Source: Mycobacterium sp. DL592 (GTDB lineage Bacteria > Actinomycetota > Actinomycetes > Mycobacteriales > Mycobacteriaceae). Taken from it: a stretch of DNA of 64,000 nt. The stretch is taken from contig NZ_CP050192.1 of assembly GCF_011694515.1 (NCBI RefSeq), forward strand, positions 4,906,527 through 4,970,526. Direction: 5' to 3'. Below are positions 1 through 64,000 of the stretch, piece by piece. The translations under genes and the position numbers were made by a program. The stretch's first letter is position 1. Every line of letters starts with the position of its first letter. Below the pieces are notes generated by a model. The model saw nothing but the letters and a program-made list of their open reading frames with translations. It was not told the DNA's origin and did no database searches.

Positions 1-604
1 TTCGGAACTGATCGGCAGGCACACCGCCGATCGACACACTCGACCACAGCGAGATCTCCGAATCACCGTGTTCGCCGACGATCACACCGTGCACGTTGCC
101 GACGGCCACCCCGGCGCGCTGGCCGATCAGGAACCGGAACCGCCCGGAGTCCAACACCGTTCCCGAGCCGAAGATCCGTCCTGGCGGCGCGTCGACGGAC
201 TTGGCGGCGGCGTAGGTGACGATGTCGACCGGGTTGGTGATGAAAATGATGATCGCGCGCGGCGAGTGCTCCAGTAGCTGCGGCGTGAGTTGTTGTGCCA
301 TAGCCACATTCGTGGCGGCGAGCTCCAACCGGCTCTGACCGGGATGCTGTTTGGCGCCCGCGGTGACGATGACGATCGCCGATCCGGCGGTGACGTCCAC
401 CTGATCCGAGCCGGTCACCGTGCACTGCGGCACGAACTGACTGCCGTGGTTGAGGTCGAGCACCTCGGCGCGCACCTTCTTGAGGTTGGTGTCGTAGAGC
501 GCCAATGCGCTCGCCGAGCCGCGGATCAGGCACGCATAGGCGATGGCGGTCCCTACGCTGCCGACTCCGACGATCGAGACCTTGCCAGCGTGATGTTCGG
601 ACAT
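1..604 (-). CDS. ldh: L-lactate dehydrogenase, C-terminus cut off by window edge
   Basis: NAD-dependent interconversion of pyruvate and L-lactate in the cytoplasm. About 201 N-terminal residues are visible. The product begins MSEHHAGKVSIVGVGSVG, a Rossmann dinucleotide-binding glycine motif. It later shows ITNPVD and, near residue 177, GEHGDSE, which carries the catalytic histidine of the lactate/malate dehydrogenase family. The family is normally about 310-320 residues, so roughly a third lies outside the window. The ATG at 602-604 is preceded by a run of G on the coding strand. Malate dehydrogenase is possible, but GEHGDSE and the overall pattern favour L-LDH. Confidence 0.85.
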   Translation of the reverse strand, partial: MSEHHAGKVSIVGVGSVGTAIAYACLIRGSASALALYDTNLKKVRAEVLDLNHGSQFVPQCTVTGSDQVDVTAGSAIVIVTAGAKQHPGQSRLELAATNVAMAQQLTPQLLEHSPRAIIIFITNPVDIVTYAAAKSVDAPPGRIFGSGTVLDSGRFRFLIGQRAGVAVGNVHGVIVGEHGDSEISLWSSVSIGGVPADQFR

Positions 605-623
605 CCCCCCATCATTCCCTGCG

Positions 624-682
624 GCGAGTGGCCACGTACGCCACCGAATCCCGGAGGATGCGTGTTGCACGTGGCCACTCGC
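624..682. terminator. 14-bp inverted repeat between ferritin-like gene and ldh
   Basis: The arms GCGAGTGGCCACGT (624-637) and ACGTGGCCACTCGC (669-682) are perfectly complementary and separated by 31 nt. They lie just past the stop of the minus-strand gene ending at 693 and before ldh. There is no T-run, which is common for mycobacterial hairpins. It could be a terminator or a dispersed palindromic repeat. Confidence 0.5.
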
Positions 683-692
683 GGCCTTGGGG

Positions 693-1652
693 TCAGTCGA
701 TCCCGACGATCTCCTGTGCGATCGCGGCGACCCGGGTCTGCGCGGCGGACACGACGCGCTGGCGGGCCTTGTGCGCCTCCTCGTAGGCGATGACTACACG
801 CAGATCGGACGGGTCGGTGAGATCCTTCACCGCCGCGACGGCTTCGTTGAGGTTCAACTCGTCGTAGCCGGCAATGGGCAGCTCCTCCGCCTCGAGGATG
901 CCGGTGGCGCTGCGCATCGAGTGCAGCGCGTCGGCGGCGCCGTCGGCGCCCTCACGGCGGGTCACCTTCTCGGCGGTCTCCAGCGCCGCGTCACGGGAGG
1001 CGGCCGCGGCCTTGACCGCGACCTCGCCGACGTGCGCGCCACGGCTGATCAGGTCGTCGACTGCAGGCCGGGCGCTGCGCAGCGTGTGCAGCGCGCGGTC
1101 GGCGCCGCGCATCGAGGAGATCAGCGGCCAGTTGGCCAGCCGCAGCGCGAGCCCGGTCACGACCTGAACCGGGGTCCGGCGCAGGGCCGCGGGGCCGCCG
1201 AGGGCGTCCTCGGCCAGGACCGTGGTGAGCCAGTCAACCGTGGCCGAATGCGCGGTGATGAGCCGGTTGGCCAGTGCCTCGACCTCGGGGCGCTTTGCGG
1301 CGACGGCCAGCGCCTTGATGTAGCGGGCGCGGTCGAGCAACTGCCCCTCCAGGGCGAGATCACCCAGCAGCGCCTCCTCGAACGGCTGGGCTTGCTCGGT
1401 GAGGGCCTTGACCGCCGCCGCAGCACGGCCGAAGAACGGTCCGATGACGTCGGGGAAGCCACCGAGGTCGCGGATGGCCTCCTCGATGGCCTCGGCGCGC
1501 TCGCGGCCGTTGGCCGCATTCTGAGTCAGCTCACGGCGGACCGCCTCGGTCCGTGCCTGTGCGACGCGGGTCTCGGCGATCTGGATTTCGGTATTGGTCA
1601 GGTCGAGTGCTGCGCGCAGCTGCGCGAGCAGAGTTGTGTCGGACATGCTCAT
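693..1652 (-). CDS. Ferritin-like domain protein of unknown function
   Basis: A 319-residue, Ala-rich, almost entirely helical protein with no signal peptide or membrane segment. I recognise it as the mycobacterial family usually labelled 'ferritin-like domain-containing protein'. Glu and His residues are scattered through the helices, but I cannot assign a di-iron site with confidence. The function is unknown. The start at 1652 (product MSMSDTTLLAQL) is preferred because AGGGAG lies about 8 nt upstream. An in-frame ATG at 1700 would add 16 poorly conserved-looking residues. It is followed by an inverted repeat and ldh on the same strand, so a transcript could run into ldh. Confidence 0.6.
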   Translation of the reverse strand: MSMSDTTLLAQLRAALDLTNTEIQIAETRVAQARTEAVRRELTQNAANGRERAEAIEEAIRDLGGFPDVIGPFFGRAAAAVKALTEQAQPFEEALLGDLALEGQLLDRARYIKALAVAAKRPEVEALANRLITAHSATVDWLTTVLAEDALGGPAALRRTPVQVVTGLALRLANWPLISSMRGADRALHTLRSARPAVDDLISRGAHVGEVAVKAAAASRDAALETAEKVTRREGADGAADALHSMRSATGILEAEELPIAGYDELNLNEAVAAVKDLTDPSDLRVVIAYEEAHKARQRVVSAAQTRVAAIAQEIVGID

Positions 1653-2017
1653 ATCGGGTCTCCCTGCGTTGACGGATGGTGTCGGCGCATGGGTCTGCAC
1701 CTACTAAGGCCTCTACCCGATCGTTGCGGTGGCTATTCGCGTTTGCAGGAGGTCACGGTTGAATTACAGATGACGTCACAGTTTCCTAAGGGTTCACGCT
1801 GATTGTTAAGGCGCCAGAAGGGAATTCGACTCTGGCGACAGTGCGCTCAAACCTGATGGGCGAAACTGCGCGCAAGATCACCCCCGCATCGTGTAACGCC
1901 ACCGCGCGTACCGGTCAGCGCAAGACGAACGAAGTTTTGCTGGAAACCCTCAGGGGTACTTTGGTTTTCAGGGGCGGGGATGAGCAATCGATTGACCGAT
2001 CAAAGGAAGTAGACATC
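1653..2017. promoter_or_regulatory. Divergent intergenic region, 365 bp
   Basis: This gap separates the minus-strand ferritin-like gene from the plus-strand heme-binding gene and must hold both promoters. I see no convincing -35/-10 pair. Visible elements are a perfect TGACGTCA palindrome at 1771-1778, a small hairpin with CGCCAGA (1812-1818) and TCTGGCG (1831-1837), and an AAAGGAAG ribosome site just before the start at 2018. No coding sequence is evident apart from an unsupported upstream extension of the next gene. Confidence 0.4.
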
Positions 2018-2416
2018 ATGACATTCAACGGCATTTCGCCGGTCAGGAAGACTGCGGCGGTGTGTACCGGTGTGCTGGCCGGGGGGCTGGCACTGGTGAC
2101 TCTGGGAGCGCCGATCGCCTCGGCCGCACCGGATTGCAGCGGCGCCGCTGTTGCCAACACCGTCAGCTCCGTCACGGGTTCGGCCCAGCAGTATCTGGCC
2201 ACCCATCCCGGTGCGGGACAGGTGCTGACAGCGGCAGCCAACCAGCCGCGTCCACAGGCGGCGGCCGACGTGCGCGGTTACTTCACCGCCAACCCGCAGG
2301 AGTACTACGACCTGCGCGGCATCCTGGCCCCGATCGGCGACGTCCAGCGGTCGTGCAACATCACGGTGTTGCCGCCGAATCTGTCGTCGGCCTACAACGA
2401 GTTCATGGCCGGCTGA
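2018..2416 (+). CDS. Secreted heme-binding (hemophore-like, MHB-type) protein
   Basis: A 132-residue exported protein. An N-terminal signal sequence (residues about 1-36, ending in an ASA|AP-type cleavage site) is followed by a short helical domain with two cysteines: one right after the cleavage site (PDCSG) and one near the C-terminus (RSCNI). The spacing, size and NPQEYYDLRGIL stretch match the mycobacterial haemophore family (Rv0203-like, MHB domain), which binds haem outside the cell. The ATG at 2018 is chosen because AAAGGAAG lies 8 nt upstream and because the signal peptide begins there. Longer upstream starts would bury the signal peptide. It converges on a MarR regulator across a strong hairpin. 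Confidence 0.75.
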   Translation: MTFNGISPVRKTAAVCTGVLAGGLALVTLGAPIASAAPDCSGAAVANTVSSVTGSAQQYLATHPGAGQVLTAAANQPRPQAAADVRGYFTANPQEYYDLRGILAPIGDVQRSCNITVLPPNLSSAYNEFMAG

Positions 2417-2428
2417 TCCGCCACCGGA

Positions 2429-2467
2429 CAATCCGCCGCCACAGCCCTGCGCCGTGGCGGCGGATTG
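2429..2467. terminator. Bidirectional hairpin terminator between convergent genes
   Basis: The perfect 14-bp arms CAATCCGCCGCCAC (2429-2442) and GTGGCGGCGGATTG (2454-2467) enclose an 11-nt loop. The hairpin fills the gap between the stop of the heme-binding gene (2416) and the stop of the MarR gene (2470), so it can end both transcripts. Confidence 0.75.
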
Positions 2468-2469
2468 CG

Positions 2470-2916
2470 TCAGGGCTCCAGCCGGGCCAGTGCCGTGCGG
2501 GTCAGCTCGTCGAGTGCGCGCAGCTGCGCCGGGGTCATCCCGTCGAACAGCGTCGAGCGAATCAGCTCGACATGGCCGGGGGCCGCGGTGGCCAACGAAC
2601 GCCGTCCGGTCGCAGTGATATCGACGACGGCACCGCGACGGTCACGCTCGCTGCTCTGGCGCTCGACCAGGCCCCGGGCCCGCATCCGGGCCAGCTGATG
2701 AGACAGTCGGCTCTGCTCCCACCCCAGTTCTTCGGCGAGTTCGAAGACCCTCAACTCGCCCTGTTCGGACAGCGCCACCAATACTTCGTAATCGGCCAGC
2801 GACAGCCCGCAATCGGCCTGGAGCTGTCGGTTCATCGCCGATTCCAGTCGCGTCACCATGGCCAGATAGTTGCGCCAGACCCGCTGTTGGCTCTCGGTCA
2901 GCCAGCGCTGCGTCAT
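2470..2916 (-). CDS. MarR-family transcriptional regulator
   Basis: A 148-residue DNA-binding protein with the MarR winged-helix layout. There is a helical dimerisation N-terminus, then LSLADYEVLVALSE and LGWEQSRLSHQLARM (recognition helix), then a wing containing RDRRGAVVDITATGR. MarR proteins usually repress a nearby gene and release DNA on binding a small phenolic or oxidised ligand. It is divergent from a pirin gene with 94 bp between, the typical arrangement of a local regulator and its target. A palindrome in that gap overlaps the likely pirin promoter. The inducing ligand cannot be told from sequence. Confidence 0.85.
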   Translation of the reverse strand: MTQRWLTESQQRVWRNYLAMVTRLESAMNRQLQADCGLSLADYEVLVALSEQGELRVFELAEELGWEQSRLSHQLARMRARGLVERQSSERDRRGAVVDITATGRRSLATAAPGHVELIRSTLFDGMTPAQLRALDELTRTALARLEP

Positions 2917-2955
2917 GGCGCCCAGCCTAGCGGAATAGATGACACGTCATGGGAG

Positions 2956-2990
2956 TTGTCGAGATCATCGCCTGCCACCTAGGCTGGCAA
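2956..2990 (+). promoter_or_regulatory. Putative pirin promoter with overlapping operator palindrome
   Basis: A possible -35 TTGTCG (2956-2961) and -10 TAGGCT (2980-2985) face the pirin gene with an 18-nt spacer. The inverted repeat TGCCA (2973-2977)/TGGCA (2985-2989) spans the -10 and is a plausible MarR operator. A second short repeat, TGAC/GTCA, lies upstream near 2940. This is inference from spacing only. Confidence 0.35.
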
Positions 2991-3010
2991 CGACCCAAAG
3001 GGGTGATGAC

Positions 3011-3766
3011 ATGGCCGCCACAGTCGACATTCGACGTGCCGCCGACCGCGCCGCGACAAAGATCTCGTGGCTAGACTCGAAGCACTCGTTCTCGTTCTCC
3101 GACCACTACGACCCGGCCAACACCCATCACGGACTGCTCCTGGTGAACAACGACGACATCGTAAAACCGGGTACTGGATTCGACACCCACCCGCACCGGG
3201 ACATGGAGATCGTCACCTGGGTGCTGCAGGGCTCGCTCGTCCACCAGGACTCGACCGGGCACTCGGGCGTAATCTACCCCGGACTGGCCCAGCGGATGTC
3301 CGCGGGCCGCGGCATCCTGCATTCCGAGAAGAACGACTCGTGGTCGCTCACCGGCGGTGAAAGCCACGACGAGCCAGTGCATTTCGTACAGATGTGGGTG
3401 GTGCCGGACGAGGCTGGCGTCACCCCCGGCTACCAGCAGCTCGAGATCGACGACGAACTGCTGCGCGGCGGCCTGGTCACGATCGCATCAGGAATGCCCG
3501 AACACCGGAACGCGAGCGCGATCAGCATCCACAACCGCTACGCCGCACTGCACGGCGCGCGACTGCAACCCGGTGACAGCGTGCAACTGCCCGAGGCCCC
3601 GTATCTGCACCTGTTCGTCCCCCGCGGCGAGGTGACGCTGGAAGGCGCCGGCGAGTTGACCGACGGCGACGCGGTGCGGTTCACCGCCTCGGGTGGACAG
3701 CGGGTCACCGCGACCGCGCCTTCGGAGATCCTGGTCTGGGAGATGCATGCCGGCTTGGCGGGCTAG
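3011..3766 (+). CDS. Pirin-family cupin protein
   Basis: A 251-residue bicupin. The N-terminal cupin carries the metal-binding signature THPHRDMEIVTWVLQG (near residue 60) and HSEKND, matching the His/His/His/Glu iron site of pirins and quercetinase-like YhhW proteins. The C-terminal half (from about residue 140) is the pirin_C cupin. Pirins act in the cytoplasm as redox sensors or, in some bacteria, as quercetin 2,3-dioxygenases; which applies here is unknown. The ATG at 3011 has AAAGGGG 6-10 nt upstream. It sits divergent from a MarR regulator that probably controls it. Confidence 0.85.
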   Translation: MAATVDIRRAADRAATKISWLDSKHSFSFSDHYDPANTHHGLLLVNNDDIVKPGTGFDTHPHRDMEIVTWVLQGSLVHQDSTGHSGVIYPGLAQRMSAGRGILHSEKNDSWSLTGGESHDEPVHFVQMWVVPDEAGVTPGYQQLEIDDELLRGGLVTIASGMPEHRNASAISIHNRYAALHGARLQPGDSVQLPEAPYLHLFVPRGEVTLEGAGELTDGDAVRFTASGGQRVTATAPSEILVWEMHAGLAG

Positions 3767-3913
3767 CGCCGGTTGCGTTGCCGTCATCCCCGCCGGCGCG
3801 CCGCTCGCTCTTCCGTTGGCGCGCAGGCACACTGGAGTTTCAGCAGACCTTAGTCGGCGGGTGTCAGGACGACGAGGCGGTCCGGTAGGGCCGCCCAGGG
3901 GCCGCGGCGACCG

Positions 3914-3952
3914 GTCCCGACGGCGCGGTGTATCGCCTCGCGCCGCCGGGAC
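3914..3952. terminator. Hairpin after the GlsB-type gene
   Basis: The arms GTCCCGACGGCGCG (3914-3927) and CGCGCCGCCGGGAC (3939-3952) pair at 13 of 14 positions around an 11-nt loop. The hairpin lies 9 bp beyond the stop of the minus-strand gene at 3962 and probably ends its transcript. Confidence 0.6.
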
Positions 3953-3961
3953 GGTGACCCC

Positions 3962-4240
3962 TTAGCGGTGGACCTGGTCGCGCCGTCCGGTGACTGCCAC
4001 GTAGATCCCGATCAGCACCACGGCGACAACGATGCCGACCAGGAACGGGATGATCGCGAATCCGCCGTTGGAGTTGGCGTATCCGAACTGATAGCTGATC
4101 CAGGATCCCAGGAAGGAGCCGACCACTCCCAGCAGGATCGTCATGATGACGCCGATGTTCTGCTTGCCGGGCATCACCAGGCGCGCCAGCGCGCCGACGA
4201 TCAAGCCGACGACGATCGCTCCGATAATCGTTCCGATCAT
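3962..4240 (-). CDS. GlsB/YeaQ/YmgE-family small membrane protein
   Basis: A 92-residue protein with three hydrophobic segments: MIGTIIGAIVVGLIVGAL near the start, a central IGVIMTILLGVVGSFLG, and IIPFLVGIVVAVVLIGIYV before a charged tail. This is the pattern of the 'transglycosylase-associated' family (GlsB/YeaQ/YmgE), inner-membrane proteins linked to envelope stress but of unknown mechanism. The ATG at 4240 is chosen because AGGAG lies 5 nt upstream and the conserved MIGTIIGAIVVG motif starts there; the open frame extends to 4387 without family similarity. Confidence 0.8.
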   Translation of the reverse strand: MIGTIIGAIVVGLIVGALARLVMPGKQNIGVIMTILLGVVGSFLGSWISYQFGYANSNGGFAIIPFLVGIVVAVVLIGIYVAVTGRRDQVHR

Positions 4241-4403
4241 TGCTGCTCCTAGTGTTGGGCGGCCCCGGGCGGGATCCGCGCAGAGCACGTGTTCCCATTT
4301 CTGGGAGTCGATAACCTCGCGCCCGCCGGTAGGCGCATCAGCAAACACTTCGGCGCGCCTGTAATAGCGCTGGGCCCGAACCGTCATGCGATTGTTACGA
4401 AAG

Positions 4404-4431
4404 TTGACTGTGTGATTGCTGTGGCTACAGT
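4404..4431 (+). promoter_or_regulatory. Putative SigA-type promoter of the phosphodiester glycosidase gene
   Basis: TTGACT (4404-4409) and TACAGT (4426-4431) are spaced by 16 nt and lie 43 bp before the GTG start at 4474. Both hexamers fit the mycobacterial housekeeping pattern. Confidence 0.45.
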
Positions 4432-4473
4432 GATTGTTGCCGTATTTCGACGTTTCTCACCGAAAGGGCAACT

Positions 4474-5553
4474 GTGCCAAGCCCGGTCGCGATCGTTCGC
4501 CGCGTCGCCGCCGCCTCGATGGCGGCGATCGCCTGCCTGACACTGGCCGCCACCACGGGCGCGCCGGTGGCGGTGGCCGACGGCCGCGATCAGTTGGCTC
4601 AGGCAATCGCGACGACGCGCGGCAGCTACCTCGTCTACAACTTCGGTGGCGGCTACCCCGCCCCGCTGCTCAATGCCGCTGGCAATTGGTACGAGATGAC
4701 CGACGGTGGTCACCTGATGATCATCAAGGGCGCCTCACAACGCCTGACTCCCCGGCTGCTCGTCGACACCCACACCGGCTACCAAGCGCGCTGCGAGAGC
4801 ACCCCCGGCGCGCGCACCCGTGAAGGACTCGTTCAAGCCTCCGAGACCTATTCCCCGCTGCAGGCCTGGCAGGCTCTCGGTCAGCCCACCATCGCCATCA
4901 ATGCCAATTTCTTCGATGTCCGCTCCCAGCAAGCGGGTTCATGGAAGACGACGGGCTGCAGTTCTCCTCTGGGCGCCTACGTCGACAACACCCGCGGGCA
5001 GGGCCGCGCCAATACCGCCGTCACCGGGACCATCGCCTACGCCGGAAAGCAGGCGCTGTCCGGAGGCGACGAAGTGTGGACAGCCCTGACGACGATGATC
5101 CTGCCGGTGGCCGGCGCCCCGTTCGTCGTGACACCCAAGTCGCCCGACGACTACGACGCCGCGTCGCCGGTGATCCAAGGCCTGATGGACAAAGGCACCA
5201 GGTTCGCCGCAGTCAGCGGCCTGAAGCTGCTGGCGCCGGGTGACACCGGGCAGATGAACGATCCGGGCCCCAGCGCGGCCCGCACGGCGTTGGCCTACGC
5301 CCGCGACAAGGACGAGATGTACATCTTCCAGGGCGGCAGTTACACCCCCGACCAGATTCAGGACCTGTTCCGCGGATTGGGAAGCGACACAGCCATTCTG
5401 CTCGACGGTGGCGGCTCGTCGGCGATCGTGCTGCGCCGCGATACCGGCGGCATGTGGGCGGGTGCCGGCGTGCCGAAGGGGTCCTGCGACACGATGCAGG
5501 TGCTCTGCGACTCGCGTGAGCGGGCACTGCCGAGTTGGCTTGCCTTCAGCTAG
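4474..5553 (+). CDS. Secreted phosphodiester glycosidase family protein (NAGPA domain)
   Basis: A 359-residue exported protein with a signal peptide at about residues 1-36 (RRVAAASMAAIACLTLA...AVADG). The mature part is a NAGPA/DUF2233 domain. Its hallmark C-terminal block includes ARTALAYARD, IFQGGSYTPDQIQDLFRGLG and LLDGGGSSAIV, where the DGGGSS loop is the family's active-site region. Related enzymes remove GlcNAc from phosphodiester-linked sugars such as teichoic acids or mannose-6-phosphate; the mycobacterial substrate is unknown. The GTG start has GAAAGGG 6 nt upstream. It is the last intact gene before a rearrangement scar upstream of rodA. Confidence 0.75.
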   Translation: MPSPVAIVRRVAAASMAAIACLTLAATTGAPVAVADGRDQLAQAIATTRGSYLVYNFGGGYPAPLLNAAGNWYEMTDGGHLMIIKGASQRLTPRLLVDTHTGYQARCESTPGARTREGLVQASETYSPLQAWQALGQPTIAINANFFDVRSQQAGSWKTTGCSSPLGAYVDNTRGQGRANTAVTGTIAYAGKQALSGGDEVWTALTTMILPVAGAPFVVTPKSPDDYDAASPVIQGLMDKGTRFAAVSGLKLLAPGDTGQMNDPGPSAARTALAYARDKDEMYIFQGGSYTPDQIQDLFRGLGSDTAILLDGGGSSAIVLRRDTGGMWAGAGVPKGSCDTMQVLCDSRERALPSWLAFS

Positions 5554-5606
5554 CTGTCGGGATGTGGCGGCCGTTTTTTGTCGGACCCTGTTGCGATGAT
5601 GGGGTC

Positions 5607-5852
5607 ATGTCTTCGTCGGCTGCGGTAGCCACTCCCAAGAAGCGCCTTGAGGTGCTCTTCGAGGAGTTGGCCGAGTTGGCCGGGCAGCGCAACGCCATCG
5701 ACGGCCGCATCGTCGACGTGGTCGCGCGGCACCGCGCACTACCCCGGCGCCCCCACCGAGCCCGTCGCCGACCGTCACCAATAGTGAAAGCGCCACGGCA
5801 GCAACGGAATCCGTTGTACCGCCCGCACCGCCTAGCCCGTCACCGACGGTAA
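5607..5852 (+). pseudogene. Truncated REP13E12-type (DUF222/HNH) gene, N-terminal fragment
   Basis: From the ATG at 5607 the frame reads MSSSAAVATPKKRLEVLFEEL and ELAGQRNAIDGRIVDVVA. This is the N-terminus of the mycobacterial 13E12 family, full-length proteins of about 400-550 residues with DUF222 and a C-terminal HNH nuclease domain. After about residue 40 (near 5727) similarity stops. The frame continues into unrelated Arg/Pro-rich codons that are out of frame with the downstream pstP-like sequence, ending at 5852. The 50 bp before the start also resemble the 5' region of such elements. Members are repetitive and are known recombination and phage-integration targets. Confidence 0.65.
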
Positions 5853-5908
5853 CCCAGTTGCCCGCGCCGCCGCAGAAGCCGGGTGTGGACTGCCGGGCGG
5901 CAGCATGA
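5745..5908 (+). pseudogene. C-terminal remnant resembling PstP phosphatase tail
   Basis: In the frame ending at TGA 5906-5908 the sequence reads as a Pro/Ser/Thr-rich tail with two PSPSPTVT units and the ending QLPAPPQKPGVDCRAAA. Its position fits PstP, the Ser/Thr phosphatase gene that precedes rodA in mycobacteria, and its stop overlaps the rodA start by ATGA as expected of that operon. No ATG, GTG or TTG occurs in this frame from the stop at 5648-5650 to the end, so the remnant cannot be translated by itself. The catalytic PP2C domain and membrane segment are absent. The assignment to PstP rests on position and tail composition. Confidence 0.6.
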
Positions 5909-7311
5909 GTACCCAACCGCAAGCCCCCGTGACCGTGGCGCCGGTCGCCCCGACCCGGCGCAACACCGAGTTGGCGCTGCTGATCTTCGCGACGCTGATC
6001 ACCGCGGTCGCGCTGATGATCGTGGAGGCCAATCAGGAGCAGGGGATCAGCTGGGATCTGGCCAGTTCCGTACTGGCTTTCCTGACCCTGTTCATCTGCG
6101 CGCACCTGGCGATCCGGCGCTATGCGCCCTACGCCGACCCGGTGCTGCTGCCCATCGTCACGCTGCTCAACGGACTCGGCCTGGTGATGATCCACCGGCT
6201 CGATCTGGTGCCCGGCGCGCTGGCGGCATCGGCCAAGGGCCCCAGTGACTCTCAGCAGATGTTGTGGACGCTCGTCGGTGTCGTCGGCTTCTCGTTGGTT
6301 CTCGTCTTCCTCAAAGACCACCGGATCCTGGCTCGCTACGGCTACGTCTTCGGTCTGGTCGGCCTGGTGCTGCTGGTCATTCCTGCGCTGCTGCCGGCCA
6401 GATTCTCCGAGACCAACGGTGCCAAGATCTGGATTCGGTTCCCGGGCTTCAGCATTCAGCCCGCCGAGTTCTCCAAGATCCTGTTGCTGATCTTCTTCGC
6501 CTCGGTCCTGGTGGCCAAGCGCAATCTGTTCACCAGCGCCGGCAAGCACGTCCTGGGGATGGACCTGCCCCGCCCGCGCGACCTGGCCCCGCTGCTGGTG
6601 GCATGGATCGCCTCGGTCGGAGTGATGGTGTTCGAGAAGGACCTCGGCACCTCACTGTTGCTGTACGCGTCGTTTCTGGTGATGGTCTACATCGCCACCG
6701 AGCGATTCAGCTGGGTTGCGATCGGCTTGACCTTGTTCGCCGCGGGCAGCGTGGTGGCCTACCACCTGTTCGGACATGTCCGGGTGCGCGTGCAGACCTG
6801 GCTGGATCCGTTCGCCGACCCCGAGGGCGCCGGCTATCAGATGGTGCAGTCGCAGTTCAGCTTCGCCACCGGCGGCATCTTCGGCACCGGTCTGGGTAAC
6901 GGCCAGCCCGGGACCGTGCCCGCTGCGTCGACCGACTTCATCACCGCCGCCGTCGGCGAAGAGCTGGGCCTGGTGGGCCTGGCCGGGGTGCTGCTGCTTT
7001 ACACCATCCTGATCCTGCGCGGCCTGCGCACCGCGATCGCGGTGCGCGACAGCTTCGGCAAGCTGCTGGCCGCGGGCCTGGCCTCCACTCTGTCCATCCA
7101 GTTGTTCATCGTCGTCGGCGGTGTCACCGGACTGATCCCGCTGACCGGGCTTACCACTCCGTGGATGTCCTACGGCGGCTCGTCGCTGGTTGCCAATTAC
7201 CTGCTGCTGGCGATCCTGGTGAAGATCTCCCATGCCGCGCGGCGGCCGATCATGACCAGCCCGCACACCCCGATCGCGGCGGCCAGCACCGAGGTGATCG
7301 AGCGCGTATGA
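5905..7311 (+). CDS. rodA: RodA, SEDS-family peptidoglycan glycosyltransferase
   Basis: A 468-residue polytopic inner-membrane protein that polymerises lipid II into glycan strands during cell elongation, working with the transpeptidase encoded next (pbpA). It has about ten to twelve hydrophobic segments. The SEDS signature regions include WIRFPGFSIQPAEFSK (near residue 180), EKDLGTSLLLY, and the conserved C-terminal GLIPLTGLTTPWMSYGGSS. The ATG at 5905 overlaps the stop of the pstP-like remnant, and its own stop overlaps the pbpA start (ATGA at 7308-7311). Because the remnant upstream is untranslated, the translational coupling seen in other mycobacteria is probably lost here. Confidence 0.95.
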   Translation: MSTQPQAPVTVAPVAPTRRNTELALLIFATLITAVALMIVEANQEQGISWDLASSVLAFLTLFICAHLAIRRYAPYADPVLLPIVTLLNGLGLVMIHRLDLVPGALAASAKGPSDSQQMLWTLVGVVGFSLVLVFLKDHRILARYGYVFGLVGLVLLVIPALLPARFSETNGAKIWIRFPGFSIQPAEFSKILLLIFFASVLVAKRNLFTSAGKHVLGMDLPRPRDLAPLLVAWIASVGVMVFEKDLGTSLLLYASFLVMVYIATERFSWVAIGLTLFAAGSVVAYHLFGHVRVRVQTWLDPFADPEGAGYQMVQSQFSFATGGIFGTGLGNGQPGTVPAASTDFITAAVGEELGLVGLAGVLLLYTILILRGLRTAIAVRDSFGKLLAAGLASTLSIQLFIVVGGVTGLIPLTGLTTPWMSYGGSSLVANYLLLAILVKISHAARRPIMTSPHTPIAAASTEVIERV

Positions 7312-8783
7312 ACACCTCACTGCGACGTATCTCGATCATGATTATGGCGTTGATCGTGCTCCTTCTGGTCAACGCGACGGTCACCCAGGTGTTCCGCGCC
7401 GACGGCCTGCGGGCCGACCCGCGTAACCAGCGGGTGCTGCTCGACGAGTACTCCCGGCAACGTGGGCAGATCACCGCGGGCGGACAGCTGCTGGCCTACT
7501 CGGTGTCCACCAGCGGCCACTACCGATTCCTGCGGGTGTACCCGAATCCCTTTGCCTACGCACCGGTTACGGGCTTCTACTCGCTGCGCTACTCCAGCAG
7601 CGGCCTGGAGCGCGCCGAGGACAGCATTCTCAACGGCTCCGATCAGCGCCTGTTCGGCCGCCGGCTGGCCGACTTCTTCACCGGCCGCGATCCGCGCGGC
7701 GGCAACGTCGACACGACGATCGTCCCGCGGGTGCAGCAGGCCGCGTGGGACGCGATGCAGCAGGGCTGCAATGGGCCGTGCAAGGGCTCGGTGGTGGCGC
7801 TGGAGCCGTCTACCGGCAAGATCCTGGCGATGGTGTCGGCGCCCTCGTATGACCCCAATCTGCTGGCCACCCATGACACCGAGGAGCAGGGCAAGGCCTG
7901 GCAGCAGTTGCGCGACGATCCCGGCTCGCCGTTGACCAACCGCGCCATCGCCGAAACGTTCCCACCCGGCTCCACGTTCAAGGTGATCACCACCGCCGCG
8001 GCACTGCAGGCCGGCGTCAGCGACACCGACCAGCTGACCGCAGCCCCGCAGATTCAGCTGCCCAACAGCACCGCGACCTTGGAGAACTACGGCGCCACCC
8101 CGTGCGGTGACGGCCCGACCGCCTCGCTGCGGGACGCGTTCGCCCGGTCCTGCAATACCGCTTTCGTCGAACTGGGTATCCGGGTAGGTGCCGAAGCGCT
8201 GCGCAGTACCGCGCAGGCGTTCGGGCTGGACAGTGCACCGGCGCCGATCCCGTTGGAGGTCGCCGAGTCCACCACCGGCCCGATCGCCGACGCCGCGGCG
8301 CTGGGAATGTCGAGTATGGGTCAGAAGGACGTGGCAGTGACACCGTTGCAGAACGCGGAGGTGGCAGCGACCATCGCCAACTCCGGGGTGTTGATGCAGC
8401 CCTACCTGGTCGACAGTCTCAAGGGGCCGGACCTGTCGAACATCGCCACCACCGCGCCGCAGGAGCAGCGGCGTGCGGTTTCTCCCCAGGTCGCCGCTAA
8501 GCTAACTGATTTGATGATCGGTGCCGAACAGCTCACCCAGCAAAAGGGAGCGATTCCGGGCGTCCAGATCGCCTCCAAGACCGGTACCGCCGAGCACGGC
8601 ACCGACCCGAGGAACACTCCACCGCATGCTTGGTACATCGCGTTCGCCCCAGCCCAGAATCCCAAGGTCGCGATCGCGGTGCTGATCGAGAACGGCGGCG
8701 ACCGGCTCTCGGCAACCGGCGGTTCGCTGGCCGCGCCGATCGGGCGGGCCACGATTGCGGCAGCTCTGCAGGGGGCATCGTGA
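7308..8783 (+). CDS. pbpA: PbpA, class B penicillin-binding protein (transpeptidase)
   Basis: A 491-residue D,D-transpeptidase that crosslinks peptidoglycan outside the membrane. One N-terminal transmembrane anchor (RRISIMIMALIVLLLVNATV) precedes the dimerisation region and the catalytic domain. The active-site motifs are STFK in PPGSTFKVITT (nucleophilic Ser, about residue 223), SCN in ARSCNTAFVELG, and KTG in SKTGTAEHG. The length equals that of M. tuberculosis PbpA. It is translationally coupled to rodA upstream; downstream its TGA overlaps a GTG that opens the first of two minicistrons before pknA. PknB phosphorylates PbpA in M. tuberculosis. Confidence 0.95.
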   Translation: MNTSLRRISIMIMALIVLLLVNATVTQVFRADGLRADPRNQRVLLDEYSRQRGQITAGGQLLAYSVSTSGHYRFLRVYPNPFAYAPVTGFYSLRYSSSGLERAEDSILNGSDQRLFGRRLADFFTGRDPRGGNVDTTIVPRVQQAAWDAMQQGCNGPCKGSVVALEPSTGKILAMVSAPSYDPNLLATHDTEEQGKAWQQLRDDPGSPLTNRAIAETFPPGSTFKVITTAAALQAGVSDTDQLTAAPQIQLPNSTATLENYGATPCGDGPTASLRDAFARSCNTAFVELGIRVGAEALRSTAQAFGLDSAPAPIPLEVAESTTGPIADAAALGMSSMGQKDVAVTPLQNAEVAATIANSGVLMQPYLVDSLKGPDLSNIATTAPQEQRRAVSPQVAAKLTDLMIGAEQLTQQKGAIPGVQIASKTGTAEHGTDPRNTPPHAWYIAFAPAQNPKVAIAVLIENGGDRLSATGGSLAAPIGRATIAAALQGAS

Positions 8784-8818
8784 GTCCCCGCAGCCGAGCG
8801 AAGCGAGGCAAGCCATGA
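8780..8818 (+). CDS. Minicistron 1 (12 residues) linking pbpA to pknA
   Basis: GTG at 8780 overlaps the pbpA stop by four bases (GTGA). The frame encodes [12 protein letters not shown] and stops at 8816-8818, overlapping the next ATG at 8815. It is a product of the 35-bp repeat. The peptide is basic and probably has no function of its own; the likely role is to pass ribosomes along the mRNA by termination-reinitiation. Confidence 0.4.
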
Positions 8819-8849
8819 GCCCGCGCAGGCGAGCGAAGCGAGGCAAGCA
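8780..8849 (+). repeat. 35-bp tandem repeat (two copies), MIRU-like
   Basis: Two 35-bp units (8780-8814, 8815-8849) differ at only a few positions and share the core GAGCGAAGCGAGGCAAGC; the first 12 bases recur at 8850-8861. Each unit boundary falls on an overlapping start/stop (GTGA at 8780, ATGA at 8815 and 8850). From memory, M. tuberculosis MIRUs insert at such DTGA overlaps and carry small ORFs. This one is shorter than the described MIRU classes. Confidence 0.75.
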
Positions 8850-8853
8850 ATGA
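8815..8853 (+). CDS. Minicistron 2 (12 residues) linking pbpA to pknA
   Basis: ATG at 8815 overlaps minicistron 1 (ATGA). It encodes [12 protein letters not shown] and stops at 8851-8853, overlapping the pknA ATG at 8850. The peptide is nearly identical to minicistron 1, as expected of a tandem duplication of 35 bp (39-nt ORF minus a 4-nt overlap). Confidence 0.4.
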
Positions 8854-10088
8854 GCCCGCGCGTAGGAGTGACGCTGTCCGGCCGGTACCGGCTGCAGCGG
8901 CTCATTGCCACCGGCGGCATGGGCCAGGTGTGGGAGGCCGTCGACAGCCGGCTGGGCCGGCGGGTGGCCGTGAAGGTGCTCAAGGCGGAGTACTCCTCTG
9001 ACCCCGAGTTCGTCGAACGGTTCCGCGCTGAGGCGCGCACCGTAGCGATGCTCAACCACCCCGGGATCGCGGCCGTGCACGACTACGGCGAAACCGACAT
9101 GGACGGCGAGGGCCGCACCGCCTATCTGGTGATGGAGCTGGTCAACGGCGAGCCGCTGAACTCCGTCATCAAGCGCACCGGCCGGCTCTCGCTGCGCCAC
9201 GCCCTGGACATGCTGGAGCAGACCGGCCGCGCGCTGCAGGTGGCGCACGCCGCCGGGCTGGTGCACCGCGACGTCAAGCCCGGCAACATCCTGATCACCC
9301 CGACCGGCCAGGTGAAGCTGACCGACTTCGGTATCGCCAAGGCCGTCGACGCCGCCCCCGTCACCCAGACGGGCATGGTGATGGGCACCGCCCAGTACAT
9401 CGCGCCCGAACAGGCCCTGGGCCACGACGCCACCGCCGCCAGCGACGTCTACGCGTTGGGAGTTGTTGGCTACGAAGCAGTTTCGGGTAAGCGCCCGTTC
9501 GTCGGTGACGGCGCCTTGACGGTGGCGATGAAGCACATCAAGGAGACGCCTGCGCCGTTGCCGGCCGACCTGCCGCCAAATGTGCGAGAACTCATCGAGA
9601 TCACCCTGGTCAAGAACCCGGGCATGCGTTACCGCAACGGCGGCCAGTTCGCCGACGCGGTCGGCGCGGTGCGCGCCGGTCGCCGTCCGCCGCGGCCGAA
9701 CTCCGCACCGACCATCCGGGCCACCCCCGCGGCGATCCCGGGCAGTTCGCCGCGCCTGCCTGCGCCCGTCCCCGTCGCTGCGCCCCGGCCACGTCCCGCG
9801 ACGGGCGGGCACCGCACACAGCCGGCCCGACGCACCTTCTCCTCGGGTCAGCGGGCGCTGCTGTGGGCGGCCGGTGTGCTGGGCGCGCTCGCGATCATCA
9901 GCGCGATCCTGATCGTGCTGGCCGACCGCGACCGGCGTAACACCCCGCCGGTGCAACGCACCGAGACCGAGACGGTGACGCCGAGCCCCACCGCGCAGCC
10001 GGCCCCGTCGGCCTGGGACGGAAATGATCTGGTGATCCGGTTGGCCACGATCGAACACGCCTACCCCGACGACGAGCAACCGCGATGA
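8850..10088 (+). CDS. pknA: PknA, transmembrane Ser/Thr protein kinase
   Basis: A 412-residue eukaryotic-like kinase that controls cell shape, division and peptidoglycan synthesis. The kinase domain (residues about 12-275) has the Gly-rich loop ATGGMGQVW, catalytic Lys in VAVKVLK, the [10 protein letters not shown] catalytic loop, and the DFG motif in LTDFGIA. A Pro/Arg-rich juxtamembrane stretch leads to one transmembrane helix (near residues 332-356). The extracellular tail is short and has no PASTA repeats, unlike PknB. The start at 8850 matches the conserved [14 protein letters not shown]-terminus. Its stop overlaps the pknB start (ATGA, 10085-10088). Confidence 0.93.
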
Positions 10089-11965
10089 CCACCCCGCAGC
10101 ACCTGTCGGACCGCTACGAGCTGGGCGAGATCATCGGCTTCGGCGGCATGTCCGAGGTGCATCTGGCCCGCGACACCCGTCTGCACCGCGACGTGGCGGT
10201 CAAGGTGCTGCGCGCTGACCTGGCCCGCGACCCCAGTTTCTATCTGCGGTTCCGCCGTGAAGCGCAGAACGCCGCGGCACTGAACCACCCGGCGATCGTG
10301 GCCGTCTACGACACCGGCGAAGCCGAGACGACCGCCGGACCGCTGCCCTACATCGTGATGGAGTACGTCGACGGGGTGACCCTGCGCGACATCGTGCACA
10401 CCGACGGTCCGATGCCGCCGCGGCGGGCCATCGAGATCATCGCCGACGCCTGCCAGGCGCTGAATTTCAGCCACCAGCACGGCATCATCCATCGCGACGT
10501 CAAGCCGGCCAACATCATGATCTCCAAGACCGGCGCGGTGAAGGTGATGGACTTCGGCATCGCCCGCGCCCTGGCCGACGCCGGCAACAGCGTCACCCAA
10601 ACGGCCGCAGTGATAGGCACCGCCCAGTACCTGTCCCCGGAGCAGGCCCGCGGCGAGTCCGTCGACGCCCGCTCCGATGTCTACTCCCTGGGCTGCGTGC
10701 TCTACGAAATCCTCACCGGCGAGCCGCCTTTCATCGGTGATTCGCCGGTGGCGGTGGCCTATCAGCACGTCCGCGAAGATCCGGTGCCGCCGTCACAGAA
10801 GCATTCGGGCATCTCTCCGGAGCTCGATGCTGTCGTCCTCAAGGCGCTGGCCAAGAACCCGGACAACCGCTACCAGACGGCCGCCGAGATGCGCACCGAC
10901 CTGGTGCGGGTGCACAACGGCGAGGCGCCGGAGGCACCCAAGGTGTTCACCCCGGCCGAACGCACCTCGATGATGCACGCGGCCCCGCGGGTGCCGTCGA
11001 GCACCGAGACCACCGATGAGATTGCGCAGCCCGGTCAGTTCGTCGAGCGGGACCGGTCCGGCGGTTCGATCGGACGCTGGCTGATCGCCGTCGCGGTGCT
11101 GGCGATTCTCACCGTCGTGGTGACGGTCGCGATCAACATGGTCAGCGGCAACCCCCGCAATGTGCAGGTGCCCGACGTGCGGGGGCAAGCCGGCGCCGAC
11201 GCGATCGCGACGCTGCAGAACAAGGGTTTCAAGATCCACACCAACCAAAAGCCCGATAACACCGTGCCGCCGGACAAGGTGATCGACACCGATCCCCCCG
11301 CCAACTCGATGGCGGCCGCCGGTGACGATATCGCGATCAACGTCTCGACGGGACCCAAGCAAGTCGAAGTCCCGGACTGCACCACACTCAGTTACGCAGA
11401 TTGCGTAAAGAAGCTCAGAGACGCCGGCTTCGGCAAGTTCAAGGAGACGGACTCGCCCTCCAAGCCGGAGGACAAGGACAAAGTTGTGTCCACTGTCCCG
11501 CCTGCCAACCAGCTTTCAGCGATCACCAACGAAATCACCATCGTCGTCGGCAACGGGCCGCAGACCGCGGCGGTGCCTGTGATCTCCGGTCAAACCCAAG
11601 ACGTCGCTGGACAGATCCTCACAGCGTCGGGCTTCCTCAAGTTCTTCCCAGTTCCCGTCGACAGCACCGAACCCAGCGGTCAGGTTGTCGGCTCGGACCC
11701 GGCGGCGGGACAGGTCGTTCCCCAGGACACGGTGGTCCAGATCCAGGTGTCCAAGGGCAACCAATTCGTGATGCCCGACCTCAAGGGTCAGTTCTGGACC
11801 GACGCCGAACCCCGGCTACGGAGCCTGGGCTGGACCGGCGGGCTGGACAAGGGCCCCAATGTCGACAACAGCGGCGTCCGCAGCAACGGCGTCGTGACGC
11901 AGAGCCCACCGGCCGGTACCCCGGTGACCTTCGGGGCGACGATCACGCTCAGCTTCGCGTCGTAG
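10085..11965 (+). CDS. pknB: PknB, PASTA-domain Ser/Thr protein kinase
   Basis: A 626-residue receptor kinase, essential in well-studied mycobacteria, that senses muropeptides or lipid II and phosphorylates CwlM, MurJ-type proteins, PbpA and others. The kinase domain (about 1-280) has [25 protein letters not shown] and MDFGIA. A linker with likely autophosphorylation sites is followed by a transmembrane helix (near 332-352, [20 protein letters not shown]) and four extracellular PASTA repeats of about 66 residues each to the C-terminus. It closes the rodA operon. It converges on the trpG-like gene with only 3 bp between stops. Confidence 0.95.
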
Positions 11966-11968
11966 CCG

Positions 11969-12646
11969 TCAGCGCGTAGCCGTCAGCGGGTCGTTGGCGG
12001 TCGCGTGCCGCACGGTATCGGCGACTTCCTGCTCGAGTCGGCTCACCAACGTCTCCGCGGGCGCGGCGCCGCAGTAGCCCAGCCAGTTGGCCAGCATCCG
12101 GTGCCCGCCCTCGGTCAGGATCGACTCGGGATGGAACTGCACCCCGTGGATCGGCAGCTCGACGTGCCGAACCGCCATGATCACGCCGCCGCGAGTCTTC
12201 GCCGTCACCTCGAGGGTGGCGGGCACCGTCTCGGGCAGGATCGTCAGGGAGTGGTAGCGCGTCGCGGTAAAGGGATTCGGAAGTCCGTGCAGCACACCGA
12301 CATTCGTGTGGTAGACGGTGCTGGTCTTACCGTGTAGAAGTTCGGGCGCACGGTCGACGGTGCCGCCGAACGCCACGCCGATCGCCTGGTGGCCCAGGCA
12401 TACGCCCAGCAGCGGGGTGCCGGCCGCCGCGCATGCGCGCACCAGCGGGATCGAGGCACCCGCGCGCTCGGGTGTACCCGGGCCGGGGCTCAGCAGGATC
12501 CCGTCGAATTCCGCCGCGACAGCGTCGGCGTTGGCCAGGCGGGTGTCGTCGTTGCGCCAGACCTGGGCGTCCACCCCGAGCTGGCCCAGGTACTGGACCA
12601 GGTTGAACACAAAGCTGTCGTAGTTGTCGACGACCAAGACCTGCAC
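11969..12646 (-). CDS. trpG: Type-1 glutamine amidotransferase (TrpG/PabA-like)
   Basis: A 225-residue class I amidotransferase subunit that releases ammonia from glutamine for anthranilate or 4-amino-4-deoxychorismate synthase. The start VLVVDNYDSFVFNLVQYL is diagnostic. The nucleophile Cys lies in LLGVCLGHQAIG (near residue 81) and the catalytic His/Glu in HGVQFHPES. The position between pknB and a DUF881 gene matches Rv0013 of M. tuberculosis. No synthase partner is adjacent, so TrpG versus PabA (or dual use) cannot be settled. GTG start at 12646. Confidence 0.85.
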   Translation of the reverse strand: MQVLVVDNYDSFVFNLVQYLGQLGVDAQVWRNDDTRLANADAVAAEFDGILLSPGPGTPERAGASIPLVRACAAAGTPLLGVCLGHQAIGVAFGGTVDRAPELLHGKTSTVYHTNVGVLHGLPNPFTATRYHSLTILPETVPATLEVTAKTRGGVIMAVRHVELPIHGVQFHPESILTEGGHRMLANWLGYCGAAPAETLVSRLEQEVADTVRHATANDPLTATR

Positions 12647-12673
12647 CGTGCAAGGTTACCTGGGACTATCGCC

Positions 12674-13483
12674 TCAATATCCGACAGGACCAGCGGGCTG
12701 GGCGTAGCGCATCCGCACCGGTTCGGTGTAGCCGGCCACCTCGACGTCGGCGCGCACCTGCTCGCTGTAGCCGAGTCCGAACCGCACCACATACTGCTTG
12801 TAGAGCGTGACGAGCGGCGCTGCGCCCAGCGCGGCCTGCATCGCGCCCGCATCTCCGATCGCGGTGACGACATACGGCGGGCTGTAGGTGCGCCCGTTGA
12901 GCAGCAGGGTGTTGCCCACGCAGCGCGGCGCGGAGGTGTTGATGATCCGCTGGTCCTGCATCTGGATGGCCTCGGCGCCTGCGCTCCACAGCGCGTTCAG
13001 AACGGCCTCGATGTCCTGCTGATGCACCACGAGGTCATCGGGGGACGCATCGCGGGGAAAGCGGCCGTTAGCGTCGCGCTGGGCGTCGGACAGCGTCACC
13101 ACCAGGCCGGGGCCGTGTACCGGGACTAGGCCGGCGTCACCGGCGAGCAGGTCGGCGCGGGCCTGCATCGCCGCCAGCGCCGTGCCTGCCGAGGCGCCAT
13201 GGGTGGAGTCCACCTGGGCGGCCAGGGCATCGCGCTGAGCGCTGAGCCGATCCACCGAGTTCTGGGCGTCGTGCACCAGGTCGACCAGCCGTGGAGCGTC
13301 GCTGCGGCGGATCTCGCCGCCACCGGAGACCCCGTGGGTGGCGGCCAGCAGCAGACCGGCCAGCAGGCACACCACCGGGACGCCGTAGCGCCACGCCGAG
13401 TGCGGAGCCGCGGTCGTCGCCGGTGCCGCGTGTGTCTGGTCGCGGCGTCGCTGCGTTAATCTCATAGTCGATCTGCGCACCAT
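12674..13483 (-). CDS. DUF881 membrane-anchored protein (Rv0012-like)
   Basis: A 269-residue protein with one N-terminal transmembrane helix ([21 protein letters not shown]), a coiled-coil-prone stretch ([21 protein letters not shown]), then a DUF881 domain (about 105-250) with the conserved [27 protein letters not shown]881 proteins are found beside division genes in Gram-positive bacteria; a role in the divisome is suspected but not shown. An internal ATG at 13465 (MRLTQRRR) is an alternative start. It lies divergent from crgA with 29 bp between starts, so their promoters must overlap or lie inside the neighbouring gene. Confidence 0.8.
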
Positions 13484-13512
13484 CGTCGCACCGATTCGTC
13501 CCGAAGGTACCC

Positions 13513-13794
13513 ATGCCCAAGTCCAAGGTTCGCAAGAAGAACGACTTCACCGTCAAGCAGGTCAGCCGTACCCCGGTGAAGGTCAAGGCCGGGCCGTCGA
13601 GTGTGTGGTTCGTCGTACTGTTCATCAGCCTGATGCTGATCGGGCTGATCTGGCTGCTGGTGTTCCAGCTGGCAGCCTCCGGGTTGGACACCCCCAGCGC
13701 CCTGCAGTGGATGTCGAACCTGGGTCCGTGGAACTACGCGATCGCGTTTGCCTTCATGATCACAGGTTTGTTGCTCACCATGCGGTGGCGGTGA
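13513..13794 (+). CDS. crgA: CrgA, cell division protein
   Basis: A 93-residue inner-membrane protein of the actinobacterial divisome that contacts FtsZ, FtsQ, FtsI and CwsA. It has a basic cytoplasmic N-terminus ([20 protein letters not shown]) and two transmembrane helices (about 31-52 and 70-90) joined by a short loop with the conserved [16 protein letters not shown]. The length is as in M. tuberculosis (93 residues). GAAGGTACCC precedes the ATG. It stands alone in its orientation, between a DUF881 gene and a PH-domain gene. Confidence 0.95.
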
Positions 13795-13866
13795 GTGGCG
13801 CCGACAAGCTTTCGGGTCCGACGCTGTGCGCCGACCGTTACTGCGCTGGCAACCTACTGGTAAACC

Positions 13867-13884
13867 AATCACATCGATGTGATT
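13867..13884. promoter_or_regulatory. Perfect 18-bp palindrome upstream of PH-domain gene
   Basis: AATCACATCGATGTGATT at 13867-13884 equals its own reverse complement. It lies 67 bp before the GTG at 13951, a usual place for an operator. Its central ACATCGATGT recurs at 31869-31878 before rsmG. The binding protein is unknown. Confidence 0.4.
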
Positions 13885-13906
13885 CATCCCCATTGTTGAT
13901 AGCACC

Positions 13907-13915
13907 TGTGGATAA
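13907..13915 (-). promoter_or_regulatory. Isolated consensus DnaA box
   Basis: TGTGGATAA on the plus strand reads TTATCCACA on the minus strand, the canonical DnaA box. It is 13 kb from oriC, 35 bp before the PH-domain gene start, and could tie that gene to DnaA. A single 9-mer can also occur by chance. Confidence 0.3.
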
Positions 13916-13950
13916 CTGCATTCCCCACGGTGGAGGCAGCCGAGGACCCC

Positions 13951-14367
13951 GTGCAGCAAACTGAGTGGGCACCCAACCCCGCGGGTATCGCAGCTCTCGG
14001 ATTGGCCGGTTTTGTGATGGCAATCGCCTGTGTGACCGTGGTCACAGACCCTCCGGGGCGGATTCTATCGGGCGTTGCCGCAGTGGGGCTGATTCTGTTT
14101 GCAACCGGCTCCTGGCGTGCCCGGCCCCGGCTGGCAATCACCCAGGACGGCCTCGTCTACCGGGGCTGGTTCCGGTCACACACTTTGCGGAACCCGGACA
14201 TCGCGCTGATCCGCATCACCGAGTTCCGGCGTATCGGCCGCAAAGTCCGACTTTTGGAGATCGACACCACAGACAACCGGCTGATCGTGCTCAGCCGGTG
14301 GGACCTGGGTACCGAACCGTTGACCGTGCTCGACGCGCTCACCGACGCCGGCTACGCGGGTCGGTGA
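13951..14367 (+). CDS. PH-domain membrane protein (Rv0010c-like)
   Basis: A 138-residue protein with two closely spaced hydrophobic helices near residues 14-32 and 40-54. A bacterial pleckstrin-homology-like domain follows (about 60-130: LAITQDGLVYRGWF...IRITEFRRIGRKVRLLEI). The function is unknown. The gene keeps the crgA-Rv0010c-ppiA order of M. tuberculosis. The GTG at 13951 is chosen because VQQTEWAPNPAGIA aligns with the family N-terminus as I recall it and GAGGA lies about 7 nt upstream; an ATG at 13930 would add seven residues. Confidence 0.75.
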   Translation: MQQTEWAPNPAGIAALGLAGFVMAIACVTVVTDPPGRILSGVAAVGLILFATGSWRARPRLAITQDGLVYRGWFRSHTLRNPDIALIRITEFRRIGRKVRLLEIDTTDNRLIVLSRWDLGTEPLTVLDALTDAGYAGR

Positions 14368-14446
14368 ATTCGCGCACCCAGACCGCCGTTGTTGTACGCG
14401 TTTCCCGGGTGGGGACGCCAACAACTGCAGTCTCGGCGGCGAGAAA

Positions 14447-14992
14447 TCAGGAGATGGTGACCGACTCGATCACGACCGGCTCGGTGGGGCGGTCGTTGCG
14501 ATCGACGGCGGTGGTGGCGATGGCGTCGACGACCTTCTGCGACTCCGGGTCGACGACCTCACCGAAGATGGTGTGCCGACGGTTCAGATGCGGGGTCGGA
14601 CCGACGGTGATGAAGAACTGCGAGCCGTTGGTGCCCGGCCCGGCGTTGGCCATCGCCAGCAGGTAGGGCTTGTCGAACTGCAGCTCGCCGTGGAACTCGT
14701 CGGCGAACTTGTAGCCCGGTCCGCCACGGCCGGTGCCGGTCGGGTCGCCGCCCTGGATCATGAAGCCGTCGATGACGCGATGGAACACCGCACCGTCGTA
14801 GAAGGGTCCGGCGGTGCTGCCCGACGCGTTCTGCGTCGAGTACTCCTTGGTGCCCTGGGCCAGGCCGACGAAGTTGGCGACGGTCTTGGGGGCGTGATTG
14901 CCGAACAGGGCGATCTTGATGTCGCCGCGGTTGGTGTGCAGGGTCGCTGTCGCGGTCGCAATGGGGCTCGTCACGAATTCACAGTGTGCCAC
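14447..14992 (-). CDS. ppiA: PpiA, cyclophilin-type peptidyl-prolyl isomerase
   Basis: A 181-residue cyclophilin that speeds cis-trans isomerisation of X-Pro bonds. The active-site regions are clear: [22 protein letters not shown] (catalytic Arg, with Phe/Met/Gln), [18 protein letters not shown], and [12 protein letters not shown]. The GTG at 14992 gives [21 protein letters not shown], close to the M. tuberculosis start. GAGG is 6 nt upstream. An upstream ATG at 15010 would add six residues. There is no clear signal peptide, although homologues have been found outside the cell. It converges with the PH-domain gene. Confidence 0.93.
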
Positions 14993-15051
14993 TAGGCCTC
15001 TGTGCGTCATCTCGCGGCCACCCGGTCCGGGGGTGTGGCAGTGTTGAGCCC

Positions 15052-15459
15052 ATGGGCCGCAAGACCGAACCGAAGCTCACCTCCCGGCAGCGTCTGAACC
15101 GCGGACTGCACTACACCGCGGTCGGCCCGGTGGACGTCACCCGCGGCGCCGTCGGGTTGACCGTGCACTCGGCGGAGTCGGCGGCCGCGGGCATCCGCCG
15201 CCGCTACCGCGACACCCGCGCCGCACGGCAGCAGCTCGCGCAGGAGGCCGCGGCGGTCAAACAGGTGGTCGCCGAGTTGCCTGCCGCCCTGCAGGAGGCG
15301 CGCACCGCACCCCGTCGCCGCCGGCGCCTGCTGGTGTTCGGCGGCCTCGGTCTGGCGACGCTGGTCGGCGGTGCGGTGGCGTTGCGCATTGTGCGCCGCT
15401 CCATGCAGCCCGAGCCGTCCGCGTTGCCGCCCAGCGTCGAGGTCGCCCCGAAGCCGTAG
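15052..15459 (+). CDS. cwsA: CwsA, cell-wall synthesis and shape protein
   Basis: A 135-residue mycobacterial protein reported to interact with CrgA and Wag31 at poles and septum. It has a long charged N-terminal cytoplasmic region with coiled-coil-prone helix ([22 protein letters not shown]), then one transmembrane helix near residues 100-119 ([19 protein letters not shown]) and a short Pro-rich tail. The gene order ppiA-cwsA is the same as Rv0009-Rv0008c. Its stop (TAG, 15457-15459) shares one base with the sdaA GTG, so the two are probably co-transcribed. Confidence 0.85.
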
Positions 15460-16823
15460 TGGGCATGGCCGTCAGCGTCTTCGACCTGTTCTCGATCGGC
15501 ATCGGCCCGTCGAGTTCACACACGGTCGGGCCGATGCGGGCCGCCGCCCGCTTCGTCGCCCGGCTCGCCGAACGGGGTCTGCTGAGTTCGACTGCCCGGA
15601 TCCGGGTGCAGCTGTACGGATCACTCGGGGCGACGGGGGCCGGGCACGGCACCGTCGGCGCGGTGGTGCTCGGCCTGGCCGGTGCCGACCCGGAGTCCGT
15701 AGACCCCGCGGAAGCGCCCCGTCGTGTGCAGGCGGTGCGCGATACCGGACGCCTGGGATTGGGTGGTGGGCGGAGCATCGACTTCGACGTCGACTCCGAT
15801 ATCGCACTTCGGCTGGACCGCTTGGATTTTCATTCCAACGGCATGGCGTTCGAGGCGCTCGACGAGGTCGGCGCCGTGCTTGATCGGCGGATCTATTTCT
15901 CGGTCGGCGGCGGCGCGGTGCTCGACGAGGACGAGGCGGCCGCACCGGCCGGTGGCTTGGCCGAGTTGCCCTATCCATTCAGTACCGCAAAGGAACTGGT
16001 CGCACTGGCGGTCGGCCGGCGGTGCAGCATCGCCGAGTTGATGGCTGACAACGAGCGGGCACTGGCCCGCCACGAGGACCTTCGCGCCGGCGTGCTGGAG
16101 ATCTGGGCGGTGATGCAGGACTGCGTCAACGCCGGTCTGACCCATCGCGGTGTGTTGCCGGGCGGGCTGGCGGTCAAGCGCCGGGCGGGGGCGTTGGCCG
16201 CCCAGCTGGAGGCCAAGCCCGACGACCCGTTGTATGCGCTGGACTGGACCACGGTGTACGCGCTGGCCGTCAACGAGGAGAACGCCGCGGGCGGCCGAGT
16301 CGTCACCGCCCCGACCAACGGTGCGGCCGGGGTGATTCCCGCTGTGCTGCATTACTATTCGCGTTTCGTGCCCGGCGCCTCGGACGACGGCGTGGTGCAG
16401 TTTCTGCTGACCGCGGCCGCGATCGGTGTGCTGTTCAAGGCGAATGCGTCGATTTCCGGTGCGGAGGTGGGCTGTCAGGGTGAGGTCGGCTCGGCGTGCT
16501 CGATGGCCGCTGCCGGGCTGACCGCGGTGCTCGGCGGGACGCCGGCGCAAGTGGAGAACGCCGCCGAGATTGGCATCGAGCACAACCTCGGCCTCACTTG
16601 CGATCCGGTGGGCGGTCTGGTGCAGATCCCGTGCATCGAACGCAACGCGGTGGCCGCGGTCAAGGCGATCACCGCCGCGCGGATGGCGATGCACGGCGAC
16701 GGCACCCATTACGTCAGCCTCGACACCGCCATCAAAACCATGCGCGAGACCGGGGCCGACATGGCCGAGAAGTACAAGGAGACCGCGAAAGGCGGACTTG
16801 CCCTCAACGTGGTGGAGTGCTGA
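15459..16823 (+). CDS. sdaA: L-serine dehydratase (single-chain, Fe-S type)
   Basis: A 454-residue enzyme that converts L-serine to pyruvate and ammonia in the cytoplasm using a [4Fe-4S] cluster. The beta domain opens with VFDLFSIGIGPSSSHTVGPMRA. The alpha domain carries the cluster cysteines in GCQGEVGSACSMAAAG and in LTCDPVGGLVQIPCIERNA, as in E. coli SdaA (454 residues). GTG at 15459 touches the cwsA stop; ATG at 15465 (MAVSVFDLF) is equally plausible. It is followed by tRNA genes on the opposite strand. Confidence 0.92.
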   Translation: MGMAVSVFDLFSIGIGPSSSHTVGPMRAAARFVARLAERGLLSSTARIRVQLYGSLGATGAGHGTVGAVVLGLAGADPESVDPAEAPRRVQAVRDTGRLGLGGGRSIDFDVDSDIALRLDRLDFHSNGMAFEALDEVGAVLDRRIYFSVGGGAVLDEDEAAAPAGGLAELPYPFSTAKELVALAVGRRCSIAELMADNERALARHEDLRAGVLEIWAVMQDCVNAGLTHRGVLPGGLAVKRRAGALAAQLEAKPDDPLYALDWTTVYALAVNEENAAGGRVVTAPTNGAAGVIPAVLHYYSRFVPGASDDGVVQFLLTAAAIGVLFKANASISGAEVGCQGEVGSACSMAAAGLTAVLGGTPAQVENAAEIGIEHNLGLTCDPVGGLVQIPCIERNAVAAVKAITAARMAMHGDGTHYVSLDTAIKTMRETGADMAEKYKETAKGGLALNVVEC

Positions 16824-16855
16824 ATTCGCTTGCTGGGTGGCGCGAGGGAACTTTG

Positions 16856-16928
16856 TGGAGCCTAGGAGATTCGAACTCCTGACATCTGCCTTGCAAAGGC
16901 AGCGCTCTACCAACTGAGCTAAGGCCCC
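16856..16928 (-). tRNA. alaT: tRNA-Ala (anticodon TGC)
   Basis: A 73-nt cloverleaf on the minus strand. Acceptor GGGGCCT pairs with AGGCTCC with one G-U. The anticodon stem CTGCC/GGCAG holds the loop TTTGCAA, giving TGC. The T-arm AGGAG-TTCGAAT-CTCCT is standard. CCA is not encoded. The pair ileT-alaT after gyrA is conserved in mycobacteria. Confidence 0.97.
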
Positions 16929-16931
16929 GAG

Positions 16932-17033
16932 TCAGTCACGGTCATCAAGGGTGTGCCAGGTTTCGCCGCGGCGGCCGATCCCGACCAGCACCGCGCCCGC
17001 GACCAGCACCGAAAGCAGTACCGCAATCCTCAC
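16932..17033 (-). CDS. Small membrane protein (33 aa) between two tRNA genes
   Basis: GTG at 17031-17033 opens a 33-residue frame starting VRIAVLLSVLVAGAVLVGIG (one transmembrane helix) with a charged tail RRGETWHTLDDRD. GGGAAGGG lies about 8 nt upstream. The ORF fills almost the whole gap between tRNA-Ile and tRNA-Ala, is in the same direction, and so would be on the same precursor RNA. It is too short for standard gene finders. The pattern of one helix plus charged tail is typical of real small proteins, but conservation must decide. Confidence 0.45.
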   Translation of the reverse strand: MRIAVLLSVLVAGAVLVGIGRRGETWHTLDDRD

Positions 17034-17062
17034 GGACGCCCTTCCCGTTGACCAGGACATCG

Positions 17063-17136
17063 TGGGCCTAGGAGGACTCGAACCTCCGACCTCTTCGTTA
17101 TCAGCGAAGCGCTCTAACCGCCTGAGCTATAGGCCC
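17063..17136 (-). tRNA. ileT: tRNA-Ile (anticodon GAT)
   Basis: A 74-nt cloverleaf on the minus strand. Acceptor GGGCCTA pairs with TAGGCCC. The anticodon stem CTTCG/CGAAG encloses CTGATAA, giving GAT. The T-arm GGAGG-TTCGAGT-CCTCC is intact. No CCA is encoded. It lies upstream of tRNA-Ala on the same strand and probably shares its transcript. Confidence 0.97.
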
Positions 17137-17200
17137 GTATTACTCATACGACCGAGCGACGAGATTACCGCAACCCGGGCACTGCACCCAAACCGGTCGA

Positions 17201-18145
17201 TCAGTCCCGGTCAGCCAGGGTGACCTCGATGCCGCCGACGATGTCGGTGCTCAGGTTGTAGATGAACGCACCCACCGTGGCCATCGCCGTCAACAGCACG
17301 ATGTTCACCAGACCGATCAGCGCGGCACCGCCGAAGATCGTCCCACTGGACACCAGCTCGCCACCGCCACCGCTGGTGGCGGTCAGCAGATCGCCGACGT
17401 TGCTGTTGAGCTTGCTCCACACACCCATGCCGCCCAGCACCAGATACAGGAACGCCACGGCGATCATCCAGACGAAGAACAACGCCACCGACAACAGCAG
17501 CGACACCTTCAGCGCGCTCCACGGGTCGATGTGCCGAATCTGCATGCTGGCACGCACCGGACCGCGAGAACGGTTGGCGGCGACCTGAATTCGCTGCATC
17601 GGGCTGGGGGACTTGGCCGGTGCCGCCTCGGCTGCCGGACGCTCGGGCGCGGGTTTGCGGGCTTGCACCGGCTTGGGCGGCGGACCTGAGAGGTCGGGCA
17701 GCTCACTGGCGTAGGCCTCCGGCCGGGCGACCTCGGTGCGCTCGGCACGGGTCTCCGGGCGCGGCGCGGGCGGCTCGGCTTCCAGCCGGGCCTCCTGACG
17801 GACCGGTGGCCGGGCCTCCTGACGGACCGGTGGCGGGCCGCCGAGCGTCGACAAGTCGGGTGCCGCCGTTCCGGTGATGAAACGGGTCACCCGATCCTCG
17901 ATGCTCGGTGAGCCTGCCTGCGGCGCCGACGGACGCGGCTCGGGCCGCGGAGCGCCCTCAGCCGCCGGACGCTGCGGCGCGGCGCCCTGACGGGCCCGCG
18001 TAGCTCCCCGCTGCCACGGCGGGACATCAGCGGTTCCACCATTGGGCCCCGAGGCAGGCCAGGGCGCGGCCCGGTCCGCCGAGCCGTTCCCGTTGCCCGG
18101 ACCCTCGCCCGGTCCGGGCTGACCCGGCTCGTTGGGTGCGCTCAC
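17201..18145 (-). CDS. DUF3566 membrane protein downstream of gyrA (Rv0007-like)
   Basis: A 314-residue protein. The N-terminal about 190 residues are disordered, rich in Pro, Ala, Gly and Arg, with a repeated PPVRQEARP unit. The C-terminal 120 residues (from [22 protein letters not shown]) form the conserved DUF3566 domain with two transmembrane helices and the ending [17 protein letters not shown]. The function is unknown; the gene follows gyrA in nearly all mycobacteria. GTG at 18145 (product [11 protein letters not shown]) is preferred because AGGAG lies 6 nt upstream and the N-terminus resembles Rv0007; the frame stays open to 18178. Confidence 0.8.
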
Positions 18146-18177
18146 CACCAGCTCCTCACCTGTTGCCCTGCGCCACA

Positions 18178-20694
<2,517 letters not shown>

Positions 20695-20720
20695 GTGATC
20701 CTCGTGTCCCTGAATACGGG

Positions 20721-22814
<2,094 letters not shown>

Positions 22815-22974
22815 TCAGTCTACCGTCAACCACTCACCGGACCGATTCTGCGGCCGCGTTTCTGCACACCTAGTTGCGCCGTGCGCGGAATTTCTCGGAT
22901 CGGCATACGTCATGACGCCTAACACGCCAGTCAATGATCTCCAAGCGGCTGTGAGCCGACTGTGGTAGTGGATG

Positions 22975-23556
22975 TCATCCGTAGGTGTCTCGCGGGCCCC
23001 GCCCGGAGATGTGCAACCGGCCTTTCCGCCACGACGGAGCGGTCGGCCCGGTGATCTTCAGCGAGGTCACCACACCGTCTCCGACGGCGGCAGCGATCTT
23101 GGCCAGCAGTTGCGCCTGGACCATCCGCAGCTGGGTCGCCCACGCGGTCGATTCCGCGGACACGCTCAGCACACCTTCACGCAAGGCGGTGGGCTGGGCG
23201 TGCTCGGCGATCTGCTCACCGACGACGGTGGCCCACTGCGCGAACACCGTGCCCTCGGCCACCCGCGGTGACCAGCCACGACTCTTGGCGAGATCGCGCG
23301 TCGCCGCCCCCAGCGGCTGTGGATCACGCCGGTCGGGACCGGGCCCCGACCACCGCCGACGGTCTGAGTTGCTGCCCGATGTCCCCCGCCGCCGCGACGG
23401 CGACCGACCGCCGCGGCCGACCTCTTTACCCTGACTTCGGGCGGCCCCGCGAGCCTCCTCCAATGCGCGGCGCACCAGATCCATGCCCGCCAGTCCGCTG
23501 AGATGTTCCGGCGGTGTCACACCGTCCTCGCTCTGATCGTCGCTCGGATCGGTCAC
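22975..23556 (-). CDS. dciA: DciA-like DUF721 protein
   Basis: A 193-residue DciA/DUF721 protein. DciA recruits or assists the replicative helicase DnaB. An Arg/Ser-rich flexible region (about 35-85) precedes the DUF721 fold (about 95-180: [25 protein letters not shown]...[15 protein letters not shown]). The GTG start shares four bases (GTGA) with the recF stop, so it is translationally coupled to recF. It is followed by gyrB after 223 bp. The order matches Rv0004. Confidence 0.88.
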
Positions 23557-24701
23557 GACACCACCGCCGACATCCGGCCGTTGTCGTCGTCGACCAGTGA
23601 GATTCCGATCCGGGTGGCGTCCCAGTCCGGCGGAATGTCCTCGCCGACCGCGGCGGTGACCAGCACCTGCTCGGCGTCGGCGGCCACACCGGCAAGGGCC
23701 AGCCGGCGGGCGTTGTCCAGTTCGGCGAACACGTCGTCGAGGATCAGGATGGGTTCGCTGCCCTCGGTGCGCAACAACTCATAGGCGGCCAACCGCAACG
23801 CCAGCGCCATCGACCAGGATTCACCGTGACTGGCGAAACCCTTGGCCGGCTGATCACCCAGCCGCAACTCCAGATCGTCGCGGTGCGGACCGACCAGGCA
23901 CATTCCGCGTTCCAGTTCGGCATCCCGTCGCTGCGCCAGCCCGGCCAACAGCGCGGCTTCCAGGAACTCGGCGTCTTCACCGTCAGCGCCCGACAGTTCC
24001 ACGCTGCTGCGGTAGCTGATGGCGGCCGGACGCGACGCCGGCGCCAGCAGTTGGTAAGCCTTCTCCACCTCCGGTGCCAGTAGGTTCACCAGGTCAATCC
24101 GGGCAGCCATCAACTCCGCACCATGCGCCGCAAGGTGACCGTCCCACACATCGAGGGTCTCGAGCACGCTTCGATCGCCCCGAAAGCGTGCTCCCGCAGC
24201 AGATTTCAATAGTGCAGTCCGCTGCTTGAGAACCTTGTCGTAGTCGGCACGGATAGCCGCGACGCGGGGACGCCGCACGGTCGCCAGCTCGTCGAGATAG
24301 CGCCGCCGCTCGCCGGGGTCGCCGCGGACCAGTGAGAGGTCCTCGGGAGCGAACAGCACCGCACGCACCGCCCCGAGAACCTCGCGGGTACTGCGCACCG
24401 GAGACTTGTTGAGGCGCCCCTTATTTGCCCGGCCGGCGGCGATCTCGATGTCGACCGCCAGCTCGCGGCCCTCGTTGACGACGATCGTCGACACGACGGC
24501 GCGTTGTGCACCCGCCCGGATCAATGGCGCGTCGGTGGCCACCCGGTGCGAGCCGAGTGTGGCGCAATACCACAGTGCCTCAACGAGATTGGTCTTCCCG
24601 TAGCCGTTGGACCCGACGAACACCGTACGGCCTGGCGCCAAATCCAGGTCGACATGTGCCCACGACCGGAAGTCGTGCAACGCCAGGTGCCGAACGTACA
24701 T
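23553..24701 (-). CDS. recF: RecF, recombination mediator ATPase
   Basis: A 382-residue SMC-like ATPase that loads RecA at single-stranded gaps with RecO and RecR. Walker A is [14 protein letters not shown] near residue 33, the Walker B/D-loop is [11 protein letters not shown] near 320, and the ABC-type signature region lies just before it. The product starts [14 protein letters not shown], standard for RecF. It is followed by dciA through a GTGA overlap and preceded by gnd after 8 bp. Confidence 0.96.
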
Positions 24702-24709
24702 CGTGTTAG

Positions 24710-25603
24710 CTAGCCCGACAACGGAACTCGTTTGACAGCGTGGCCGCCGAACTGGTTACGCAGAGCCGATACCGCTTTCATCGTGGGGGAGTCGTCCTGA
24801 CGCGAGGCGAACCGGGCGAACAAGGAAGCGGCGATCACCGGCATCGGAACCCGGTGGTGGATGGCTTCCTCGACGGTCCAGCGACCCTCGCCGGAATCCT
24901 CGGTGTACCCGGAGATGTCGACGAAGTTCGGGTCCTCCTTGAGTGCTTTGGCGAGCAGTTGCTGCAGCCAGGAGCGCACGACCGTGCCGTTGGTCCAGGC
25001 CTGGATGACCGCCTGGGTGTCTTTGATCAGCGGTTCGGCGGCCAGCAGTTCATAACCTTCGGCGTAGGCCATCATCAAGCCGTACTCGATACCGTTGTGC
25101 ACCATCTTGGCGTAATGGCCGGCACCGACCCCTCCGGCGTGGACGAAGCCGTCTTCGAGCGGTCCCGACGGGCGCAGGGTGTCGAAGATCGGCATGACCC
25201 GGGCGATGTCCTCGTCACTGCCACCGACCATCAGACCGTATCCCTCGGTCAGGCCCCACACGCCGCCGGAGACACCGGCGTCGACGAATGAAATCCCTTT
25301 TTTACCAAGCAGTTCCGCGTGCGGGGCGTCCTCGGTGTAGCGGGAGTTACCGCCGTCAATCACCAGATCGCCGGGACTGAGCACCTCAGCCAGCGACACG
25401 ATCGTCTCGTCGGTGATCGGACCCGAGGGAACCATCACCCACACCACGCGGGGTGCGGTCAATGCTTCAGCCAGAGCCGCCAGGCTCGCGGTGTCACTGA
25501 CCTCCGGACGCGGGTCGAAACCGATGACTTCATGTCCACCTTCGCGCAAGCGCTGGCGCATGTTGAAGCCCATCTTGCCGAGCCCGACCAATCCCAACTG
25601 CAT
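24710..25603 (-). CDS. gnd: 6-phosphogluconate dehydrogenase (decarboxylating), short form
   Basis: A 297-residue enzyme that oxidises 6-phosphogluconate to ribulose 5-phosphate and CO2. The N-terminal Rossmann motif is [17 protein letters not shown]; catalytic features are [18 protein letters not shown] (substrate loop) and [15 protein letters not shown] (catalytic Lys and His-Asn). The short form of about 300 residues lacks the long C-terminal tail of the E. coli enzyme and is often NAD-dependent. Its place between dnaN and recF is typical of rapidly growing mycobacteria and is absent in M. tuberculosis. Confidence 0.92.
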
Positions 25604-25626
25604 GTGTGCCCCTTTTGTCGCCGCGG

Positions 25627-26820
25627 TCAGCCGGGCAAGCGCACCGGCATCAACAGGTATACGTAGTCCGTCTGAATAGCAGGGAAAGGTCCGGTGCCAT
25701 CGACCTGCTCATCATCACCTGCAGGCCGCAGCACAGCAGGCCGGCTGGGGGTGGTGAAACCGAATGTCACACGATCGGAATGCAGTGAACCCAGGCCGTC
25801 GGTCAAGTACGTGGGGTTGAACGCGATCGTCAGCGGTTCGCCGTAGAAATCGACAGGCAGATCTTCCTCGGCACGACCGACGTCGTCGGCGCCGGCGGAC
25901 AAGTGCAGCACGCCGTCACTGAACTCCATCCGCACCTGGGCGCCGCGATCGGCGACCAGCGCCACACGCTTGATGGCTTCGGTCAGTTCCGCCACACCGA
26001 TCGAAGCGATCGCCGTGTGCTCACTGGGCAGCAGTTGACGGAACTTCGGGAACTCCGCATCCAGCAGGCGGGTGGTGCTGCGTTTGTTGGAGCTGCGAAT
26101 CCCCAACAGCCCCTCCTTGCCGACCGTGGCGCCGGCACCCAGAGCCAGGTGGACCTCCGAACCGGACGTGCCGGCCTTGGCGGCCTCGGCCAACGTCTTG
26201 GCCGGAACCAGCACCGCGGCTTCCAGACTCGGTGACGACGTCGACCACGTGAGCTCGCGCACTGCAAGGCGGAATCGGTCGGTGGCAGCCAAAACCACTG
26301 TCTCACCGGAAATCTCCACCCGGATGCCCGTCAGCATCGGCAGGGTGTCGTCCTTGCCGGCCGCCACCGCGACCTGACCGATGGCCTCACCGAACACGTC
26401 GGCAGAAATCACACCGGTTTCGTCCGGGAGCGACGGCAGCGCGGGATAGTCCTCGACCGCCATCGTCGGCAGGGAGAAGCGGGCGCTGCCGCAGGTCAGT
26501 GCGACACGGGTGCCTTCGACGGCGACGTCGACCGGCTTGGCCGGCAGCGACTTGGTGATGTCGGACAACAGCCGTCCCGACACCAAAACGCTTCCAGGAG
26601 AAGCGATTTCAGCCGGAACACGGACTTCGGCGGACACCTCGTAGTCGAATCCCGAGATGGTCAGACCTTCTTCGGTGCCGGTCAGCAGCACCCCTGCCAG
26701 CACCGGAACCGTCGGGCGCGTCGGCAGGTTGCGTGCAACCCAGGCCACCGCCTCGGCGAAGTCCTCCCGCACCAGGCGAACCTTCAAGTCGGAGCCAACC
26801 GTCGTTGTCGCCACGTCCAT
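25627..26820 (-). CDS. dnaN: DNA polymerase III beta subunit (sliding clamp)
   Basis: A 397-residue protein with three repeated clamp domains that form a ring around DNA and hold the polymerase. Typical segments are [29 protein letters not shown] (domain I) and the C-terminal hydrophobic ending [12 protein letters not shown] with the conserved MPVR motif. ATG at 26820. It follows dnaA across oriC and is followed by gnd after 23 bp. Confidence 0.97.
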
Positions 26821-27328
26821 AGTGTCCCTTCATCACCCCAACAAAGCCCTGACCAGCGCACCCGGCACCAACAGCACCAGGCGAACGTGATCTGTGAGCG
26901 ACAGCCGCCGAGCGGCAGTCAGAACAACAACCGTAGAGCGTCGGACGCCATCTTGAAAGCTAATCGATCACGGTGACAAAACCGCTGTCAGACACCACGA
27001 CGCGCTTGTGCATGAGGTGTTCCCCAGGGCCTGCTTTCAAGGGGATTTCTAGGGAGAGAGATTGATAACAGTAATAGGGCCTGTGCATCCTGTGGATCGA
27101 GGTGCTCAACGCCAGTTCGGATGTCATTCGGCAGTGTGGATGGATTGTGGATGACGGTGAGTGCCGGGGACGCCGGGTGTGGAATTCGGGGAGTTGTTCA
27201 TGGCCATCCCCGCTCGCTCCTGTCAGTGACCCGATGTTGTGCACAACGGTGTGCACACCGGATGTTGTGACGGCTGTGACAACTGCGGCCAAAGTTTTTT
27301 TGGCGCAGTGCCGGAAAGAGTGGGAATT
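26821..27328. other. oriC: Chromosomal replication origin (oriC), dnaA-dnaN intergenic region
   Basis: The 508-bp gap between dnaA and dnaN is the mycobacterial oriC position. I see degenerate DnaA boxes, read on the minus strand as NNATCCACA-type: TGTGGATCG (27091-27099), TGTGGATGG (27135-27143), TGTGGATGA (27146-27154) and TGTGGAATT (27178-27186). Two palindromes with a GTGCAC core also occur: TTGTGCACAA (27237-27246) and GTGTGCACAC (27249-27258). The AT-richest segments, near 27053-27080 (GATTGATAACAGTAATAGGG) and 27291-27301 (a T7 run), are candidate unwinding sites. No protein gene is evident here. Confidence 0.85.
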
Positions 27329-28831
27329 TCAGCGCTTGGAGCGCTGGCGAATCCGTGTGGTGAGTTCCTTGACGGTGTCGAAGACCTCGCGGCGGTACGC
27401 CATTTCGTTGAGGATCTTCTTCTGCGCGTACATCACTGTGGTGTGGTCGCGGCCGAACGCCTGCCCGATCTTGGGCAGAGACAGGTCGGTGAGTTCGCGG
27501 CACAGATACATCGCGATCTGACGCGACTGTGCGAGCGCTCTGGTCTTGCCGGGGCCGCGGAGTTCCTCGACGGTGGTGTCGAAGTACTCGGCGGTGGCCG
27601 CCATGATGGTGGCCGCACTGATCTGCATGCTGCCGGCATCGGCGATCAGGTCACGAAGGACGATCTCGGCCAGGGCCTTGTCGATGGGTGTGCGGTTCAA
27701 TGACGCGAACGCCGTCACGCGGATCAGAGCGCCCTCGAGTTCTCGGATGTTGCGCTCGATGCTGCTGGCGATGAGTTCCAGGACGTCGTCGGGGACGTCG
27801 AGGCGCTCCATCTGTGCCTTTTTGCGCAGAATCGCGATCCGGGTTTCGAGTTCGGGCGGCTGGACGTCGGTGATCAGACCCCACTCGAAGCGGGTCCGCA
27901 GCCGGTCCTCGAGGGTGGCCAGCTGTTTGGGTGGCCGATCGGAGGAGATGACGATCTGCTTGTTCGCGTTGTGCAGGGTGTTGAAGGTGTGGAAGAACTC
28001 TTCCTGGATACCTTCCTTGCCCTCGATGAACTGGATGTCGTCGACCAGCAGCACGTCGATATCGCGGTAGCTGCGCTTGAATGCGACCTTGCGGTCGTCA
28101 CGAAGCGAGTTGATGAAGTCGTTGGTGAACTCTTCGGTCGAGACGTACTTGACCCGCATACCCGGAAACAGTCGCTGCGCGTAGTTACCTGCGGCGTGCA
28201 ACAGGTGGGTTTTACCCAGCCCGGATTCACCCCAGATGAACAACGGGTTGTACGCCCGGGCCGGCGCCTCAGCAATCGCCAGGGCAGCCGCGTGAGCGAA
28301 ACGATTCGACGCACCGATGACGAATGTGTCAAAGGTGTACCGGCGGTTGAGACTTGTGCCGGGTGTATCGGCGGAGGTGTTGCTGCGCGGACGCTCGGTG
28401 AAGTACGTCGGCCACGTTTCATGGGCGCTGGCGAGTGCTTCGCGATCTTCGTCGACCTCGTCGAGATCGGACTCAGCGGTGGCGGTATCGGCGAGCTGCC
28501 CGTCATCGTGCTGGTCCTCGCTCGGCGGCGCGATGCGCACCCCGAGCTCAACCCGGTGACCGAGCCGGCGGCTCAGCGCCTCGACGATCTGGATGCGCAG
28601 ATGACGTTCGATCTCGTTCTGCACGAAACTGCTCGGCACTGACAACAGCGCGAAGCCCTCGACGATGGTGAGCGGCTGAACTAGCTTCAACCAGGCTCTT
28701 TGTTGCGGAGTCAGGGGAGATTCCAGGCCTGAGCCGTTGGTACCGGCGGAGCCTCGATCGCCGTCGCCGTTCAGTTCGGCGACTACAGAACTCCACACCG
28801 AAGCGAATGCGGAACCGGGATCATCGGTCAA
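27329..28831 (-). CDS. dnaA: DnaA, chromosomal replication initiator
   Basis: A 500-residue AAA+ ATPase that binds DnaA boxes at oriC, melts the origin and loads helicase. Domain I is N-terminal and domain II is acidic and variable (about 95-150). Domain III has Walker [17 protein letters not shown], Walker [12 protein letters not shown] and sensor regions. Domain IV (about 395-500) has the DNA-binding signature [14 protein letters not shown]. The start is TTG (28829-28831; product begins with TDDPGSAF after the initiator Met), the same rare start used by M. tuberculosis dnaA. A G-rich ribosome site precedes it. Confidence 0.98.
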
Positions 28832-28885
28832 CGACAGATCCCCCTGGTCCGAGGTCGGGTGACGGATAAACGAGGCAACGACAAA

Positions 28886-28917
28886 CTGTCCACAAGGTTA
28901 TCCACAGGTGTGGACAG
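28886..28917. promoter_or_regulatory. Cluster of three DnaA boxes in the dnaA leader
   Basis: CTGTCCACA (28886-28894, plus), TTATCCACA (28898-28906, plus, canonical) and TGTGGACAG (28909-28917; CTGTCCACA on the minus strand) are packed in 32 bp, about 55-85 bp before the dnaA start. They suggest DnaA autoregulation. Confidence 0.7.
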
Positions 28918-29200
28918 GATAGCTGTCCTCGCCTCGCAGCATATCGGCGGTGGGTAGTAGGTCGGTGGGTAATCCGGTCAATCGGTGTTGTCTGGACTCT
29001 CGACGGACCTGGCCCTCCCGCTTGCACTCCCACTGCCGCTTCATAACGAAACGGCTCTGGCAGAAGCTAACAGTTTTCGCGGCGAGTGCCAACCGTTCTG
29101 CAACATTGCGATCACGCTGATTTTGCGCTATCCCGAGGTTTGCGTGACGGCTGTGACGCCAGTAAATCCATGCGCCTACGGGGAGCACTGACAAGGCGGT

Positions 29201-29229
29201 TTGACCTGACGAAATGACGTCAGTACCCT
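29201..29229 (+). promoter_or_regulatory. Putative SigA-type promoter for rpmH-rnpA-yidD-yidC
   Basis: TTGACC (29201-29206) and TACCCT (29224-29229) are spaced by exactly 17 nt. Transcription would start about 155 bp before the rpmH GTG, giving a long leader. A TATAAC at 29309-29314 is a possible second -10 nearer the gene. Confidence 0.5.
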
Positions 29230-29393
29230 CGAACAGTCGCCCGAACGTCGGCGACACGGCTGCGACCGGATTTCCGGGACCGCGCCGGTTACGTGCGAGA
29301 CCAGAGCTTATAACAAGCTGTCGGTTCGTCGGGTGTGCAGCGTGAGCGTGTTCACCGGGCGGCGTCAGCCATATGTAACAAGGAGAGACTGCC

Positions 29394-29537
29394 GTGGCCA
29401 AGGGCAAGCGGACCTTCCAGCCGAACAACCGGCGCCGGGCGCGGGTTCACGGTTTCCGGCTGCGTATGCGGACGCGCGCAGGACGCGCGATCGTGTCGGG
29501 CCGGCGCCGCAAGGGTCGTCGTTCCCTGACTGCCTGA
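29394..29537 (+). CDS. rpmH: Ribosomal protein bL34
   Basis: A 47-residue, Arg/Lys-rich protein of the large ribosomal subunit. The sequence [20 protein letters not shown] followed by [18 protein letters not shown] is diagnostic of L34. The GTG start at 29394 has AAGGAGA 8 nt upstream. It is the first gene of the rpmH-rnpA-yidD-yidC-jag cluster, 18 bp ahead of rnpA. Confidence 0.97.
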
Positions 29538-29555
29538 TCCACAGGATCGCGCGGC

Positions 29556-29906
29556 GTGCTCCCGGCTCAGTTCCGGATGACACGGTCTGCGGAGTTCGGT
29601 GCCACCGTCAAGCACGGGGTACGAGCGGTGCAGCCGGACATTGTTGTGCACGCACGACGCGAGGACGACGGTGGACCCCGTATCGGCCTGGTGGTCTCCA
29701 AGTCAGTGGGCTCGGCGGTGCAACGACACCAGGTGTCGCGGCGGCTGCGTCATGTGGCCCGCAATCTGATAGCCGAGTTCGATCCCGGCGATCGTGTCGT
29801 CGTTCGCGCCCTGCCGAGCAGCCGTACGGCGGTCTCGGCTCGGCTGGAACAGCAGTTGCGCAGCGGACTGCAGCGCACGCACAAACTGATGGAGAAGAAC
29901 CGGTGA
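29556..29906 (+). CDS. rnpA: RNase P protein component
   Basis: A 116-residue basic protein that binds the RNase P RNA and helps it trim the 5' ends of tRNA precursors. The RNR motif region appears as [31 protein letters not shown] at 29556 (product [14 protein letters not shown]) lies 18 bp after rpmH; an ATG at 29577 is less likely because it would remove the conserved start. The stop overlaps the yidD GTG (GTGA). Confidence 0.94.
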
Positions 29907-30217
29907 GCACTCGGAGTCCGGGCCGCCTCGCCCGTCTTCGGACAACCCCGGTCCGTGGCCTGATCTTCCTCATCGAGCTCTACCGCCACACCATCTCTCC
30001 GCTCCGTCTTCCGACATGCCGGTTCACGCCGACCTGCAGCCAGTACGCGGTGGAGGCACTTGCTGAATACGGCTTCTTCAAGGGGAGCTGGCTGACCGCC
30101 GTTCGGCTGGGGAAGTGTGGACCCTGGCATCCGGGAGGATGGGATCCAATCCCCGAGCGCCAGCCGCAGTCGACCCACACGTGCGTCGGACACGAAGCCA
30201 GGAGCACACATGTTTAA
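29903..30217 (+). CDS. yidD: YidD, membrane protein insertion efficiency factor
   Basis: A 104-residue peripheral membrane protein that aids YidC-dependent insertion. The core [34 protein letters not shown] and [14 protein letters not shown] has the family's conserved cysteines ([11 protein letters not shown]). GTG at 29903 overlaps the rnpA stop. The end overlaps the yidC start by 8 bases, a strong sign of coupled translation. Confidence 0.93.
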
Positions 30218-31286
30218 TTGGTTCAGCCTCGACTTCGTCTATTACCCCGTGTCCGGGATCATGTGGCTCTGGTACAAGCTGTTCGGCTTGATCCTCGGCC
30301 CGACCAACTTCTTCGCCTGGGCGCTGTCGGTGATGTTCCTGGTGTTCACCCTGCGTGCTCTGCTCTACAAGCCGTTCGTCCGGCAGATCCGGACCACCCG
30401 CCAGATGCAGGAGCTGCAGCCCCAGATCAAGGCGCTGCAGAAGAAGTACGGCAAGGACCGCCAGCGCATGGCGCTGGAGATGCAGAAGCTGCAGCGCGAA
30501 CACGGGTTCAACCCGATCCTCGGCTGCCTGCCGATGCTCGCCCAGATCCCGGTGTTCCTCGGCCTCTACCACGTACTGCGCTCGTTCAACCGGACACAGG
30601 GTGGTTTCGGCCAGCCCAAGCTTTCTGTCGAACTTAATCGCGCTACTGGCAATTACGTGTTCAGCCCAACCGACGTAGGGCACTTCCTGGACGCCAACCT
30701 CTTCGGTGCTCCGCTGGGCGCCAGCATGATCCAGAAGACCGGCTTGGACGCGTTCACCGAATTCAGCCGGCCCGCCGTGGTTGCCGTCGGTGTGCCGCTC
30801 ATGATCGCCGCCGGTATCGCGACCTACTTCAACAGCCGTGCCTCGGTGGCGCGCCAGAGTCCGGAAGCCGCGGCCAACCCGCAGACCGCGATGATGAACA
30901 AGCTCGCGCTCTACGTCTTCCCGCTCGGCGTCGTAGTCGGCGGACCCTTCCTGCCGATCGCGATCATCATCTACTGGGTGTCCAACAACATCTGGACCTT
31001 CGGCCAGCAGCACTACGTGTTCGGCCGGATCGAGAAGGAAGAAGAAGCCAAGAAGGAAGAAGCGCTGGCGCGTCGGGCGGCCAACGCCCCGGCGCCGGGT
31101 GCCAAGCCGACGAAGCCCAAGAAGGGCGGAGCGGCGACGAGCAACGGAACGGGCGACCTCACCGACGAGCCGACTACCGCCGAGTCGGAGGTGGCTGACG
31201 ACGGCGCCGACACCGCGACAAAGCCAGGGCCAACCCCGGGGCCGACTCCACGGCCCGGTGCGCGCCCCAGGAAGAAGAAACGTTGA
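30210..31286 (+). CDS. yidC: YidC membrane protein insertase
   Basis: A 358-residue Oxa1/YidC-type insertase that places proteins into the inner membrane. Transmembrane segments lie near residues 15-35 and 35-60, then a cytoplasmic coiled helix ([19 protein letters not shown]). The conserved [14 protein letters not shown] is followed by three C-terminal transmembrane helices ending near 275. The charged tail is Lys/Ala/Pro-rich with a basic end. ATG at 30210 ([15 protein letters not shown]) matches the family start, with GGAG 6 nt upstream inside yidD. Confidence 0.96.
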
Positions 31287-31319
31287 CCGGATTGATTCCG
31301 GCGAAAGAGGGAGAGACAC

Positions 31320-33548
<2,229 letters not shown>

Positions 33549-33552
<4 letters not shown>

Positions 33553-34517
33553 CGCAGCCATCGCGGCGCAAGGGCGGCCTCGGCCGCGGGTTGGCATCAC
33601 TGATCCCCACCAGCCCGGCTGACGGCGGTCCGCGGATGGGTGACGCGGCGGCCGACGCAGTGTTCGGCGTGGCACCCAGCGACACCGACAGCGTCGGTGC
33701 CGTCTACCGCGAGATCGACCCGTCGGCCATCGAGCCGAACCCCAAACAGCCCCGGCAGGTCTTCGACGAAGAGGCTCTGGCCGAGCTCGTCCATTCGATC
33801 CGCGAGTTCGGGCTGATGCAGCCGATCGTCGTGCGCGCGGTTCCCGGCGCGGCACCCGGCGAGCCGGCCCGCTACCAGCTGGTGATGGGGGAGCGGCGCT
33901 GGCGTGCGGCCCAGCAGGCCGGGCTGGCGACCATCCCGGCCATCGTCCGCGAGACGGCCGAAGACAATCTGCTGCGCGACGCGCTCCTGGAGAACATCCA
34001 CCGGGTTCAGCTCAACCCACTGGAAGAGGCGGCGGCATACCAGCAGCTGCTCGAGGAGTTCGACGTGACACACGACGAACTCGCATCCCGGATCGGCCGG
34101 TCGCGTCCGGTGATCTCGAACATGATCCGCTTGCTCCGGTTGCCGATCGCCGTACAGCGACGGGTCGCCGCCGGGGTGCTCTCCGCCGGGCACGCGCGGG
34201 CGTTGCTCGCGCTGGAAGCCGGCCCCGAGGCGCAGGAGGAGTTGGCCGCGCGGATCGTCGCCGAGGGTTTGTCGGTCCGAGCCACCGAAGAGGCGGTCAC
34301 GCTGGCCAACCGGGGCGACGGCAAGGCACCGGCGCAGCCGCGTCGCAAGCCGATCCAGATGCCGGGACTGCAGGAGGTCGCCGAGCGGCTCTCCGGAACC
34401 TTCGATACCCGGGTGATGGTGAGCCTGGGCAAGCGCAAGGGCAAGATCGTTGTCGAGTTCGGCTCGGTGGAGGACTTGCAGCGAATCGTCGGCATGATGG
34501 ACCCATCTGCGGGCTGA
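33549..34517 (+). CDS. parB: ParB chromosome-partitioning CTPase/DNA-binding protein
   Basis: A 322-residue protein. The N-terminal ParB/Srx fold binds CTP ([24 protein letters not shown] and [21 protein letters not shown]; the GERRWRA motif is diagnostic). A central helix-turn-helix reads parS ([21 protein letters not shown]), and a C-terminal dimer domain runs to residue 322. ATG overlaps the parA stop (ATGA). Two matching parS sites lie within 1.7 kb upstream. Confidence 0.97.
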
Positions 34518-34746
34518 AAACGACCACACCAGGACACCGGGCACTTACGTCACAGTGACGCCGATGTCGTCTAGCGTTTGCCGGCCGCCACCACCGACAG
34601 GGGAATTCGACAGTGCTGCAGAACCTTTCGCCACTGCGCCAGGCTGAGGAACGTAGCCGGACCGGCACTGGCCGCCGTCGGCCCGACTCTCCTATCCTGG
34701 AGGGGCTGTTGTCCATCGCGGCACCGCCGAAAAGCCGGGGAGGCTA

Positions 34747-35484
34747 GTGTCCGTTCGCATCAAGCCGCTGCGGCTCGACGGTTTCGAGCAGCTTCCCAAG
34801 CACGCCCGCCGATGTGTGTTCTGGGAGGTCGATCCGGCGACCCTGGACACCGGGCACTATCTGCCCGACCCCGAGTTCGAGAAGGAAGCGTGGCTCTCGA
34901 TGGTCATGCTCGAGTGGGGATCGTGCGGTCAGGTCGCGGCCGCCGCACCCGCCGAGGGAGGTGACGCCGACGAGGACGAGCCGTGCCTGGGCTACATCCT
35001 CTACGCGCCGCCCCGCGCGGTTCCGCGGGCGCAGCGTTTCCCGACCGGACCGGTGAGTGCCGACGCCGTTCTGCTCACCTCGATGGGGACCGAGCCCGGC
35101 CAGGTCGACGGCCTGCCGCATTCGTTGCTCAGTCAAGTGGTCAGCGAACTGGTTCGTCGTGGCGTGCGCGCACTTGAGGCGTTCGGCCGCACGGAAGAGT
35201 CCGCGGAGCTCCTCGAGCTCGACCCCGAGGATGTCGACCCCGCGCTGCGGCCGGCCGTCGAGGCACTGGGGGACTGTTCGTTCGACCAGTGCATGATGTC
35301 GGCCGATTTTCTGATCGACGCCGGTTTCACCGTGGTCGCGCCGCACCGGTACTTCCCCCGGCTGCGCTTGGAACTCGACAAGGGCCTGGGCTGGAAAGCC
35401 GAGGTGGAGGCCGCGCTCAAGCAACTGCTCGAAAGCGCGCAACTTCAGCAGCCGGTCGGTGCCGGCGCGGAAGTTCGGGGATAG
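34747..35484 (+). CDS. GNAT-like acetyltransferase (Rv3916c-like)
   Basis: A 245-residue protein. The start SVRIKPLRLDGFEQLPKHARRCVFWEVD and the segment SQVVSELVRRGVRALEAFGRT are typical of a conserved actinobacterial family placed after parB and annotated as a GNAT-fold acetyltransferase (Rv3916c in M. tuberculosis). The substrate is unknown. I do not see a sharp acetyl-CoA loop, so catalytic activity is not assured. GTG at 34747. A 229-bp gap without evident genes separates it from parB. It converges with cwlM, with 7 bp between stops. Confidence 0.7.
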   Translation: MSVRIKPLRLDGFEQLPKHARRCVFWEVDPATLDTGHYLPDPEFEKEAWLSMVMLEWGSCGQVAAAAPAEGGDADEDEPCLGYILYAPPRAVPRAQRFPTGPVSADAVLLTSMGTEPGQVDGLPHSLLSQVVSELVRRGVRALEAFGRTEESAELLELDPEDVDPALRPAVEALGDCSFDQCMMSADFLIDAGFTVVAPHRYFPRLRLELDKGLGWKAEVEAALKQLLESAQLQQPVGAGAEVRG

Positions 35485-35491
35485 CCGCGCG

Positions 35492-36739
35492 CTACAGGGC
35501 GGGGCGGGCCTGCTCCACAGCACGTTCGTGTGCGAGCAGTTCGGCGAACGTGAAGGTTCCGGTCGGCCGGTCGTTCTTGCCGAGCAGGTACAACCGCTTG
35601 ACCGCGGCGAGGATGCCCTCGGCGATGGAGTCCCGCGTCTGCGGGGTGACCAGCATGGCGCGGTCACGCGGGTTGGAGATGTAGCCGACGTCGACCTGCA
35701 CGGTGGGCATCCGGGTCAGCCGCAGCAGATCCCAGGTGCGTCCGTGGGTGCGGCAGTCGCGTAAACCGGTGCGCGCCACGACTTCTCGCTGAACAAAGTC
35801 GGCGAGGTTGCGGCCGATAGTCGACACCGAGCCGTGCGAGCTGCCGAAGTAGAACGAGGCGACGCCGTGCGGCGACGGGCTGGGCTGGGTCTCGCAGCGC
35901 AGGCTGATCATCAGATCGGCGCCGACGGAGTTGGCGGTGGTGGCCCGCTCACCATCGGACGGGCTGCGGTTGGACGGCCGTGACAGGAACGTCTCCATGC
36001 CGATGGCGGTCATCCTGCCTTCGAGCCGACTTGCCAAGTCCCACAAGATATCTGCTTCACTGATCGGACCGTCGGGTCCGTTGGTGATCAGGCCGTGATC
36101 GCTGCCGCCGCGACCCGGATCGATAATGATGCGCTTACCCGAGAGTCGCGGGCCGGAACGGCGGACCAGTTCCTCCTCGCGGATGGCGTGCAGGGAGCCT
36201 CCGGTGACGCGCGAACCCAGAAAGTACAAGGAGCGCAACGTTTCCGGGCCGCAGATACCGTCGGCGGACAGACCGTACTCGCGCTGATACGACATCAGCG
36301 CATTGTGGGTCTGAAGACCGAAGTAGCCGTCGACCAGGGCGGTGTAGAAGCCGAGGTCCTGTAACCGGGCCTGCAGCGTCGCCACGTCGTCGCCGTACAT
36401 CGGCGCACCGAACTGGTGCAGCAGTGTGCGGGCGCCGAGCCGATAGGACGCTTCCTTGAGGGCGCGGTAGGTGGCCTCGCCGACGATTCCGTCGACGATC
36501 AGACCGCGGCGCTGCTGAAAGGCACGCACCGCGTCGTCGAGGTCGGCGTCGAACACATCGGCGGCCACGTGCCGCCCGGTGGTGAGGTCCTCGTCCGGGT
36601 TCTCCAACAGACCAAGTGCCGCCAGCGCGGCCCTGATCTCGACGACAGCTCCGGCGCGGTCACCGCGGCGCAACAGGTCGCCAGGGCCGGCGCGGTGCCA
36701 GGAGGCATCGTCCCCGGCGCCGTGGTCCAGACTCGACAT
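35492..36739 (-). CDS. cwlM: CwlM, amidase-fold regulator of peptidoglycan synthesis
   Basis: A 415-residue cytoplasmic or membrane-associated protein. Two peptidoglycan_binding_1 repeats (about 35-95 and 115-175) precede an amidase_3 fold (about 190-390). The usual zinc ligands look lost: the DPGHGG motif reads DPGRGG (IIIDPGRGGSDHGL) and the later His position reads SLRCET, while the middle Glu (ISEADILWDL) remains. This agrees with the known role of CwlM as a non-enzymatic, PknB-phosphorylated activator of MurA that also acts with MurJ. It ends the mutT4-to-cwlM block, 136 bp after trxC. Confidence 0.92.
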   Translation of the reverse strand: MSSLDHGAGDDASWHRAGPGDLLRRGDRAGAVVEIRAALAALGLLENPDEDLTTGRHVAADVFDADLDDAVRAFQQRRGLIVDGIVGEATYRALKEASYRLGARTLLHQFGAPMYGDDVATLQARLQDLGFYTALVDGYFGLQTHNALMSYQREYGLSADGICGPETLRSLYFLGSRVTGGSLHAIREEELVRRSGPRLSGKRIIIDPGRGGSDHGLITNGPDGPISEADILWDLASRLEGRMTAIGMETFLSRPSNRSPSDGERATTANSVGADLMISLRCETQPSPSPHGVASFYFGSSHGSVSTIGRNLADFVQREVVARTGLRDCRTHGRTWDLLRLTRMPTVQVDVGYISNPRDRAMLVTPQTRDSIAEGILAAVKRLYLLGKNDRPTGTFTFAELLAHERAVEQARPAL

Positions 36740-36875
36740 ACCCGCGGCCCTTCGGTCACCTGGTCAGCGATTATCAGCGCTGACGCTTGCAGACAGGCTA
36801 GGCAGCATTCTCGCAGAAGCCGGGCCCATATCGGAAAACGGCAGGCGAAGCCGCCCGTAACGGATTCGTCTCGAC

Positions 36876-37208
36876 CTAGACGTGGTCGGCGATCTCCCGC
36901 AGCAGGGCAGCCTTGCCTTTGGCGCCGACGATCCGCTTCACCGGCTCGCCGTTCTTGAACAGGATCAGTGTCGGAATGGACACCACCTGAAAGTCGCGTG
37001 CCGTCGCCGGGTTGGCGTCGACGTCGAGCTTGGCCACGGTCAGGGAGCCGGCCTTCTCGGTCGCGATCTCCTCGAGCACCGGTGCCACCATGCGGCACGG
37101 TCCGCACCAGGTGGCCCAAAAGTCAACCAGCACAGGGGTATTGCTGCCCAGGACGTCATCGGCGAAGGAGTCGTCGGAAACGGTTACGGTGCTGCTGTCT
37201 TCGCTCAT
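36876..37208 (-). CDS. trxC: Thioredoxin (TrxC)
   Basis: A 110-residue cytoplasmic thioredoxin. The active site is [20 protein letters not shown] with the WCGPC redox motif near residue 33, and the cis-Pro lies in [15 protein letters not shown] at 37208 shares four bases with the trxB stop, so both are made from one mRNA, as in M. tuberculosis trxB2-trxC. Confidence 0.96.
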
Positions 37209-38188
37209 CGTTGTGCCCCAATCATCTCGGAGGTATCGGTGCTGCCTGATTCGTGTGCCTCGGCCAGCCAGCGCTCGGCGTCGATGGCCGCCGAACAGCC
37301 GCTGCCCGCGGCGGTGATCGCCTGGCGGTAGGTGCGGTCCACGAGGTCACCGGCGGCAAAGACGCCGTCCAGTGAGGTCGAGGTGGTGCGGCCCTGCACC
37401 AGGACGTATCCGTCGGGGTCGAGGTCGACGGCGCCGCGCACCAGTTCCGAACGCGGATCGTGGCCGATGGCGACGAACACACCGGTGACGGGCAGGGTGG
37501 ACTCCTCGCCGCTGATGACGTCGCGCACCCGCAGTCCCTTGACCGTGGTGTCACCTTCGACGGCGAGCACCGCGGTGTTGGTCAGGAAGGTGATCTTGTC
37601 GTTCTCGCGCGCGCGTTCCAGCATGATCTTGGAGGCTCGGAACTCCTCGCGGCGATGCACCAGGGTGACGCTGCGCGCGAAACGGGTCAGGAAGGTGGCC
37701 TCCTCCATCGCCGAGTCACCGCCGCCGATGACGGCGATGTCCTGGTCCTTGAAGAAGAAGCCGTCGCAGGTGGCGCAGGCGCTCACGCCGCGGCCGAGCA
37801 GCTCCTGCTCGCCGGGAACGCCCAGATAGCGGGCGGCGGCACCCATCGCCAGGATGACCGCGCGGGCGAGGTGCTTCTCGCCGTCGGAGGTCACGACCTC
37901 TTTGACCGGGCCGTCCAGGGAGACCGCCTCGACGTCCTCCATGCGCAGGTCGGCGCCGAATCGCAGCGCTTGTTCCCGCATCTCGTCCATCAGCTCCGGG
38001 CCGGTGATCCCTGCGCGGAAGCCGGGAAAGTTCTCCACCTCGGTGGTGGTCATCAATGCGCCGCCGAAGGAGGTTCCTTCGAAGACCAGGGGCTCGAGCT
38101 GGGCGCGCGCGGTGTAGATGGCGGCGGTGTAGCCAGCGGGGCCCGATCCGATGACGATGACGTCATGCACGGTAGGGGTGGCGTTCAT
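37205..38188 (-). CDS. trxB: Thioredoxin reductase
   Basis: A 327-residue NADPH-dependent flavoprotein that reduces thioredoxin. The FAD motif is [20 protein letters not shown], the redox cysteines are in [12 protein letters not shown] (CATC), the NADPH site is [17 protein letters not shown], and the C-terminal FAD motif is [19 protein letters not shown] at 38188 is chosen because the conserved fold starts right after it and AAAGG lies 7 nt upstream; the frame extends to 38356 without similarity. A SigH-type promoter lies about 75 bp upstream. Confidence 0.96.
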
Positions 38189-38265
38189 TCCAGCCTTTCT
38201 GCTCTGGTCGCGTTCGTCGCGGGCGACGATGCCTGCGCGTCGGATGCCTCCAGGGCACCTGGTCA

Positions 38266-38292
38266 AACAACAGGGTAGGCCCGGGTGTTCCC
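38266..38292 (-). promoter_or_regulatory. Putative SigH-type promoter of trxB-trxC
   Basis: On the minus strand GGGAACA (plus 38286-38292) is followed after 17 nt by GTT (plus 38266-38268). This fits the mycobacterial SigH consensus GGGAAYA-N16/17-GTT. M. tuberculosis trxB2-trxC is induced by SigH under oxidative and heat stress. Confidence 0.6.
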
Positions 38293-38301
38293 CGCCGTGA
38301 A

Positions 38302-38817
38302 CTATGGGCGGCGCACGGTGGTGTCGGCGACCAGCCCGGTGGTGACCGAGCTGCACGTCGGGGCCACGGCCAGTGCGACGAGTTCGTCGGGGTTCTCACC
38401 GGCCAGCACCAGAAGAACGGTCGGCTGGCCGTCGATCTGAAGCTGCTCGGCTCCCAGGACCTGCTGTGATCCCGGGTAGCCGAGGCCGGTCAGGCAGGAC
38501 GACCGCTTCGTGGGGTCGGTGAGCGGGCCGAAGTCCGGGCTGCGGCCGACGAGTGCGACCAGGTCGCGTGACGTCAGCGGAACGGTCGGGGTGACGGTGA
38601 TGGTCTCCGCGCTCGTGCGCGCACTGTGGGTGGAGTCATTGGAGCGCAGCAATGCGGTTGTCCCCACGCCGACGGCGGCCAATACGGCGGCCGCACCGAT
38701 GACGGCCGCCACCAGTCGGCGGGTGTGTGCCGGGGGCCGCGCGGCGTGCGCAGCGTGGGGCGCACCGGCCCGGGGTGCCACGGTGTGCGTGGCGTCGGGG
38801 CGGTCGTCGGGCTCCAC
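38302..38817 (-). CDS. rsmA: Anti-sigma-M factor RsmA-like protein
   Basis: A 171-residue protein with one transmembrane helix (about 35-58, [23 protein letters not shown]). A short cytoplasmic N-terminus would bind SigM and an extracytoplasmic domain carries two Cys (SSCLTGLG and APTCSSV). Position directly after sigM (17 bp) and this topology match Rv3912, the SigM anti-sigma factor. The N-terminal zinc-type anti-sigma motif is not obvious. Confidence 0.8.
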
Positions 38818-38834
38818 GCGACCAGTGTGCCGTC

Positions 38835-39362
38835 TCAGTTGTCGAGCAGAGCGGCCAGCCGGGCGCGGGCCCGTGCGCAGCGGCTCTTGATCGTGCCCTC
38901 GGCGACGCCGAGCAGCGCGGCCGCGTCAGCCACCGAGTAGCCGTGCATGTCGACGGCCAAGATCGCCGCACGCTGCCCGACAGGAAGACGCATCAGGGCC
39001 CGGCGCACCGTCACCGCGGTGTCCACCTGCGGGGTGCGGTCGCCGACCGACCCGAAATCGGCGTCCGGGACGCTCGCAGTGGGCAGTCGCCGCCGCCGCA
39101 GACCGTCCAGGCAGGCGTTGACGACGATGCGATGCAACCAGCTCCCGACGGCGGCGTCGTGCCGGAACGAGGCCGCCCCGCGGTGGGCGGCCAGCATGGC
39201 GTCCTGCAGCGCATCGTCGGCGTCCTCGGCGGTGCGGGTGGTCGCCCGCGCCAGGCGGTAGAGGCGGCGCTGGTGGCGCCCGAACAGTTCGGCGAACGCA
39301 TAGCGGTCGCCGGCGACGTGGGCAGCCAACAGGTCGGCGTCACTGCGGGGAAAGCTGGTCAC
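38835..39362 (-). CDS. sigM: ECF sigma factor SigM
   Basis: A 175-residue extracytoplasmic-function sigma factor. Region 2 is LFGRHQRRLYRLARATTRTAEDADDALQDAML, and region 4 is MRLPVGQRAAILAVDMHGYSVADAAALLGVAEGTIKSRCARARARL. SigM of M. tuberculosis controls ESX-4-type and surface genes. GTG start at 39362. It lies between murJ (45 bp upstream) and its anti-sigma factor. Confidence 0.9.
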   Translation of the reverse strand: MTSFPRSDADLLAAHVAGDRYAFAELFGRHQRRLYRLARATTRTAEDADDALQDAMLAAHRGAASFRHDAAVGSWLHRIVVNACLDGLRRRRLPTASVPDADFGSVGDRTPQVDTAVTVRRALMRLPVGQRAAILAVDMHGYSVADAAALLGVAEGTIKSRCARARARLAALLDN

Positions 39363-39407
39363 GGCCGGACGCTATGGGCGGGCGCCCAGCCCCGCACTTC
39401 ACCCCTG

Positions 39408-42400
39408 TTAGGAAGCGGCTTTGACGCTCAGTCCGGAGATCGTGGTGCGGTTCTCACCGTTGGTGGTGCCCATCGTGGAGATCCACACCAGCAAGTAGGA
39501 CGTCGGCGCCGACGACTTGACCTCGATGGTGTTGGCGCCGGACTTCAGTGTCGTGGCCGGCGTGAGCACGGTGGTGTCGTCGAGGCTGGCCGGATTGGCG
39601 GTCGACGCGGAGCGGATCTGCACCTGGGTGCCGGTGCTCGGCACGGTCAGCGAGACGTTCCCGACCTTCGTCGGTTCGGGCAGCTGCAACATCAGCCCGA
39701 CACCGTTCTTGAAGTTCGGGAACGGCACCGGGTCGGTGTAGGTGTCGGTGGGCCAGCCGGAGCCGGTCAGCGCCAGCCCGGCTTTGTCCGGGTTGTCAGG
39801 TCCACCGGCTGGCGAAAACACAGTTGCCTTAATGGATTTCACAGTGTCGCCGGCGGCGGCGGATGGGCTCTGGGAGGTCGACGGGTTGAGGCCTAGTTGG
39901 TCGCCCTTGAGGCCGCCACCGACGTCACCGAAGATGCTGCTGAGGATCGATGCCAGCACGATCAGGGCGATCACCAGCACACCGGCACCGATCCCGATGC
40001 CGATGAGCAGATTGCGCTTGCGCCTGGCCTGGGCCTCGAGCTCGTCTTCGGTCCCGAGGGCGGCGGGCGCGGAGCCGGCGACCGGCTCGATCAGCTCGGT
40101 GCGGTCAGCCACCGCGGTCGCCTGCTGCAGAAGGTTCAAAAGCGTTGGGGCACTGCGAATTCCGCCACCAACCTGCACCGAGCGAGCGGCGGCAGCGGAG
40201 ATCTGGAACGGGATCTCGCGGTTGATCGCCCGAGGTTCGAGGGCCTCGCCGGCCGGGTCCGTCTCGGCAGGCGCCAAACCGCTGGGAGTGCCGGCTTCCG
40301 GCAGCGGCCAGCGGTCGACGAGCAGCGCGTACAGGGCGGCACCGATGCCGCGGATGTCGTCTTCAGGCGTGGCGCCGGGCATCGTCGCCGGGAACGCCAG
40401 CGCGACATCACCTTCGATGCTCACCCGCACCCGGTTGGGGTGGTCGATCGACAACGCGACACCGGCTTCGTGTGCCGCGCCGGCGGCTGCGGCCAGCGAC
40501 TGCACGGCGCGGGCCCCGCCGATCGGCGACGGGGAGGTGTCGGCGACCTCCTTGAGCGAGCCGCCGCGGATCCATTCCGACACCACCAACCCACCGGAGC
40601 CGGTGTTGGTGACGTCGAGCACCCGGGCCACGCCGGGGCGTTCGATGCGGCTGAGCTTGAGCGTGCGGGCCAGGATCTCCTGTACCTGCTCAGGGGGCAG
40701 CGTCCGGTCGGGGTCGACGAACGTCAGCGCCACCTGGCGATCCAGTGCGGTGTCGAGCGCCTGCCAGAACTGCAGGCCAGGTGGGCCGCCATGCGAGACC
40801 AGCAGGCGGTAGCGGCCGTTGGCCACACTCGCACCGGGGATCAGGGCGATGTCGTCGCCGCTGGCCGGTGCTTCGAGCGCCCCGTCGACCTGGATATTCG
40901 TCGTGACGTCCGGCTGGAAATCGTCGGCGAGCGGCCGCGGGATCTTCGTCGTCGCGTCACCGGACGGGGGCATGCCCGAGGGTTGGTCGTTCACCGCCGG
41001 TCCTTTCCCCGTCCCCCCGGCTACCGTCGCCGAAAGGTCGTACCGGAGCGGGCGGGCCCCGGCTCCAGACGAATTGCTGCGCTCAGGGTACGTGACGTGG
41101 GTGTTCGCGCGCGGCCGGTCCACGGTTGCCGTCGAAGCCACCGCAACCGGTGGGGTGCGGCTGATCCGGCGTTTGACCGCCTGCCACCCGGCGACGGCAT
41201 CGGGAACCCGGGCGCCGACCAGCACGGCCAGCACGATTGGCAGCATGATCACGCCGAGCACCGCCAGCCGCAGCAACGACCCGGCGCCGCCGCCGTGCAC
41301 CGTCAACGCCTGCAGCCCCAGCAGCCGGTCCGCGAGGTAACCGATCAACCCGGCCAGCAGTGAGGCGGCGGTCGTGACCAGGATTGTGCGAATCACGTCG
41401 ACTTCGAGCAGCCGTCCCCGCGGTGGGTTCAGCGCCCGGCGCAGCAGTACGTAACCCAGTGCGGCGCCGGCCAGGAAGCCGATTCCGTTTGCGGCGCCGA
41501 GGTATCCGGCGACGAGTTCGGGATCGTCGGTCAGGTGTGGCGCGAGCAGTGAGCCGACGATCTTCACGGCGGTGATCGCGACGATGATCAGGATCGGCGT
41601 CCACGGCTGTTCGCGGGCGTAGAACACCCGTAGTTGCAGCAGCACGAGGGCGTAGGGGATCAGGGTGAATGCGGACAGGGCGATCGCCATACCGAGGTAG
41701 TTGGCGTCGACCTCCCCGAACTTGCCGTAGGCGAACAGTGCGCTGCCCATCGCCGGGCCGCCGACCGTCATGAACGCCACGATCGGGATCAACGTCCCCA
41801 TCGTCAGCCGGGTGGCCAGCGCCAGGTCGGCCAGCACGGCCGGGATGTTGTCGGCGGCGGCGTTGCGGCTCAGCCGCGGCATCACGACCGTCAGCACGGT
41901 CACGCCGATGATGCCGAACGGCAACATCAACACCAGCCAGGTGTAGTTGTAGATCGCTGGACCCGATGCCGCTGCGGTGCTGGCGATCTGGTTGCCGACC
42001 ACCAATCCGATCTGGCTGATCAGGACGTAGAGCACCATCGCGGCCGCCATCGTGCCGAACCTCTTGAGGCGATCGTCGATGCCCCACAGCGGACGCAGGC
42101 TGATCCGCTCGGCCCGGATCGCGATCAACAGCACCGCCGTCTGGGCGAGCACACCCAGGGTCGTCCCGATCCCGAGCACCAGCAGCTTGGCGTTGCCCAT
42201 CTGCACCGGGTCTACCGAAAGTGGCCCGGGGACAAGTAGATACAGCCCGAGAGTCGCGATCGCGACGATGTTGTTCACCACCGGAGCCCACGCCGGCGGG
42301 CCGAACACGTTGCGGTTGTTGAGGATTGCCATGAACACCGACGACAGGCCGTAGAAGATTACCTGCGGCAGAAGCAGATAGGCGAAGGCCGTTGTCAGCG

Positions 42401-42815
42401 GCTGGTTGACCTGCGGGTCGCGTCCCAGCATCAGCCGCACCAGCAGGGGAGCGGCGGCCACCGAGATGACGGTCGCGACCAACAGCAAGGTGGTGGCCAG
42501 GGTGACCAGCCGCCGGACGAACGCCTCGCCGCCGTCGGGGTCGTCACGCTCGGCGCGGGCGAGCACGGGCACGAAGATCGCCGTGAACGTAGCTTCGAGC
42601 ACCAGTGCGGCGATCAGGTTCGGCAGCTGGTTGGCGACGGTGAACGCACTCGAGAGCGCCGCACCGAGGATGGCGGCCAATAAAACGATCCGGGTGAACC
42701 CGGTAATCCGGCTGACCAGGGTCGCCAACGCCATGCCCCAGGACCTGGAGACCACCGCGGAGTCGGACAGCTCGGTGCGGGTGCCGGGGTCCGGCCGGCG
42801 CAGCGGCGGCGTCAC
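39408..42815 (-). CDS. murJ: MurJ (MviN) lipid II flippase fused to a pseudokinase
   Basis: A 1135-residue protein. Residues about 1-530 form the MOP-superfamily flippase with about 14 transmembrane helices (start MALATLVSRITGFTRIVLLAAILG). Residues about 650-900 form a Ser/Thr-kinase-like domain without an HRD or DFG motif, so a pseudokinase. It is regulated in M. tuberculosis by PknB phosphorylation and FhaA binding. One more transmembrane helix (about 945-968) precedes a C-terminal beta-rich extracellular domain to 1135. The GTG start overlaps the DUF6049 stop (GTGA). The fusion is typical of Mycobacteriales. Confidence 0.94.
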   Translation of the reverse strand: MTPPLRRPDPGTRTELSDSAVVSRSWGMALATLVSRITGFTRIVLLAAILGAALSSAFTVANQLPNLIAALVLEATFTAIFVPVLARAERDDPDGGEAFVRRLVTLATTLLLVATVISVAAAPLLVRLMLGRDPQVNQPLTTAFAYLLLPQVIFYGLSSVFMAILNNRNVFGPPAWAPVVNNIVAIATLGLYLLVPGPLSVDPVQMGNAKLLVLGIGTTLGVLAQTAVLLIAIRAERISLRPLWGIDDRLKRFGTMAAAMVLYVLISQIGLVVGNQIASTAAASGPAIYNYTWLVLMLPFGIIGVTVLTVVMPRLSRNAAADNIPAVLADLALATRLTMGTLIPIVAFMTVGGPAMGSALFAYGKFGEVDANYLGMAIALSAFTLIPYALVLLQLRVFYAREQPWTPILIIVAITAVKIVGSLLAPHLTDDPELVAGYLGAANGIGFLAGAALGYVLLRRALNPPRGRLLEVDVIRTILVTTAASLLAGLIGYLADRLLGLQALTVHGGGAGSLLRLAVLGVIMLPIVLAVLVGARVPDAVAGWQAVKRRISRTPPVAVASTATVDRPRANTHVTYPERSNSSGAGARPLRYDLSATVAGGTGKGPAVNDQPSGMPPSGDATTKIPRPLADDFQPDVTTNIQVDGALEAPASGDDIALIPGASVANGRYRLLVSHGGPPGLQFWQALDTALDRQVALTFVDPDRTLPPEQVQEILARTLKLSRIERPGVARVLDVTNTGSGGLVVSEWIRGGSLKEVADTSPSPIGGARAVQSLAAAAGAAHEAGVALSIDHPNRVRVSIEGDVALAFPATMPGATPEDDIRGIGAALYALLVDRWPLPEAGTPSGLAPAETDPAGEALEPRAINREIPFQISAAAARSVQVGGGIRSAPTLLNLLQQATAVADRTELIEPVAGSAPAALGTEDELEAQARRKRNLLIGIGIGAGVLVIALIVLASILSSIFGDVGGGLKGDQLGLNPSTSQSPSAAAGDTVKSIKATVFSPAGGPDNPDKAGLALTGSGWPTDTYTDPVPFPNFKNGVGLMLQLPEPTKVGNVSLTVPSTGTQVQIRSASTANPASLDDTTVLTPATTLKSGANTIEVKSSAPTSYLLVWISTMGTTNGENRTTISGLSVKAAS

Positions 42816-45154
42816 GCGTCCTCGCCGTGGTCGCTGTACCGCCGGGGCCGGTCGAGGTCGGCGGGGTCGGGCTGGCCGCGGAACCGGTGGTACAGCCGCC
42901 GGCCGACCAGCAATGCCAGCACGGCGCCGCCGGCGAGCGTGATCGCGAACAGCACCTTGCCGTAGGCATTGGAATGCACCGACAGCCGCACCGGCTCGCC
43001 GAGCTGCAGCCCGTCGGGTGTGCGCAGGGTGACGTCGACGGCGACTCGTTGGGTGAAGTGCACTTCGATGGGAACGCGCAGCGGCAGGTAGCCCGGGGGC
43101 ACCTCCTGCTCGCCGACGTCGGTCACGCTCATCCCCGGCGGTGCGTCGACCTGGAGCCGGACCCGGATCGGCACGGCCAGGTCGTTACGCACGGCCAGCG
43201 GCAGCGGGCTGTGTTCGGTGGCCAGCGTGTAGGAGCCGCCGGGGTTCACGATGGTGACGGCGCGGAAGAAGTCGTCGATGGTCCTGCCCACCACTGCCAG
43301 CCGCTGGCGGGCCAGGTCGTTACGCGTCTCGGGGGGTTCGGTCTGGCTGAGCGCCCGCAGCATGTCCTCACGCAGCGGCGCGGTGTACTGCTGACCGGTC
43401 AAGCCGGTGCGCGGATCGGTGGTCAGCGCCGCGGTCAGGCCCCACAACCTGCCGACCTGGCTGGCAATCGTGGCCACCACGTCGTCGTCGAACCGTCCAC
43501 GGACATCGTCCGACCACGCTTGGCCGGGGCTGGCGTCCGGCGGCAGCGCGGCCGACTCGCTGACGACCGCCGGCAGCGGCCGAGGCACCGCCAGCCCGGA
43601 GCGGATCGTGGTGGCCAGCGCGGTCAGCAGCGCCTGGGCGTCATCGGCCTGCGGGCTCCACCTCAACGGTGGCAGCAGGATCTGGGTGCGCGGCTCGGCC
43701 GCCGGTGCCAGGGACCGCCACAGCATCGAGGCGATCGCATCCTGACGGCGCGCCACCGTCGAGTCGTGGTTGAGCGGGACGTGCAGTGAGGAGTCGACGT
43801 AGGTCGGTAGCTCGGGGTCGGTGCCCACGCCCGCCAGCGCGGCGCCGACCGCAGGATCGAACGGCGCCACCACCACCTTCGGTGACAACCGGTGCGCGCC
43901 CACATCGGCGACCATCGGTTCGCCGGTCGAGGAGTCCTGGGCGGTGATGCTGGCCGCCGCGATCGCGACGGTGGGGCCCTGCCCGTCGAGCAGGTCGACC
44001 GCCGGCGTGGTCAGCGGGCCGTCGCCGAGCAGCGTCGCGCCCCTGATGGACGTCACCCCGAGGATCTGGTCGACGATGTCGCCGGTGTTACCGGTGGCGG
44101 CGACCTTGAGGCCCGTGTCGCCGACGCGCTGCAGTGCGCCCAGGTCGGCCTGGGCGTACGGGGTGGCCGTCACGCACGTTCGCTTGGCCAGGCCGCGCAA
44201 TTTGTCCAGCCACGCCACGGCGGCGGCCTGCCCGGTGCCGGGGTGTGCAGCGGTGCCCAGCCCGTTGGCCGCGTCGGCGACTACGTAGCCGGCGGTCATC
44301 GCGTTGACGGTGACCAGAAGGTCGGGGTCGATCGCCAGACACAGGGCGCGGCCGGTCTGGCCGTCGGGATCGACGGCCGGGCTGGTGGCGAACTCGGCGG
44401 CTGACAGCAAGGTGTCGAGCCGGCCGCCCGCCGCCAGGGACACCGCAAGGTCGTCGTTCATCAACCGCACCGGGCTGGTGCCGCCCGGCACCCCCGGCGC
44501 CAGCCGCGGCTTGTCGGCGAGCGGCCAAAGCATGGTCACTGCAACGGGTTTGGTGGTATCGGGCGGGACGACGTTGGCCAGCGAGTCGCCGCCGGCGTTG
44601 GCCGGGTCCGGCGGCACACCGAGCACCGGGAGCAGAAAGCGAGCGTCGTCGAGGCGGGCGGCCTCACCGAAGTCGGGGGTGCCGTTGACGTTCACCAGAA
44701 GTGGGTACACCCCGGGCTGGTCGATGCCCAGCGACGGCACGCCCCCGGCGCGGATCGGGTAGGTGAACGTGAACCCGACGGCCTGGCCGCGGGGGATTTC
44801 GGCGGCCAGGTTGATGAATTCGCCGACGGGCTGGAACTGGTCGGTGGGGCCGTCGAGTGCGGTCCGCAGCCCGGACGACGAGTTGACCGCGGCGGCGTGC
44901 TCGAGGCGGGCGACGACGTCGTGGACCGGACGGTCACCGACGTTGGTGACCGTTCCGGTGACGGTGAAGCTCGTCTCGCTGGTGGTGGTCACCACGTCGG
45001 GGCTGACGGTGTCGATGCGCACCTGCAGGAAGGGCGTGGTGCCGGGTTCACCGGCGGCTGCCGGAGCGATGGTGGTCGGCAGCACCAGCAGGGCGAGCAC
45101 TGCCAGCGCCGCCAGCAAGCGCAGTATGCCGGCTACCTGGGCAGGCATCTTCAC
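42812..45154 (-). CDS. DUF6049 secreted membrane-anchored protein (Rv3909-like)
   Basis: A 780-residue protein with an N-terminal signal segment (about 7-34, [25 protein letters not shown]). A large extracytoplasmic part contains beta-sandwich stretches ([36 protein letters not shown]; second near 640-730). A C-terminal transmembrane helix (about 738-757, [22 protein letters not shown]) leads to a short cytoplasmic end. The function is unknown. It is coupled by 4-base overlaps to mutT4 before it and murJ after it, which argues for a role in envelope assembly. Confidence 0.82.
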
Positions 45155-45948
45155 GTCCCTGGACCGCAGCCGTTCGTCCGGGGGCCGGACTGGCGCGGCC
45201 CGGCCTCGTCGGAGCGACGGTTACGGGTGTGCGAATGCGTCTGCGGGCGCCGCCGGGGTGCGCTGCGGGGCAGCGGGGGCAATGCCGCCGGCCCGTCGGA
45301 CTGCAGCAGCTCGATGAGTTCACCGGCGACTTCGGCCAGCCGCCGCTCGTCGGCGTAGGCCAGCTTGCGTGGCAGTTCGTCCAGCGGCACCCAGGCCACC
45401 TCGGTGACCTCGACGTCCTCGTCGCACAGTTCCCCGCCGGAGAAGCGCATCAGATAGTGGTGGACCGTCTTGTGGACGCGCATGCCCTCGGTGACGAACC
45501 AGTAGTCGATGCTGCCAAGCGCGGCAAGCACGTGACCCTGTATCCCGGTCTCCTCCGCCACTTCGCGGATGGCTGTCTGCTCGGCGGTCTCACCTTGTTC
45601 GATGTGGCCCTTCGGCAGCGACCACAACATCCGGCCGCGGCGGTCCATCCGGCCGATCAGGGCGGCCACCTGCGTTTCGCGCGGCCCGTCGATCCCGTCG
45701 ATGACCAGGCCGCCCGCCGACGTCTCGTGCACGGTGCGCAGGCGTGCGTTGGCGCGGCGCTCAGGCCGTGGCCGGTTGGATTTGCCGGTGCGGGGTTTCG
45801 CGCCGTCAGCAGGGGCGGCGGGGTTGGGCGGGGGGGCGGCTTCCGGTGTGCGATTGTCGGCTGCGACGTGCTGCGGCGGACCGGCAGCGCGACGACCACG
45901 ACGCCGACCCCGGCGCCGTCGTGGTTTGGCCTGTTCGCCGTCCGACAC
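45151..45948 (-). CDS. mutT4: MutT4, Nudix hydrolase
   Basis: A 265-residue protein. A basic N-terminus ([13 protein letters not shown], then Pro/Ala-rich to about 70) precedes a Nudix domain. The Nudix box at about residues 120-142 contains GHIEQGE and REVAEETG, all catalytic acids present. Homologues hydrolyse nucleoside or dinucleoside polyphosphates. GTG at 45948 (product [13 protein letters not shown]) matches the M. tuberculosis start; the frame also opens at 45969. It is divergent from pcnA with 88 bp between, and first in the block that continues to murJ. Confidence 0.9.
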
Positions 45949-46036
45949 CCAAGCGATAGTAGCTGGCACGTGCTGGCCGTCCCGGCCGCACTCGCCGGAT
46001 GCAGCCGGGACCGCGGGACTACTAGGCTGACCCGAC

Positions 46037-47488
46037 GTGTCCCACCCCTCTCAGGACGTCGAGCTCCTCGCCCGCGCCCTTGTCGAGCTCAACCGGCAAG
46101 GTGAGCTGCTCAGCGAGCTGGGCGTGCTGTTCGACGCTGCCGGGTATGAGCTCTACCTGGTCGGCGGCAGCGTGCGCGACGCGTTCCTGGGTCGGCTGAC
46201 CACGGATCTGGATTTCACCACCGACGCCCGGCCCGACGTGGTTCAGCGCATCGTCCGGTCGTGGGCTGACGCACTGTGGGACACCGGCATCGACTTCGGC
46301 ACCGTCGGGGTGGGCAAGTACGGCCAGCGGCTGGAGATCACCACCTTCCGCGCCGACAGCTACGACCAGGTGTCGCGCAATCCGCAGGTGCAGTACGGGG
46401 AGCGCCTCGAAGACGACCTGGTGCGCCGCGACTTCACCGTCAATGCGATGGCCGTGCGGATCACCGCGGACGGTCCCGGGGAGTTCATCGATCCGCTCGG
46501 CGGGCTGGCGGCGCTGGAGCAACGGATCCTGGACACCCCGGCCGCCCCCGAGGTGTCCTTCGGCGATGACCCGCTGCGGATGCTGCGCGCCGCGCGGTTC
46601 GTCTCGCAGCTGCAGTTCGGTGTCGCCGACCGGGTGCGCAGTGCCATCGAGGAGATGGCTCCGCAACTGGCCCGCGTCACGGTCGAACGGGTGGCCGTGG
46701 AACTGGACAAGATGCTGCTCGGCGCCGACCCGGTGGCCGGGATCGACCTGATGGTGCACACCGGTCTGGGTGATGTGGTGCTGCCCGAGATCGGCGGCAT
46801 GCAGATGGCCATCGACGAACACCACCAGCACAAGGACGTCTACCAGCATTCTTTGACGGTGCTGAGGCAGGCGATGGCGCTGGAAGAACCCGACGGCCCG
46901 GACCTGGTGCTGCGCTGGGCGGCGCTGCTGCACGACATCGGCAAGCCCGCCACCCGCAAGCACGAATCCGACGGCGGGGTGAGCTTTCACCACCATGAGG
47001 TGGTCGGCGCCAAGATGGTCCGTAAGCGGATGCGGGCGCTGAAGTACTCCAAGCAGATGGTCGACGACGTCTCCCAGCTGGTGTACCTGCACCTGCGCTT
47101 CCACGGATACGGCGACGGCAAGTGGACGGATTCGGCGGTTCGCCGCTATGTCGCCGACGCCGGCCTGCTGCTGCCCAGGCTGCACAAGTTGGTCCGCGCC
47201 GACTGCACCACCCGCAACAAGCGGCGTGCGGCGCGTTTGCAGGCCAACTACGACGACCTCGAGACGCGGATCGCCGAACTGGCCGCCAAAGAGGATCTCG
47301 CCAGGGTCCGTCCGGATCTCGACGGCAACGAGATCATGCAGCTGCTCGGCATCCCGGCGGGCCCGCAGGTCGGCGAGGCGTGGAACTTCCTCAGGGAGCT
47401 GCGCCTGGACCGCGGCCCACTCGACCGCGACGAGGCCGTCGCCGAATTGCTGGCGTGGTGGAACGCAAAGGGCACGCCCACCGTCTGA
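46037..47488 (+). CDS. pcnA: CCA tRNA nucleotidyltransferase
   Basis: A 483-residue class II nucleotidyltransferase that adds or repairs the 3' CCA of tRNAs. This is needed here because both tRNA genes in the window lack encoded CCA. The polymerase head has [28 protein letters not shown] with the catalytic DLDFTTD, and [12 protein letters not shown]-terminal HD domain has [14 protein letters not shown] and [13 protein letters not shown]. The annotation 'poly(A) polymerase' for homologues is historical. GTG start at 46037. Confidence 0.95.
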
Positions 47489-47494
47489 TCTGTC

Positions 47495-48008
47495 GTGGAC
47501 TACTGCCTTGGACCCGGCGACGGTACCGCGGAGATGTTCAGCGGTAAGCCCGATCTGGATATCGACGGTGACGGCGAATTCGACAGCCTGCGAATGGATT
47601 TTGACGGTGACGGACTGTTCGACGACGCCATGACCGACGCCGACTCAGACGGCCTGGCCGATCAGGCTGCGCTCGATCTCGACGATGACGGCACCGCCGA
47701 GAGCCGCTACAGCGACGACGGGTCGGGCACGTGGACGTTGACCGCCGCCGGTCCGGCGGGGCCGCTGCGGTGGTTCGGGCTCGACGGTGTCGAACACGTC
47801 GACGGCCCGGCCGATATCGACGGTGACGGCCGCGAGGACCGGCTGCTCGACGTCGACCGCGACGGTCTGGCCGATCGTGCGCTGCACGGCCGGCCAGGGC
47901 GGCGGCTTCGACAGCGGGTGGGTCGATACCGACGGCGACGGGCACTGGGACGTCAAGCTCAGCGACGCCGACGGTGACGGCACCGCCGACGACGCGACCG
48001 CGCTCTAG
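47495..48008 (+). pseudogene. Asp/Gly-repeat (DxDGDG) protein, frameshifted (Rv3906c-like)
   Basis: GTG at 47495 opens a protein full of DIDGDGEFD-like units (LDIDGDGEFD, MDFDGDGLFDD, ADSDGLADQ, ADIDGDGRED, DVDRDGLAD), resembling calcium-binding EF-hand or dockerin loops. Near 47885-47895 the frame breaks. The original frame runs into Arg-rich codons ending at 47977, while a +1 shift restores TAGQGGGFDSGWVDTDGDGHWDVKL and a natural end DGTADDATAL at 48008. There is no signal peptide. It follows pcnA by 6 bp. It is either a real frameshift mutation or a sequencing error in a GC-rich stretch. Confidence 0.7.
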
Positions 48009-48009
48009 A

Positions 48010-48786
48010 TCACCGGCCGCTGCCCGGCGGCCCCGCGAAGGCCTGCGCGATCGTCAGCCAGCGCTCGGCATCGGGACCGACCGCCATGATGTCCAGGGCT
48101 GCTCGCGGGCGTCGTTGGGTCACCAGGAAGCAGAAGTCCAGGGCCGACCCGCTGACCCGTTGCGCGGCCTCCGGCGGGCCCCACACCCAGCGGTCACCGC
48201 CCGGCGTGCTCAGTTCGACCCGGAACGGCTCGGCGGGCGCGGGCAGCCCGTGCACGCTGAACGCGAAGTCGCGGGTGCGCACACCCAGGTGCGCGATCGA
48301 CTTCAACCGCTCGGTCGGCTGCACCTCGACGCCGAGCGCGTCGGCGACGTCCAGGCCGTGCGCCCAGGTTTCCATCAGCCTCGCCGTGGCCATCGACGGT
48401 GCGCTCATCGGCGGTCCGAACCACAGCAGCTTGCGGCCGTCGGCGACCCCGCGCAGCTCCTGGTGCAGACGGGCGCGGGTAGCGCGCCACTGGGCCAGCA
48501 GCTGCTCAGGCGCGGTGCCGGCGGCGATGTCCGCGGCGGCCTTGTCGACGAATCCCAGCGGGTCGGCATTGGCAGCTGCCAGCATCGCGGTGAAGCCGGC
48601 CTCGTCGGTGATCGACGTCAGCGCCGCCTGGTCGGTCCACCACAAGTGGGCGATCTGGTGGGCGATGGTCCAGCCCGCTGCCGGCGTCGGCGTGCTCCAC
48701 CCGTCGTCGGTCAGTGGGGCGACCAACGCGTCGAGGGCGTCGCTCTCGTCACGCAGATCGTCGATGATCGGACCCGCATCGGCCAT
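48010..48786 (-). CDS. TIGR03084-family metal-binding protein (Rv0036c-like)
   Basis: A 258-residue DinB-like protein. The N-terminal half is the mycothiol-dependent maleylpyruvate isomerase-type metal-binding bundle ([19 protein letters not shown] with His ligands, and [18 protein letters not shown]). The C-terminal half, with [12 protein letters not shown], is the wHTH/SCP-like part of TIGR03084. Function unknown; a mycothiol-linked transferase is possible. It converges on the frameshifted repeat gene with one base between. Confidence 0.82.
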
Positions 48787-48796
48787 GGCCGCCAGC

Positions 48797-50086
48797 CTAG
48801 AGCGCGGTGCTGCCCCGGTTACCGACGGCCGCGTGCACGGCCAGCCCCACGAGGTAGATCAGCGAGCCCGACAACGCCAGCAGCGGGGCATGTCCGTCGC
48901 GCGGGATCACCGCCGCCGACACCGTCGTGGCGAGGATGAAGGACACCCAGAACAGCGAGTCCTGCACCGCGAACACGTGGCCGCGCAGCGCGTCGTCGAC
49001 GTCGATCTGCATTGCGGTGTCGGCACACAGCTTGACCACCTGGCCGGCCATGCCGAGGAAGAAGCCGCACAACACCATGACCACCAGCTGCAGAGTGGCC
49101 CCGGCAACCTGGATGACGGCCGCGCACATGAGTGCCGCGTTCGCCGTCGCGTAGCGGCCCCACCGTCGAACCGCCACCGGGGTGAACACATTGGCCAGGA
49201 ACGAACCGCTTCCGGTGGCGGCGACGAAGATGACTGCGGTGCCCAGCCCCAGGCCGGCGACCTCCGGGGTGTCGCTGTGCCGCACGATCACCAGCACCAG
49301 CAGTGAGTTGATGCCGAACACCATCCGGTGGGCGGCCAGCCCGGACAGGGTGGCCGCGACGGTCGGCGTGGTCACGACAGTCCGCGCGCCATACAGCCAT
49401 CCGGTGGCGACCGCATAGAACGCGGAGCCGTGCACGGCCCGTTCGGTTTCGTCGGGCCCCAGTTCGTGGCTCGGGAACCGCAGCGACAGCCACAGTGCCA
49501 GCGCGACGGGAATCGCGACGATGAAGATGATGGTCGCCGCCCCGGTGTCGCCGGCGCCGAAGATCCACCGGGGCAACAGCATGAAGTTGGCGCCGAGGAA
49601 GGTGGCCGTGGCCCCGGTCGCGGTGGCCACCGAGTTCATGGTCACCACCTGGTCGCGGGGCACCACGTGCGGCAGTGCCGCCGACAGGCCCGAGGTGACG
49701 AATCGGCTGAACCCGTTGACGATCAACGCGCTGCACAACACCACCAGGTCGCTGGCGCCGGCGGCCAACAGCACACCGGCGGCGATCACCAGGACCAGGC
49801 GACCGGCGTTGGCGCCGACGAGTACCGTGCGGCGATCCCAGCGGTCCAGCAGCGCCCCGGCGAACGGGCCGACGATCGAATAGGGAAGGAACAACACCGC
49901 GAACGCGCCGGCCACCGCCCACGGGTCCGCGGCGCGCTCCGGGTTGAACAACAAGCCGCCGGCCAGCGCTGCCTGGAACAGGCCGTCGCCGAACTGGCTT
50001 GCGGTGCGCAGCTCCAGCAGCCGCCAGAACTCGGGCATGCCACGCACCGCACGCCACAGCGAACCGGGTGCGCTGGCGTCGACCAT
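48797..50086 (-). CDS. MFS transporter (Rv0037c-like)
   Basis: A 429-residue major-facilitator protein with about 12 transmembrane segments. The first is preceded by [37 protein letters not shown]. The motif A-like loop is [12 protein letters not shown] between helices 2 and 3. The substrate is unknown. ATG at 50086 is preferred since GGAGGG abuts it; the frame stays open upstream to 50230 but that part looks non-coding. It is divergent from the AlgH-type gene with 77 bp between starts. Confidence 0.87.
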
Positions 50087-50163
50087 CCCTCCAACACTAC
50101 AAATCTCTGCCGGGCGGCTGCCTGTTCGCCACCACGACACCGCGGTGATGCGATGATGGTGCA

Positions 50164-50769
50164 GTGGCACAGCCGGAGGATCCTGAGGACTTCGTCGCGC
50201 CCGCAGCCAACCGAGTGCGGGCCGGAACACTGCTGCTTGCCAACACCGATCTGATGGAGCCGACCTTCCGGCGCAGCGTCATCTACGTCGTCGAACACAA
50301 CGACGGCGGCACCCTGGGTGTGGTCCTCAATCGGCCGAGTGAAACCGCCGTCTACAACGTGTTGCCGCAGTGGGCGAAGCTGGCCACCAAGCCGAAGACC
50401 ATGTTCGTAGGCGGGCCGGTGAAACGCGATGCCGCCCTGTGCCTGGGCACGCTGCGGGTGGGGACCGATCCGCAGGGCATGCCCGGCCTGCGCCACATCG
50501 CGGGCCGGATGGTGATGGTCGATCTCGACGCCGACCCCGACCTGATCGAACCTGCCATAGAAGGGGTGCGTATCTTCGCCGGCTATTCCGGCTGGACAAT
50601 CGGCCAGCTGGAGGGCGAGATCGAACGCGACGACTGGATTGTGTTGTCGGCCTTGCCTTCTGACGTGCTGGTCGAACCGAAGGTGGACTTGTGGGGGCGG
50701 GTGCTGCGCCGTCAGCCGCTGCCGCTGTCGCTGCTGGCGACCCACCCCATCGACGTCAGCCGCAACTAG
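50164..50769 (+). CDS. YqgE/AlgH family protein (UPF0301, Rv0038-like)
   Basis: A 201-residue cytoplasmic protein. The family signature is clear: [40 protein letters not shown] near the start, VFVGGPV-type motif (here [11 protein letters not shown]), and [17 protein letters not shown]. The function is unknown; an AlgH name comes from Pseudomonas. GTG at 50164. It converges with the broken symporter gene (stop 50766 overlaps by four bases). Confidence 0.9.
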
Positions 50770-51466
50770 TCCGCTGCGCTGCGCGCCAGCCGGCTGGCGA
50801 TCACCGCGCAGACGAACAGCTGAATCTGGTGAAACAGCATGAGGGGCAACATGATCAGGCCCACGCTGGGAGCCGGGAACAACACCAGGGCCATCGGCAG
50901 CCCGGAGGCCAGGCTTTTCTTCGAGCCGCAGAACATCAGCACGATGGAGTCCCCGCGGTCCAGTCCGGCCAGCCGGCCGGTCAGCACGGTGATGCCCAGC
51001 ACCACCGCCAGCAGCGCGGCGCTGACGACGGCGACGGCGACCACGCGCCACGGCTGCACGCTGTTCCAGATGTGCTCGGTCATCCGCACCGAGAACGCGG
51101 CGTAGACGATCAGCAGGATCGAGCCGCGGTCGACGACGCTCGTCAGTGCGGTGTGCCGAGTGATCCACGGGGCCAGCCAGGGCCGCAGCAGCTGGCCGAC
51201 GGCGAACGGCAGTAGCAGCTGCAGCACGATGTCGACGATCGCCGAGCCGTCGACGTGCGGCGCCCCGCCCAGCGGCATCAACGCGACGACGAGCAACGGT
51301 GTGAGCACGACTCCGAGGATGTTGGACAGCGACGCACTGACGATCGCCGCCGACACATGGCCGCGGGCGCAACTCGGGCGGGCAGCACCGTCGCGATCGC
51401 CACGACGGCGACGAGCAGCAGCAGGAAGGTGTCGACGGGTAGCCGCGACAGTGAGCCCCTGCTCAC
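50766..51466 (-). pseudogene. Bile acid:Na+ symporter-type gene with internal deletion
   Basis: GTG at 51466 opens SRGSLSRLPVDTFLLLLVAVV, AIATVLPARVAP, the normal N-terminus of SBF-like (YfeH-type) transporters. Right after this, near 51360-51370, the similarity jumps to GHVSAAIVSASLSNILGVVL in another frame. It continues to the normal C-terminus with KKSLASGLPMALVLFP and LPLMLFHQIQLFVCAVIASRL. The family is about 310-330 residues with 10 helices; about 100 residues (helices 2-5) are missing and the joined parts are out of phase. A 196-residue frame from GTG 51356 remains but cannot be a full transporter. Confidence 0.7.
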
Positions 51467-51470
51467 CGGC

Positions 51471-51818
51471 CTACTGGCAGGACCGCACGCAGCTGGTGCA
51501 GCTGCCCGCGCACCCGCTCGCCGTCGCTTCGCGGCGGGAGGCGTAGCGGGCGCCCTGCCAGGATCCGGCGCCGATCGTGCCGAGCGCACCGAGCCCGCAG
51601 ACGACGACTGCCAGCAGCCCCAGGGGCGACGGCGCGGCCAGCGCCGCGGCCCCGCCGACGGCGAGCATCACCGCGGCTGCCAGCTGGGTGGGTGCCACGG
51701 TGCGCATCACCTCGGAGGTGAGGTCGGTGGCGGGATGGCGCAGCGTCCACAGGCCCGACCCACCGACCAAAACGGCCAGGGCCAGGCACACCACACCCGC
51801 AATCAGCATGGGCCCCAC
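51471..51818 (-). CDS. Small membrane protein (Rv0039c-like)
   Basis: A 115-residue protein with three hydrophobic helices (about 3-24, 42-62 and 66-86). Its unusual C-terminus, ASGCAGSCTSCVRSCQ, has four cysteines. The first helix begins at the ATG (MGPMLIAGVVCLALAVLVGG). The function is unknown. Position between the Rv0038-like and Rv0040c-like genes supports the assignment. The Cys-rich tail could bind metal or form disulphides. Confidence 0.65.
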   Translation of the reverse strand: MGPMLIAGVVCLALAVLVGGSGLWTLRHPATDLTSEVMRTVAPTQLAAAVMLAVGGAAALAAPSPLGLLAVVVCGLGALGTIGAGSWQGARYASRREATASGCAGSCTSCVRSCQ

Positions 51819-51833
51819 AATACGAGTCGCGGG

Positions 51834-52793
51834 TCAGCGGTGCTGCGCCGGATCCGCGGGAACGGTGACCGTGACGGTCGCGGTGGCGGCGGTGTTGGTC
51901 AGCGGGGCGGCCGCCGGTGCACTGCTCGGAGCGGCGACGGCCGATGCATCGGGCGCGGGCGCGGTCGCGGGTGCTGCCGGTGCGGCGGCGGGTGCTGCCG
52001 GTGTCGCGGTCGGCGAGGTCACCCGGAACCCGTTGACGATGGCATCGGTGGCGTCGGCGGTGGCGACGACCTGGCTGGCCGAGGTCGTCACGTACAGCGA
52101 CACCAGATAGCGGTCGGCGCCGGACTGTGCGATGACATTGCGCCGCGAGGTGTTCAACGTCAGGTCGTTCTCGCGGTAGGTGCCCTCGATGATCGAGGAC
52201 GGGAAGCCCCCGAAGTCGCCCATCGACGCGCTGGTGGACTGCCAGGCGAACAGCTGCTGGCTGTCGACGTAACCGTGGGTGATCGCTTCCTTGGGGTCGA
52301 ACTCGCCGACCAGCTTGTACACCTTCAGCTGGGCGTTGGAAGTGTAGAGGCCGTCGCCCCCGACTCTGTCGGCCAGGACGGTGAAGGCGTCGGGAACGTT
52401 GGGGTCGGGTACCACGCTCCATCCGCGCGGCATCGGCAGCACGATGTTGAGTGCGGTGAAGCCGCTGGCCTTCTGCGGCTCCAGCACCACGCCCTTGGCC
52501 TTGAAGTACTCGGCCAGGGTGCCCGACGTCGCGGGTACGAGGGTCTCTGGGGCAGCCGCGGCGGTGGGCGCGGTGACGGTGGTGGGAACCTCCAGCGGTG
52601 CCGAGGTGGCGGGAGTGGCGACCACGGATGCGGCCTGCGGGGTAACGGTGGCGGATTGGGTGATGGCAGGTGCCGGCGGGACGGGGAGGACCGGTTCGGC
52701 CGACGCGCTGGCGCCGGCAAACCCGAGCACGGCTGCCGACCCGGCTGCCACACCACCTACAAGTACCCGCCAGTTACGGGCGTTCGTGATCAT
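51834..52793 (-). CDS. mtc28: Proline-rich secreted antigen Mtc28 (Rv0040c), LpqN/LpqT-like
   Basis: A 319-residue exported protein. A signal peptide (about 1-33, [25 protein letters not shown]) is followed by a Pro/Ala/Thr-rich segment to about 100. Next comes the globular LpqN/LpqT-type domain (about 110-250: [31 protein letters not shown]...[13 protein letters not shown]), then a Pro/Ala-rich tail. There is no lipobox Cys, so it is secreted rather than lipidated. ATG at 52793 is chosen because AAAAGGA lies 8 nt upstream. It is divergent from leuS with a 250-bp gap. Confidence 0.9.
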
Positions 52794-53043
52794 CGCAGAT
52801 GTCCTTTTCGACATTGTTGGGTCAGGTGAAACCCCTTGTCAGGGGCCGACTGTATCGGCCGGCGAAACTCGGAGGGTAGGGCCGGAACACAGCTGGAACC
52901 AACCCCTGACCGCTCTGCAACGCAACCGATACCAAGCCGTTGCGGGGCCGGGGGCAACCGTCACACCGAGGGGCTCGGGTCGGCCACGTCACAGCCCCTT
53001 GCCGGGTCGGCGGAGCCGATCAGCGTGCTTATACCCTGTCTGC

Positions 53044-55908
53044 GTGACCGAATCGCCGACCGCGGGGACCGCCGACGCCGACACCGACGTGCCGCGGCAC
53101 CGCTATACCGCCGACGTGGCGGGGCGGATCGAGCAGACGTGGCAGGACAACTGGCAGAGCTGGGGGACGTTCAACGTGCCCAACCCGGTGGGCTCGCTGG
53201 CGCCGTCGGACGGTTCGGCTGTGCCCGCCGACAAGATGTTCGTCCAGGACATGTTCCCCTACCCGTCCGGGGAGGGATTGCACGTCGGCCACCCGCTGGG
53301 CTACATCGCCACCGACGTCTACGCGCGCTACTTCCGGATGACGGGTCGCAACGTGCTGCACGCGCTGGGCTTCGATGCCTTCGGGCTGCCCGCCGAGCAG
53401 TACGCGGTGCAGACCGGCACCCATCCGCGGGAGCGCACCGAGGCCAACATCGTCAACTTCCGCCGCCAGCTCGGTCGATTGGGGCTGGGCCACGACCAGC
53501 GGCGCAGCTTCTCCACCACCGACGTCGACTTCTACAAGTGGACCCAGTGGATCTTCCTGCAGATCTACAACGCCTGGTTCGACACCGCCGCGAACAAGGC
53601 CCGTCCGATCCACGAGCTGGTCAGTGAATTCGACAGCGGTGCAAGAACTCTCGATGACGGCAGGGTGTGGTCACAGCTGTCGGCCGGCGAACGCGCCGAC
53701 GTGGTGGACGGCTACCGGCTGGTGTACCGCGCCGACTCGCTGGTGAACTGGTGCCCCGGGCTGGGCACAGTGCTGGCCAACGAGGAGGTCACCTCCGACG
53801 GCCGCAGCGAGCGCGGCAACTTCCCGGTGTTCCGGAAGCGGCTGCGGCAGTGGATGATGCGGATCACCGCCTACTCCGACCGGCTGCTCGAGGATCTCGA
53901 TGTGCTGGACTGGCCCGAGAAGGTCAAGACCATGCAGCGCAACTGGATCGGGCGCTCGACAGGCGCCTCGGTGCTGTTCGGCGCGGCCGGTTCCGACATC
54001 GAGGTGTTCACCACCCGCCCCGACACTCTGTTCGGCGCAACGTATCTGGTGCTGGCACCCGAGCACGATCTCGTCGACGGACTGTTGGCCGCGCAGTGGC
54101 CTGACGGGGCCGACGCTCGGTGGACCGGTGGCGCGGCCACCCCCGCCGAAGCGGTGGCGGCCTACCGGCGTGCGATCGCGGCGAAGTCGGACCTGGAACG
54201 CCAGGAGAACAAGACCAAGACCGGTGTCTTCCTCGGCACATATGCCACCAATCCGGCTGACGGACAACAGGTTCCGATCTTCATCGCCGACTACGTCCTA
54301 GCCGGCTACGGCACCGGCGCGATCATGGCCGTGCCCGGCCACGATCAGCGCGACTGGGAGTTCGCCACCGAGTTCGGCCTGCCGATCCGGGAGGTGATTT
54401 CCGGCGGTGACGTCACCGAGGCCGCCCACACGGGCGACGGTGCGCTGGTCAACTCGCAGCACCTGGACGGGCTGGGCGTCGAGGACGCCAAGAAGGCGAT
54501 CACCGAGCGGCTCGAAGCCGACGGCCGCGGCCGTGCGCGGGTCGAATACAAGCTCCGGGATTGGCTTTTCGCGCGTCAGCGGTATTGGGGTGAGCCGTTC
54601 CCGATCGTGTACGACGCCGACGGCCGCGCATATCCGCTGCCGGACTCGGCGTTGCCGGTGGAGCTGCCCGACATCGCCGACTACTCACCGGTGCTGTTCG
54701 ATCCCGACAGTGCCGACAGCGAACCGTCGCCGCCGCTGAACAAGGCGACCGAGTGGGTGCACGTCGACCTCGATCTCGGCGACGGACTCAAGCCCTACAC
54801 CCGCGACACCAACGTCATGCCGCAGTGGGCGGGCAGCTCGTGGTACGAGCTGCGCTACGCCGACCCGCACAACTCAGAAGAGTTCTGCGCCAAGGAGAAC
54901 GAGGCCTACTGGATGGGTCCGCGCCCGGCTGAGCACGGGCCGGCCGACCCCGGCGGGGTGGATCTCTACGTCGGCGGCGTCGAACACGCGGTGCTGCATC
55001 TGCTGTACTCGCGGTTCTGGCACAAGGTTTTGTACGACCTCGGCCACGTCACATCGCGGGAGCCTTACCGCCGCTTGGTGAACCAGGGTTACATCCAGGC
55101 GTTCGCTTACACCGATTCCCGCGGCGCCTACGTGCCGGCCGCTGATGTCGTCGAGCGGGGCGGCAAGTTCTTCCTGCCCGGGCCCGACGGTGAGATCGAG
55201 GTGTTCCAGGAGTTCGGCAAGATCGGCAAGAGCTTGAAGAACTCGATCTCGCCCGACGAGATCTGCGACAACTACGGAGCGGACACGTTGCGCGTCTACG
55301 AGATGTCGATGGGCCCGCTGGAGGCGTCGCGGCCGTGGGCTACCAAGGACGTCGTCGGCGCGCACCGCTTCCTGCAGCGGGTGTGGCGCCTGGTCGTCGA
55401 CGAAAGCACCGGGGCCGAAAGGGTTTCCGAGCACGAGGCGCTCGACGAGCAGACACTGCGCCTGCTGCACCGCACCATTGCCGGTGTCCGCGACGACTAT
55501 GCGGGACTGCGCAACAACACCGCGGCGGCCAAGCTCATCGAGTACACCAACCACCTCACCAAGGAAGGCATCACCGCGCGCGCGGCGCTGGAGCCGCTGG
55601 TGCTCATGGTGGCGCCGCTCGCCCCGCATCTGGCCGAGGAGCTGTGGCGGCGGCTGGGCCACGACACGTCGCTGGCGCACGGCCCGTTCCCGCTGGCCGA
55701 CGAGGCCTACCTGGTGACCGACACCGTCGAGTACCCGGTGCAGGTCAACGGGAAGGTGCGCGGACGCATCACGGTCGCCGCGGACGCCAACAAGGCCAGC
55801 CTGGAGGCTGCGGCACTGGCCGACGAGAAGGTGCAGGCGTTCCTGGCCGGTGCCACACCGAAGAAGGTCATCGTCGTGCCGGGGCGCCTGGTCAACCTCG
55901 TGCTCTAG
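53044..55908 (+). CDS. leuS: Leucyl-tRNA synthetase
   Basis: A 954-residue class I aminoacyl-tRNA synthetase. The HIGH motif is [10 protein letters not shown] ([12 protein letters not shown]), the CP1 editing domain (about 270-470) has the threonine-rich loop [15 protein letters not shown], and the KMSKS equivalent is KIGKSLKNS, a variant usual in mycobacteria. The anticodon and C-terminal domains are complete, ending [23 protein letters not shown] at 53044 matches the family N-terminus VTESPTAGT. Upstream frames to 52381 run through mtc28 and are not coding. It converges with the SDR gene. Confidence 0.97.
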
Positions 55909-55918
55909 TGCGCCGACA

Positions 55919-56680
55919 TCACCGGGGGCGGACGACGACCTGATGGGTGTGGGCGTCGGGCGGGGTGGCGATCACCTCGGCGACGATGCGCGCCACGGTC
56001 TTCGGCGACAGGAAGCGCGACGGGTCGTACTCGCCGCCCTCGTAGGCAACCAGGTCCTGCTGCATCTCGGTGTCGACTCGGCCCGGGTGCACGCTGGTGA
56101 CGCGCAGGCTCGGCTCGTCGGCGCGCAGCGAATCGGCGAACGCGCGCTGGGCGAACTTGCTCGCCGAGTACGCCGCCAGGCCGGGTGAGACGTTGAGGCC
56201 GGCGCCGGAGTTGATGAACACCACCTGGCCGCGGGCTGCGCGCAGGGCCGGCAGCAGCGCCAGGGTGAGCGCGACGGGACCGGTCACATTGATCTCGAAG
56301 CTGGCCCGCCACTGCTCGGGGATCGACTCGTCGAACCGCCCCGGGTACGCCACTCCCGCGTTGTGTACCAGCACATCCAGCTCGGCCAGCGGTTCGGCCG
56401 CCGCCTCGATGGACTCGGGATCGGCCAGATCGAGCGGCCAGGTGGTGGCGCCCAGCCGTGTGGCGAGTGCGTCCAACCGCGCCGACGGCCGGCCTGCCAG
56501 CAGCAGCGTGTGGGTTGGTGCCAAAGCCTCGGCGATCGCCGACCCGATCCCACCGCCCGCCCCGGTGATCAAAGCTGTCCCACTCCCCGGGTCGCTGCGC
56601 TCCTGCCCGCCGGTGTAGTTCCCCGGGTCGCTGCGCTCCTGCCCGCCGGTCCTATTCCCCGGATCCTCTTCGCTCGGCAT
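55919..56680 (-). CDS. Short-chain dehydrogenase/reductase with repeat-extended N-terminus
   Basis: A 253-residue SDR. The Rossmann motif ITGAGGGIGSAIAEAL begins only near residue 39; NAGVAYPG and the catalytic Ser/Tyr/Lys (INSGAG, AAYSASKFAQRAF) follow. The substrate is unknown. The N-terminal 35 residues are an unusual extension made of near-identical units DPGNRTGGQERS and DPGNYTGGQERS, produced by a 36-bp DNA repeat. The ATG at 56680 (MPSEEDPG) is the best start; the true ancestral start may have been just before GTALITGA. It is divergent from the glucosylglycerate hydrolase gene, whose start lies 53 bp away. Confidence 0.8.
   Translation of the reverse strand: MPSEEDPGNRTGGQERSDPGNYTGGQERSDPGSGTALITGAGGGIGSAIAEALAPTHTLLLAGRPSARLDALATRLGATTWPLDLADPESIEAAAEPLAELDVLVHNAGVAYPGRFDESIPEQWRASFEINVTGPVALTLALLPALRAARGQVVFINSGAGLNVSPGLAAYSASKFAQRAFADSLRADEPSLRVTSVHPGRVDTEMQQDLVAYEGGEYDPSRFLSPKTVARIVAEVIATPPDAHTHQVVVRPR
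56585..56668. repeat. 36-bp in-frame tandem repeat in the SDR 5' end
   Basis: Units at 56585-56620 and 56621-56656 share 30 leading bases (CCCCGGGTCGCTGCGCTCCT and then GCCCGCCGGT) and differ in the last six; a third partial unit starts at 56657. On the coding strand each unit holds GAGCGCAGCGACCCGG, similar to the GAGCGAAGCGAGG core of the pbpA-pknA repeat. Confidence 0.75.
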
Positions 56681-56733
56681 GCTCCCGACCCTACCGACCT
56701 GCGATTCACAGCGACGGGACGCAGAATGTACGC

Positions 56734-58074
56734 GTGGCATTCGACCCGAGCTTCGGTCCAACGCAGTTAGCCGCCCGAGCGGCCTACCTCCTGCGCGGCA
56801 ACGACTTGGGTGTGATGACCTCGGCCGCCCCGCAGCTCTACCCGCACATGTGGAGCTGGGACGCCGCCTTCGTGTCCGTCGGTCTGGCTTCGCTCAGCGT
56901 CGAACGGGCCGTCGTCGAGCTCGACACACTGTTGTCGGCGCAGTGGACCAACGGGATGATCCCGCACATCGTGTTCGCCCAGGGCGTCGACGGATACTTT
57001 CCCGGACCGGCCCGGTGGGCCTGTTCGGCGTTGGCCGCCAACGCCCCACGCAGCCGGCACACCTCGGGCATCACGCAGCCCCCGGTGCATGCGATCGCCG
57101 TGCAGCGGATCCTTGACCGCGCACGCATGCGGGGCCGCTCGACGCGGGCAGTGGCGGAGGCGTTCCTGGACCGGCGCTGGTCGGATCTGGTGCGATGGCA
57201 CCGCTGGCTGGCCGAAGCCCGCGACCAGAACGAGCGCGGCCGTGTCACCCTCTACCACGGCTGGGAGTCCGGCATGGACAACTCCCCACGGTGGGATTCG
57301 GCCTACGCCAACGTGATTCCGGGCAGCGTGCCGGAGTACCAGCGCGAAGACAATCACGTCGTCACCGATCCGACCCAGCGGCCTTCGGATATCGAGTACG
57401 ACCGGTATCTGTGGCTGCTCGAGGAGATGAAGTCGGTGCGCTACGACGACGACCTCCTGCCGAAAGTCATGAGCTTCGCCGTCGAGGATGTGTTCGTGTC
57501 GGCGATCTTCTCGTTGGCCTGCGACGTGCTGGCCAACATCGGCGAGGAATACAAGCGGCCCCACTCCGATGTGCGGGACCTGTATTCGTGGGCGGATCGT
57601 TTCCGCGGGGGCGTCGTCGCCACGACTGACGAACGAACCGGCGCGGCAAAGGATTTCGACGTCCGCGCGGACAAGTGGATCGCGACCGAGACGGCGGCCC
57701 AGTTCGCTCCGCTGTTGTGCGGCGGCCTGCCGCATGACCAGGAGCGCGCATTGCTGCGCATCCTGGAGGGTCCACGGTTCTGCGGCCACCCGGACCTCAA
57801 GTACGCCGTGGTCCCGTCAACATCGCCGGTTTCCAAGGACTTTCGGCCGCGCGAGTACTGGCGGGGCCCGGTGTGGCCGGTGCTGACATGGTTGTTCTCG
57901 TGGGCGTTCGCCCGGCGGGGGTGGTCGGAGCGCTCACTGATCCTGCGCCGGGAAGGTCTACGCCAGGCCAGCGACGGCACGTTCGCCGAGTACTACGAGC
58001 CGTTCACGGGTGAACCGCTGGGCAGCATGCAGCAGTCGTGGACGGCCGCGGCCGTACTGGACTGGCTGGGCTGA
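56734..58074 (+). CDS. ggh: Glucosylglycerate hydrolase (GH63)
   Basis: A 446-residue (alpha/alpha)6-barrel glycosidase that splits glucosylglycerate to glucose and glycerate. This compound accumulates during nitrogen limitation in rapidly growing mycobacteria and is used on recovery. The length equals the M. hassiacum enzyme as I recall it, and the two reported catalytic acids fall at identical positions: Asp182 in GWESGMDNSPRWD and Glu419 in TFAEYYEPF. HMWSWDAAF near residue 38 is part of the sugar site. GTG at 56734. It is absent from M. tuberculosis, which supports a rapid-grower genome. Confidence 0.88.
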   Translation: MAFDPSFGPTQLAARAAYLLRGNDLGVMTSAAPQLYPHMWSWDAAFVSVGLASLSVERAVVELDTLLSAQWTNGMIPHIVFAQGVDGYFPGPARWACSALAANAPRSRHTSGITQPPVHAIAVQRILDRARMRGRSTRAVAEAFLDRRWSDLVRWHRWLAEARDQNERGRVTLYHGWESGMDNSPRWDSAYANVIPGSVPEYQREDNHVVTDPTQRPSDIEYDRYLWLLEEMKSVRYDDDLLPKVMSFAVEDVFVSAIFSLACDVLANIGEEYKRPHSDVRDLYSWADRFRGGVVATTDERTGAAKDFDVRADKWIATETAAQFAPLLCGGLPHDQERALLRILEGPRFCGHPDLKYAVVPSTSPVSKDFRPREYWRGPVWPVLTWLFSWAFARRGWSERSLILRREGLRQASDGTFAEYYEPFTGEPLGSMQQSWTAAAVLDWLG

Positions 58075-58083
58075 CCCACCCAC

Positions 58084-58539
58084 TCACGTCTCGGACTGGT
58101 CGGCGATCCGTTCCAGGGGCGCAAGGGCCTTGGCCAACGTCTCGCGCTCCTCGTCGGAGAGCCGGGCCAGCAGCGAGGCCAGGTGAGCACGGCGGTGAGC
58201 CAGTGCTTCGCGGTGCTGCACCAAACCCTCCGGGGTCACTTCCACCAACACCGCCCGAAGGTCCGAGGGGTCACGGGACCGCTTGACCACACCGAGTTTC
58301 TCCAGCCGACGAATGGCAACCGTGGTCGTGGGGGTGCGCACTCGCTCGCGGGCGGCGAGTTCGGTCATCCGGATCGGGCCGGTTTCGAGCAGGGTCAACA
58401 GGATAGACAATTGGGCCAGGGTGAGGTCGCCGCTGTTGGGGGTCCGTGGGTCTCCCCGGCGCAAGACCGAGAACAGCTTGGAGAGGACCCTCTGCAAGTC
58501 CCCAGACAGGTCAGTGACCTGCGGTTCGGCCTCAATCAT
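58084..58539 (-). CDS. MarR-family regulator (Rv0042c-like)
   Basis: A 151-residue winged-helix protein. The helix-turn-helix is MTELAARERVRTPTTTVAIRRLEKLG and the wing RSRDPSDLRAVLVEVTPEG. The position after leuS and near the GntR gene matches Rv0042c. It converges with ggh (9 bp apart). TTGACA (plus-strand TGTCAA at 58564-58569) lies just upstream of the start in its own direction, but no -10 at proper spacing is evident. The target genes are unknown; the ABC transporter upstream is one possibility. Confidence 0.87.
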   Translation of the reverse strand: MIEAEPQVTDLSGDLQRVLSKLFSVLRRGDPRTPNSGDLTLAQLSILLTLLETGPIRMTELAARERVRTPTTTVAIRRLEKLGVVKRSRDPSDLRAVLVEVTPEGLVQHREALAHRRAHLASLLARLSDEERETLAKALAPLERIADQSET

Positions 58540-58602
58540 AGTTCGCTAGTCTAACCTGTCGGCTGTCAACCGTGCTGCAATCGCGTTTTCGGCAAGCGGG
58601 AC

Positions 58603-59352
58603 TTATAGAACCTGCGACAGGAACCGTTGTAGCCGGTCAGTCGTGGCGGCGGTGAAGATCTGGTCCGGCGGCCCGGACTCGACGACCTTGCCGTGATCCA
58701 TGAACACCACCGTGTCCGCGGTCGAGCGGGCGAACCCCATCTCGTGTGTCACGACGACCATCGTCATGCCGTCGGCGCCGAGTTCGGCGATCAAGGCCAG
58801 GATGCCCTTCACCAGCTCGGGATCCAAGGCCGATGTCGCTTCGTCGAAGAACATCACCTGCGGTGTCATCGCCAGTGCTCGGGCGATCGCCACCCGCTGC
58901 TGCTGGCCGCCGGACAGGGTCGCCGGCCGCACGTCGGCCTTGTGCTTGAGGCCCACCCGGTCGAGTTGAGCGAGCGCAAGCTCGCGCGCTTGGTCGGCCG
59001 AGAGGTTTTTGAGCTTGCGCGGGCCCAGCGCCACATTGTCGAGAACCGTACGGTGCGGAAAGAGGTTGAAATGCTGGAACACCATGCCGATCCGCTGCCG
59101 TAGCTTGTCGGGGTCGTCGCGTAACACCGACCGGCCGTCGAGCAGGATGTCGCCGCGGTCGGGTTCGTAAAGCCGGTTCAAGGTTCGCAGCAGGGTGGAC
59201 TTGCCCGACCCGGACGGACCGATGACCGCTGCCGTCGTCCCTGCCGGGACCTCGATGTCGACGCCGCGCAGTACCGCGTTGTTGCCGAAGGCGAGGTGGA
59301 TATCGTTGGCGGCCAACGAGACCGGCTCCGGACGGCTTTCCTTCGCCATCAC
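58603..59352 (-). CDS. Amino-acid ABC transporter ATP-binding protein
   Basis: A 249-residue polar-amino-acid-type ATPase (GlnQ/ArtP class). Walker A is GPSGSGKST (near residue 52), the signature LSGGQQQRVAIARAL, Walker B VMFFDEATSALDPE, and the switch His lies in VVVTHEMGFA. The start (GTG 59352 or ATG 59349) overlaps the stop of the binding protein-permease gene, so the two form one uptake system. The ligand cannot be told; glutamine, glutamate or another polar amino acid is likely. Confidence 0.93.
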   Translation of the reverse strand: MMAKESRPEPVSLAANDIHLAFGNNAVLRGVDIEVPAGTTAAVIGPSGSGKSTLLRTLNRLYEPDRGDILLDGRSVLRDDPDKLRQRIGMVFQHFNLFPHRTVLDNVALGPRKLKNLSADQARELALAQLDRVGLKHKADVRPATLSGGQQQRVAIARALAMTPQVMFFDEATSALDPELVKGILALIAELGADGMTMVVVTHEMGFARSTADTVVFMDHGKVVESGPPDQIFTAATTDRLQRFLSQVL

Positions 59353-61124
59353 ACCATCTCCTGACTCGTGACGTTGGGTTCCAACGGGTCCTCGTCTGCC
59401 GGCGGGCGGCCGCGGCGAAGCCGGTTGTCGATGTAGTTCACCAGGTGGGTCAGCGGAATCGTCAGCAGCAGATAGAACAGGCCGGCCGCCACCAACGGCG
59501 AGAGGTTGCCGGTCTGCGCGTTGAGGTCGCGGCCCACCTGGAACAGCTCACGCTGGCTGGCCACCAACCCGAGGAAGTACACCAGCGACGAGGCTTTCAG
59601 CAGCGAGATGAACTGGTTGACCAGAGCCGGCAGCACCCGGCGAATGCCCTGCGGTATCACCACCAACCGCATCGAGGAGGAGTAGCTGAAGCCAAGTGCG
59701 CGTGAGGCTTCCAGCTGGCCGGGCTCCACGCTTTGGATACCGGAGCGGAAGATCTCGCCGATGTAGGCCGCGGCCATCAGGCCCAGCGCGGCGATACCCA
59801 AGGGGTACGGGTTGTTTCCGGTCAGCCCGCCGACCACGGGGCCGATGCCCAAGCCGATCAGCAGGATGATCACGACTTCCGGCAGTCCGCGGAAGATGTC
59901 GGTGTAAATGCGGGCCGGCAGTCGCAGCCACCGCGACCGGGAGATCCCGGCGACCGCGAGCGTCATCCCCAGCAGCAGGCCGATGATGCTGGCGCTGATG
60001 GTCAGCAGCAGGGTGTTGGGCAGCCCGGTCCGTACCAGGTCGGGGATGGCCTTCTTGTAAAGCTCGATATCCAAGAAGGATTCGCGTAATTGCGTCAGTA
60101 CCGACTTGGTGGCCACCGGTGCGGCCTCGGTGGGTTTCTGGCTGGCGGCGATCGCGTTGAAGTCGGGCAGTTGCGGCAGCGGGGCGGCCTTCGACCCGGG
60201 TTTCCAGCCGGGGGGCAGTGCGCGGGGCACCCAGTCGGTGTAGAGCCGCGCCCAGGTGCCGTCGGCGATCACGGCATCCAGGCCCGCGTTGAGCGCGTCG
60301 ATCAGCGGCTGGTTCTCTTTGGCGACGGCGTAGGCGACGAAATTGTCCAAGCTGAAGGTGTTTTCGACGATCACCGCGGGATCGCCCGGTCGCACAGTGC
60401 CTTGTGCCTGCTGAGAGGGCGCCACCCAGGCGTCGATCTGGCGGGTCTTGAGGCTGGCGTAGACGGTGTTGTAGTCGGGGAACTTGACCGGCTGTAGTCC
60501 GAGGGTGTCGATCACGTAGGACTCCTGCACGGTGCCCTGGACGACGCCGATGCGCTGGCCGGGACCGAGCTTGTCGAAGCCGGTGATCGGCGACCCCGAC
60601 GGTACGACGAGGGAGAAATAGCCGAAGTCGTAGCCGTTGGTGAAGCCGACCGTGCGGCGGCGGGCGTCAGTGGTCGTGATTGACGACGAGCCGACGTCGA
60701 AGCGGCGCGCGGCGACCTGGGCGAGCAGGCCGGAGAACTCGGTGCCGACGAAGTTGATCTTCAGACCGATCTTCTCGGCGATCGCCCGCAACAGCTCGTT
60801 GTCGAAGCCGGTGAATTGGCCCTGGGCGTTGATGCAGATGCTCGGCGGTGCGTCCGACAGGGTGCCGACGGTTAGGGTGCCCGGCGTGATCAGCCGCAAC
60901 GCGTCGAGTTTCACTGCGCTCAGCGGCTCGGTGGTGGCGGTCGTGTACTTGTCCTCGCCGGGTCCGCTGGCGGCGGCGGCAAGGTTGGTGGGCAGTGCGC
61001 TGGCCGCCTTCTCGCCGGGCGGGGCGCACTGGTCGGCATTCGCGGGTGCCATCGGAGCGAGGCTGAACGTCAGCAGCAGCGCGATCAGCACGGCCGGCAG
61101 CCTGCGCCAGTACATGGTCATCAT
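59349..61124 (-). CDS. Fused solute-binding protein and permease of amino-acid ABC transporter
   Basis: A 591-residue fusion. A signal sequence (about 4-30) is followed by a family-3 solute-binding domain (about 60-325: LTVGTLSDAPPSICINAQGQFTGFDNELLRAIAEKIGL). A His/Met/Gln-type permease domain (about 355-575) then begins TGLPNTLLLTISASIIGLLLG and has the EAA loop region QLEASRALGFSYSSSMRLVVIPQGIRR. Having the receptor tethered to the permease is known in Gram-positive GlnP-type systems. Starts at 61124, 61121 and 61115 are all possible; none has a strong ribosome site. It lies 41 bp after gntR. Confidence 0.88.
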   Translation of the reverse strand: MMTMYWRRLPAVLIALLLTFSLAPMAPANADQCAPPGEKAASALPTNLAAAASGPGEDKYTTATTEPLSAVKLDALRLITPGTLTVGTLSDAPPSICINAQGQFTGFDNELLRAIAEKIGLKINFVGTEFSGLLAQVAARRFDVGSSSITTTDARRRTVGFTNGYDFGYFSLVVPSGSPITGFDKLGPGQRIGVVQGTVQESYVIDTLGLQPVKFPDYNTVYASLKTRQIDAWVAPSQQAQGTVRPGDPAVIVENTFSLDNFVAYAVAKENQPLIDALNAGLDAVIADGTWARLYTDWVPRALPPGWKPGSKAAPLPQLPDFNAIAASQKPTEAAPVATKSVLTQLRESFLDIELYKKAIPDLVRTGLPNTLLLTISASIIGLLLGMTLAVAGISRSRWLRLPARIYTDIFRGLPEVVIILLIGLGIGPVVGGLTGNNPYPLGIAALGLMAAAYIGEIFRSGIQSVEPGQLEASRALGFSYSSSMRLVVIPQGIRRVLPALVNQFISLLKASSLVYFLGLVASQRELFQVGRDLNAQTGNLSPLVAAGLFYLLLTIPLTHLVNYIDNRLRRGRPPADEDPLEPNVTSQEMV

Positions 61125-61165
61125 TAGAAAGTAGTTGCCAACCGTTGTGAGGCACGCGCTTCGGA

Positions 61166-61831
61166 TCAGGTGGAATCCAAGCCCGCGAAGACCCCGCGCC
61201 GGTCGAGATCGGCAATCAGCAGGTCTGCCATCAGGTCGGCCCTGTCGATGCACGCGCGCCGGGCCGCGGCCGGATGACTCTGCCCGATCGCGGCATACTC
61301 GGCCTCGATGAGAGGCAAAAGGTGGGCGCGCGTGGCGTCGTATTGGCTCCAGAACTTCCGCGGCATGAAGCTGCGCGAGGAGCGGATGGTCGCCGCCAGG
61401 CGGGGGCCGGCGTATTCGGCGATGACGATGTCGCGGAACCGCTCGGCGCCGACGACGTAGGTCTGCGAGTCGGTCGCGACGCGCACGTCCGTCATGGCGG
61501 CGTCGAGTTCGGCGAGCACGTCAGGTCGCGGGTCGGCGGCGGCGCGGGCCGACACCGCCCCGGTGAGCAGACCGTGTACCTCGTGGTGCTCGCGCAGCGT
61601 GGCCTCGTCGAACTTCTGGACGAATGCGCCGCGGTGGTAGCGGGTGATCAGGATGCCGTCGTGCTCCAGTTGAAGCAGTGCTTCCTGGACCGGAACGCGG
61701 CTCAGCCCCAGGGCCGCGGCTACTTCGTTGCGGTCGACGCGGTCGCCGGAGCGAAGTCTGCCCGCCATGAGCAGGTCGAGAATGTGGGCGACGACCTGGT
61801 CTTTCTCCTTGACGCCATAGCGTTTGGGCAC
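61166..61831 (-). CDS. GntR-family (FadR-like) regulator (Rv0043c-like)
   Basis: A 221-residue regulator. The N-terminal winged helix has GDRVDRNEVAAALGLSRVPVQEALLQLEHDG, and the C-terminal all-helical FCD ligand domain runs from about 75 to 215. GTG at 61831 (product VPKRYGVKEKDQ) is chosen because GAGGG lies 4 nt upstream; the frame stays open to 61879. It sits 41 bp upstream of the ABC transporter in the same direction and 130 bp from the divergent P450, so it could control either. Confidence 0.87.
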   Translation of the reverse strand: MPKRYGVKEKDQVVAHILDLLMAGRLRSGDRVDRNEVAAALGLSRVPVQEALLQLEHDGILITRYHRGAFVQKFDEATLREHHEVHGLLTGAVSARAAADPRPDVLAELDAAMTDVRVATDSQTYVVGAERFRDIVIAEYAGPRLAATIRSSRSFMPRKFWSQYDATRAHLLPLIEAEYAAIGQSHPAAARRACIDRADLMADLLIADLDRRGVFAGLDST

Positions 61832-61928
61832 GGTTCCCTCGGATGCGCACCGTCGGGAGGGGTGGCGCGCTCCGGTCATCCTGCCCGGGTAGGCCGTCGC
61901 GCCGCCAGGCTATTCCGCCATTCGGCAC

Positions 61929-61951
61929 TAACGAGACTGTCAGTCTCGTTA
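61929..61951. promoter_or_regulatory. 11+11 palindromic operator upstream of P450
   Basis: The arms TAACGAGACTG (61929-61939) and CAGTCTCGTTA (61941-61951) are perfectly complementary around a single T. The site ends 10 bp before the P450 ATG. Size and symmetry fit a TetR- or GntR-type operator. Confidence 0.6.
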
Positions 61952-61961
61952 CGCTGCCGGC

Positions 61962-63137
61962 ATGACGACGACGGAATTGCCCGACGACTTCTACGCGGGC
62001 GCCCCGATGGCGAGCGGGCGCACCGCAGCGATGCAGTATCTCCGGCAGCCCGGATCGGTGTACCGAGTCGGCGGGACCTGGCTCATCACCAGCTACGATG
62101 GGGTGCGGTTCGCGCAGAAGAACCCCGACCTGTTCTCCTCGGCCAAGGCCTTCGACATGGTGGCCAACGCCATCCAGATGATCCCACTGGCGATCGATCC
62201 GCCCAAGCACGCGGACTATCGGCGCGTGCTTGATCCGATGTTCGGCCCCAAACGCATGGATGCCATGGACGCCGATCTGCGGGCGCAGCTGCGCGGACAC
62301 ATCCACGCTTTCGCCCCGCTGGGGCGCTGTGACGTGGTCGCGGATCTGTCCTACAAGTTCCCGACTCAGGCGATCCTGACCCTGTTCGGATTACCCCTTG
62401 AGCACTTGCCGAAGTTTCTCGAGTGGGTCACCGGCATCATCAAGGAGGCCAATGTCACCTCGCTGGGTCAGGAACCGCCGCAGCGCGTGATCGAGTGCAG
62501 CATGGCGCTGTTCGGCTTTCTGGCCGAACAGCTCGAAATCAAGAAGAGCCATCCGGGCGAGGACATGCTCAGCGCCATACTGGCCCTCAACGGCGACGAC
62601 GCCTGGACTGATGCCGAGATCCTTGGCCTGTGCTTCCTGATTGTGCTGGCCGGCCTGGACACCGTCACCGGTGCCATCGGCTACTCCTTACTGAACTTGG
62701 CGACCAATCCCGAACTGCGCCAACGACTTATCGCCGACCAGTCGCTGATCGCGCCGTTCATCGAGGAGATACTGCGGCTCGACGGCCCGGTGCCCGGCGT
62801 GCCACGCCTCACCACCAGGGACGTCGAGATCGACGGCGTGACCATCCCCGCCAATTCGCCGGTGATGCTGCTGCTCGGCACGGCCAACCGCGAAGTCCCC
62901 TCAGCGGCCGACCACCCGAACGAGATGGATCTGACGGGCAAACCCACCCACCTGGGCTTCGGCGGCGGTATCCACCGTTGCCTCGGTTCTCATCTGGCGC
63001 GCCGTGAACTACGGCTCACCATCGAGGAGTTCCACGCCCGAATCCCCGAGTACCGGCTGGCCGGCGAGGCCAAGACCCTGTGGCCGGCAGGCACTCTCGG
63101 ACTTGAGTCGCTACCGCTGGAGTTCGAGCCCTGCTGA
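61962..63137 (+). CDS. Cytochrome P450 monooxygenase
   Basis: A 391-residue soluble P450. The heme-ligand loop is FGGGIHRCLG with Cys near residue 345. The K-helix ExxR is EEILR, and the I-helix oxygen site is LAGLDTVTG, with Asp replacing the common Glu/Asp pair. It is short for the family but complete. The substrate is unknown, and no ferredoxin gene is adjacent in the window, so redox partners must come from elsewhere. A long palindrome directly upstream suggests tight control. Confidence 0.9.
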   Translation: MTTTELPDDFYAGAPMASGRTAAMQYLRQPGSVYRVGGTWLITSYDGVRFAQKNPDLFSSAKAFDMVANAIQMIPLAIDPPKHADYRRVLDPMFGPKRMDAMDADLRAQLRGHIHAFAPLGRCDVVADLSYKFPTQAILTLFGLPLEHLPKFLEWVTGIIKEANVTSLGQEPPQRVIECSMALFGFLAEQLEIKKSHPGEDMLSAILALNGDDAWTDAEILGLCFLIVLAGLDTVTGAIGYSLLNLATNPELRQRLIADQSLIAPFIEEILRLDGPVPGVPRLTTRDVEIDGVTIPANSPVMLLLGTANREVPSAADHPNEMDLTGKPTHLGFGGGIHRCLGSHLARRELRLTIEEFHARIPEYRLAGEAKTLWPAGTLGLESLPLEFEPC

Positions 63138-63138
63138 G

Positions 63139-63924
63139 TCAGCGGCTGTCGCGCCAGCGGATCAGCGCCTGCGCGGCGGTCAGGTCGTAGTCGGGTCCGT
63201 CGCACCCGACCGTCATCAGCGTCACGCCCAGACCGGCCAGTGCCTCGGCGTTGGCCGCCAGGGTGTCGGCGTCGCGCCCTTCCACACCTGAGGAGCGCTC
63301 GACGGTGGCGGGGTCGCGTCCGAGGTCCGCACAGTGCCGCGCCAGCGCCTCGGCCTTGCCGGGGTAGGTCTCGGCGTTGGTGAAGCTGTGCCACTGGTCG
63401 GCGTGCTCGGCGACCAAGCGCAGCGTCTTGCGCTCACCTTGACCGCCGATGAGGATCGGGATGTGCCGGGTCGGTGCCGGGTTGAGCTTGGCCAGCCGGG
63501 ACTTGATCCGCGGCAGTGCCTGGGCCAGATCGTCGAGCCTGCTGCCGACGGTGCCGAACTCGTAGCCGTACTCGTCGTAGTCCTTTTGTTTCCAGCCTGA
63601 TCCGATGCCCAGGATCAGTCGACCGCCCGAGATGTGGTCGACAGTGCGAGCCATGTCCGCCAGCAGTTCGGGATTGCGATACGAGTTACAGGTGACCAGC
63701 GCGCCGATCTCGACGCGGGAGGTCTGCTCGGCCCAGGCGCCGAGCATGGTCCAGCACTCGTAGTGAGCGCCGTCGGGATCGCCGTAGAGCGGATAGAAGT
63801 GGTCCCAGTTGAAGACCACGTCGACGCCGATGTCCTCACAGCGGAGCACCGCGTCGCGGATCTGGGCGTAGTCGTCGGAATGTTGGGGCTGAAGCTGCAC
63901 ACCGATGCGAATGGGAAAGGTCAC
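63139..63924 (-). CDS. LLM-class F420-dependent oxidoreductase (Rv0044c-like)
   Basis: A 261-residue luciferase-like TIM-barrel protein. Typical motifs are NWDHFYPLYG near residue 39, NPELLADMARTVDHISGGRLILGIGSGW (nucleotide-binding region), and PILIGGQGERKTLRLVAEHAD. Such proteins use F420H2 or FMN; the substrate is unknown. GTG at 63924. It converges with the P450 with one base between stops. Gene order matches Rv0044c after Rv0043c. Confidence 0.88.
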   Translation of the reverse strand: MTFPIRIGVQLQPQHSDDYAQIRDAVLRCEDIGVDVVFNWDHFYPLYGDPDGAHYECWTMLGAWAEQTSRVEIGALVTCNSYRNPELLADMARTVDHISGGRLILGIGSGWKQKDYDEYGYEFGTVGSRLDDLAQALPRIKSRLAKLNPAPTRHIPILIGGQGERKTLRLVAEHADQWHSFTNAETYPGKAEALARHCADLGRDPATVERSSGVEGRDADTLAANAEALAGLGVTLMTVGCDGPDYDLTAAQALIRWRDSR

Positions 63925-63944
63925 ACCTGAAACGGTACGTCGTC

Positions 63945-64000
63945 TCAGACGCCGCTGTTGCCGCGGTCCCGGTAGAGGACGTCAGCCGCCCAGAACGTCG
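63945..64000 (-). CDS. Possible C-terminal end of a gene entering from the window edge
   Basis: The minus-strand frame ending at TGA (plus 63945-63947) reads TFWAADVLYRDRGNSGV before the stop and stays open to the edge. It is 20 bp upstream of the oxidoreductase start, in the same direction. Too little is visible to name it. Confidence 0.35.
   Translation of the reverse strand, partial: TFWAADVLYRDRGNSGV

Follow-up and report, generated by a model that had tools for sequence, protein, structure and literature searches.

Two tandem 35-bp units at the pbpA–pknA junction of Mycobacterium sp. DL592 as putative MIRU-derived coupling adapters

Organization of the pbpA–pknA Junction

The stretch of 64,000 nucleotides analysed here (contig NZ_CP050192.1, positions 4,906,527 to 4,970,526), hereafter the window, carries the genes rodA, pbpA, pknA and pknB of Mycobacterium sp. 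DL592 (Table 1). The rodA–pbpA and pknA–pknB junctions are joined directly by ATGA overlaps. Between pbpA and pknA (8780–8853) lie two 35-bp units, which form two 13-codon ORFs with three exact 4-nt stop/start overlaps, and the order along the DNA is pbpA, GTGA, 35-bp unit, ATGA, 35-bp unit, ATGA, pknA. The original prediction had described two tandem units read as two small ORFs and linked to each other and to both genes by overlaps of exactly four bases; direct reading of the sequence bears out both statements.

The units are direct 35-nt copies with 89% identity, and the score of the two-unit array (134) is the second highest among the 17 repeat rows of the window. Each unit is bounded by RTGA or DTGA, and its ORF overlaps both flanking genes. 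Both minicistrons have the RTGA stop/start overlap of translationally coupled small ORFs. The first 12 nt of pknA, ATGAGCCCGCGC, are similar to those with which each unit begins, and a target-site duplication is proposed as the origin of this likeness. A 36-bp tandem repeat of 2.4 copies, containing GGGTCGCTGCGCTCCTGCC, is located at 56577–56662 of the window and is possibly another mycobacterial short repeat.

Table 1. Features of the rodA–pknB region of the window.
Feature	Position	Strand	Evidence and remarks
rodA	5905..7311	+	Pfam FTSW_RODA_SPOVE 3.1e-95; direct ATGA coupling to pbpA (control junction)
pbpA (penicillin-binding protein A)	7308..8783	+	Pfam Transpeptidase 6.6e-70, PBP_dimer_2; start overlaps rodA stop by 4 nt
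Shine-Dalgarno-like AGGGGG in the 3' end of pbpA, 4 nt 5' of the minicistron 1 start	8770..8775	+	Sequence; anti-SD energies of such sites in relatives
GTGA overlap	8780..8783		Sequence
pbpA stop TGA	8781..8783	+	Sequence
Minicistron 1, GTG...TGA, 13 codons including stop, 12 residues	8780..8818	+	Sequence; junction comparison
35-bp repeat unit 1	8781..8815	+	Repeat finders
Conserved core of unit 1, CGAGCGAAGCGAGGC, with GAGG Shine-Dalgarno 6 nt 5' of the next ATG	8795..8809	+	Sequence; core conservation; anti-SD
ATGA overlap	8815..8818		Sequence
Minicistron 2, ATG...TGA, 13 codons including stop, 12 residues	8815..8853	+	Sequence; junction comparison
35-bp repeat unit 2	8816..8850	+	Repeat finders
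Conserved core of unit 2, 15 nt identical to the core of unit 1	8830..8844	+	Sequence; core conservation
ATGA overlap	8850..8853		Sequence
pknA, ATG at 8850	8850..10088	+	Pfam Pkinase 5.4e-46
pknB	10085..11965	+	Pfam Pkinase and four PASTA stretches; direct ATGA coupling to pknA (control junction)

Upstream of rodA (window 4474–5908), pstP is missing and the neighbouring gene is that of a phosphodiester glycosidase (PF09992). It is followed by a stretch that presumably resembles the start of a 13E12-type repeat protein. The segment 5735–5905, joined to rodA by ATGA, matches only the C-terminal 58 residues of PstP from a relative. A PstP query against the single-contig genome gave the tail match only, and PP2C_2 (PF13672), which does match the relative's PstP, had no match in it, so that the catalytic gene was found by neither search. 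FHA matches were absent from the window and four in number elsewhere in the genome. The genome apparently encodes PknA and PknB without PstP, an assembly error being the alternative; a mycobacterium of this kind would be surprising.

Distribution of the 35-bp Unit

A search for further copies at other DTGA sites of the genome had been proposed. The 12-mer core GAGCGAAGCGAG occurs exactly twice in the genome, both times at the pbpA–pknA junction (the reversed control is the same word and hence uninformative). For the 18-mer GAGCGAAGCGAGGCAAGC, a search of all 5,100,839 bases likewise found two exact copies, both at this junction; with up to three mismatches, it gives seven matches (two exact, five with three mismatches) versus six for the reversed control, and the array is not attributed to chance.

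Homologous units are found at the same junction in other species. The exact 18-mer CGAGCGAAGCGAGGCRAG has 33 matches in 24 of 198 genus genomes, one to three per genome, and every one of them sits 2–73 nt 5' of pknA. When the 74-base array was used as a DNA query against the same genomes, with at most four candidates scored per genome, all 28 matches at E ≤ 1e-6 (27 genomes) were at pknA, and the best off-site match, in genome G167, had an E-value of 4e-6. Among 298 genomes of the order, including that of DL592, the 18-mer is present in four, three of the genus and one outside it (G304), where it lies away from any pbpA–pknA-like junction. Off-site relatives of the unit are weaker only: the match in G167 is a similar 30-nt stretch between genes and not at a start, and candidates in G187, G050 and G143 appear to be chance matches or coding repeats. 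The 35-bp unit is resident at one junction and not interspersed. A dispersed repeat was rejected on the same two grounds, the restriction of the DL592 copies to this site and the position of all 33 exact matches at pknA.

A 35-bp-like stretch bounded by TTGA and GTGA was observed in G076 (C2, about 428534, locus L389) at an apparent pgk–tpiA junction, where it apparently prolongs the upstream reading frame.

Inserts at the pbpA–pknA Junction across the Genus

The junction was readable in 194 of the 198 genus genomes; those left out are G182 and G015 (contig ends), G032 (locus L073, where the pbpA stop is absent from the contig) and G008 (PknA match absent at E 1e-90). A set of 80 named loci, which overlaps the genus sample in part, was tallied apart, duplicate loci L038–L067 being excluded. 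No insert is present in 113 of the 194 junctions: 110 have a direct 4-nt overlap, one has a 1-nt overlap, and in two the stop and start abut. In the remaining 81, stop and start are separated by inserts of 16 to 193 nt, which belong to several families: 35-bp units (one to three copies), 77-bp MIRU-length units, units of about 27 bp (one to four copies, in some cases fused in frame), a 61/82 family and further types. The comparison of relatives suggested by the original prediction gave 0–3 copies of the 35-bp unit among species. Lack of other genomic copies together with constant length had been named as what would count against it; the former was indeed found, but the length varies.

All 81 inserts are spanned by an unbroken chain, made up of 91 minicistrons of 7–66 residues, in which every link is a 4-nt RTGA overlap. 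The same applies to the 38 inserts among the 80 named loci and to all 97 distinct inserts. Shifted or fused units in G043, G184, G042, G052, G111 and G054 leave the chain intact with altered peptides, so that a frameshifted unit such as that of G043 changes the peptide while the relay stays. With the frame randomised, the chain would be kept with p of about 0.12–0.37 per insert cluster (40 clusters), with a summed log10 of −20.9; with length kept, the sum is −10.9 (40 clusters, zero counts floored at 1/600). The clusters are not fully independent and may share ancestry, and the summed values therefore overstate independence. Moreover, an RTGA-to-RTGA insertion with target duplication is coupled at birth, so part of the chain retention follows by construction. 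Retention of the chain at pbpA–pknA inserts is nevertheless strongly supported, and the junction inserts taken together suggest that selection keeps the hand-over and not the peptide.

The presence of an insert is labile. A FastTree tree built on flanking coding sequence (274 rows) implies at least 32 changes of presence or absence and at least 62 of state, the state labels being loose motif matches of which a few are doubtful (e.g., G183, G120). Within close pairs, the difference in insert length is a multiple of 3, or else 35 or 77 nt; some pairs oppose a whole insert of 50, 53, 65 or 71 nt to an empty junction, and one pair differs by 1 nt, two units being fused. The sister record Mycobacterium sp. 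M26 is without the unit, and its pknA starts with GTG, like the first unit of the window, a state that would fit loss by recombination between direct repeats. The comparison of copy number is one between species; nearest to a within-species case are two records that both bear the name M. peregrinum, whose inserts are not the same and whose four-fold sites differ by 7.9%. Two records titled as Bifidobacterium breve MAGs (L202, L204) hold mycobacterial pbpA–pknA loci and are probably mislabelled bins.

This lability, together with the 113 junctions that do without an insert, is what one would expect of a selfish or neutral MIRU relic, targeted to RTGA, harmless as coupling is automatically kept, and devoid of function, with copy number as slippage noise. 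A published description agrees with it, in which MIRUs insert at start codons, are coupled at −4 and affect expression little (PMC12548453). However, random indels of 1–9 nt leave the chain intact in 33% of cases with one unit and 49% with two units, yet all 81 inserts are intact, and we regard a relic of this sort as unlikely. A variant in which presence is neutral and purifying selection acts solely against breakage is possible.

Neighbouring Junctions

The two adjacent couplings served as controls. Among the 80 named loci, 78 were readable at each (by motif, then by the RodA frame with tblastn in the case of rodA–pbpA). The rodA–pbpA spacing is −4 in 77 and −1 in one; that of pknA–pknB is −4 in 71, −1 in five and +2 in two. 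Inserts were found in none of these 156 readable cases versus 38 of 80 at pbpA–pknA (Fisher 2e-14). At pstP–rodA, where the window itself is rearranged, 40 loci with frames assigned by tblastn included 36 direct junctions, three with an insert (all chained) and one that was unreadable. As the junction counts show, inserts gather at the boundary between the rodA–pbpA and pknA–pknB pairs and are rarer at pstP–rodA. We infer that the members of each pair would need fixed ratios. The three pstP–rodA inserts (L348, L381, L383) are MIRU-like in G098 and similar to the 61/82 family in G012 and G043; the latter two indicate that this family may occupy a second site.

Shine-Dalgarno Signals and the Conserved Core

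The median anti-SD energy in the 20 nt 5' of pknA is −10.8 kcal/mol without an insert (113 junctions) and −8.4 kcal/mol with one (81), compared with −3.0 kcal/mol for random coding 20-mers (n = 970). GAGG or GGAGG stands six nt 5' of the pknA start in 51 of the 81 inserts, and a Shine-Dalgarno word of at least three bases is absent in three. According to these figures, most inserts supply their own Shine-Dalgarno, weaker than the displaced one.

The core of the 35-bp unit is conserved at the nucleotide level. In the 30 genomes where a 35-bp unit comes last, positions 16–30 differ in 3.9% of comparisons versus 43.6% at flanking four-fold sites, a core value biased low by the choice of units for their likeness; positions 5–12 differ in 34.7%. 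In all 24 distinct gap-31 junctions, taken without selection by likeness, the core differs in 12.3% and four-fold sites in 44.7%. Both contrasts speak against a neutral relic. The Shine-Dalgarno accounts for positions 26–29 of the unit. The conservation is explained only partly in this way, since selection for linkage irrespective of the peptide does not account for positions 16–25.

The encoded 12-residue basic peptide (SPRxRAKRGKQ-like) might itself be functional, and RAKRG is well conserved among 35-bp units. However, wobble positions 18, 24 and 27 are invariant among the 30 carriers, which is unexpected from selection on the peptide alone. Function of the peptide is further disfavoured by the retention of frameshifted units with different peptides and by the unrelated peptides that other families encode at the same junction, and we consider it highly improbable.

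The core could also be a nucleic-acid element (an RNA structure, a binding site or a recombination site) to which the ORFs are secondary. Conservation far beyond that of four-fold sites, wobble positions included, would suit such an element, and a small hairpin, C-GA-GC-GAA-GC-GA-G, with tandem G-A pairs can be drawn in the core. However, the core folds no better than its shuffles (RNA z 0.08, DNA z 0.42), and a G at unit position 15, as in unit 2 of the window, abolishes the drawn lower stem; RNA or DNA structure was rejected as the role of the core on these grounds. Families without the core still keep the chain, and a primary nucleic-acid element appears quite unlikely.

Relationship to 77-bp MIRUs

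MIRUs, mycobacterial interspersed repetitive units, have lengths of 77–101 or 53 bp. To our knowledge, the 35-bp locus at pbpA–pknA is not a MIRU-VNTR typing locus. The class I MIRU is 77 nt long according to PMC4128351. A 77-bp unit of G173, taken at its pknA junction, gave matches (E ≤ 1e-6) in 58 of the 198 genus genomes; most are not at pknA, and three belong to the DL592 genome, at most four candidates being scored per genome. The three DL592 elements (G000 C1) differ from each other: that at 4526946 occupies an RTGA site and is chained, that at 3525779 is 76 bp long and occupies an RTGA site unchained, and that at 464421 is a partial match.

Twenty-five dispersed elements were examined, namely 23 of 30 loci (seven at pknA being left out) and two from DL592. 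RTGA is present at both ends in 21, of which 17 are chained to the next gene, versus 81 of 81 at the pknA junction (Fisher 0.0014, or 4e-6 if unparsed elements are counted as broken). The first bases of the dispersed elements match the start of the next gene at 4.62 of 8 positions versus 3.05 when permuted, and none of 5000 permutations reached this value. The window units and pknA have RTGAGYCCSCGC in common, start-copying being established statistically for the dispersed 77-bp units only. Beyond its first 9 nt, the 35-bp unit matches the two ends of the best 77-bp reference at 19–21 of 26 positions versus about 13.5 for shuffles (p from <0.001 to 0.006 for four 35-bp units), 42 bp of the middle being absent; this comparison covers 26 nt and five selected dispersed references.

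The 35-bp unit is plausibly a shortened MIRU, with a 42-bp internal deletion as the simplest history that the matching ends would allow. Like MIRUs, it has a short ORF coupled through RTGA to both neighbours; its start resembles that of the next gene, and its ends are similar to those of the 77-bp references. In addition, other species have 77-bp units at pbpA–pknA, and such units also occupy RTGA sites at other loci, DL592 included. It differs in being 35 bp long instead of 77, restricted to one junction and conserved in its core. The original designation of the unit as MIRU-like thus stands for its coupling-preserving behaviour but not for an interspersed distribution, and the unit is one of several insert families at the junction. 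Tandem copy number varies as in MIRU-VNTRs; however, the unit is shorter, and its variation was seen between species.

Discussion

The reading that we favour, with a probability of about 0.7, is that the two units are MIRU-derived coupling adapters that carry a Shine-Dalgarno of their own and reside where the rodA–pbpA pair meets the pknA–pknB pair. The history would begin with an ancestral 77-bp MIRU entering the junction at the RTGA shared by the pbpA stop and the pknA start. A copy of the first ~10 nt of pknA would have been placed at the left end of the element, giving it a short ORF with a 4-nt overlap on either side. An internal loss of 42 bp (14 codons) would have followed; what is left in the 35-bp unit is a start codon, a GAGG Shine-Dalgarno placed 6 nt 5' of the start that comes next, and a stop that overlaps this second start. 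Since then, the unit has probably been inherited in place, its copy number shifting by slippage between direct repeats. In vivo, ribosomes that finish PbpA would initiate anew on one minicistron after the other and lastly on pknA; the peptides would be largely disposable, and selection would keep the unbroken relay. Copy number might also alter PknA dosage. The weaker Shine-Dalgarno 5' of pknA in junctions with inserts counts against this reading.

Parts of this scheme have precedents. Shell et al. 2015 (PMC4633059) describe mycobacterial small ORFs linked by RTGA to the next gene and propose that the linkage is under stronger selection than the peptide. The pbpA–pknA minicistrons share this link; however, the coupled ORFs analysed in that study start leaderless transcripts, whereas those described here are intra-operon, tandem and placed between two large genes. 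Coupling by MIRUs and selection for linkage over peptide had thus already been proposed. The open-access literature searched, outside which most subscription papers lie, contained no paper joining MIRU with pbpA and pknA, and neither the 35-bp unit nor a junction survey or boundary pattern of this kind was found in it.

We tentatively extend the adapters to a further possibility, in which the junction is an evolvable ratio valve between RodA–PbpA and PknA–PknB and the 15-nt core is a dedicated re-initiation element beyond the Shine-Dalgarno. If this is true, the internal coupling of the pairs would remain uninterrupted, while relay minicistrons would be recruited, shortened, duplicated and discarded at the boundary and would set how many ribosomes go from the cell-wall synthesis genes to the kinase genes. 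With many inserts at one junction, no broken chain among those readable and two insert-free neighbours, the locus is a natural experiment on translational coupling. It makes testable the idea that re-initiation is a means by which mycobacteria adjust the dosage of kinases relative to that of cell-wall enzymes. It also suggests that a conserved operon can take in a mobile repeat as a resident component.
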